A DNA stretch of 36,463 bases from Oscillospiraceae bacterium (GTDB taxonomy: Bacteria; Bacillota_A; Clostridia; Oscillospirales; Ruminococcaceae), in the NCBI GenBank assembly GCA_017829075.1, contig JAGAJA010000062.1:1-36463 (forward strand), given 5' to 3'. The position numbers were made by a program, and so were the translations under genes. Below are positions 1-36,463 of the stretch, one piece after another (positions within the stretch are counted from its first letter, which is position 1; every line of letters starts with the position of its first letter). The notes under the pieces are model-generated. The model saw only the letters and a list, made by a program, of their open reading frames with translations, did no database searches and was not told where the DNA came from.

Positions 1-358
1 GAAAACAAGAGTTTTCCCCCGGTCAATGACTGCGGAGCAGTCATTGACAAACTCCTATATAATGTGTGATACGTTTTAATTTGGAGGTGCAAATCTGACA
101 GGGAGAGTTGCAAGCCCCCTCCGAAAACGCGCGGCGAAATAGTTGTCTGTGGCTGCCGCAGTCAGCCACAGACAGGGGGAAAACTCTTGTTTTCCCCCTG
201 TAACCCCTTTAGCGCTTCTGACGCGTTTGTGCGCTACCGCGCTGAGTGGTGGGGCGCTGCCCCACGCCCCGCTTCCTTTTGGAAGCCAAAAGGAAGCGAA
301 AAACAATTGCGCTTCGCGCTAAGGTGCAAACAGAAAACTGCCCGACAAATTCCAATTT
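1..358 (-). repeat. Multi-hairpin repeat element, copy 1 (cut by window start)
   Basis: This is the right-hand part of a large repeat whose complete copy lies at 26110-26660; here it is in inverted orientation. Seen directly: the hairpin GTCAATGACTGC/GCAGTCATTGAC (perfect 12-bp stem, 24-50), a 96-nt core differing from the complete copy by about one base, a second hairpin around GTCTGTGGCTG/CAGCCACAGAC (about 147-175), a GGGGGAAAAC/GTTTTCCCCC stem (about 176-201), a GGGGC/GCCCC stem, a CTTCCTTTTGG/CCAAAAGGAAG stem, and the terminal repeat CCGACAAATTCCAATTT at 342-358. Short reading frames across it are out of step between copies, so it is judged non-coding. It lies just beyond the terminator of the gene at 422-1777. 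Confidence 0.85.
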
Positions 359-370
359 GTCTATGCACTC

Positions 371-405
371 GACAAAAACGGGGCGCTGCTTTTGAACAAC
401 GCCCC
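371..405 (-). terminator. Rho-independent terminator of the DUF711-ACT operon
   Basis: Read on the minus strand there is a stem GGGGCGTTG/CAGCGCCCC (plus positions 397-405 and 380-388, one mismatch) followed by GTTTTTGTC. It lies 17 nt beyond the stop codon of the minus-strand gene ending at 422 and just before the end of repeat copy 1. Confidence 0.75.
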
Positions 406-421
406 ATATAAGTATTTCTTC

Positions 422-1777
422 TCAGTTCTTCAGGCTCTGAAGCGGCGCGGGAATTCTTCCGCCCCTGCTTATGAACTTGCTCGGAGAGAACTTGCTCACC
501 GGCATTATCGGCGCGCTGCCGAACAGACCGCCGAATTCCACCATGTCGCCCTCTTTCATGCCGATAGCGGGAATTACACGGACAGCGGTAGTCTTGCTGT
601 TCACCATGCCGATAGCCGCTTCGTCGGCTATGATCGCGGAAATAACGTCCGCAGGAGTGTCGCCGGGAATTGCTATCATATCCAGACCGACAGAGCATAC
701 CGCGGTCATTGCTTCCAGCTTTTCAAGGGACAGGCTGCCCTTTACCGCAGCGTCGATCATGCCAGCGTCCTCGGAAACCGGGATAAACGCGCCGGAAAGT
801 CCGCCAACATGGGACGAAGCCATAACGCCGCCTTTCTTTACCGCGTCATTCAGCATTGCAAGGCAGGCGGTAGTTCCATGACAGCCGCAGCTTTCCAGAC
901 CGATCTCCTCAAGGATATGCGCAACAGAGTCGCCCACCGCCGGAGTCGGCGCAAGGGAGAGGTCAACAATACCGAACGGAACGCCAAGCCTGCGGGAAGC
1001 CTCCGTGCCGACAAGCTGACCCATTCTGGTGATCTTGAACGCGGTCTTTTTGATAACGTCCGCGATCTCGCTGATGTTCGCGTCCGGGTACTTTCTAAGC
1101 GCCGCACGGACTACGCCGGGGCCGGAAACGCCCACATTTATCTCACAGTCATACTCACCCACGCCGTGGAATGCCCCCGCCATAAAGGGATTGTCCTCAA
1201 CAGCGTTGCAGAATACAACTATCTTCGCCGCGCCAAAATAGCTGTTATCCTTAGTCGCCTGCGCTGCGTCGAGGATAATCTTACCCATCATCGCGACTGC
1301 GTCCATGTTTATTCCCGCTCTGGTGGAACCGATATTTACAGAGGAGCAGACATTGCTCGTCACCGCAAGAGCCTCCGGAATGGACTCGATAAGCTCCTTG
1401 TCGCCGGCAGAAAATCCCTTGTGAACCAGCGCGGAATAACCGCCTATGTAGTTTACTCCTGTGCCGTCAGCGGCTCTCTGGAGCGCCTTTGCGAACTTCA
1501 CCGGACTGCCCTTGCAGGCTGCGGACACCATTGCAATAGGTGTGACCGAGATTCGCTTGTTGACTATCGGGATACCGTACTGCTTCTCTATCTCCTCGCC
1601 GGTCTTAACAAGGTTCTCAGCCTTGCTCATAATCTTGTCGTATACCTTGTCACACGCCTTGTCTATATCGCTGTCGATACAGTCCAGCAGGGAGATACCC
1701 ATAGTAATAGTACGGATATCGAGGTTCTCCTCCTGTATCATCTTTATCGTTTCTAAAATGTCACCTGAATTTAGCAT
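422..1777 (-). CDS. DUF711/UPF0210 family protein (PFL-like)
   Basis: A 451-residue protein that matches the UPF0210 (DUF711) family over its full usual length. Landmarks are the N-terminal [23 protein letters not shown] region, the [14 protein letters not shown] stretch, and Gly/Ala-rich segments near the C-terminus (for example [14 protein letters not shown]). The family is structurally related to glycyl-radical (pyruvate formate-lyase-like) barrel proteins, but its reaction is not established, so none is assigned. The start has an AAGGAG about 11 nt upstream. The ACT-domain gene lies 19 bp upstream on the same strand; the two are commonly paired in Firmicutes, and the small protein is presumed to be a ligand-sensing partner. 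No signal peptide or membrane segment is seen, so it is probably cytoplasmic. Confidence 0.9.
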
Positions 1778-1796
1778 TTATCGGCATTCTCCTTAA

Positions 1797-2066
1797 TTAT
1801 ATTCTGTGCATCGCGTTGAAGATGTCCTCGTGCATTACATGAACCTGAAGTCCCATATCGTTACCAGCCTTTGTAAGCTTGTCGGCGAAGTCGATATAGT
1901 CTATGGTAAGCCCGGAGATCTCTATCATCATGGTCATCGCAAACAGATCCTGCATAATTGTCTGGGTAACGTCCATAACGTTCGCGTTGCATTCAGCGCA
2001 GATACCGCTCACCTTTGCCAGAATTCCTACCGTGTCCTTACCGATTACAGCAACAACTGCTCTCAT
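1797..2066 (-). CDS. ACT domain-containing protein (UPF0237 family)
   Basis: An 89-residue single ACT domain starting MRAVVAVIGKDTVGILAKVSG and containing the typical N-V-M-D-V-T-Q-T segment. ACT domains bind small ligands, often amino acids, and regulate partner proteins; this one stands alone in the cell as a small protein. I chose the internal ATG at 2066 rather than an upstream one because GGAGG lies 6-7 nt before it and homologues begin with MRAVV. It is the first gene of a two-gene operon with the DUF711 protein, 19 bp apart, so co-function is likely. The ligand cannot be read from the sequence. Confidence 0.9.
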   Translation of the reverse strand: MRAVVAVIGKDTVGILAKVSGICAECNANVMDVTQTIMQDLFAMTMMIEISGLTIDYIDFADKLTKAGNDMGLQVHVMHEDIFNAMHRI

Positions 2067-2140
2067 TGTTTCCTCCTGTTCTGCGGTCAATATGTATAAA
2101 AATATGCACCGCAAGCCTTTATTTTTTATCTTTCTTATCT

Positions 2141-2169
2141 ATTATACTAAAAAAATCTGAAAAAGTAAA
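2141..2169 (-). promoter_or_regulatory. Sigma-A promoter for ACT-DUF711 operon
   Basis: On the minus strand: -35 TTTACT (2164-2169), 17-nt spacer, -10 TATAAT (2141-2146), about 70 nt upstream of the ACT gene start. Its -35 box lies only 9 bp from the -35 box of the divergent promoter at 2178-2206. Confidence 0.65.
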
Positions 2170-2177
2170 TGTATTCA

Positions 2178-2206
2178 TAGACAAAATTGAAATTTTGTGA
2201 TAAAAT
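2178..2206 (+). promoter_or_regulatory. Sigma-A promoter of the 2274-10481 operon with palindromic operator in its spacer
   Basis: -35 TAGACA (2178-2183), 17-nt spacer, -10 TAAAAT (2201-2206). The spacer holds a perfect 8-2-8 palindrome, ACAAAATTGAAATTTTGT, at 2181-2198, placed where a bound regulator would block RNA polymerase. The second gene of this operon encodes an Lrp/AsnC-type regulator, making autoregulation the simplest guess. The palindrome is observed; its binding protein is inferred. Confidence 0.6.
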
Positions 2207-2273
2207 AATAAAAAAAGCTTTTGAAAAGATAATAATATGGTTATTTTTTCAGCAGAACAAAAGAGGGAAAATA

Positions 2274-3113
2274 ATGGAAAACAAGATAGTCCGCAGGATC
2301 CCTGCGGATATTCATAATCACTCAACGCTTTCGCCGGACGGCTTCGACCAGCCGATGAGCATGGCGGAGCGAGCCTGCGGGCTGGGTATAAAGCACTTCG
2401 CGCTTACCGACCATATTGAAACTGAGAAATTCGACGGCTGGGATTACGCCGGGGCAGTGGAGAAGTCCTACGAGACGTTCCTTGAGATAAAGGAGCGGTT
2501 TGAGGGCAGAATGGAGGTATACTACGGAGTGGAGCTGGGTCAGCCGCTGTTTGACCTTCCGCTGGCGGAAAAGCTGCTGGCGGCGCACGACTACGATTTC
2601 GTGTTAGGCTCTACCCACCGCACAAGGACATACCCATACCTTAACCAGATCCCCGACAGCGAGGAGGACAGACGCCGCTGCCTTGACGAATACTTCGAGG
2701 AGGAGCTGCGCCTTGCGGAATGGGGGAAATTCTGCTCCCTGTCGCACCTCACCTTTCCGCTCCGCTTCATCAGCGGAGATTTCGGCGGTCACGAGGTAGA
2801 TATGAGCCGTTACAGCGCGATAATCGACAAGATACTTGAAACCATAATAAGCCGGGACATCGCTCTGGAGGTCAATTCCTCCGGCATTCGCAAGGGACTT
2901 CATGTCCCAATGCCCTCAGCGGAATACATAAAGCGCTACTACGACAAGGGCGGGCGAATGATAACCATAGGCTCTGACGCGCACCGGGCTTCCGATGTAG
3001 GCGCGGACATTCCGCAGGTATTAGAAATGCTGAAGGAAATAGGCTTTGGCGAGATATGTATTTTCAGGAAAAAACAACCGATATTCATTTCCATACAGGA
3101 GGAACAGCTATGA
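2274..3113 (+). CDS. PHP-domain phosphatase, histidinol-phosphatase (HisJ/HisK) family
   Basis: A 279-residue PHP-domain metallo-phosphoesterase. The metal-binding signature H-x-H is at residues 14-16 (DIHNHSTLSPDG); LTDHIE follows near residue 45, a GSTHR segment near 120, and GSDAH near the C-terminus. The length fits the monofunctional histidinol-phosphatase family, which hydrolyses L-histidinol phosphate in histidine synthesis. Members away from his genes can act on other phosphomonoesters, and no his gene is nearby, so the substrate is uncertain. The start at 2274 is chosen for its GAGGG site and homologue-like N-terminus; the upstream in-frame extension is AT-rich promoter/leader. The stop overlaps the next gene's start by 4 nt (ATGA), indicating translational coupling. 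Confidence 0.85.
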   Translation: MENKIVRRIPADIHNHSTLSPDGFDQPMSMAERACGLGIKHFALTDHIETEKFDGWDYAGAVEKSYETFLEIKERFEGRMEVYYGVELGQPLFDLPLAEKLLAAHDYDFVLGSTHRTRTYPYLNQIPDSEEDRRRCLDEYFEEELRLAEWGKFCSLSHLTFPLRFISGDFGGHEVDMSRYSAIIDKILETIISRDIALEVNSSGIRKGLHVPMPSAEYIKRYYDKGGRMITIGSDAHRASDVGADIPQVLEMLKEIGFGEICIFRKKQPIFISIQEEQL

Positions 3114-3601
3114 ATAATGCAAATAAAAAGCTTCTTGATCTGCTGAAGCAGAACGCAAGACTTTCAAACTCCGAGCTGGCGGCAATGCTGGGTATCTCCG
3201 AGCAGGAGGTAATCGCCGGAATAAAGCAGCTTGAGCAGGAGGGTATAATTATCGGCTACGCAGCCATAGTAAACGAGGAGAAAGCGGACGACAACGCGGT
3301 AACTGCAATAATTGAGCTTAAGGTGACCCCGTTCAAGGACAGGGGCTTCGACGACCTTGCCCACACTATCATGCAGTATGACGAGGTAGACACGGTGTTT
3401 CTGCTGTCCGGTGCGAACGATCTGTCGATAACCATTACCGGCACCAGCCTGCGCAAGGTGGCGCTGTTCGTGTCCGAGCGTCTGGCGGTGCTGGACGGCG
3501 TGCTATCCACCACCACCCACTTTGTCCTCAGAAGATACAAGGAAAAAAATCATGTTTTCAACGAGGAACACTCCGATGAAAGGAGTCTGGTTTCCCCGTG
3601 A
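3110..3601 (+). CDS. Lrp/AsnC family transcriptional regulator
   Basis: A 163-residue protein with an N-terminal winged-helix DNA-binding domain (LLDLLKQNARLSNSELAAMLGISEQEV) and a C-terminal RAM/ligand-binding domain ending before a short tail. Lrp/AsnC proteins form octamers that sense amino acids and control amino-acid metabolism genes. The start is preceded by AGGAGG and overlaps the upstream stop; its own stop overlaps the GTG start of the aminotransferase. This regulator-aminotransferase pairing resembles Bacillus subtilis alaR-alaT, where the Lrp-type protein controls the adjacent alanine transaminase. Likely target: the palindrome in the operon promoter at 2181-2198 (inference). Confidence 0.9.
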   Translation: MNNANKKLLDLLKQNARLSNSELAAMLGISEQEVIAGIKQLEQEGIIIGYAAIVNEEKADDNAVTAIIELKVTPFKDRGFDDLAHTIMQYDEVDTVFLLSGANDLSITITGTSLRKVALFVSERLAVLDGVLSTTTHFVLRRYKEKNHVFNEEHSDERSLVSP

Positions 3602-4773
3602 TAGATTACGATAAGATAATCCCGCAGAAAATACGGGATATTCAGCCCTCCGGCATTCGGAAATTCTTCGACATCGCTCAGCAGGTGGAGGGAGTTATCT
3701 CTCTGTCCGTCGGCGAGCCGGATTTCAAGACCCCGTGGGCTGCGAGAAAAGAAGCGATAAACGTTCTTGAAAAGGGAAGGACGGCATACACTGCAAATGC
3801 CGGTCTTATCCAGCTCAGAAAAGAAATTTCGCTGTATCTCAAGAATTTCATTCGCACCGAGTACGACCCGGAGGGCGAGATAATCGTCACCGTCGGCGGC
3901 TCTGAGGCTCTCGACCTTGCAATGCGGGCGCTGATACAGCCGGGGGACGAGGTTCTTGTGCCGGAGCCGAGCTTTGTGTGCTATTCCCCGATAGTCACCG
4001 TCTGCGGCGGCACTCCCGTGCCGATAGTTATGACGGAGGAGGATAAGTTCAAGCTTCGCGCAGACTCCCTCAAAGCGGCGATAACTCCCCGGACAAAGGC
4101 TCTTATTCTGCCGTTCCCGAACAATCCCACCGGCTCTATAATGCGCCGGGAGGAGCTTGAAAAGATAGCGGAAGTCCTGCGGGGAACAGATATAATGGTC
4201 ATCTCGGACGAGATATACTCTGAAATGACCTACGGCAGCGAAAAGCACGTTTCAATCGCGGAGCTTGAGGGAATGCAGGAGCGGACGATAGTCGTCAACG
4301 GCTTCTCCAAGACCTACGCAATGACCGGCTGGCGGCTTGGCTACTGCGCAGGCCCCCGCCCGGTAATAAAGCAGATGCTGAAACTCCACCAGTACTGCAT
4401 AATGAGCAGCCCCACGGTCAGCCAGTACGCGGCAATAGCCGCCCTTACCAAGTGCCGCGAGGACGTGGACAGAATGCTGGAGGAATACGATATGCGCCGC
4501 AGGCTGGTAGTAAAGGGCTTCAACGACATGGGGCTTACCTGCTTCGAGCCGGAGGGCGCGTTCTATGTGTTCCCCTGCATAAAATCCACCGGAATGAAGA
4601 GCAGCGAATTCTGCGAAAAGCTGATTTACAGCAAAAAAGTGGCGGTAGTCCCCGGCAGCGCGTTCGGTGAGAGCGGCGAGGGATACATCAGAGTGTCCTA
4701 CGCGTATTCCGTGCAGCACATTACCACCGCACTTGAGCGCATACGGGAATTCGTAGAGGAGCTTAAAAAGTGA
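3598..4773 (+). CDS. PLP-dependent class I/II aminotransferase
   Basis: A 391-residue fold-type I aminotransferase. Seen: substrate/PLP motifs NNPTGS, SDEIYSEMTYG, and the Schiff-base lysine in GFSKTYAMTGWRLGY. Length and motif order match the aspartate/aromatic/alanine aminotransferase group. The exact amino donor is not decidable; alanine or aromatic amino acids are plausible given the partner Lrp-type gene. Translation begins at GTG (3598), inside the stop of the regulator, with AAGGAG about 13 nt upstream, so coupling probably assists initiation. The stop overlaps the GTG of ispE. Confidence 0.9.
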   Translation: MIDYDKIIPQKIRDIQPSGIRKFFDIAQQVEGVISLSVGEPDFKTPWAARKEAINVLEKGRTAYTANAGLIQLRKEISLYLKNFIRTEYDPEGEIIVTVGGSEALDLAMRALIQPGDEVLVPEPSFVCYSPIVTVCGGTPVPIVMTEEDKFKLRADSLKAAITPRTKALILPFPNNPTGSIMRREELEKIAEVLRGTDIMVISDEIYSEMTYGSEKHVSIAELEGMQERTIVVNGFSKTYAMTGWRLGYCAGPRPVIKQMLKLHQYCIMSSPTVSQYAAIAALTKCREDVDRMLEEYDMRRRLVVKGFNDMGLTCFEPEGAFYVFPCIKSTGMKSSEFCEKLIYSKKVAVVPGSAFGESGEGYIRVSYAYSVQHITTALERIREFVEELKK

Positions 4774-5645
4774 GCACACTGAAAGCGCTTGCCTTTGCTA
4801 AGCTCAACCTGTATCTGGACATAACCGGCAGGCGGCAGGACGGATATCACCTGCTTGAAACGGTCATGCAGAGCATCTCGCTTGCGGACAGTGTTTCTGT
4901 GGAATTAAGCGGCGGCAGCGGTATTTCGCTTTTCTGCGACCGGGAGGGCGTCCCGACAGACCGCCGTAACACCGCTTACCGCGCGGCAGAGCTGTTTTTA
5001 CAGACTGCCGGAAAAGACGCGCAGGTGGATATCTCAATCGAAAAACATATCCCCAGCGGCGCGGGAATGGGCGGTGGAAGCGCGGACGCGGCGGCGGTCT
5101 TACGGCTGCTGAATATCGGCTTCGGCTGTCCACTCGATGAAAAAGCGCTGCTGGATATAGCGGCGCAGATAGGCGCGGACGTCCCGTTCTGCCTTGTAGG
5201 AGGGACTAAGCTCTGCCGGGGTATCGGCGAGCAGCTTTCGGAATTTCCGGAGGTCAGGGACGTGACATTCCTTGTGGTAAAGCCGGATTTCTCCTGCCCC
5301 ACCGGAGAAGCCTACGCCAGATACGACGCTGCGCCGATACCGTCCTGCGGAGGTCTGGGCAGCTTCACTGCGGCAATGGAGAACAGGAGCTTTGCCCGGA
5401 AGATGTACAACGTCTTTCAGTTGCTGTATGCAGACGAGCGGATAGAAACGCTTTGCACTCAGCTAGTGGAGCTTGGGGCGGAGGGCGCAATGCTCACCGG
5501 CAGCGGCTCTGCGGTTTTCGGAGTGTTTGGGGACTGCTATAAGGCAAAGGCGGCGCTGGATAAGCTTCCCGCCGGCTGCTTTAAGGAACTGTGTATACCG
5601 TCGCATACAGGCGGCGTTGAGATCATTGGAGCGGAAGGAGATTAG
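4770..5645 (+). CDS. ispE: 4-diphosphocytidyl-2-C-methyl-D-erythritol kinase
   Basis: A 291-residue GHMP kinase that phosphorylates CDP-methylerythritol at its 2-hydroxyl, the fourth step of the MEP isoprenoid pathway. N-terminal AKLNLYLDITGRRQDGYHLLETVM is diagnostic. The GHMP ATP-binding loop PSGAGMGGGSADAA is at residues 95-108, and a C-terminal glycine motif MLTGSGSAVFGVF is present. It starts at GTG overlapping the aminotransferase stop, with GAGGAG upstream. It sits in the middle of the operon running from the PHP phosphatase to rsmE, and no other MEP gene is in the window. Confidence 0.95.
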   Translation: MSTLKALAFAKLNLYLDITGRRQDGYHLLETVMQSISLADSVSVELSGGSGISLFCDREGVPTDRRNTAYRAAELFLQTAGKDAQVDISIEKHIPSGAGMGGGSADAAAVLRLLNIGFGCPLDEKALLDIAAQIGADVPFCLVGGTKLCRGIGEQLSEFPEVRDVTFLVVKPDFSCPTGEAYARYDAAPIPSCGGLGSFTAAMENRSFARKMYNVFQLLYADERIETLCTQLVELGAEGAMLTGSGSAVFGVFGDCYKAKAALDKLPAGCFKELCIPSHTGGVEIIGAEGD

Positions 5646-5650
5646 ATATT

Positions 5651-6007
5651 ATGATCAAGGTTCAGAACAATATCGGTACTATCACGATTTCGCAGGACTA
5701 TTTCACGTCCCTCATCGGAAGCACCGTGACCGGCTGCTTCGGCGTGGTGCAGATGAATATAAGCAATGCGCGGCAGACGCTCATGGCGGCTCTGCCGTTC
5801 GTGAAAAAGAAGAGCTTTGAGCGCGGCATAAGCGTCCGCGCCGGGCGGGATAAGCTGGTGGTAGACCTGCATATCACAGTGCTTTACGGCGTGAATGTCG
5901 GCACGGTGGTGAAGAGCATCATCAATAAGGTAAAGTATGTCATGGAAGAAAGCACTGGCATTTCCGTTGAACGGGTGAATGTCTATGTGGACGAGATAAG
6001 AACTTGA
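5651..6007 (+). CDS. Asp23/Gls24 family protein
   Basis: A 118-residue Asp23/Gls24 (DUF322) protein like B. subtilis YloU. It begins with the typical N-I-G-T-I-T-I-S-Q-D-Y segment and carries GVNVGTVVKSIINKVKYVMEESTG in the second half. The family is linked to alkaline/envelope stress; here, as in many Firmicutes, it directly precedes the FakA-like gene (yloU-yloV order), which supports the call. AAGGAG lies 10 nt before the ATG. No membrane segment is present. Confidence 0.9.
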   Translation: MIKVQNNIGTITISQDYFTSLIGSTVTGCFGVVQMNISNARQTLMAALPFVKKKSFERGISVRAGRDKLVVDLHITVLYGVNVGTVVKSIINKVKYVMEESTGISVERVNVYVDEIRT

Positions 6008-6047
6008 TCCGCACATAAATAAAAAACAGGAAGGGATATAGTAAACA

Positions 6048-7691
6048 ATGACGCTAACAGGAAAGCTGTTCCGGGACGCTGTTATCTCGGGCGCTAACAA
6101 TATTTCCAACAACAGGCTTGCAGTAGACGAACTTAACGTATTCCCCGTGCCGGACGGAGATACCGGTACAAATATGTCCATGACAATCGGCAATGCACTG
6201 CCGGAGCTTAAAGCCGCCGGGGACGCTATCTCAGCAGGGGACGCGGCGAAGCTCACCGCCTCTGCTATGCTGAGAGGCGCACGGGGTAATTCCGGTGTAA
6301 TTCTGTCGCTTATCTTCCGGGGACTTTCAAAGGGTCTTGCCGGAAAGAACGAGGCTGACGCGAAAATGCTGTCCGACGCATTCAAGCTGGGCGTGGACGC
6401 GGCTTACAAATCGGTAATGAAGCCCACTGAGGGTACTATCCTCACCGTGGCGAGAGAAGCCTACGAAAACACCGCAGACCTTGCCAAAGAGGGCGGCGAC
6501 GCGGCTGAATTCCTCAGAGCCTACATCGCCGAGGGCGAAAAGAGCCTTGAAAAGACCCCGGAGCTGCTCCCCGCGCTGAAAAAGGCAGGTGTAGTTGACG
6601 CCGGCGGCAAGGGTCTGCTGGTAATTTTGTCAGGTATGCTGGAGGTAATTTCCGGCGGCGAGATGATACGCTCCGACAGCGAAACCAAACCGGCTGCTCC
6701 GGCGGCAGTTGCTGCGGCAGGTGCAGTGCAGGAGGATATCCACTTTGCCTACTGCACCGAGTTCATAGTCAACAAGAAACAGGGCGCAAAGGACGCTACC
6801 GCGCTCCGGGCGTTCCTCGAAACCATCGGCGACTGCGTGGTGGTAGTTGACGACGACGATATCATCAAGGTTCACGTTCACTCCAACCACCCCGGCAAGG
6901 CTATCGAAGAGGGGCTGAAATTCGGCGAGCTGACCAAGATGAAGATAGAGAATATGCGCGAGCAGCACAACAATATCATCAAGGCAGACGAAGCAGTGCA
7001 GCAGAACCGGAAAGCCCCGGTTCCACCGGAGAAGGACTTTGGATTTGTTGCAGTGGCAGCCGGCGCGGGAGTTGAGTCGCTGTTCCGGGATCTGGGCGCT
7101 GACAGCATCGTGCGCGGCGGTCAGACCATGAACCCCTCCACCGAGGATATCCTTGAAGCTGTCGGGCAGACCCCGGCGCATAACGTATTCGTCCTGCCGA
7201 ACAACAAGAACATCATAATGGCGGCGGAGCAGGCGGTTTCCCTCGCGGACAGAAACGTCTGCGTTATCCAGTCCCGGACTATCCCGCAGGGAATTTCCGC
7301 GCTGATGTCCTTTGACCCCGGCGCAGATTTTGTCGCAAACCGCAGCGCAATGACCGACGCACTTGCAAGAGTGCAGAGCGGACAGATAACCTTTGCGGTA
7401 AGGGACAGCGAATACGACGGTCATAAGATAAAGCAGGGCGAGATACTTGCAATGGACAACGGCAAGATCGTGTTCACCGAAAAGGACGTTTCAAAGGCTC
7501 TGGTAAAGCTCACCAAGCGGCTGGTCAGCAGCTCCAGCAGCTTCATCACGGTGATCTACGGCTCGGACGTCACCGACGAGGCGGCAAATGCAGCTTATGA
7601 GCAGCTCCGGGCGAAGATCAGCGACAATATCGACATAAATCTCGTCAACGGCGGTCAGCCGGTGTATTATTACATCATTTCTGTTGAATAA
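6048..7691 (+). CDS. fakA: DAK2 domain protein, fatty acid kinase catalytic subunit FakA-like
   Basis: A 547-residue YloV/FakA-type protein. The N-terminal DhaL (DAK2) nucleotide-binding domain is clear: NNRLAVDELNVFPVPDGDTGTN with the Mg-binding aspartates, then ARGNSGVILS. A middle domain and a C-terminal DegV-like domain follow, as in the family. FakA phosphorylates fatty acids carried by separate FakB (DegV) proteins so that exogenous fatty acids can enter phospholipid synthesis; no fakB is in the window. A GGAAGGG site lies upstream. The TAA stop overlaps the ATG of recG by one base. The gene order Asp23-FakA-RecG is conserved in Firmicutes. Confidence 0.88.
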   Translation: MTLTGKLFRDAVISGANNISNNRLAVDELNVFPVPDGDTGTNMSMTIGNALPELKAAGDAISAGDAAKLTASAMLRGARGNSGVILSLIFRGLSKGLAGKNEADAKMLSDAFKLGVDAAYKSVMKPTEGTILTVAREAYENTADLAKEGGDAAEFLRAYIAEGEKSLEKTPELLPALKKAGVVDAGGKGLLVILSGMLEVISGGEMIRSDSETKPAAPAAVAAAGAVQEDIHFAYCTEFIVNKKQGAKDATALRAFLETIGDCVVVVDDDDIIKVHVHSNHPGKAIEEGLKFGELTKMKIENMREQHNNIIKADEAVQQNRKAPVPPEKDFGFVAVAAGAGVESLFRDLGADSIVRGGQTMNPSTEDILEAVGQTPAHNVFVLPNNKNIIMAAEQAVSLADRNVCVIQSRTIPQGISALMSFDPGADFVANRSAMTDALARVQSGQITFAVRDSEYDGHKIKQGEILAMDNGKIVFTEKDVSKALVKLTKRLVSSSSSFITVIYGSDVTDEAANAAYEQLRAKISDNIDINLVNGGQPVYYYIISVE

Positions 7692-9712
7692 TGGAGATAA
7701 CCTATCTTAAAGGCGTAGGTCCGAAACGGGCAGAATTGTACAAGAAGATCGGGGTGGAAACGGTGGAACAGCTTGTGGAGCTGTTCCCCCGGGATTATGT
7801 TGACTTCACCACCCCGAAGCCGATAGCGGAGGTGCAGACCGGTGAGGTGTGCGCCTTTCGCGCATTTGTGAAGCGAAAAACCGCGCCTTTCAGCGAGTAC
7901 GCAAGAATGGCGCTGTACAAGGCAGAACTTACCGACGGCACAGGCAATATCACGGCGGTGTTCTTCAACGCGAAATACACCTTTGCAAAGCTGGAGGAGG
8001 ATCACGAGTACCTATTCTACGGGAAGATCTCCGGCGACCTCGTGCGAAAGCAGGTAGGCTCGCCGCTGTTCGTCCCTGTTTCGGAGCACGGACTTATGCC
8101 GAAATACCCCCTCACCGCAGGACTTACCAACAACATGGTTTCCGCCAACGTGAAAACCGCACTGGAACTGGTGAAGATCGGGGAAACCCTGCCGGAATGG
8201 CTCACAGAGCGGTTCGGGCTGCTTTCAAGGGAACAGGCGGTGCGGCAGATACACTTCCCGAAAAGCCGGGAGGAATACACAGCAGCGCGGCGCAGGCTGG
8301 TGTTTGAAGAGCTTGTGACGCTCCGGCTGGGGCTTGCCATGATGAAATACCGCGGGCGGGAACGTTCCGGCGCGGTCATGAAAAATACCGATATCTCAGA
8401 GCTGTGGGAAGCACTCCCCTTTACTCCGACTAACGCGCAGCTCCGCGCCGTTTCCGACTGTATCCGGGATATGCAGCGGGAATTCCCGATGAACCGGCTG
8501 ATTCAGGGCGATGTGGGCAGCGGAAAGACCTTAGTCGCGGCGGCAGCGGCTTATTTCTGCTTCAAGAACAGATTTAGCGCAATGGTAATGGCTCCCACCG
8601 AGGTACTGGCGCAGCAGCACTACAAAACCTTTTCAGAGCTTCTTGGCAAGCTTGGAGTAAGAGTGGAACTGCTCTCCGGCAGCCTTACCGCAAAGGAAAG
8701 AGCGGACGTCCGCCGCCGGGCGCAGGAGGGCGAGATTGACGTGCTCATCGGCACTCAGGCGCTTATCCAGAAAGCCTCGGCTATGAGCAATACCGGACTT
8801 GTCATTGTGGACGAGCAGCACCGCTTCGGTGTGGCTCAGCGCGGCGCGCTGGCGGAAAAGGGAATAAATCCGCATATCCTCGCCATGTCCGCAACCCCTA
8901 TTCCCCGCACTTTGGCACTCATCATCTACGGCGACCTTGACGTGTCGGTGCTGAATGAAATGCCAAAGGGCAGAATTCCGATAAAGACCTACGCGGTGGA
9001 CAGCAGCTTCCGGCAGCGGGTGTATAACTTCATCAAAAAGCATATCGCCGCAGGCAGACAGGCTTATATCGTCTGCCCTCTGGTAGAGTCGGACGAGGGC
9101 AAAAGCGACAAGGCGAGCGCGATAGAATACTACGATACCCTTGTGAACGGCGAATTCCGGGGAATTCCCGCCGGACTGCTCTACGGCAGGCTGAAACAGT
9201 CGGAAAAGGAGCGGGTCATGGAGGAATTCAAGGCGAACCGACTGAAGCTGCTGGTTTCCACGACGGTCATTGAAGTTGGGATAGATGTTCCGAACGCGGT
9301 GGTAATGCTCATTGAGAACGCGGAGCAATTTGGACTGTCCCAGCTTCATCAGCTAAGAGGAAGAGTCGGCAGAGGAACTGAACAGAGCTACTGCATACTC
9401 ATGACAGACAGCAAAAGCGAGTACACAAAGGCGCGAACAGACGCAATGGTGCGCACCACTGACGGCTTTGAGCTGGCGCAGGAGGATCTCCAGCTTCGCG
9501 GGCCGGGTAATTTCTTCGGCAGGGAGCAGCATGGTCTGCCGCCGCTCAAGGTGGCGGATATCGCTGACGACGCGGCGGTGCTGGAGCAAGTGGACTCTCT
9601 GGCAGACGAGATATTGCGATCGGACAGAAAGCTTTCAAATCCGGAAAACGAGCTGCTTCGCAAAAATGTGGAGCGACTGTTCGGAAAAAACGGCGAATAT
9701 TCGTGGAATTAA
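7691..9712 (+). CDS. recG: ATP-dependent DNA helicase RecG
   Basis: A 673-residue superfamily 2 helicase that remodels stalled forks and Holliday junctions. The N-terminal wedge/OB-fold region starts LKGVGPKRAELYKKIGV. Walker A GDVGSGKT is at residues 273-280, motif II DEQH at 374-377, then SATPIPRT, motif V STTVIEVGIDVPNA, and motif VI QLRGRVGRG. All core motifs are intact and the length is normal. The start codon overlaps the fakA stop, indicating translational coupling, and rsmE follows 13 nt later. Confidence 0.97.
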   Translation: MEITYLKGVGPKRAELYKKIGVETVEQLVELFPRDYVDFTTPKPIAEVQTGEVCAFRAFVKRKTAPFSEYARMALYKAELTDGTGNITAVFFNAKYTFAKLEEDHEYLFYGKISGDLVRKQVGSPLFVPVSEHGLMPKYPLTAGLTNNMVSANVKTALELVKIGETLPEWLTERFGLLSREQAVRQIHFPKSREEYTAARRRLVFEELVTLRLGLAMMKYRGRERSGAVMKNTDISELWEALPFTPTNAQLRAVSDCIRDMQREFPMNRLIQGDVGSGKTLVAAAAAYFCFKNRFSAMVMAPTEVLAQQHYKTFSELLGKLGVRVELLSGSLTAKERADVRRRAQEGEIDVLIGTQALIQKASAMSNTGLVIVDEQHRFGVAQRGALAEKGINPHILAMSATPIPRTLALIIYGDLDVSVLNEMPKGRIPIKTYAVDSSFRQRVYNFIKKHIAAGRQAYIVCPLVESDEGKSDKASAIEYYDTLVNGEFRGIPAGLLYGRLKQSEKERVMEEFKANRLKLLVSTTVIEVGIDVPNAVVMLIENAEQFGLSQLHQLRGRVGRGTEQSYCILMTDSKSEYTKARTDAMVRTTDGFELAQEDLQLRGPGNFFGREQHGLPPLKVADIADDAAVLEQVDSLADEILRSDRKLSNPENELLRKNVERLFGKNGEYSWN

Positions 9713-9725
9713 AAAGGAGAACGGA

Positions 9726-10481
9726 ATGTCACAGCAGGAACTGACAATGGAGCGGTGGAGATATCCCCGCTTTTTCACTGAAAATATCTCGGAAACGGCG
9801 GCGGTGCTGAATCCTGAGGACTCAAAGCACGTTTCTCAGGTGCTGAGAATGAAGCCGGGAGATATCGCCGTTATCTGCGACGGAAAGGGAATGGATCATC
9901 TCGGCAGGCTGGAAAGCGCCGCCGGCGAGTGCGTGTTTGAGATCCTCGAAAAAACAGCTAATCAGGCAGAGCCTAGCGTACATCTGCGGCTGTTTCAGGC
10001 TATGCCGAAGGGCGACAAAATGGACTTCATCGTGCAAAAAGCGGTGGAGTGCGGAGCCTGCGAAATAATACCGTTTTTCTCGAAGCGCTGCGTTTCCCGC
10101 CCGGACAGAAAGCAGCTTGTGAAGAAAACCGAGCGCTGGCAGAGGATAGCCTACGAAGCGGCGAAGCAGTGCGGGCGCGGCATTATCCCGAAAGTCGGTG
10201 AAACGGTGGAATTTTCCGCGCTCCCCGGCATGATATCACCGGAAAATACGGGAATACTGTTCTATGAGTGCGCACAGACCCCGCTGCGGGAAGCAGTACG
10301 GGAGTTCGGCAAAAATATCGACATAGTTATCGGCAGCGAGGGCGGCTTTGAGCCGTCTGAAGCAGAAAAGCTGGTCGAAGCCGGACTTACCTCCGTGTCC
10401 CTCGGGAAACGCATTCTCCGGTGTGAAACCGCGCCGATTGCGGCGATTTCGGTTTTGATGAATATGACAGGAAATATGTAA
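9726..10481 (+). CDS. rsmE: 16S rRNA (uracil(1498)-N(3))-methyltransferase
   Basis: A 251-residue SPOUT methyltransferase that methylates N3 of U1498 in 16S rRNA. An N-terminal PUA-like region (YPRFFTENI...VLRMKPGD) precedes the knotted SAM-binding domain with IGSEGGFEPSEAEKL and SLGKRILRCETAPIAA. The start at 9726 is chosen for the AAGGAG about 9 nt upstream and the proper N-terminus; a longer in-frame extension lies inside recG and is not credible. It is the last gene of the operon, followed by a fresh promoter at 10519. Confidence 0.95.
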   Translation: MSQQELTMERWRYPRFFTENISETAAVLNPEDSKHVSQVLRMKPGDIAVICDGKGMDHLGRLESAAGECVFEILEKTANQAEPSVHLRLFQAMPKGDKMDFIVQKAVECGACEIIPFFSKRCVSRPDRKQLVKKTERWQRIAYEAAKQCGRGIIPKVGETVEFSALPGMISPENTGILFYECAQTPLREAVREFGKNIDIVIGSEGGFEPSEAEKLVEAGLTSVSLGKRILRCETAPIAAISVLMNMTGNM

Positions 10482-10518
10482 TTTTTTTGGCACTAATGAC
10501 TAAAATTTCGGCTGACAC

Positions 10519-10547
10519 TTGAAAAAATTCTGAAATAGGTATATACT
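10519..10547 (+). promoter_or_regulatory. Sigma-A promoter for 10628-11951
   Basis: TTGAAA (10519-10524), 17-nt spacer, TATACT (10542-10547), near-consensus. It lies 38 nt after rsmE and 80 nt before the small membrane-anchored protein, so the next two genes form their own transcription unit. Confidence 0.75.
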
Positions 10548-10627
10548 ATACTTTACAGGAAGCGAAAACACGCCGCAGAAGCATTTGCCGACGCGGAACC
10601 AAGTTCAAACTTTATGGAGGTATTTAC

Positions 10628-10924
10628 ATGAAGGGATTAGGAATTGCTCTGGTCGGAATTCTCGCCATTGCAGGCGGTATTGCGGCTGCTACTATTATCA
10701 CAAAGAAGAAGCTTGAAAAGGAAAACGACGAGGATTATTACGACGACTGGGACGAGGAATGGGACGACGACGGCGCTGATTTCGATTTTGACGAGGACGC
10801 CGACATAACCGATCTCACCGAGGACGAGCCGGAGGATAAGCCCTCCGCTCCCGCTGAAACAGCAAAAAAGGTGAGCGAGATGGTCGAGGAGGTCAATGAG
10901 CCTGCTCCCGATGAGAAGCTCTGA
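10628..10924 (+). CDS. Small membrane-anchored acidic protein of unknown function
   Basis: A 98-residue protein with one N-terminal hydrophobic segment (GLGIALVGILAIAGGIAAATII, residues about 3-24), then KKK and a strongly acidic, low-complexity tail rich in Asp, Glu and Tyr/Trp. The lysines after the helix suggest a membrane anchor with the tail in the cytoplasm. A TGGAGG site precedes the ATG. I do not recognise a family. It has its own strong promoter and is followed 70 nt later by a lipoprotein gene, so both may act at the envelope. Confidence 0.75.
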   Translation: MKGLGIALVGILAIAGGIAAATIITKKKLEKENDEDYYDDWDEEWDDDGADFDFDEDADITDLTEDEPEDKPSAPAETAKKVSEMVEEVNEPAPDEKL

Positions 10925-10994
10925 TCTGCTGCATTTTAAACAGGAGTGCGGTGATGCGTTGGCATTGCCGCATTTTGTTGTCCGGAGGGATTTT

Positions 10995-11951
10995 ATGAGA
11001 AAAACTATCGCGGCGGGGATTGCCCTGCTGGGAATTATGTCGGTATGCGGCTGCGCTGCGGACAGGAGCGAGGGAATAACTGAGCAGCTCCCTGAGAACA
11101 CCGCTCAGGTCACTGTGGAAACTCAGCCGGTCACAACTCCGCCGGAAACCTCACCGGCAGAGGAGATCGAGGAGATTCCGGAAACAGAAGCCTCACTGCA
11201 AGCGACCGAGCCTGCCGAACAGATCGACCCGGTGCTGCTCGCTGGGAGCTTCGACAGCGAATATCTGGGACTTCCCGACCCGGAAACGATTTACATTTTC
11301 CGGGACAAGGGAGAAACCGCCGAGATAAACGGCGCGCTGTACTATGGAGTTTCCTGCTATGACGACAGCGAGGGGCAGCTTGTGTTCATCTGCGATTTCT
11401 ATTTCTCCGCTGACGGGCTTACCGCCTATCGCGCTTATCCGGACAACGAGTTCCGCCTGCTGCCGGAGAAGCCGGATTTCTCAGGATTTGACCCGGAGAT
11501 ACAGTCCCCGGAGGATATTTTTTCTCAGGCAAATGAATTGTATGCTGCGGCGTTCGGGGAACTCTCCTACGACCCGCAGAACTCCCCTGCCGAAATAGAC
11601 GGCGCAAGCTATTACCCAGTGACAGATGAAAGGCTGAACACCTCCGGAAAACTGAATTCCGCGCTGGAAAAGTACTTCACCGGGGAACTTCTCAACAAGC
11701 TTTCTGCCGGGAATGGCAGCGTAATTGCGGACGAAAACGGCGCGCTTTGGTGTACCGCTCATTCCGGCGGGAATGCCGGGTATCTCGGCACGGAATACTC
11801 TCTGGATCTGCTGACAGAAGACACAGCCGTATTCTCGGCGGTTTCCCGGTTTGAATACGAGGCTGGTGTGGTTTCCGAGAAGAAATTTGGCTGCACAGCT
11901 GTCAGGACGGACAGCGGCTGGCGGTTCACAAGGTTTGAATTTCCGTACTAA
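10995..11951 (+). CDS. Putative lipoprotein of unknown function
   Basis: A 318-residue protein with a lipoprotein signal peptide: MRKTIAAG, a hydrophobic core, and a lipobox ending in V-C-G-C near residue 20. A Pro/Thr/Glu-rich linker of about 45 residues (TVETQPVTTPPETSPAEE...) then leads to a globular region with two repeated-looking parts, ending SGWRFTRFEFPY. The start at 10995 is chosen because GGAGGG precedes it and the signal peptide begins there. No enzyme motif is seen; the C-terminal part could be a small ligand-binding or SnoaL/NTF2-like fold, but that is a guess. Two terminators follow. Confidence 0.75.
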   Translation: MRKTIAAGIALLGIMSVCGCAADRSEGITEQLPENTAQVTVETQPVTTPPETSPAEEIEEIPETEASLQATEPAEQIDPVLLAGSFDSEYLGLPDPETIYIFRDKGETAEINGALYYGVSCYDDSEGQLVFICDFYFSADGLTAYRAYPDNEFRLLPEKPDFSGFDPEIQSPEDIFSQANELYAAAFGELSYDPQNSPAEIDGASYYPVTDERLNTSGKLNSALEKYFTGELLNKLSAGNGSVIADENGALWCTAHSGGNAGYLGTEYSLDLLTEDTAVFSAVSRFEYEAGVVSEKKFGCTAVRTDSGWRFTRFEFPY

Positions 11952-11958
11952 ACAATAA

Positions 11959-11984
11959 ACACCCCCGCTCCGGCGGGGGTATTT
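11959..11984 (+). terminator. GC-rich terminator hairpin (first of two)
   Basis: Stem ACCCCCGC/GCGGGGGT (11961-11968 and 11973-11980), loop TCCG, 10 nt after the lipoprotein stop. Its T tract is poor (ATTTCAG). It matches 24 of 26 bases with the second terminator at 12115-12140. Confidence 0.6.
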
Positions 11985-12114
11985 CAGCTTGTTGAAAAAG
12001 TACCTTTTCAGGGTGGCGAGAAGCCCTCAGATTCTAGGAACCCGCATAACGGCTAGGCTTTGTGCCTGCCGTTATGCGGCGTGACGACGAAGATGAGGGT
12101 TTATCGACAGCCTG
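11985..12114. repeat. 130-bp imperfect palindromic (MITE/REP-like) element between twin terminators
   Basis: Ends are imperfect inverted repeats (CAGCTTGTTGAAAA and TTATCGACAGCCTG, about 10 of 14 matching). Inside lie AAGCCCTCA/TGAGGGTTT (12021-12029 and 12094-12102, one wobble pair) and a perfect 12-bp stem CCGCATAACGGC/GCCGTTATGCGG (12042-12053 and 12068-12079) whose loop pairs again (AGGC/GCCT). No protein is encoded. It resembles short dispersed elements of Ruminococcaceae, but I cannot confirm that without a search. Confidence 0.65.
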
Positions 12115-12145
12115 ACACCCCCGCTTCGGCGGGGGTGTTTGTTTT
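12115..12145 (+). terminator. Rho-independent terminator (second of two)
   Basis: Stem CACCCCCGC/GCGGGGGTG (12116-12124 and 12129-12137) with a TTCG tetraloop and TTTGTTTT. It is a textbook terminator for the plus-strand lipoprotein transcript, and its stem could also act on the minus-strand gene ending at 12188. Confidence 0.8.
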
Positions 12146-12187
12146 ATGCCCGATAATCAATTAGTTAAGAAAAGAGATAATTTCAGA

Positions 12188-12943
12188 TCAATCATAATCC
12201 GCAATGTCTATCCATGTCAGAAGCAGCTCGCGCTCCTCAGGGCGCTTGAATTTAAGCTGCGCCGCAGCAACAATAGGCAGCCAGTCCTGAACGTACTTCA
12301 CAGCGGTGCCGGTCTTCTTGCAGTAGAGCTTGAGGTACTTCTCTGCGAACTCGGTATGGTGGTTCAGGCAGAACCAGAGATAGGTCTTTGCAATATCCGC
12401 AGAAGCGTTGCCCTGCTTTGCCTTAAGCCAGTCAACAATGAACACGCCTTCCTTGTTGATGATGATATTGTCCGGTGTGAACTCTCCGTGGCAGAGCTTA
12501 ATGTGCTTCGGCATGGACTCCAGACGTGTGAGAAGCTCGTACTTCTTTACGTCGTCGATCATGTCCAGACCCTCGATTGAGCGCTTGAGGTAGTCCTTGA
12601 GGCGGCTTATCTTCGGGGAGCGCTGGGAGTTGATCTCGATCTGAAGATCCACCATCTGCTCTAAGTACTCGTCCACCTTGTCGGGATTTTTCTTCATCAG
12701 GTCAGCCAGAGTATCGCCCTTTACGAACTTATAGGAGATAGCCCACTTTCCGTCGATCTTGGCAACCTCCTCCAGCGGGGGAATGCGGGAATAACCAGTT
12801 TCTTCAACGCGGGTATGTGTAAGAGCCTCGTAAAGCACAACGCTCTTGGGTTCGTTCGGGTCTTTAAATATCTTGACAGCTTTGCCGTCAACCTCGAAAA
12901 CCTGCACCTTTTCGCCGTCAGAGATCATATTTTTCAGTTCCAT
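12188..12943 (-). CDS. Aminoglycoside phosphotransferase-fold kinase (TIGR02172-like)
   Basis: A 251-residue APH/choline-kinase-fold phosphotransferase. Brenner motif HGEFTPDNIIIN contains the catalytic Asp and Asn, and VDWLKAKQG replaces the DFG-like metal motif; the N-terminal lobe keeps the VKIFKDPNEP lysine region. It resembles a small-molecule kinase family found in fibre-degrading bacteria (TIGR02172). The substrate is unknown and antibiotic resistance should not be assumed. The gene is monocistronic: AAAGGA precedes the ATG and a good promoter lies at 13012-13040. The product is predicted to be cytoplasmic. Confidence 0.8.
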   Translation of the reverse strand: MELKNMISDGEKVQVFEVDGKAVKIFKDPNEPKSVVLYEALTHTRVEETGYSRIPPLEEVAKIDGKWAISYKFVKGDTLADLMKKNPDKVDEYLEQMVDLQIEINSQRSPKISRLKDYLKRSIEGLDMIDDVKKYELLTRLESMPKHIKLCHGEFTPDNIIINKEGVFIVDWLKAKQGNASADIAKTYLWFCLNHHTEFAEKYLKLYCKKTGTAVKYVQDWLPIVAAAQLKFKRPEERELLLTWIDIADYD

Positions 12944-13011
12944 ACTTCATCTGTCCTTTCCCCGATTTGAACCCCTGTTTCTCTGGAAGTTCAATCCGTT
13001 TCGTTACATAC

Positions 13012-13040
13012 ATTATATCACTTACAGGTACTCTTGTAAA
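13012..13040 (-). promoter_or_regulatory. Sigma-A promoter for the APH-fold kinase
   Basis: On the minus strand: TTTACA (13035-13040), 17-nt spacer, TATAAT (13012-13017), about 70 nt upstream of the start codon. Confidence 0.7.
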
Positions 13041-13452
13041 GTGGTTTTTATCAAATTTGAATAGTTTGTTGGAATTTTTGGAATAATTTTTGTTGGTTTT
13101 CACAACAAACATCTATTTGACAACACACTAAACAGGGTTCGATGAATAAATAAGTTTTGAAATAATCTTTTGAAAGGCTTTTGTACTGCACCCGATTATT
13201 GAAGCTATCTATCGAAAACTACTCTGATACGCTGGGTGTTTTTCTATTATACATTTGTTGGTTAAAATAAGATGTTGAAATTTCATAGCTCCTCTTTTCT
13301 GGCATTTCGGACACATTTTATATCATATTACGTGCAGGACATATTGCAACTCTTTTCATGGATTTTTTGAATTTAGTTTTGCATTTGATGATTTTTATAA
13401 AGGAGTTAGTGGTTATCTATAAATTTCGTACAATAATCAATCATAAAAATCA

Positions 13453-13482
13453 TTAGAATTATAGCCTGTATTATGATATAAT
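13453..13482 (+). promoter_or_regulatory. Extended -10 promoter for the GH88-DUF2264 genes
   Basis: TATAAT at 13477-13482 is preceded by TGA (13474-13476), the TGn extended -10 motif. A weak -35 TTAGAA at 13453-13458 gives an 18-nt spacer. GAGGTG (13501-13506) then precedes the GH88 ATG. Confidence 0.55.
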
Positions 13483-13510
13483 TATATAAATATTAAAGTG
13501 AGGTGTCGGC

Positions 13511-14689
13511 ATGAACGCTATAACAGATGATAAAATCAATAACGGCTTAAAAAATGCGGTAACGCAGATACTTAACATTCTCCCTGAATTTACGGACAAA
13601 TTTCCTAAAGCATACAGCGTGGGGAATTTTTACTCCGCTACGGAAAATGTTGACTGGACAACAGGTTTCTGGACGGGTGAGATCTGGCTTGCATATGAAT
13701 ATGTCACAACTCACGGTAGTGAGTTTGAAGCAGGTACAGCTGAAAAGCTGAAGAATGCAGGTTTTACGCAGATCAAATCTTTTCTCCACCGAATTGACAA
13801 TAAAATTGAAGTTGACAACCACGATATGGGATTTCTTTATTCGCCGTCCTGTGTTGCGGGGTACAAGCTGACAGGCAGCGAAGACGGCAAGAAAGCGGCA
13901 ATAAAAGCTGCCGACCAGCTTCTAACAAGGTATCATCCTGTGGGCGAATTTCTTCAGGCATGGGGTCCGATGGATCAGCCCGAAAATTACAGACTTATCA
14001 TCGACTGTCTTAACAACCTTCCCCTGCTTTACTGGGCATCAGATGTGACAGGTGACAACAAGTACAGAGAAATTGCTGACAAGCATATCAATACAGCAGT
14101 CAGCAATGTTATCCGTGACGACTATTCAACCTGGCACACATTCTTCTTTGATATGGAAACAGGCGCACCGCACCACGGAGCAACCTGTCAGGGCTATCGT
14201 GACGGTTCGGCATGGGCAAGAGGTCAGGCGTGGGGCGTATACGGTCTTGCAACAGCTTACCGATATACCAAGCGTAAGGAATATATTCCGCTTTTTAAAA
14301 ACGTTACAAAATATTATCTTGACCATCTGCCTAAGGATCTGGTGCCGTACTGGGATTTGGAATTTACCGACGGTGATGACCAGCCGAGGGACTCTTCAAG
14401 TTCGTCAATTGCTGCCTGCGGTATGCTGGAAATGAGCCGCTGGCTTGATAAAAATGAGGCTGAGTACTACATAAATACCGCAAAGGAAATTATGAATTCG
14501 GTGTATGAAAACTACGCTGTATCTGATTTCAGCAAATCCAACGGACTGGTGCTTCACAGCACTTATTCCAATCATTCACCCTACAACACCTGTAACCATT
14601 ATGGAGTTGATGAGTGCAATATCTGGGGCGATTACTTCTATATGGAAGCATTAACAAGACTTTCAAAGGACTGGATTCAATACTGGTGA
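13511..14689 (+). CDS. Glycoside hydrolase family 88 unsaturated glucuronyl hydrolase
   Basis: A 392-residue (alpha/alpha)6-barrel hydrolase that removes the 4,5-unsaturated uronic acid left at the non-reducing end after polysaccharide lyase cleavage. Two catalytic Asp candidates are visible: D105 in NHDMGF and D165 in IIDCLNNLPLLYW, 60 residues apart, almost as in Bacillus UGL (D88/D149). WTTGFWTGEIWLAYE, GSAWARGQAWGVYGLATAYR and DECNIWGDYFYMEAL are further signatures. There is no signal peptide, so it acts on imported oligosaccharides. DUF2264 follows 11 bp later. Codon use is more AT-rich than in the flanking housekeeping genes. GH105 is the main alternative, but the HDMGF/NIWGDYF motifs favour GH88. 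Confidence 0.88.
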   Translation: MNAITDDKINNGLKNAVTQILNILPEFTDKFPKAYSVGNFYSATENVDWTTGFWTGEIWLAYEYVTTHGSEFEAGTAEKLKNAGFTQIKSFLHRIDNKIEVDNHDMGFLYSPSCVAGYKLTGSEDGKKAAIKAADQLLTRYHPVGEFLQAWGPMDQPENYRLIIDCLNNLPLLYWASDVTGDNKYREIADKHINTAVSNVIRDDYSTWHTFFFDMETGAPHHGATCQGYRDGSAWARGQAWGVYGLATAYRYTKRKEYIPLFKNVTKYYLDHLPKDLVPYWDLEFTDGDDQPRDSSSSSIAACGMLEMSRWLDKNEAEYYINTAKEIMNSVYENYAVSDFSKSNGLVLHSTYSNHSPYNTCNHYGVDECNIWGDYFYMEALTRLSKDWIQYW

Positions 14690-14700
14690 GGGAGATCATT

Positions 14701-16389
14701 ATGTTAAATTCAAAGCAGGATTTTATAGATTGTATGCTGAAAATGGCTGATCCGCTGATACCGTATTTCAGCGAAAAGAAAGCAAGGCTCCATCTTGGCG
14801 ACACAGGCGTTTACTACAATAAAGCCGCCGTATCAATGGAGGGGATCTCACGGCTCCTGTGGGGATTTGTTCCGCTGTTTGCAGGGGGACATAGCAACGA
14901 AAAATGGCAGGAAATTTTTAAGTCTGCGCTTACCGAGGGCACGAACCCAGAGGGCGAGGAATTCTGGGGCACATTCAGCGATAAAGACCAGAAATTCGTG
15001 GAAATGGCGGCGATTGCCTACGGAATACTTTTTGCTCGTAAGAACGTGTGGGACGCGCTTTCCGAAAAGGCACAGGACAATCTTGCCGAATATCTGTACG
15101 CTATCAATGAGTACACACTTCCAGAATGTAACTGGGTGCTGTTTGCGGTGCTGGTAAATCTTGCGCTGAAAAGTGTTGGAAGAAAATACAGCGCGGAAAA
15201 GCTGGAAAAATATCTTGACATGACCGAAAGCTTCTACTGCAGCGACGGTTGGTATCGTGACGGTGACTCCAATCAGAAGGATTATTATATCTCTTTTGCA
15301 ATTCATTTCTACTGCCTGATTTACGCAAAGCTTATGGAAAATGAAGACGAAAGACGTTCGGCGCTGTTCAAGGAAAGAGCAATGATCTTTGCAAGGCAGT
15401 TCATCTACTGGTTTGACAGTACCGGCGAAGCGCTTCCTTTCGGGCGCTCGCTTACATACAGATTTTCACAGGTTTCATTCTTCAGCGCTTGCGTTATAGC
15501 AGGAATTGAACCTTTCACTCTCGGACAGATGAAAGGGCTTATTTCAAGGCACATTGAAAACTGGCTTACAAGGGACATTTTTGACAGAGACGGCGTTCTT
15601 ACTATTGGTTACGGTTATCCAAATCTTATTATGGCGGAGGCATACAACGCCCCCGGCTCGCCATATTGGGCTTTCAAAACCTTTGCTATTTTAATGCTTC
15701 CCGATGAGCACCCCTTCTGGAGTGCAGAAGCAGAGCCGTTCCCTGAGCTTGCTCCGATAAGCTCCCAGCCCTTCGGCGACAAGCTTATGTATCATTACGG
15801 AAACCATGCGGCGGCTTACCCCGTTGGAATTTTCAGTCCGCAAGGCCACGGTCAGTCTGTTGCAAAATACGGCAAATTTGTTTACGACACCTGTTTTGGC
15901 TTCAATGTTGCAAAATCAAGCTACAACGTGTTTGAAAATGCTCCGGACAGTATGCTTGCTTTTGAGGTAGGCGGCGATTGTCATGTCAGAAGAATAAGTC
16001 TTGAAACAAAAATCGGCGAAAAGGAAACCTGGTCAAAGTGGAATCCATACCCCGGAATTATCGTTGAAACAACAATTGTACCTGATGAAAACGGACACAC
16101 ACGCTATCATAAAATTACTTCTGAGGTTGAATGCTACGCTTATGATACAGGCTTTGCAGTTGCCTGCCGTGACAAGGATATGGCTGAACAGAAAACAGAG
16201 GGCAACACAGCGACCATTGAGAATGTTTTTTCTGTATGCACCGTAAGCGGCAGCGGAGAAGCGGTTGTGCTGGACAACAGCCCGAACACCAACGTGCTTT
16301 ACAGAAAAACAAAAATGCCTGCGGTGAAATATTTTATCCAAAGGGGCGAAACAAATATTGTCACAAGGGTTGACGCTCGAAAAAAGTGA
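14701..16389 (+). CDS. DUF2264 domain-containing protein
   Basis: A 562-residue cytoplasmic protein matching DUF2264 (PF10022). The N-terminal half is an alpha-barrel-like region (VSMEGISRLLWGFVPLFAGG, CNWVLFAVLVNLAL, DGWYRDGDSNQKDYYISFAIHFY). The C-terminal half is beta-rich and resembles the sandwich of lyase/hydrolase superfamily proteins. Members often lie beside uronate hydrolases and lyases, so a role in breaking down uronic-acid oligosaccharides is likely, but the reaction is not established. GGGAG lies 7 nt before the ATG; a longer upstream extension overlaps GH88 and is rejected. It shares the GH88 gene's AT-rich codon use and is followed 9 nt later by a disrupted third gene. Confidence 0.82.
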   Translation: MLNSKQDFIDCMLKMADPLIPYFSEKKARLHLGDTGVYYNKAAVSMEGISRLLWGFVPLFAGGHSNEKWQEIFKSALTEGTNPEGEEFWGTFSDKDQKFVEMAAIAYGILFARKNVWDALSEKAQDNLAEYLYAINEYTLPECNWVLFAVLVNLALKSVGRKYSAEKLEKYLDMTESFYCSDGWYRDGDSNQKDYYISFAIHFYCLIYAKLMENEDERRSALFKERAMIFARQFIYWFDSTGEALPFGRSLTYRFSQVSFFSACVIAGIEPFTLGQMKGLISRHIENWLTRDIFDRDGVLTIGYGYPNLIMAEAYNAPGSPYWAFKTFAILMLPDEHPFWSAEAEPFPELAPISSQPFGDKLMYHYGNHAAAYPVGIFSPQGHGQSVAKYGKFVYDTCFGFNVAKSSYNVFENAPDSMLAFEVGGDCHVRRISLETKIGEKETWSKWNPYPGIIVETTIVPDENGHTRYHKITSEVECYAYDTGFAVACRDKDMAEQKTEGNTATIENVFSVCTVSGSGEAVVLDNSPNTNVLYRKTKMPAVKYFIQRGETNIVTRVDARKK

Positions 16390-16398
16390 GGTTGGATC

Positions 16399-16795
16399 AT
16401 GGCAGTATTATCCTTGAAGGTAATAGATTAATACTAATAACCATTTAAACTCAGGAAATCTTTGCAGAAATCCAGCACCGCTATCGTCGTCAAAGAAACT
16501 TGACGTACATATAGTACGCCTGCGTTTCTTTTCCTAGATAGCGGCACTGTCTCTCTGCAAATCTTTTCCCTCATTCAAACGGTTATTAGTATAAAACGAA
16601 AAAACCAGATATGTTTCAAGCGGCGAAGATCAGGTCGTTCTCGTGAATACATCGCAATACGTTGAGGGGGACAGAATTTGTCTTGAAACCGATACAAAGA
16701 ATATATTTGTGTGGATACAATTTGACGACGCTTTGGGCGCTTCGCTTGTTTTTATTACGGACAATAATTCTTACGATATTCCTATCGGTGAGTAA
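16399..16795 (+). pseudogene. Third gene of the GH88 cluster, split by a MITE and truncated
   Basis: An ATG at 16399 opens MAVLSLKVID and is cut at a TAA that belongs to the inserted element (16431-16592). Beyond the element an open frame (NEKTRYVSSGEDQVVLVN..., then ...IFVWIQFDDALGASLVFITD...) runs to a stop at 16793-16795. Joining the two parts gives about 75 residues of beta-rich sequence that I recognise loosely as the N-terminus of a longer carbohydrate-active hypothetical in uronate/pectin clusters. The expected continuation after the final PIGE is absent, so the gene seems both interrupted and 3'-deleted. The family link is from memory and weak; the interruption is visible directly. 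Confidence 0.55.
16431..16592. mobile_element. 162-bp MITE-like element with 12-bp terminal inverted repeats
   Basis: Ends are ATACTAATAACC (16431-16442) and its perfect complement GGTTATTAGTAT (16581-16592). Most of the element is an imperfect palindrome: GCAGAAATCCAGCACCGCTATC on the left pairs with GATAGCGGCACTGTCTCTCTGC on the right, and GACGTAC/GTACGCC flank the centre. There is no coding capacity, so any movement would depend on a transposase elsewhere. It interrupts the gene at 16399-16795. A TA-like duplication at the edges is possible but not clear. Confidence 0.75.
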
Positions 16796-16811
16796 TAATC
16801 AGTATTAAATT

Positions 16812-16847
16812 AAAAAGCTGTACCTGTGTTTAGGTACAGCTTTTTTT
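16812..16847. terminator. Bidirectional terminator
   Basis: Perfect 10-bp stem AGCTGTACCT/AGGTACAGCT (16816-16825 and 16832-16841) flanked by AAAAA on the left and TTTTTTT on the right. It serves the plus-strand GH88 cluster remnant and could also end the minus-strand glg operon, whose last gene stops at 16943. Confidence 0.85.
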
Positions 16848-16942
16848 GCATATAGCCACTTATTTATCTTGGTCAGATACTTCTTTATTGGCAGCCCACT
16901 AAGCCGTGCGCTTTTATAGAACAAATCGTATGTACCGTCAAA

Positions 16943-18067
16943 TCAAACGCTTGCGCCCTTTGAAATGAATACCGGGTAATCAGTCGAGCCGGTAATAGTG
17001 CGGTTCTTGGTGAGGGTAGCGTCCTTATCGGAAATACCGTTGATGAACGCAGCCTTTTCCTCAATCACAGTACCCTGCATGATGATACTGTTCTTTACAA
17101 CAGCGCCCTTTCCGACAACTACACCGCGGAACAGAACGGAGTTCTCCACAGTGCCGTCGATGATGCAGCCGTCAGCGATGAGAGAGCCTTTCACGTTGGC
17201 ATCAATGCCGTACTTCGCGGGAGCGACATCTCTTACCTTTGTGTAGATCGGCTTATCCAGCGGGAATACCTTGTGGCAGACATCACGGTTCATCATGTCC
17301 TGATTTGCCTTGTAGTAGGTCTTCATTCCGTCGATTATCTCATAGTACCCGTCATACTTGTAGCCGTAAACCTTGAAATCGTGCAGCTTGTGCTGGAGGA
17401 TATCGGTTTCAAAGCTGTAAAGGCTGCGGCACTCAGACTCGCGGATTATGTTCTCAAGGAACTCGCGCTTTGTAACATAGATATTCAGTGCGGCATTCAT
17501 CTCGCCGCTGATCGCAGGTCTTGAAAGCACATCATAAACAACGTCATTATCGTCTACGCAGAGAACCGTGAACTTTGAAGCTCTCTCGCTGTCGTAAACT
17601 TTCCTGCCGTAAACGCAGGTTATGTCCGCGCCCTTCTTCTCGTGGAACTCGATTATCGGCTTGAAGTCGATATTTGCGACCACGTTGCTGTCCGCCATGA
17701 TAACATACTCCGCGCCGGACTCATGAATGAACTCAAGTGCACCCGCAAGCGCCTCCAGACGACCTCTGTAAACGCCGTTGTCACTTCTTCCGTAAGGCGG
17801 CAGAATGTGCAGACCACCGGTCTTTCTCGCCAGATCCCACTCACTGCCCATGCCGAGATGATCCATCAGCGAATAGTACTTAGCCTGTGTGATAATTCCC
17901 ACCTGAGTCATTCCCGAATTGACCATGCTTGACAGCGGGAAGTCAACAAGACGGTATCTCGCTCCGAACGGAACGCTCGCCATTGCTCTCGCCTTAGTCA
18001 GTTCGGGAAGATTTTCTTCATGCATATTAGCAAAAATAAGTCCTAAAACATTACCCATACTTGCCAT
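16943..18067 (-). CDS. glgD: Glucose-1-phosphate adenylyltransferase subunit GlgD
   Basis: A 374-residue ADP-glucose pyrophosphorylase-like protein: N-terminal nucleotidyltransferase fold (SVPFGARYRLVDFPLSSMVNSG, VIMADSNVVANIDF) plus a C-terminal left-handed beta-helix (GSLIADGCIIDGTVENS, GVVVGKGAVVKNS). The N-terminal loop reads GLIFANMHEENL instead of the GGxGxRL nucleotide-binding signature, as is usual for GlgD. It is therefore probably a non-catalytic partner that modulates GlgC in a heterotetramer. It lies 22 bp after glgC with AAAGGAAG upstream, and is the last gene of glgB-glgC-glgD. Confidence 0.93.
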   Translation of the reverse strand: MASMGNVLGLIFANMHEENLPELTKARAMASVPFGARYRLVDFPLSSMVNSGMTQVGIITQAKYYSLMDHLGMGSEWDLARKTGGLHILPPYGRSDNGVYRGRLEALAGALEFIHESGAEYVIMADSNVVANIDFKPIIEFHEKKGADITCVYGRKVYDSERASKFTVLCVDDNDVVYDVLSRPAISGEMNAALNIYVTKREFLENIIRESECRSLYSFETDILQHKLHDFKVYGYKYDGYYEIIDGMKTYYKANQDMMNRDVCHKVFPLDKPIYTKVRDVAPAKYGIDANVKGSLIADGCIIDGTVENSVLFRGVVVGKGAVVKNSIIMQGTVIEEKAAFINGISDKDATLTKNRTITGSTDYPVFISKGASV

Positions 18068-18089
18068 ATCAAAAACTTCCTTTCCTATC

Positions 18090-19295
18090 TCATATATCCT
18101 TAGAAATCATAGCCTTAGGCGGTGCAACAGCCTTGTCGGAAACATTGACGTTATGACCGATTACCGCAACGCCCCAGCTCGACTTGTCCTCGATAAGCTC
18201 CGGACGTTCTCCGATATGTGCGCCCTCGCCGATAACGCAGTTTTCACCAACGATAGAGTACTCAATAACTGCGCCCTTCTTGATGATGGTGTTAGGCATG
18301 ATGATACTGTCACGAACGATCGCGCCCTCTTCTATAACAACTCCCGCGAACAGCACCGCGAAATCTACCATACCGTTGATCTCGCAGCCCTCCGCTACCA
18401 TGGAGTTCTGGATCTGGCTGTTGGGACCTGCGTAATGCGGCGGCATTACCGGGTTTCTGGAATAGATCTTCCAGTTATCGTCCAGCAGATCGAGGGGTAC
18501 GTTCGGGTCGAGCACGTCCATGTTTGCTTCCCACAGGGAGTCGATAGTTCCTACGTCCTTCCAGTAGCCGTCAAAGTGGTAAGCCACCATTTTTTCCTTG
18601 TTCTCCAGCATTGCCGGAATGATGTTCTTACCAAAGTCCTTTGTCGCGCCCTCGTCGTTCTCGTTGTCGATGAGGTACTTGCGGAGCTTCGACCATGTGA
18701 ATACATAGATACCCATTGAAGCAAGGTTGGACTTAGGCTCCTTGGGCTTCTCGGCGAACTCATAGATAGTGCCGTCAGGGTTTGCGCTCATGATGCCGAA
18801 GCGGGGAGCCTCTTCCCACGGAACTTCGAGAACCGCGATAGTCGCGTCAGCCTCGTTCTGCTTGTGGAAATCCACCATCTTGGAGTAATCCATTTTGTAG
18901 ATGTGGTCGCCGGAAAGGATTACCACATACTCCGGATTGTATCTGTCAACAAAGCCGATATTCTGATAAATTGCGTTAGCCGTGCCGGAATACCACGCCT
19001 TGCCCGCAGCGGTTTCATACGGCGGGAGAACATGAACTCCTCCGTGCGCTCTGTCAAGACCCCACGGCTGACCATTGCCTATGTACTCGTTCAGTACCAG
19101 CGGCTGATACTGTGTAAGAACGCCTACGGTGTCAATACCTGAATTTACGCAGTTCGACAGCGGGAAGTCGATGATCCTGTACTTGCCGCCGTAAGGAACA
19201 GCCGGCTTCGCCATATCCTGCGTCAGTGCGTAAAGGCGGCTTCCCTGACCGCCGGCAAGCAGCATGGCTACGCACTCTTTTTTAATGTGATTCAT
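18090..19295 (-). CDS. glgC: Glucose-1-phosphate adenylyltransferase, catalytic subunit GlgC
   Basis: A 401-residue ADP-glucose pyrophosphorylase making ADP-glucose from ATP and glucose-1-phosphate, the committed step of glycogen synthesis. The catalytic N-terminal loop [16 protein letters not shown] and [15 protein letters not shown] are intact, as are [11 protein letters not shown] and FAEKPKEP; a hexapeptide beta-helix follows. The ATG overlaps the glgB stop by 4 nt, with AGGAGG just upstream inside glgB, so expression is coupled. Cellobiose phosphorylase encoded at 27405-29930 would supply its glucose-1-phosphate. Confidence 0.96.
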
Positions 19296-21388
19296 ATATT
19301 TCCTCCTGTCCCGACCTTTTGAGCCGTGATTTTCTTAGTTGTATCGCCTTTTTCGGCGGATTTAGCTTCTGTGGTGACCTCAGGCTTTTGTGCAGGCTTC
19401 TTCTCCTGAGCCGGCGTTTCGGTCTTATCGGTCTTTTCTGACTTGCCGGACTTCTCAGCCGCTTCCTCGACTTCGATAAGCTTTGACGGCGGAGTGCGCT
19501 TGTTCTTTATCTTGAAGAACAGCACTGCCATTGGCGGCAGGTCAAGGGTGATGCGGTACTGTTCGCCGTGCATCGGCTCCTCCTGTGCGGTGAGCGTCCC
19601 GTTGGAAACTCCCGTACCGCCGTATTTCAGGTCGTCGGAGTTGAACACCTCAACATAGTCAGCATAATATGGTACGCCGATGTCGTATACCTCATGCCTT
19701 ACCGGCTGGAAATTGCATACGCAGATTATTTCGTCCTTGTTCTTCGCAATTCTCCGGAAGGCTATGACGGAATTTGCGTTATCCTCGCTGGAGATCCAGT
19801 GGAAGCCCTCCCAGCTTGTATCACACTCCCACAGGGGTGGATTGTCCTTGTAGAATTTATTCAGATCCTTGACATATTCATGAAGCTTTCTGTGCGGCTC
19901 GAACTCCATTACCTCCCAGTCAAGCTGAGTCTGGAAGTTCCACTCCTTGTACTGGGCGAACTCCTGTCCCATGAACATGAGCTTCTTTCCGGGGTGAGCC
20001 ATCATGTAGCCTAAGAATGTACGCATGGAATTGAAGCGGAACTCACGTGGGCCGCCCATTTTATCCAGCATGGAGCACTTTCCGTAAACCACCTCGTCAT
20101 GCGAGATAGGCAGGATAAAGTTCTCCGAAAACGCATAGTAGAATGAGAATGTAACTAAATTCTGATTATACGGACGTCCCAGCGGATCCATGGACATATA
20201 GCGGAGCATATCGTTCATCCAGCCCATGTTCCACTTGAAGTTGAAGCCCAGACCGCCGATGTCCGCAGGCTTTGTAACCATAGGCCATGCGGTGGACTCC
20301 TCCGCGATCATCATTATGTTGGTATGCTCTCTGAAAAGCGCTGAATTGAGCTTCTGGAGGAACGCCACAGCCTCAAGGTTCTCATGGCCGCCCTTGTGGT
20401 TCGGACGCCACTCGCCTCCCTGCCTGTCGTAGTCAAGGTAAAGCATTGAAGCAACAGCGTCAACGCGAAGTCCGTCAACGTGATATTTCTCTATCCAGTA
20501 ATTTGCGTTGGAAATAAGGAAGCTCTGCACCTCCGGCTTGCCCCAGTCGAAAACATGGGTGCCCCAGTTCTTGTGCTCCCTTTTCAGCGGGTCGGAATAT
20601 TCATAACAGCTCGTTCCGTCAAACTCGTACAGACCCGCCGCGTCCTTCGGAAAGTGCGCCGGAACCCAGTCAACAATGACTCCAATGCCCTCGGAATGGC
20701 ATTTGTCAACGAACCACATGAAGTCGTGGGGAGTGCCGAAGCGCGAAGTTGGAGCGAAATAGCCTATCTGCTGATAGCCCCAGCTTCCGTCATAGGGATA
20801 TTCTCCGATAGGCATAAGCTCAACGTGGGTGTAGCCCATCTCCTTGACGTAGGGGATAAGCTTCTCTGCAAGCTGGCGGTAGCTGAGATAATTCTCGCCG
20901 TCCTTGCGCCATGAGCCTACATTCACCTCATAGATATTCGCGGCGCTGTCGTAAATATTCTTCTTGTGAAGCTCCTCAAGATACTTCTGGTCTGTCCAGC
21001 GGAAGCCCTCGATATCATAGAACTTTGTGGCGGTATTCGGACGCAGCTCCATATGATAACCGTAGGGGTCAGCCTTGAGCTTGATAAGTCCGTCCTGACT
21101 TTCAACGCTGTATTTGTAGTTATCGTACTGCTTTATATTCTCGATGAACAGCTCCCAGATACCTCCGTCGCTTATCTTGTTCATCGGGTGGCGGGTTCTG
21201 TCCCAGTGGTTGAAATCACCGACAACGCTGATACTGCGGGCATTCGGCGCCCATACTCTGAACACTGCGCCGGTTTTTCCGCCCTTTGTTTCGCGGTGAG
21301 AGCCGAAGAACTCATAGGCATGGGAGTTCTCGCCCTGATGGAAAAGATACAGCGGAACGGTGTATTTTTCCGGAACATTGATTGCCAT
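19292..21388 (-). CDS. glgB: 1,4-alpha-glucan branching enzyme
   Basis: A 698-residue GH13 branching enzyme introducing alpha-1,6 branches into glycogen. An N-terminal CBM48 ([22 protein letters not shown], residues 41-62) is followed by the catalytic barrel. The nucleophile is D310 in DGLRVDAV, the acid/base E363 in IAEES, and the third acid lies in ISHDEV; the D-E spacing of 53 equals that of E. coli GlgB. After the C-terminal beta domain (about residue 630) is an unusual ~65-residue Lys/Glu/Thr/Pro-rich tail, probably disordered. The ATG has AGGAGG upstream and a strong promoter at 21475-21503. First gene of the operon. No glgA or glgP is in the window. Confidence 0.96.
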
Positions 21389-21474
21389 ATAGTAAGACCT
21401 CCTGTCATAATTCTCATGTGGTTATTTGCAAAATATACAAAAAAGCCAATTCCGGCTTACTGATCCTTGTAATT

Positions 21475-21503
21475 ATTGTACCACACAAGCTATTTTTTTT
21501 CAA
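21475..21503 (-). promoter_or_regulatory. Sigma-A promoter of the glgBCD operon
   Basis: On the minus strand: TTGAAA (21498-21503), 17-nt spacer, TACAAT (21475-21480), about 87 nt upstream of glgB. The surrounding sequence is AT-rich with no clear operator. Confidence 0.75.
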
Positions 21504-21629
21504 TAGTTTTGTGGATATTTCATGTTTTTAGCTATTTTTAAGTGGTGCAATTTGGCTATTTTGCCTATCGTTTTTCAACTATCTGTAAGCATTAAATCAA
21601 TATGAAGTAAAAAACCTGAAAAATCCCCG

Positions 21630-21666
21630 AAAAACTGCGGCGAAGCTCCGGAAAGCCCCGCCGCAG
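21630..21666 (-). terminator. Terminator of spoIIE
   Basis: On the minus strand a perfect stem CTGCGGCG/CGCCGCAG (plus 21659-21666 and 21635-21642) is followed by TTTTT, 10 nt beyond the spoIIE stop codon. Confidence 0.8.
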
Positions 21667-21676
21667 TAATGTATGT

Positions 21677-23950
21677 CTATCTCCCGACAGTCACCGCAAT
21701 AATGCTGATATCGTCCTCACGACCGTTTTCAGAATTGCGGGCGGCATGGGCTATCCGCTCGGAAAGCTCCTGCGGAGAGCTGCTCTCCTTTGAAAGCTCC
21801 CGTGACAGCCACTCCTCGTCCAGCGCTGCGCCGTCCGTGGTCATGATCATCACGTCCCCGGCGGAAACATGGAATTTCTGCGCAGGAATAGTGACCCTTC
21901 CCCCGGAACCCACTGGCGGGGAGGAAAGCGCCGCACGCAGCAGCCTGTCCCTGCACTTGATATAGGTTGCCGCAGCGCCAGCCTTGTAAATAACGCATTC
22001 CCCGGTGTTGAGGTCAAGACGGCAGATGTCCAGTGTGGCAAAGCTCTCGTCCGAGGATTTCACCATGAGAGAGGTGTTGACCGTTTCAAGCGCCGCGCTT
22101 AGGGATATTCCGCTCTTTATCAGCCGGGAAGCCATACTGCACGCCAGAGCCGAGTCAATTCTCGCCCGGCTGCCGCTGCCCATGCCGTCCGACAGAATTA
22201 TGTACAGCGCCCCAGACGGGTCGGTGAAGCTGTCGTAGCAGTCCCCGCAGACCCGGTTCTTCCCCCGGCATAGCTGACAAGCCCCTATCTCCGCCGACAG
22301 CACAGCCCGCTCTGAGGCGGTGATCCGCACTCTTCCGCCGCTCGCGCTCACCTCCGGCAGATCAAGCTCCCTGCCCAGCGCCCGGATAAGCAGCTCGCCG
22401 AGATATTCCCGGTCAGGCTTAAGTTCCCCGGTGCCGTATGCCTCCAGCCGCATTTTGCCGCCCTTTGCGAAGGTCACGAACGCAGCCGGCTCGCTCAGCC
22501 CGCATTCCCGCAGCACCTTTTCCGCCCGGCGCTCGGCGGTGCGGCTTCCGGTACGGAGCTTTCCGACAGAGCTTCCGAGGTCGGTGAGTATCTCGCTCAG
22601 CGATGTAAGCTGACCAGTGTATATCCGGCGCAGCTCCCTGATGTGCTGCTGCTCGCCGGAGCTTAATAGATACTGCTCATAGGCGCGGCGTATCCCACTG
22701 ATAACTCCTGCGCGGTTGACGCACTCCGCCGCCGCGAGAGGCGACATGGACTGCTCCGAGATCTCTCCCCCGCTGCGGAGCTGCTTCACCAGCCGGTTGA
22801 ACTCGCCGTGGAACAGCTCGTATTTTTGTCCCCAGCACACCATATTGTTCGGGCAGCCCCGGCAGCACCTGTCCGCCGCATTGTCCGCCACCTGCGGCAG
22901 GCTCACGGAATACCTACGCTCCAGCGTATCCGCAGCCGCCTCCAGCCCGGTATTAACTCCGGAAACCGCTCCCGCGGCAAAGCACAGGCGCTCCTTTAAT
23001 ACCTGCGCCGCAGAATTATCAGCCCTGCCGGACTCCTTCGCTCCCAGAAGCCGCGAGGGGATCACGGCATACGCCGCGCCAGCCGCCGCAAGCTCCGCAA
23101 ATATTTTCCAGGAACCCTCCATTATTCCGCCGGCGAGTATTCCGACACAGCCGAAAAACACAAATCCCACCGCACGGGTAATCTTACCAAATTTAGAAAG
23201 GCAGCAGCTCAGCAGCGCGGCAAGGCATACCACCCCCGCTCCCGCCATATCCGCTCCCCCGGAGGTACACAATCCGAACATCATCGCGACCCCCGGAAGA
23301 GCGCATACTGCGGCTCCCTTTCTTTCCGCCGCCGCAAGCATAAGAAATCCCGCCAGAAGCCGTCCGATGTTGCAGGGAGGATAATCCAGCCTGCCCAGCG
23401 TCATGAACGCGATTCCCAATACCGCCGCCGCAAGAGCGCAGTCCCCGCTGTCCACAGCGTCAAAGCCCCGGACAGAAGTCCTGTCGTACAACAGCAGCAC
23501 ACATACCGCAAAGATCCCGGCAGTAATTGCCGTAATTATCCCGGAGAGAAGCTCAGACGGCTGATTGAACTCCGCGAAGGAGGGGAAAAACGCGGCAGCC
23601 GCCGCAAGCAGTCCCTGAACCGCGCACCTGAGCCACAGATGCTTTGATTTTGGAATGAGCCGTCCCGCAAGCACAACAGCAAGCCCGCCTATTCCGGAGA
23701 ACCCGTCCGGAAATCCATGGAGCAGCGCTCCTGCGATACCTCCGGCATAGATCCATATCCCGTTTCCTCCGGTGATCCCGGCAGCAAGCGCAGATGAACC
23801 CACCGCGCCTGTACCCGCTCCAAGCTCCATCAGCAGACCTGACGCAGCCCAGAGCGTTCCCGATATTATACTGCCCGCCTTTGTCTTGTTGATCTTGTTA
23901 AGCGTTTCCCTTGTCGTTCCCTGCCGCAGGACGACTGTCTTTTCTGCCAT
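21677..23950 (-). CDS. spoIIE: Stage II sporulation protein E (serine phosphatase)
   Basis: A 757-residue membrane phosphatase that dephosphorylates SpoIIAA to release sigma-F in the forespore. The N-terminal ~300 residues are a run of hydrophobic, Gly/Ala-rich membrane helices. A middle region follows with a cysteine cluster (CCRGCPNNMVCW) and helical segments. The C-terminal PP2C domain has the metal-binding motifs ILSDGMGSG and MMTTDGAAL plus KSSDESFATLDICRLDL. The length is near the family norm (B. subtilis about 827). The start is preceded by GAGAGGAAG. The gene is alone on its strand and shows that the host belongs to a sporulating lineage. Confidence 0.93.
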   Translation of the reverse strand: MAEKTVVLRQGTTRETLNKINKTKAGSIISGTLWAASGLLMELGAGTGAVGSSALAAGITGGNGIWIYAGGIAGALLHGFPDGFSGIGGLAVVLAGRLIPKSKHLWLRCAVQGLLAAAAAFFPSFAEFNQPSELLSGIITAITAGIFAVCVLLLYDRTSVRGFDAVDSGDCALAAAVLGIAFMTLGRLDYPPCNIGRLLAGFLMLAAAERKGAAVCALPGVAMMFGLCTSGGADMAGAGVVCLAALLSCCLSKFGKITRAVGFVFFGCVGILAGGIMEGSWKIFAELAAAGAAYAVIPSRLLGAKESGRADNSAAQVLKERLCFAAGAVSGVNTGLEAAADTLERRYSVSLPQVADNAADRCCRGCPNNMVCWGQKYELFHGEFNRLVKQLRSGGEISEQSMSPLAAAECVNRAGVISGIRRAYEQYLLSSGEQQHIRELRRIYTGQLTSLSEILTDLGSSVGKLRTGSRTAERRAEKVLRECGLSEPAAFVTFAKGGKMRLEAYGTGELKPDREYLGELLIRALGRELDLPEVSASGGRVRITASERAVLSAEIGACQLCRGKNRVCGDCYDSFTDPSGALYIILSDGMGSGSRARIDSALACSMASRLIKSGISLSAALETVNTSLMVKSSDESFATLDICRLDLNTGECVIYKAGAAATYIKCRDRLLRAALSSPPVGSGGRVTIPAQKFHVSAGDVMIMTTDGAALDEEWLSRELSKESSSPQELSERIAHAARNSENGREDDISIIAVTVGR

Positions 23951-24297
23951 TTTGAACTTCCTCTCCGGGTCAGGGCAGCCGCCCCGACTTCACAGCGTCC
24001 TGCTGTTCCTTATGATCTTTCTGCATTAGAGAGGAATAACGCACACCTGCTCATGCCCGCGACACAGGCTAGATGATACGTTCTGCTTCCTCCCGCTGCT
24101 GTGATATTATATTACCACAAAATGGAAGAAACTTCTGTCATATGAGGGAAGTAAATTATGTTTTCTTTTAATTTTATTGGTATTTTGCGCTCGGATAAGG
24201 AAAAATATAAAAAGGTTTTGACAAAACGTTTGTTTTATGATACAATGTAAATAGATATCTGTTTTTTGCAGAAATATGATAATGAAAGGTGTATATT
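23951..24297. other. Divergent intergenic region spoIIE / TPR protein
   Basis: About 350 bp. The spoIIE side has a GC-rich leader and, on the minus strand, a TATAAT at 24106-24111 without a -35 at normal spacing. A TGACAGAA further upstream (about 24134-24141) loosely resembles a Spo0A box with one mismatch. This would suit spoIIE, whose promoter in Bacillus has an unusually long spacer, but the evidence is weak. The plus side holds the strong promoter at 24218-24246. No gene or known RNA is recognised. Confidence 0.4.
24218..24246 (+). promoter_or_regulatory. Sigma-A promoter for 24298-26070
   Basis: Consensus TTGACA (24218-24223), 17-nt spacer, TACAAT (24241-24246), about 50 nt before the TPR-like gene. 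Confidence 0.85.
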
Positions 24298-24690
24298 ATG
24301 AATATTGAATTTGAAGCCGCGCTCAGATATATCGACCTCGGCAGCTACGATAAGGCAGTTGAAATGCTGAAGACCTCAATAGAAAAGGAGAGCGAAGATC
24401 CCGGCACAGCCGCGCAGATCCGCTGCGTTCTCGGAGAGCTTTACGCAAATCTCGGAAATACGGAGGAGTCCAGAGTAGAGTTTGAGAAGGTGCTGGATTA
24501 CTGCGACCAGACCAACACCCTCCCGAAGCAGAGAGTTATCGCCCAGACCTATATCGACGCATTTAACGGAAAGCTCCCGCCAAAAGTACCTCAGGAGCAT
24601 ACCAAGCGTCCGGGCTATGTTCCGCTTGTTCCAAAGCCCGTACAGGACAGGGGCTTCATTGCGAAGCAGTCCAGAAAGAACCACAGATAA
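24298..24690 (+). CDS. Small TPR-like protein of unknown function
   Basis: A 130-residue protein with about two TPR-type helical hairpins (FEAALRYIDLGSYDKAVEMLKTSIEKE; AAQIRCVLGELYANLGNTEESRVEFEKVLDYC) and a short basic tail. TPRs mediate protein contacts; no enzyme motif is present. The ATG at 24298 is preferred over an in-frame GTG 9 nt upstream because GAAAGG lies 8 nt before it. It leads an operon with dCMP deaminase and rsmA, driven by a strong promoter. The function is not recognised. Confidence 0.75.
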   Translation: MNIEFEAALRYIDLGSYDKAVEMLKTSIEKESEDPGTAAQIRCVLGELYANLGNTEESRVEFEKVLDYCDQTNTLPKQRVIAQTYIDAFNGKLPPKVPQEHTKRPGYVPLVPKPVQDRGFIAKQSRKNHR

Positions 24691-24724
24691 TCCGCTGACC
24701 TGCGGACACTGAAAGGCGGTCATC

Positions 24725-25213
24725 ATGGAAAGACGCGACAAGACCAATTACTATCTTGATATATCCCAGACGGTTGCCGAAAGAGGAACCTGCCTGCGGC
24801 GCAATTTCGGCGCGATAATCGTAAAAAACGATGAGATAATCGCCACCGGCTACAACGGTGCGCCCCGCGGACGTCAGAACTGCTCCGACTTCGGCAGTTG
24901 TATGCGCGACAAGCTGAACGTGCCGAAAGGGCAGAGATACGAGCTGTGCCGTTCTGTTCACGCCGAGGCAAACTGCATCATCAGCGCACCCCGCCACGAC
25001 ATGATCGGCTCAGTGCTGTATCTTTCCTGCCTTGACGCAAAAACCGGAGAGCTTTACGGCGATGTTGAGCCCTGCTCTATGTGCAAGCGGCTTATCATCA
25101 ACGCTGGTATTGAAAAGGTGGTCGTGCGCATCTCTCCGGCGGAACACAGGGTATTCGAGGTCGCAGACTGGGTGAATAACGACGACAGCCTGACCGGCAG
25201 CGAGGGCTATTGA
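24725..25213 (+). CDS. Deoxycytidylate (dCMP) deaminase
   Basis: A 162-residue zinc deaminase converting dCMP to dUMP for thymidylate synthesis. Zinc and catalytic residues are H79 and E81 (VHAEANCI) and C117/C120 (PCSMCKR). The N-terminal substrate region contains ATGYNGAPRG, typical of the ComEB/dCMP deaminase family, where the Asn-Gly-Ala segment binds the nucleotide. The start has AAAGG about 10 nt upstream. Its stop overlaps the ATG of rsmA by one base. ComEB-type naming would be possible, but no competence gene is nearby. Confidence 0.92.
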   Translation: MERRDKTNYYLDISQTVAERGTCLRRNFGAIIVKNDEIIATGYNGAPRGRQNCSDFGSCMRDKLNVPKGQRYELCRSVHAEANCIISAPRHDMIGSVLYLSCLDAKTGELYGDVEPCSMCKRLIINAGIEKVVVRISPAEHRVFEVADWVNNDDSLTGSEGY

Positions 25214-26070
25214 TGGAGCTTACCAACATAAAAGTCATCAGGGAGCTTTTTGAACGACATGGCTTCTCCTTCACAAAGTCCCTCGGGCAGAACTTCCTGA
25301 TAAATCCGGCGGTCTGCCCGAAGATCGCGGAGCTTGGCGGCGCTAAGCCCGGAGTATGCGCGCTGGAGATAGGCACCGGCGTGGGAGTTCTCACAAAAGA
25401 GCTTGCGGAGCGGTGCGACAAGGTAATTGCGATCGAGATAGATACCTCCCTGAAGCCCATTCTGGAGGAAACCCTTGCGGACTACGACAATATCGAGATA
25501 GTTTTCGCGGACGTCATGGAAACCGACATTGCGGCGCTGCTTGCTGAGAAAGCCGGAGGTCTTGAAACTGTGGTCTGCGCAAATCTCCCCTACTATATTA
25601 CATCTCCGGTGATAATGCGGGTGCTGGAAAGCCGCCTGCCTATCTCCGCAATGACGGTAATGGTTCAGAAAGAGGCTGCGGACAGGATCTGCGCAAAGCC
25701 CGGAAGCCGGGACTGCGGCGCGATCTCCTGCGCGGTGTCATATTACAGTGAGCCGAAGCTGCTGTTTAAAGTGGGCAGGGGCAGCTTTATGCCCTCTCCG
25801 AATGTAGACAGCGCAGTTATCCGGCTGGACGTGAAGCCCGCTCCCGACATCTCGCCGGAGGAGGAAAAGATGCTGTTCCGGATAATCAGAACCTCATTCT
25901 CGCAGCGGAGAAAGCAGATTGCAAACCCGCTGTCCGCTGAACTGCACATTTCCAAGACCGACCTGTCGGAACTTATGGAGGGCTGCGGGATAAAGCCCAC
26001 TGCCCGCGCGGAGGAGCTGACGCTGGAGGATTTCGGCAGGCTCACAAAAGCGGTAATTTCGATCAAATAG
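25213..26070 (+). CDS. rsmA: 16S rRNA (adenine(1518)-N(6)/adenine(1519)-N(6))-dimethyltransferase
   Basis: A 285-residue RsmA/KsgA enzyme that dimethylates two adjacent adenines near the 3' end of 16S rRNA. Visible motifs: KSLGQNFLINP at the N-terminus, the SAM-binding loop ALEIGTGVGVLTKEL, and the catalytic NLPYYITSPV. C-terminal FSQRRKQIANPL is typical. The ATG at 25213 overlaps the dCMP deaminase stop; a TTG one codon earlier would give an extra Met and is less likely. A strong terminator follows 3 nt after the stop, and then the complete repeat element. Confidence 0.95.
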   Translation: MELTNIKVIRELFERHGFSFTKSLGQNFLINPAVCPKIAELGGAKPGVCALEIGTGVGVLTKELAERCDKVIAIEIDTSLKPILEETLADYDNIEIVFADVMETDIAALLAEKAGGLETVVCANLPYYITSPVIMRVLESRLPISAMTVMVQKEAADRICAKPGSRDCGAISCAVSYYSEPKLLFKVGRGSFMPSPNVDSAVIRLDVKPAPDISPEEEKMLFRIIRTSFSQRRKQIANPLSAELHISKTDLSELMEGCGIKPTARAEELTLEDFGRLTKAVISIK

Positions 26071-26073
26071 TTA

Positions 26074-26104
26074 AAGGCGCTGTTTAATTGACAGCGCCTT
26101 TTTT
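26074..26104 (+). terminator. Rho-independent terminator after rsmA
   Basis: Perfect 10-bp stem AAGGCGCTGT/ACAGCGCCTT (26074-26083 and 26091-26100) followed by a run of T. It ends 6 nt before the left terminal repeat of the large element, so the element is not needed to stop this transcript. Confidence 0.88.
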
Positions 26105-26109
26105 GTTAA

Positions 26110-26660
26110 GTAAATTGGAATTTGTCGGGCGAATACATTTCCGCTTGTGGCACAGCGCGAAGCGCAATTGTTTTTCGCTTCCTTTTGGCTTCCAAAAGGA
26201 AGCGGGGTGTGGGGCAGCGCCCCACCACTCAGCGCGGCAGCGCATAAACGCGTCAGAAGCGCTAAAGGGGTTCGGGGGAAAACAAGAGTTTTCCCCCGGT
26301 CTGTGGCTGCTTACAGCAGCCACAGACAACTATTTCGCCGCGCGTTTTCGGAGGGGGCTTGCAACTCTCCCTGTCAGATTTGCATCTCCAAATTAAAACG
26401 TATCACACATTATATAGGAGTTTGTCAATGTCTGCTCCGCAGTCATTGACAGGGGGAAAACTCTTGTTTTCCCCCTGTTACCCCTTTAGCGCCTCTTACG
26501 CGTATAGCGGCGCTCCGCGCCGAGTAATGCGCTGCCGCGCGAGTGGTGGGGCTTTGCCCCACACCCTACTTCCTTTTGTGCCAAAAGGAAGCGAAAAGCA
26601 TTTTCCGCGCTTCGCGCGGAAGTCGCTGGCGGGCGTACCCGCCGACAAATTCCAATTTAC
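26110..26660 (+). repeat. Complete multi-hairpin repeat element, copy 2 (~551 bp)
   Basis: Bounded by 19-bp perfect terminal inverted repeats GTAAATTGGAATTTGTCGG (26110-26128 and 26642-26660). In order inside: a 12-bp stem GCTTCCTTTTGG (26177-26203), GTGGGGC/GCCCCAC (26209-26225), CGGGGGAAAAC/GTTTTCCCCCG (26273-26298), GTCTGTGGCTGC/GCAGCCACAGAC (26299-26327), a 96-nt core (26328-26423), then GTCAATG...CATTGAC (26424-26450), GGGGGAAAAC/GTTTTCCCCC (26452-26475), GTGGGGC/GCCCCAC (26546-26562), CTTCCTTTTG/CAAAAGGAAG (26569-26591), TTCCGCGC/GCGCGGAA (26603-26621) and GGCGGG/CCCGCC (26628-26643). The arms mirror each other around the core. No reading frame is conserved between copies. The last 4 bases overlap the response-regulator gene. 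Confidence 0.88.
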
Positions 26661-27337
26661 CTTTCTTCCCCCGTAAACTTATATCCCACCGATCTCACTG
26701 AAACTATATTATCCGAATACCTTCCAATTGCCTTTTTCAGTCGGCTGATATACATATTTACCGTCCTGTCAGTGCAGCTTCCGGAGCTGCCTAGCTGACG
26801 GGAAAGCTCCTCCCGGCTGAAAACCCTGTCCGGATTTCCGATAAGCAGATAAAGCAGCGCAATCTCCTTGGGCGGCAGCAATAGCAGATCTCCGTCAAGT
26901 GTGACCTTGTACTTCACAATGTCCGCCGTAAGTCCGCCGAAACTCACCGGAGGGTGGTTTGCAAACGGCGACGCAAGAAGCGTCCGGGACTGCGCCGAGC
27001 GTATCCTTGCAACCAGCTCCGCCATGTCAAGAGGACGGCTCATAACGTCCGCCGCTCCCATTTCCAGAGCGGTGAGCCTCCCGGACATATCCTGCTCTGA
27101 GGTAAGCACCACCGCCGGAACTCCGGCAGCGTTCAGGCGTTCCAGAATGTCCCGCAGACCATCGCCGGCAGTCCCGATATCCAACAGCGCCAGATGCGCC
27201 GTAGTCAGCTTCTGGTCGGTCAGCTCCTGCGGCGAGCGCATACAGTCTACCTGAAATCCCGAAGCGGTGAGATATCCGGCAATAAGGGTGTTCATTCCGT
27301 TGAATTTGTCGATAAGCAGGATATTCCCACGAAACAT
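26657..27337 (-). CDS. Orphan OmpR-type response regulator with degenerate receiver
   Basis: A 226-residue two-domain protein. The N-terminal receiver keeps the phospho-acceptor D53 (LLDIGT) but has only one acidic residue at the N-terminal pocket (ID-K in LLIDKFN). It also has Arg instead of the conserved Lys (SRPLD, residue 101), so classical phosphorylation may be impaired. The C-terminal winged helix (LPPKEIALLYLLIGNPDRVFSREELSRQL... RTVNMYISRLKKAIG ... VRSVGYKF) is intact. AAAGGAG precedes the ATG. No histidine kinase is adjacent. The stop codon TAA lies within the terminal repeat of the large element, so the present C-terminus (GEER) was set by that junction. The target genes are unknown; the upstream neighbour is cellobiose phosphorylase. 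Confidence 0.85.
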   Translation of the reverse strand: MFRGNILLIDKFNGMNTLIAGYLTASGFQVDCMRSPQELTDQKLTTAHLALLDIGTAGDGLRDILERLNAAGVPAVVLTSEQDMSGRLTALEMGAADVMSRPLDMAELVARIRSAQSRTLLASPFANHPPVSFGGLTADIVKYKVTLDGDLLLLPPKEIALLYLLIGNPDRVFSREELSRQLGSSGSCTDRTVNMYISRLKKAIGRYSDNIVSVRSVGYKFTGEER

Positions 27338-27356
27338 TTGGGTACGCTCCTTTCAG

Positions 27357-27389
27357 AAAAAAGCCGGGGGAATGCTCCTCCGGCTTTTG
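27357..27389. terminator. Terminator after cellobiose phosphorylase
   Basis: Stem AGCCGGGGGA/TCCTCCGGCT (27362-27371 and 27376-27385, one mismatch) with loop ATGC, flanked by A and T runs on both sides, so it can act in both directions. It separates the phosphorylase from the response regulator, which therefore needs readthrough or its own promoter. Confidence 0.8.
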
Positions 27390-27404
27390 TGTATTTCAGC
27401 CTTA

Positions 27405-29930
27405 TCAGCCAAGTACTACCTCTACTTCGTGAACGCCGCCGTTCATTGCGGGGATCACGTTTCCGTCAACAGCCTTGCCGTCAACAGTCATGCTCTTTAC
27501 TCCTGCTGAAACGTGGTTCGGGTTCTTTACAGTCACATTGTAGGTAGCGCCTCTAAACTGTCTGGAAACCTTGAAGCCGTCCCACTCAGAGGGAATGGAC
27601 GGGTCGATCTTCAGACCGTCGTACTGGGGCTTTACGCCGAGAATGTACTGGGAAACCGCAACGAAGTTCCATGCCGCAGTACCGGTGAGCCAGCTATTCT
27701 TAGCTTCGCCGTGGCGCTTTGCGTCCTTGCCCGCGATCATCTGAGCGTAAACATACGGCTCGGTGCGGTGCAGATCGGAGATATCCTCACGGAAAGCGGG
27801 AGCGATCTTGCTGTAATATTCATAAGCCTTATCGCCGTGTCCTACCGCAGCCTCTGCGCAGATAATCCACGCGTTGTTGTGGCAGAATACACCGGCATTC
27901 TCCTTATATCCGCCGGGATATGTGGAGATCTCACCATACTGTACATAGTACTTTGTGAATGCGGGGTTGTTCAGTACCAGACCATGCTTGGAGTTGAGGT
28001 ACTTGTCAATGGACTCAAGGGTCTTGAGATCGTAACCCTTGTCCTTGCCAAGACCTGCGAGAACGCACCAGCCCTGCGGCTCAATGAATATCTTGCCCTC
28101 TTCGCACTCATGAGAGCCGACCTTCTGACCGTTGTGGTCGTAAGCGCGTAAGAACCATTCGCCGTCATAACCGTACTGAACGGTAAGCTCTCTCATCTTC
28201 TCGATAGCGGCTTCTGCGCGCTTTGCTTCCTCCTCGTCACCCTTGAGGCGGCACATTGCCGGGTACTCAGGACCGATAAAGCAGAACATACCTGCGATCA
28301 TGATAGACTCTGCGGTCTGGCTGTAAAAAGGCGGCTCGGTGAACATTTCCTTGTTGTTGTAGGTCTGGAAGCTCTCACCGGGCTTGTCGGAGAAGCAGGA
28401 GAGGTTCAGGCAGTCGTTCCAGTCTGCGCGTCCGATGAGCGGCAGTCCGTGCGGGCCTACCTTGTTCACAACATGGTTGAACGCTCTCTTCATGTGGTCG
28501 AGCATTGTATCAGCAAGCTCGTCCTTGTTCTCGTAGGGAACCTTCTCGTCCAGAATGGAAACATCGCCGGTTTCCTTTATGTACTGCGCCACTGCAAGGA
28601 TCATCCACAGCGGGTCGTCGTTGAAGTTGGAACCAAGCTCGTGGTTGCCCTTCTTGGTGAGAGGCTGATACTGGTGATATGCACCGCCGTCCTCCAGCAT
28701 GGTAGCTGCGAGGTCGATAAGTCTTTCACGCGCTCTTTCGGGGATCTGGTGAACGAAGCCGAGCAGATCCTGGTTGGAGTCACGGAAGCCCATTCCTCTG
28801 CCGATGCCGCTCTCGAAGTAGGAAGCAGAACGGCTCATGTTGAATGTTACCATGCACTGGTACTGATTCCAGATGTTGACCATTCTGTTGAGCTTGTCAT
28901 CAGGGGAGTCAACGTTGTACTGCATGAGCAGCTTATCCCAGTAAGCCTTGAGAGTGTCAAACAGCTTGTCAGCCTTTTCTGCGGTGTCGCACATGGACAT
29001 CATCTCCAGAGCCTTCTTCTTGTTGATGATGTTCATTGCGGGCTTGGGGTTGCCGTTTCCGTCAACGGTGTAGCTTGCCTTTAAGCCATCTACTGCGCCG
29101 TTCGGATCAAACTTCTCGTCAGCGGGCATTTCAACATAGCCGAGGCAGAATACCAGATCCTTGCTCTCTCCGGGAGCAAGCTCCATTTCAATGTAGTGAG
29201 AAGCGATGGGGCTCCAGCCGTCTGCAACGGAGTTTCTAGCCTTTCCGTCCTCGAATACAGCCGCAGGCTTGTCGAAGCCGTTGTACAGACCGATAAAGGT
29301 CTCGCGGTCGGTATCGAAGCCCTGAATAGGAGCGTTTACGGTGTAGAATGCGAAGTGATCGCGGCGCTCCTTGTATTCGGTCTTGTGGTAGATAGTGGAA
29401 CCGAGTATCTCCACCTCACCGGTGTTGTAGTTTCTCTGGAAGTTGGTGGTATCGTCGTTAGCGTCCCACAGGCACCATTCGAGGAAGCTGAACAGCTTGA
29501 GGCTCTTCTTCTCCTTGCTCTCGTTGGTGATAGTCACCTTCTGGATCTCGCCGTTGAAGTCCTGCGGTACGAAGAACTTTACGGAAGCCTTCACGCCGTT
29601 CTTGGAGCCGGTGATAATGGTGTAACCCATACCGTGACGGCACTCGTAGCTGTCAAGCTCGGTCTTTACGGGCGACCAGCCGGGATTCCATACGGTGTCG
29701 CCGTCCTTGATGTAGAAATATCTGCCGCCCATGTCAACGGGTACGTTGTTGTAGCGGTAACGGGTGATACGGCGCAGACGAGCGTCCTTGTAGAAGCTGT
29801 AACCGCCTGCGGTGTTGGATATCAGAGAGAAGAAGCCCTGTGTTCCGAGGTAGTTTATCCACGGATAGGGGGTGCGGGGAGAAGTTATGACGTATTCGCG
29901 GTTTGCGTCGTCAAAATAACCGAATTTCAT
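27405..29930 (-). CDS. cbp: Cellobiose phosphorylase (GH94)
   Basis: An 841-residue GH94 enzyme that phosphorolyses cellobiose to glucose-1-phosphate and glucose in the cytoplasm. The N-terminus [19 protein letters not shown], then [20 protein letters not shown] and [15 protein letters not shown], is nearly the same as in characterised clostridial cellobiose phosphorylases. The general-acid Asp lies in [15 protein letters not shown]. The phosphate/sugar-binding regions [31 protein letters not shown] and [12 protein letters not shown] are intact. The start at 29930 is chosen because it gives the family N-terminus and has GGAAGG upstream; an upstream in-frame ATG only adds 29 unrelated residues. 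It has its own promoter with a cre-like site. Confidence 0.96.
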
Positions 29931-30064
29931 TAAAGACCTTCCTTCCTTGCTTGCTCCGTTCAGAGCCGAGGGAGTATTCCCTTGCAAATTGTATTCCGGC
30001 ATATCGTCCGCTGACATTTTATGTCAATGCCACTCCCTGCGGACATAGAAACACCGTCTAATTC

Positions 30065-30093
30065 AGTATACAATATTAAGCAAAGAATTACAA
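30065..30093 (-). promoter_or_regulatory. Sigma-A promoter of cellobiose phosphorylase
   Basis: On the minus strand: TTGTAA (30088-30093), 17-nt spacer, TATACT (30065-30070). The leader to the ATG at 29930 is about 125 nt. Confidence 0.75.
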
Positions 30094-30097
30094 GGGC

Positions 30098-30111
30098 TGA
30101 AATCGTTATCA
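30098..30111. promoter_or_regulatory. cre-like / LacI-family operator upstream of the cbp promoter
   Basis: TGAAATCGTTATCA fits the catabolite-responsive element consensus TGWAANCGNTNWCA at every fixed position. It lies 4 bp upstream of the -35 box, a position from which a LacI-family protein (CcpA or a cellobiose-specific one) could activate or repress. The match is observed; the regulator is inferred. Confidence 0.5.
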
Positions 30112-30204
30112 TTTTATTTTGCTCTGGAATTTTACTTAAAAAACGAAAAACGAGGGCAAAATATAGTAATTTTGAACAAACGAAGCTTCTCCTCAGGTGA
30201 GAAT

Positions 30205-31542
30205 TTATCCTATTGCAGATCCCACCAGCACCGCCAGTATCACCGCCGGAGCAAGCCAGCGTATCGTGAACTCAAAGCTTTTGCGGCGCTTGAAGCCGTT
30301 TCCCCGCCGTATCTCCTGAGAGAGTATGCGGGGGTGAGCCACCCAACCGAAGAACAGGCAAGCGAGCAGCGCGGCAATAGGAGTAACGATCGAATTTCCG
30401 ATAAAATCCTCGAAATCAAGGATAGTCATACCCAGCGGTCTGAACTCATTCCAGAGGCTGTAACCGAGAGCCGGCGGAATGCCGAGCAGCGCGAGAACTC
30501 CCGCCATGATAAGGGCAGCCTGCCAGCGCCTGAGGTGAAATCTCTCAATGAGGTTCGCGGTGTTCACCTCCATCATAGAGATAGCGGAGCTTACCGCCGC
30601 AAACATCACCAGAATGAAGAACAGCACTCCGATGATCCTTCCGGAGGGCATTGCGTCAAAGACCTTCGGCAGAGTGGTGAACATCAGCCCCGCTCCGGAG
30701 TTCAGCGCTTTCTGATCTCCGCCGGAGAAGGAGAAAACCGCAGGAATTACGATAAGTCCGGACAGGAACGCTGCGCCGAGGTCGAATATCTCTATCTGCT
30801 TCACCGATCTTTCTATGCTCTGGGAGCGTCCGAGATACGCTCCGAATGTCACCATGATACCGCTGGACAGCGACAGCGACCAGAACATCTGTCCCATTGC
30901 CGCCAGCACCGTCCGGAAAGAGAATTTCGAGAGATCCGGGGTGAGATACCACGCCGCGCCCTCTATCGCTCCGGGAAGGGTCAGAGTATATACCGCGACT
31001 ATCACCGCAATTATCATCAGCGCCGGCATAAGAAAGCGGTTCGCAAGCTCAATGCCGTTCTTCACTCCGCAGATGATTATTGCCGCGGCAAGACCGGTAA
31101 AGATAAGCTGCCAGACCAGCGGCTGAGGTACTCCGGAAATGAAGCTCTGGAAATATCCCGGCGCCGCAGCCTCCGAGCCCTCCCCCGCGATATACACCGC
31201 CGCGTATTTCAGCACCCAGCCGCCTATAACGCAGTAATATGGCAGAGTTATCAGCGTGATCCCGCTTGTGAGCCAGCCAAAAAACGAGGCTCTCCTGTCC
31301 ACTAAGCCGTAAGCGTTCACGCAGCAGCTCCCCGCCTTTCGTCCTATGGCTATTTCCATAGACATGATCGGGAAACCGAATATCAGCGTCACCAGAATGT
31401 ATACCAGCAGAAATATCCCGCCGCCGTATTCCGCCGCGAGATAAGGAAATCTCCAGATGTTTCCCAGCCCGACAGCCGAACCCGCCGCCGAAAGCACAAA
31501 ACCTATCCTGCTTGAAAACCCCGTTCTGTCAGGCTTGTCCAT
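30205..31542 (-). CDS. Sodium-dependent transporter, NSS/SNF family
   Basis: A 445-residue integral membrane protein of the neurotransmitter:sodium symporter family. The TM1 signature AAGSAVGLGNIWRFPYLAAEYGGG binds sodium and substrate. About 11 hydrophobic segments follow, with charged loops and a basic C-terminal region before a last helix. Bacterial members usually carry amino acids; the substrate here is not predictable. The start MDKPDRTGFSSR at 31542 has GGAGGGG upstream; a longer frame would run through the upstream terminator and is rejected. That terminator (31558-31594) separates it from the mannanase gene, so it is probably expressed separately or by partial readthrough. Confidence 0.9.
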   Translation of the reverse strand: MDKPDRTGFSSRIGFVLSAAGSAVGLGNIWRFPYLAAEYGGGIFLLVYILVTLIFGFPIMSMEIAIGRKAGSCCVNAYGLVDRRASFFGWLTSGITLITLPYYCVIGGWVLKYAAVYIAGEGSEAAAPGYFQSFISGVPQPLVWQLIFTGLAAAIIICGVKNGIELANRFLMPALMIIAVIVAVYTLTLPGAIEGAAWYLTPDLSKFSFRTVLAAMGQMFWSLSLSSGIMVTFGAYLGRSQSIERSVKQIEIFDLGAAFLSGLIVIPAVFSFSGGDQKALNSGAGLMFTTLPKVFDAMPSGRIIGVLFFILVMFAAVSSAISMMEVNTANLIERFHLRRWQAALIMAGVLALLGIPPALGYSLWNEFRPLGMTILDFEDFIGNSIVTPIAALLACLFFGWVAHPRILSQEIRRGNGFKRRKSFEFTIRWLAPAVILAVLVGSAIG

Positions 31543-31557
31543 GTTATCCCCTCCGAT

Positions 31558-31594
31558 AAAAAGATCCGGCGCAAGCAACGAGCCTGCACCGGAT
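31558..31594 (-). terminator. Terminator of the galactomannan operon
   Basis: On the minus strand ATCCGGTGCAGGC pairs with GCTTGCGCCGGAT (plus 31582-31594 and 31564-31576, two wobble pairs), loop TCGTT, followed by CTTTTT. It lies about 38 nt after the mannanase stop and immediately before the transporter's ribosome site. Confidence 0.75.
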
Positions 31595-31631
31595 TATTAT
31601 TTGTTCACAGAGCGGATTTATTCAGAAGTGG

Positions 31632-33071
31632 TCAGCCGACCTTGAAATACTCCCAGTTCTTTATCTTCTGGGGAATGTCCCTTGTGCCGAAGCTGAATTC
31701 CGGCAGCTTTTTCAGGGTAATATAAGCGTCGTTCCCGAAATATTCCACAAGCATTTCATTAGTCAGGCGTTCAGGGTTAGGCGAAGGAGTTCCGTTAAGA
31801 TCTACCTTTATAGCTCCTGAATCAGTAGTATCGTAGATGAAATCTCCGTTCCATACCATGTAATAAAGCCACATATTGTTGTTGTCAACGCAGCCCTGCG
31901 GATCGGGGATATAACCGCACTCTGACAGAGTGAGCATTTTTCCGGTGCTTTCAAGTCCGGCAAGCTCGGCGCACTTTGCGTCATAGCCCTGAAGAGCTGT
32001 ATAGCAGTTGTTGTAATACTCGGTAAGAGCCGCCGCGGAGGTATCGTCGCCGTCATAATACTTGTCTATTCCGGCGATATCGTATGAGTTGGGGTGGATA
32101 GCGCAGTGGTTGCTCTGACCGTTCCATACCCAGATAATGTTTGTGAGCTTGTGGTAATTCTCCATACGGTCGTAGATCATATACCACAGCTTCTGGAATA
32201 CCTCGTTCGTTACGCTCTCTTTGTTCTGAACTCCCCACCAGAACCATGAGCCGCTCGCTTCATGCAGCGGACGGAACAGTATGGTAATGCCCTCGCTCTC
32301 CAGCCGCTGGATCTTTGTGGCAATGAGGTCGATGTCGTGAATGACCTGCTCATATTCCTTTGTGCCGGGGGTAACTGCGTTTATCTGGCTGAAATTGATA
32401 ATATCCTCGGTGTAGAATGCGTATCCAAGAGATAGATCGTCAATATCTCTGGGGACATTCCAGTGCCATGTGTAGGTCACAAGACCGCCGGATTCCTTCG
32501 ACCACTCTATTGCTTTATCGATCATGGATTCGTCCTCATAGCTTCCGGTGCAGAAGATAAAGTCATAACCTTTCATCGCGGTGAGGTCGCTTGTCGCGTT
32601 GTAGAACACCAGATCCTCGTAGCATTCGACGCCCATCATCTGCTGGCAGGTAATGACCTGCTTTCCGTAAACGCTGCGGAGATAGTTCCATACCTCCATT
32701 GTGGCTTCGCTGGAGTTTTCGGAAACCGGCTTGGTGGGGTCTACCTCCTTTGCGTCAAAGGAAGCCTTCAGCGCGTCAAAATCCGTTTCATAGGCGAGCG
32801 CCACGTCCATGTCGATATCTCCCTCAGAGTTGAGTGCGATCGGATTTGAGAGCAGCTTCGGTTCTCCATCGTCGGACGGTTCCGCCGCATCGGAATTTCC
32901 GGCATCGGTACCTGCCGGAGCTGAGTCGGAGACGGTCTGGGAGCTGTCGGAACTGTCAGAGCTGTCTAAGCTTCCAGTGCTTCCGGAGCTTGAATTGTTG
33001 CAGGCGGTGAGGGTGAGCGCCATTGCCGCCGAAAGCATTATCGAAATAAACTTTTTCATAAGTATCTGCAT
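31632..33071 (-). CDS. GH26 endo-beta-1,4-mannanase, surface lipoprotein
   Basis: A 479-residue secreted lipoprotein. Signal peptide MKKFISIMLSAAMALTLTAC has its lipobox Cys at residue 24. A Ser/Asp/Ala-rich linker (about 25-70) leads to a GH26 (beta/alpha)8 domain. The acid/base is E271 in FRPLHEASGSWFWWG and the nucleophile E384 in LSECGY; WHWNVP and WVWNGQ are also family-typical. It hydrolyses internal mannosidic bonds of mannan/galactomannan at the cell surface. The start is ambiguous: the ATG at 33071 is only about 4 nt from AAAGGA, while the ATG at 33059 starts the signal peptide more neatly. It is the last gene of the GH27-zinc ribbon-GH26 operon. No CBM or dockerin is seen. Confidence 0.93.
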   Translation of the reverse strand: MQILMKKFISIMLSAAMALTLTACNNSSSGSTGSLDSSDSSDSSQTVSDSAPAGTDAGNSDAAEPSDDGEPKLLSNPIALNSEGDIDMDVALAYETDFDALKASFDAKEVDPTKPVSENSSEATMEVWNYLRSVYGKQVITCQQMMGVECYEDLVFYNATSDLTAMKGYDFIFCTGSYEDESMIDKAIEWSKESGGLVTYTWHWNVPRDIDDLSLGYAFYTEDIINFSQINAVTPGTKEYEQVIHDIDLIATKIQRLESEGITILFRPLHEASGSWFWWGVQNKESVTNEVFQKLWYMIYDRMENYHKLTNIIWVWNGQSNHCAIHPNSYDIAGIDKYYDGDDTSAAALTEYYNNCYTALQGYDAKCAELAGLESTGKMLTLSECGYIPDPQGCVDNNNMWLYYMVWNGDFIYDTTDSGAIKVDLNGTPSPNPERLTNEMLVEYFGNDAYITLKKLPEFSFGTRDIPQKIKNWEYFKVG

Positions 33072-33090
33072 TTTTCCTTTCTATATATCT

Positions 33091-33294
33091 TTATCTGAAA
33101 AGCGTACACTTGCCGCTTCTGCGGTAGTAGTCGATGCGCTGCTGTATCACCTCTCTGGTGGTGCGGTAATATTCCGCAAGACAGTCGATGCAGAAAAATT
33201 CCGTATCATTGCGTGAAACCAGCTTCTGATGTATCGCAATATCGTCAGAACCGAGAGGCGCGCCGCATTTCTTGCAGGTGGAGTAGTTTCCCAT
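33091..33294 (-). CDS. Small zinc-ribbon protein of unknown function
   Basis: A 67-residue protein with two CxxC pairs (C7/C10 in CKKCG and C35/C38 in CIDC), the spacing of a single treble-clef/zinc-ribbon, followed by a helical, Arg-rich segment (YYRTTREVIQQRIDYYRRSG). It could bind nucleic acid or protein; no family name is certain. The ATG overlaps the stop of the GH27 gene (TAATG), so translation is coupled, and the mannanase start lies 19 bp after its stop. Its fixed place inside a glycosidase operon suggests a regulatory or assembly role, which is inference. Confidence 0.75.
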   Translation of the reverse strand: MGNYSTCKKCGAPLGSDDIAIHQKLVSRNDTEFFCIDCLAEYYRTTREVIQQRIDYYRRSGKCTLFR

Positions 33295-34499
33295 TACACC
33301 TTGACTACCTTTGCCCGGAGAACCACGCAGCCGTGGGGCGGAACGGTAGTGACAAAGCGCTCGGTGAACATGCCAAGCTCCTCGTGCTTCCAGCAGTCGT
33401 AAACCGAAAGTCCGCGTCCGGAGGCGGCGGGAATACCGATATCCCAGAACTGAAGGCTCATCTCTCCGTCACGGTCGCCAAAGTTGAACATTCCGATAGC
33501 GTAATCGCCGTTTGCAAGGGGCTTCACCAGAGAGAACACGTTGTCCGGGTTGTTCCACTGCTTGATGCAGTAAGGGCCGCGGCATTCGATATCCTGATTG
33601 ATGGCGATAACGTCCTTGTTGGTGAGTATCTCTTTTGTCGCGGGGGTCATATTCCGGATATCGCAGCCTATCATCAGCGGTGAATTCATGATAGCCCACA
33701 GGCTGAAATGGGTGCGGTATTCCTCATCGGTGCAGCCGCCCAGCTTCGGCATTGCCTCGCCGCTGTCGGCGATGACGTTCACGCCGCCCTCTGCGGAGTT
33801 TATCCACTCGTTGTTGCTGCCGCCGTGCATTCCTACCACCAGCATATCAATGTCGTTGTGGCAGAAGTTGCCGCCGTAGCACTCGTTTCCTATCTGGGAC
33901 AGGGCGAGCCGCTTTATAGACTCCCAGTTGTCCTGAATATCTCCGGTGGAGCGGAACAGGTGCGCCCCGGACTCCCTTATCCATTTGTATACGTTGTCGT
34001 TGCCCCAGTTGCAGGCGGAGAACATGATATCTCTGCCGCAGTTGCGCAGCGCTGTGCTCATTCTCTTGTAGAGTATCTCGCCGGGGATATGATCCGGCTT
34101 GTAGCAGTAGTCGTACTTAAGGTAGTCAACCCCCCATTCCGCGAAGGTCTCCGCGTCGTCGAACTCATGCTCGAAGCTGCCGGGGTGTCCGCCACAGGTG
34201 TGTGTTCCTGCGCAGGAGTACATACCGAATTTCAGACCCTTGCTGTGAACATAGTCCGCAACCGGCTTTATTCCCTCCGGGAACTTCCAGTGGTCGGGAA
34301 CAAGCTTTCCGTTCTTGTCGCGCTGCTTCTCACTCCAGCAGTCGTCGATCACTATGTACTCATAGCCCGCGTCCTTAAGACCCTCGTTTACCATTGCGTC
34401 CGCCGCGCCCCGGATAAGCTGGTCGTTTATCTCCCATGTGAATGTGTTCCATGAGTTCCAGCCCATAGGCGGGGTCAGCCCTAAGAATTTGTTTTCCAT
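33294..34499 (-). CDS. GH27 alpha-galactosidase
   Basis: A 401-residue clan GH-D enzyme that removes alpha-1,6-galactose from galactomannan oligosaccharides, melibiose or raffinose-type sugars. The N-terminus LGLTPPMGWNSWNTF is diagnostic; the nucleophile is D130 in YLKYDYCY and the acid/base D187 in FRSTGDIQDNW. VIDDCW and MYSCAGTHTCGGHPGSFEHE are typical substrate-site loops. A C-terminal beta-sandwich follows the barrel. There is no signal peptide, so it is cytoplasmic, complementing the surface mannanase downstream. It is the first gene of the operon, with a GAGGAGAAC-type ribosome site and promoter 34589-34617. Confidence 0.95.
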   Translation of the reverse strand: MENKFLGLTPPMGWNSWNTFTWEINDQLIRGAADAMVNEGLKDAGYEYIVIDDCWSEKQRDKNGKLVPDHWKFPEGIKPVADYVHSKGLKFGMYSCAGTHTCGGHPGSFEHEFDDAETFAEWGVDYLKYDYCYKPDHIPGEILYKRMSTALRNCGRDIMFSACNWGNDNVYKWIRESGAHLFRSTGDIQDNWESIKRLALSQIGNECYGGNFCHNDIDMLVVGMHGGSNNEWINSAEGGVNVIADSGEAMPKLGGCTDEEYRTHFSLWAIMNSPLMIGCDIRNMTPATKEILTNKDVIAINQDIECRGPYCIKQWNNPDNVFSLVKPLANGDYAIGMFNFGDRDGEMSLQFWDIGIPAASGRGLSVYDCWKHEELGMFTERFVTTVPPHGCVVLRAKVVKV

Positions 34500-34538
34500 A
34501 CTGTTCTCCTCAGAATGTATTAGGTTAGTTTTCTGTTG

Positions 34539-34568
34539 TTAGCTAAATTAGCTTTGTACCTTAGCTAA
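34539..34568. promoter_or_regulatory. Twin TTAGCTAA operator in the galactomannan operon leader
   Basis: Two perfect 8-bp palindromes TTAGCTAA (34539-34546 and 34561-34568), centres 22 bp apart or about two helical turns, with a partial third copy (TTAGCTTT, 34548-34555) between them. They lie just downstream of the predicted transcription start, where a bound repressor would block elongation. The motif was not noticed elsewhere in the window. The binding protein is unknown. Confidence 0.5.
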
Positions 34569-34588
34569 ACCTGAGTAATTTCACTGTA

Positions 34589-34617
34589 ATTATAGCATAG
34601 CCGCCGGAAAAATTCAA
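34589..34617 (-). promoter_or_regulatory. Sigma-A promoter of the GH27-zinc ribbon-GH26 operon
   Basis: On the minus strand: TTGAAT (34612-34617), 17-nt spacer, TATAAT (34589-34594), 90 nt upstream of the GH27 start. Confidence 0.8.
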
Positions 34618-34699
34618 CCGTTTAAAGTAAATTTTTGTGCTGAATTTCTCTGCTCCAAACAAGAAAAATAAGTTCGTTCCGCAAGGGGTAAAAAAACAG

Positions 34700-34728
34700 T
34701 TGCCAACCCTCTGGATTTATGCTATAAT
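34700..34728 (+). promoter_or_regulatory. Sigma-A promoter for the DUF1015 gene
   Basis: TTGCCA (34700-34705), 17-nt spacer, TATAAT (34723-34728), about 50 nt before the ATG at 34779. Confidence 0.8.
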
Positions 34729-34778
34729 AATATAGAAAAAAACCGCCCTGTGCGGACATATAGAAAGGACATACAGCA

Positions 34779-36032
34779 ATGACAGCATTTACATCAGCGG
34801 ATATACTCCTCCCGAAGCTTGACAGCGAGGGCATGACAAAGTGGTCGGTGGTTGCCTGCGACCAGTACACCAGCGAGCCGGAATACTGGGCTAAGACCGC
34901 GGAGATCGCCGGAAAATCCCCCTCGGCGCTCAACCTCATTCTTCCGGAGGTGTACCTTGAGGACGGAAGCGCGGAGCAGCGTATCGCGAAGATCAACCAG
35001 ACCATGCAGGAGTACCTTGACAAGGGACTTTTTGAGGAGCATAAGTCCGCGCTGGTACTGACCCGGCGCACTCAGGCGGACGGAAAGGTAAGAACAGGGC
35101 TTGTCGGCGCGATAGACCTTGAACAGTACGACTACAACAAGGGCAGCAAGTCGCAGGTGCGCGCCACCGAAGCCACTGTTGCCTCCAGAATTCCTCCCCG
35201 TGTGAAGATACGCCGTGACGCGGCTCTGGAACTGCCTCATATTATGATACTCATTGACGATGTGAAGCGCACCGTTATTGAGCCGCTTGAAGCAAAGCGC
35301 GATACTCTGAAAAAGCTGTACGACTTCGATCTGATGCAGAACGGCGGACATCTTGAGGGCTGGCTTGTGGACGGAGCGGCTGCGCAGGAGGTGTTCGCTG
35401 CGCTGGACAAGCTTGCAGACAAGGAGGACTTCAACCGCCGCTATGGGCTGTCCGGTGAGGAAGTGCTGCTTTACGCGATGGGCGACGGAAATCACTCCCT
35501 TGCCACCGCAAAGGAATGCTACGAGCAGAAGAAGCGCGCCGGCGCGCCGGAAACCGCGCTTGCCCGGTATGCTCTTGCGGAGGTAGTGAACCTCCACAGC
35601 GAAGCGCTGGAATTTGAAGCTATCCACAGAGTTATCACCGAGACCGACACCGCGAAGCTCATGTCGGATATGACCGCAGAGCTGGGGCTTACTGAGGGCG
35701 CTGAGGGGCAGTCGTTCACAGTGCTGCAAAGCGGCGAAAGAAAGCAGTATTCCGTTTCAAATCCCACAGCGAACCTCACAGTAGGCAGCTTGCAGATATT
35801 CCTTGACAAGTGGTTGGCTGAGAACTCCGGAAAGATCGACTATATTCACGGCGAGGAGGTCGTAGAGAACCTTTCCTCCGCGAAGAACAGCATAGGATTC
35901 CTGCTCCCGTCTATGACTAAGGCAGAGCTTTTCCCGACAGTCATCAAGGACGGCGCGCTTCCCAGAAAGACTTTCTCAATGGGACACGCCCACGACAAGC
36001 GTTTCTATTGCGAGGCAAGGAAGATCAAGTAA
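34779..36032 (+). CDS. DUF1015 domain-containing protein
   Basis: A 417-residue protein matching DUF1015 (PF06245) over its full length: an N-terminal ADILLPKLDSEGMTKWSVVACDQYTSEPEYW stretch, a central LYAMGDGNHSLATAKECYE motif with the conserved G-D-G-N-H-S, and a C-terminal ATG of family-typical LLPSMTKAELFPTVIKDGALPRKTFSMGHA. In other genomes the family is often found near serine biosynthesis genes, but its reaction is unknown. It has an AAAGGA site and its own promoter. It is predicted cytoplasmic. The stop is followed 12 nt later by repeat copy 3, so the first hairpins of that element are the only visible candidates for its terminator. Confidence 0.85.
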   Translation: MTAFTSADILLPKLDSEGMTKWSVVACDQYTSEPEYWAKTAEIAGKSPSALNLILPEVYLEDGSAEQRIAKINQTMQEYLDKGLFEEHKSALVLTRRTQADGKVRTGLVGAIDLEQYDYNKGSKSQVRATEATVASRIPPRVKIRRDAALELPHIMILIDDVKRTVIEPLEAKRDTLKKLYDFDLMQNGGHLEGWLVDGAAAQEVFAALDKLADKEDFNRRYGLSGEEVLLYAMGDGNHSLATAKECYEQKKRAGAPETALARYALAEVVNLHSEALEFEAIHRVITETDTAKLMSDMTAELGLTEGAEGQSFTVLQSGERKQYSVSNPTANLTVGSLQIFLDKWLAENSGKIDYIHGEEVVENLSSAKNSIGFLLPSMTKAELFPTVIKDGALPRKTFSMGHAHDKRFYCEARKIK

Positions 36033-36044
36033 GGTGGTTTATTG

Positions 36045-36463
36045 GTAAATTGGAATTTGTCGGCGGGTACGCCCGCCGGCGACTTCCGCGCGAAGCGCGG
36101 AAAAATGCTTTTCGCTTCCTTTTGGCACAAAAGGAAGTAGGGTGTGGGGCAAAGCCCCACCACTTGCGCGATAGCGCGCTACTCGGCGCGGCAGCGCCGC
36201 TATACGCGTAAAAGGCGCTAAAGGGGCGCGGGGGAAAACAAGAGTTTTCCCCCGGTCTGTGGCTGACTGCGGCAGCCACAGACAACTACTTTGCCGCGCG
36301 TTATCGGTGTGGTATTGATACTATTCCGGTCATATTTTCCCTACGAAATTACAACTTGACAAAACTTTTCACGGGAATATGTCAATGCCTGCTCCGCAGT
36401 CATTGACAGGGGGAAAACTCTTGTTTTCCCCCTGTGACCCCTTTAGCGCTTCTGACGCGTTTA
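36045..36463 (+). repeat. Multi-hairpin repeat element, copy 3 (cut by window end)
   Basis: Starts with the same terminal repeat GTAAATTGGAATTTGTCGG (36045-36063). Hairpins follow in the order GGCGGG/CCCGCC-type, TTCCGCGC/GCGCGGAA, CTTCCTTTTG/CAAAAGGAAG, GTGGGGC/GCCCCAC, CGGGGGAAAAC/GTTTTCCCCCG, GTCTGTGGCTG/CAGCCACAGAC (about 36257-36283), a 97-nt core (36284-36380), GTCAATG...CATTGAC (36381-36407) and GGGGGAAAAC/GTTTTCCCCC. The arm next to the GTCTGTGG hairpin is of the type that lies on the opposite side in copy 2. The core is only about 60% identical to that of copies 1 and 2, apart from a conserved GCCGCGCGTT stretch. Confidence 0.85.

Follow-up and report, generated by a model that had tools for sequence, protein, structure and literature searches.

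A modular, probably mobile and non-autonomous hairpin repeat family with a triplex-type core in Oscillospiraceae

What kind of object is a 551-bp stretch of DNA built as a mirrored ladder of hairpins between inverted repeats? Such a stretch lies at 26110-26660 of contig JAGAJA010000062.1 (assembly GCA_017829075.1, an Oscillospiraceae bacterium), whose 36,463 nucleotides were analyzed whole and are called the window here. A sequence-only reading had left three answers standing, namely a non-autonomous transposon, a structured RNA or a chromosome-architecture site. The features located in the window are given below with strand and basis (TIR, terminal inverted repeat).

26110-26660, no strand: whole mirrored element, 551 bp (TIR edges; alignment to other copies and single units)
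26110-26128, plus: left 19-bp TIR, GTAAATTGGAATTTGTCGG (inverted-repeat analysis)
26642-26660, minus: right 19-bp TIR (inverted-repeat analysis)
26110-26329, plus: left single-unit ladder (79-85% identity to eight G002 single units)
26418-26660, minus: right single-unit ladder, opposite orientation (75-85% identity to eight G002 units; 92% to the left arm of copy 3)
26176-26204, plus: ladder hairpin, 13-bp stem (perfect-hairpin search)
26209-26225, plus: ladder hairpin, 7-bp stem (perfect-hairpin search)
26259-26297, plus: left core, consisting of GCGCTAAAGGGG, spacer and hairpin (perfect class I triplex motif at 26264-26296)
26299-26327, plus: tail hairpin, 13-bp stem (perfect-hairpin search)
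26328-26422, no strand: unique middle, approximate limits (direct reading)
26411-26426, plus: decayed inner TIR (81% like 26111-26126; alignment to single units)
26423-26451, minus: tail hairpin of the right unit, one mismatch (inverted-repeat analysis)
26452-26492, minus: right core (perfect class I triplex motif at 26453-26487)
26546-26562, minus: ladder hairpin, 7-bp stem (perfect-hairpin search)
26569-26591, minus: ladder hairpin, 10-bp stem (perfect-hairpin search)
26603-26621, minus: ladder hairpin, 8-bp stem (perfect-hairpin search)
1-358, minus: copy 1, cut by the contig start (blastn; class I motif at 176-210)
36045-36463, plus: copy 3, cut by the contig end (blastn; class I motifs at 36220-36252 and 36410-36444)

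The 19-bp ends that had been described as perfect are indeed 100% complementary (26110-26128 against 26642-26660). The estimate of about eleven hairpins also holds: defining a perfect hairpin as one with a stem of at least 7 and a loop of 3-5, we found eight in the 551 bp, and counting weaker stems as well (26423-26451, which has a single mismatch, and some short GC-rich stems) gives about eleven. Perfect hairpins are concentrated in the repeat: of the 29 in the whole window, the three copies (1,328 bp together) contain 19, and the remaining 35,135 bp contain 10. The predicted RNA fold energy of 26110-26660 was -368.8 kcal/mol against a shuffled mean of -191.4 (z -27), and the DNA fold gave z -29; both values are strongly negative mostly because the element is a long inverted repeat. 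As had been read, the arms mirror each other (69% alike when the element was compared with itself by blastn, 78% over 212 aligned columns) around a unique stretch at about 26328-26422, and three copies occur in the window, copies 1 and 3 being truncated by the contig ends. The contig thus begins (1) and stops (36463) inside element copies, which is expected if the repeats broke the assembly. Three ORFs of 100-105 aa overlap the element, but their frames are disrupted by indels between the aligned units, and they are probably not coding sequence. A check of the window against Rfam, which had been suggested as a possible refutation, returned 0 matches at gathering score.

The ladders share a near-invariant piece of 39-41 nt, GCGCTAAAGGGG-N3-5-GGGGGAAAACAAGAGTTTTCCCCC, which combines a palindrome with a mirror and has the form of a class I intrastrand-triplex motif. 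AAAGGGG within the GCGCTAAAGGGG tract is the mirror of the duplex strand GGGGAAA and, with the pyrimidine arm, the core runs in the order third strand, purine, pyrimidine, the order that PMC4666352 gives for class I. A strict search with a threshold of 7 perfect triplets found class I sites in the window at the five complete arms only and 0 in 100 dinucleotide shuffles; over all the loci collected, 45 of the 46 distinct class I sites are the core and one is a diverged copy. Counted on copies found by the hairpin alone, with 5 edge copies left unscored, the GCGCTAAAGGGG tract is exact within 24 nt 5' of the hairpin in 106 of 112 distinct copies and has one mismatch in 3, while the invariance of the core hairpin itself is partly ascertainment, since it was used to find the copies. 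In the diverged copy the third strand and the duplex are shortened in step, and in copies with a longer A tract the third strand has no matching change; support for a triplex from covariation is therefore mixed and slight. The core may fold as a triplex and may have a function; for the E. coli motif, neither duplex DNA nor footprinting in vivo is reported to have indicated a stable triplex (PMC4666352). Three loci of genomes G009 and G006 (L038, L051, L081) have a second mirror module, AAAGGGGTTTGGGG-AAA, after the core hairpin, which may have arisen from the triplex motif as a tandem derivative.

Nucleotide searches established that the element is not confined to GCA_017829075.1. The 24-nt core hairpin, searched as an exact string in one genome per species (84,980 species), matched 97 stretches, and the 80 of these that were listed fall in eleven genomes labeled as Oscillospiraceae, Ruminococcus sp. 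or uncultured Clostridia, in line with the taxon guessed in the sequence-only reading. With blastn, each of the eleven also gave between 2 and 101 matching pieces of the element. Closest to the window among them is G002 (KsgA 92% identical). Of 43 genomes in the G002 genus, 12 contain the exact core pattern, with 1 to 43 cores each, and G004, outside the genus list, carries it as well; 43 exact cores were counted in G001, 38 in G003, 7 in G006 and 5 in G007. More widely, 394 genomes sampled from the order included two with the exact core, neither of them a new carrier, and among 119 genomes of the G003 family G003 was alone in having it. Searches of phages and plasmids with the whole element, and of viral contigs with four patterns, returned no match.

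The single units of G002 suggest a reading of the mirrored form. There the basic unit is one ladder of 254-275 bp with a TAAATTGTAATTT-type TIR at each end, and both arms of the window element align with such units along their length. The left arm is closer to eight G002 units (79-85%) than to the right arm (78%); the same eight units are 75-85% identical to the right arm, six of them more so than the left arm is, and the right arm is 92% identical to the left arm of copy 3. Moreover, a decayed form of the inner end of a unit (26411-26426) follows the last hairpin of the right arm. By these alignments and this remnant, the mirror form corresponds to two different units placed tail to tail, and the 551-bp element reads as a composite of two single units whose inner TIRs have apparently decayed. 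Mirror forms of 602-650 bp were also found in G003.

The ends are shared by more than ladders. TIRs of type AAATTNNAATTT bound units of about 50-650 bp at many unrelated sites: in G002 an 84-bp hairpin and a 370-bp element without ladder, in G521 elements of 115 and 268 bp, in G513 elements of 151 bp and in G003 a series from 51 to 650 bp. The 370-bp G002 element (e.g. L220, L221, L222) occupies many sites with nearly identical copies. The exact TIR pattern occurs in 16 of the 43 genus members, but only G002, G003, G521, G513 and G011 have more than two sites. G001, G006 and G007 have no site of it despite their ladders, so this TIR cannot explain the ladders there; either those ladders have other ends, or ladder and TIR are separate things that were joined in the group of G002, G003 and the window. 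Three G001 loci (L020, L025, L052) show ladders flanked by short CAGTGTATAGTGAATAGTAAGAAGTGC-type repeats, a kind of end unlike that of the window.

Conservation drops at the TIR edge in 65 distinct flanks, retained from 92 sites after dropping those with a repeated flank or sharing no 10-mer inside. Outside the TIR the flanks are C-poor, with a purine adjoining it, and the first TIR base is T in 82% and the second A in 92%. Joined flanks of six G002 loci were queried in the genus, scoring up to six candidates per genome, in search of empty sites. At L056 the element is missing from three other species that align through the junction; measured against the matched part of the flanks as joined, their stretches are longer by 17, 56 and 55 bp. 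At L030 both flanks lie 53 bp apart in G003 and the element is absent, the junction itself being unaligned. Three more loci matched on one flank only, and the sixth gave no match outside G002 among the matches listed.

These results favor one of the three readings. TIRs at the 65 flanks, a site that is empty in three related species and many copies in several genomes all support a non-autonomous transposon, and we consider it likely that the repeats form a modular, non-autonomous, MITE-like mobile family with a triplex-type core, moved in trans. We do not claim membership among the MITEs proper, since no target duplication was observed beyond a possible TA, and a parent was sought and not found. 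No direct repeat outside the TIR rose above chance. Could it nevertheless be a TA-specific MITE of the IS630/Tc1-mariner kind? The TA at the outer edge of most ends would fit, but only 35 of 84 TIR pairs, a set that includes some chance pairs, have TA at both ends, and of 8 genomes G521 alone has DDE_3, with no AAATTNNAATTT-type end nearby; we regard this origin as unlikely.

The behavior of the hairpins bears on the second reading. Units carry a mean of 3.6 perfect hairpins (110 units) against 0.12 in shuffles, and the ladder hairpins vary in sequence and mostly remain paired. Elements occupy orthologous positions in two pairs of genomes, G006 with G009 and G007 with G009, where stems have changed on both sides and whole hairpins were replaced or added; units at the same place in different species show that long inheritance also occurs, which we counted against the mobile reading. 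For the tail hairpin of the group formed by the window, G002 and G010 (15 distinct sequences, six bulged 30-nt variants excluded), 97.8% of cells are paired against 88.5% in shuffles and 19 cells are changed on both sides against 5.5, values that 0 of 500 shuffles reached in either case. Neither the number of pairs with a double change (4; 193 of 500 shuffles reach it) nor that of pair types (7; 449 of 500) exceeds the shuffles, and 7 of 12 pairs are invariant. Compensatory changes, which had been proposed as the sign of a functional structured element, were thus found, but template switching at hairpins could also produce them; as in other bacteria, it can yield the same pattern without selection. 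Locus L005 has an extra hairpin between the upstream tract and the core hairpin. Two loci, L270 (G011:C68) and L021 (G002:C38), agree in one flank, at 99% identity, and at the beginning of the element, and differ in the remainder and the other flank, which may be due either to recombination between two elements or to a chimeric contig in one of the MAGs.

Could the ladder then be transcribed at gene ends, as a 3' UTR stabilizer, an RNase III substrate or a non-coding RNA, with selection on the RNA keeping the stems? The paired stem changes would agree with this, and so would the position of the ladders, which often adjoin gene ends. The window element starts directly behind a terminator-like site after ksgA, and G002 has an element at the matching place after ksgA, cut by a contig end. 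Genomic context was counted with a simple codon-based gene caller, requiring genes within 700 bp on both sides of the core, which 64 of 126 distinct cores have (usable flanks n = 77); the count takes both arms of mirror elements, and the background gaps include element gaps. In tandem contexts 16 copies run with the gene direction and 15 against it. A hint of sense orientation behind genes came from seven copies of G006, which resemble sense 3' regions by eye among the matches listed; neither the overall count over all genomes nor a cruder count confirmed it. Besides this lack of strand preference, the fixed core is of the purine-motif triplex design, which PMC4666352 reports not to form in RNA, the window has no Rfam match, and the number of cores varies from 0 to 43 per genome within one genus. 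The structured RNA thus found no positive support here, and we hold it to be improbable.

The same counts touch on the third reading, a chromosome-architecture or topology site of BIME kind in which the ladder, placed where convergent genes end, would bind gyrase, HU or a similar protein. In its favor, 27 of the 64 copies have convergent neighbors, against 42 of 157 background gaps (p 0.037), and the core is invariant. But 31 of the 43 genus genomes have no exact core, and the bias is weak; selection against insertion into promoters could produce it, which makes this reading more doubtful still. Divergent neighbors are rarer at the copies (6 of 64) than at background gaps (39 of 157; p 0.0097), which we count in favor of the mobile family.

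Nor was a mover evident. Among the matches listed for G002, G010, G011, G521, G003, G513, G260 and the 43 genus members, no transposon-like TIR pair was found that could be an autonomous parent. The one candidate TIR pair, 2.98 kb in G009, was discarded, as read by eye its ends belong to type I restriction specificity genes beside a tyrosine recombinase; this locus (L354, G009:C26:3000-8600), with inverted specificity genes around the recombinase, is likely an invertible specificity locus. Pairs of cores 1.1-3.6 kb apart were likewise rejected as transposons, since by eye they enclose what look like ordinary host genes. DDE_Tnp_1 occurs in 6 of 8 genomes, none with these ends; a broken DDE_Tnp_1 gene of G006 has one AAATCGGAATTTG about 0.6 kb away. 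A multi-copy parent could be missing because the genomes are MAGs that break at these repeats. That a Y1 (RAYT) transposase moves a REP-like element by reading the GCGCTAAAGGGG tract and hairpin is highly improbable: a conserved single-stranded tract does stand 5' of a conserved hairpin, and inverted pairs do exist, but the units of G002, G003 and the window bear TIRs, and Y1_Tnp was found in 2 of 12 genomes only, in each case fragmentary or with a broken frame; G001, G003 and G006, which have 43, 38 and 7 cores, gave none.

Returning to the mobile, MITE-like family, we propose that an enzyme acting in trans would recognize the palindromic ends and move the units. During replication the hairpins may fold on single-stranded DNA, and so may the core, in which AAAGGGG would be the third strand and GGGGGAAAAC/GTTTTCCCCC the duplex; the folded structures could stall or re-route the polymerase, and template switching would then add, drop and re-perfect hairpins. 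Such a model would account for a fixed core beside neighboring hairpins that change in matched pairs and are gained or lost entire. We also count for this explanation the excess of hairpins in the units over shuffles, the double-sided stem changes and the whole hairpins gained or lost at orthologous sites, the near-constant GCGCTAAAGGGG tract, and the confinement of class I motifs in the window to the complete arms. A bolder version, to which we assign a low probability, sees in the fixed core a DNA device that forms a triplex on single-stranded DNA at the fork, the stalling driving both the copying of units and the birth, loss and exchange of hairpins.

How does the family compare with known repeats? 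The BOX elements of Streptococcus pneumoniae (boxA-boxB-boxC) are described in PMC3049150 as modular and hairpin-forming, 67-637 bp long, with TIRs and many copies in few species, and are thought to be parasitic. Compared by description only, our repeats are like them in being modular, hairpin-forming, TIR-bearing and multi-copy in few species, and the upper length of BOX makes the statement that the element is far larger than ordinary ones too strong. They differ from BOX in their many different hairpin modules, mirror composites and triplex-type core, and in target duplication, which that paper reports for BOX and of which no more than a possible TA was observed here.

The core is most like the intrastrand triplex motifs, or PIT elements, including E. 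coli boxC (TM_ECO), which PMC4666352 describes as short, highly conserved, repeated and intergenic, without strand bias; tests of the E. coli motif found no promoter or terminator activity. Shortness, conservation, repetition, intergenic position, lack of strand bias, frequent inverted pairs and a purine-motif triplex design are common to both. TM_ECO, however, is class II (hairpin, then third strand) and our core class I (third strand first), and TM_ECO is reported there as not associated with mobile elements, whereas here the motif lies inside TIR-bounded units.

Bacterial MITEs such as RUP and Correia have TIRs, no conserved frame, many copies and no transposase of their own, and our repeats resemble them in all four; RUP is the example taken from PMC3049150. 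The differences from MITEs are that size and module number vary here (about 50 to 650 bp), that there is no clear target duplication and that no parent was found. REP/BIME sequences with RAYT are also intergenic palindromes that form inverted pairs, but the ladder is much larger and, in G002, G003 and the window, TIR-bounded, and a search of 12 genomes yielded no intact Y1 gene. The anatomy thus works like a modular MITE/BOX-type repeat, and the unusual part is the triplex-type core inside a mobile unit. By title and abstract, we found no paper in the open-access literature on this repeat family or on a triplex-type core in a mobile unit, and the core and hairpin strings had no match there.

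In practical terms, such repeats break MAG assemblies, as at both ends of the window contig and at no fewer than 22 contig starts of G002 among the matches listed. If the core is indeed a DNA device, this would be a mobile repeat that spreads or diversifies through non-B DNA structure and not through a classical cut-and-paste parent. The family unites modular mobile repeats (BOX, MITEs) and conserved intrastrand-triplex motifs, known apart until now, and places triplex-type cores in units whose hairpin modules can be compared across species and at orthologous sites, which makes it a testable system for the birth of structured DNA, its turning into perfect palindromes and its spread.
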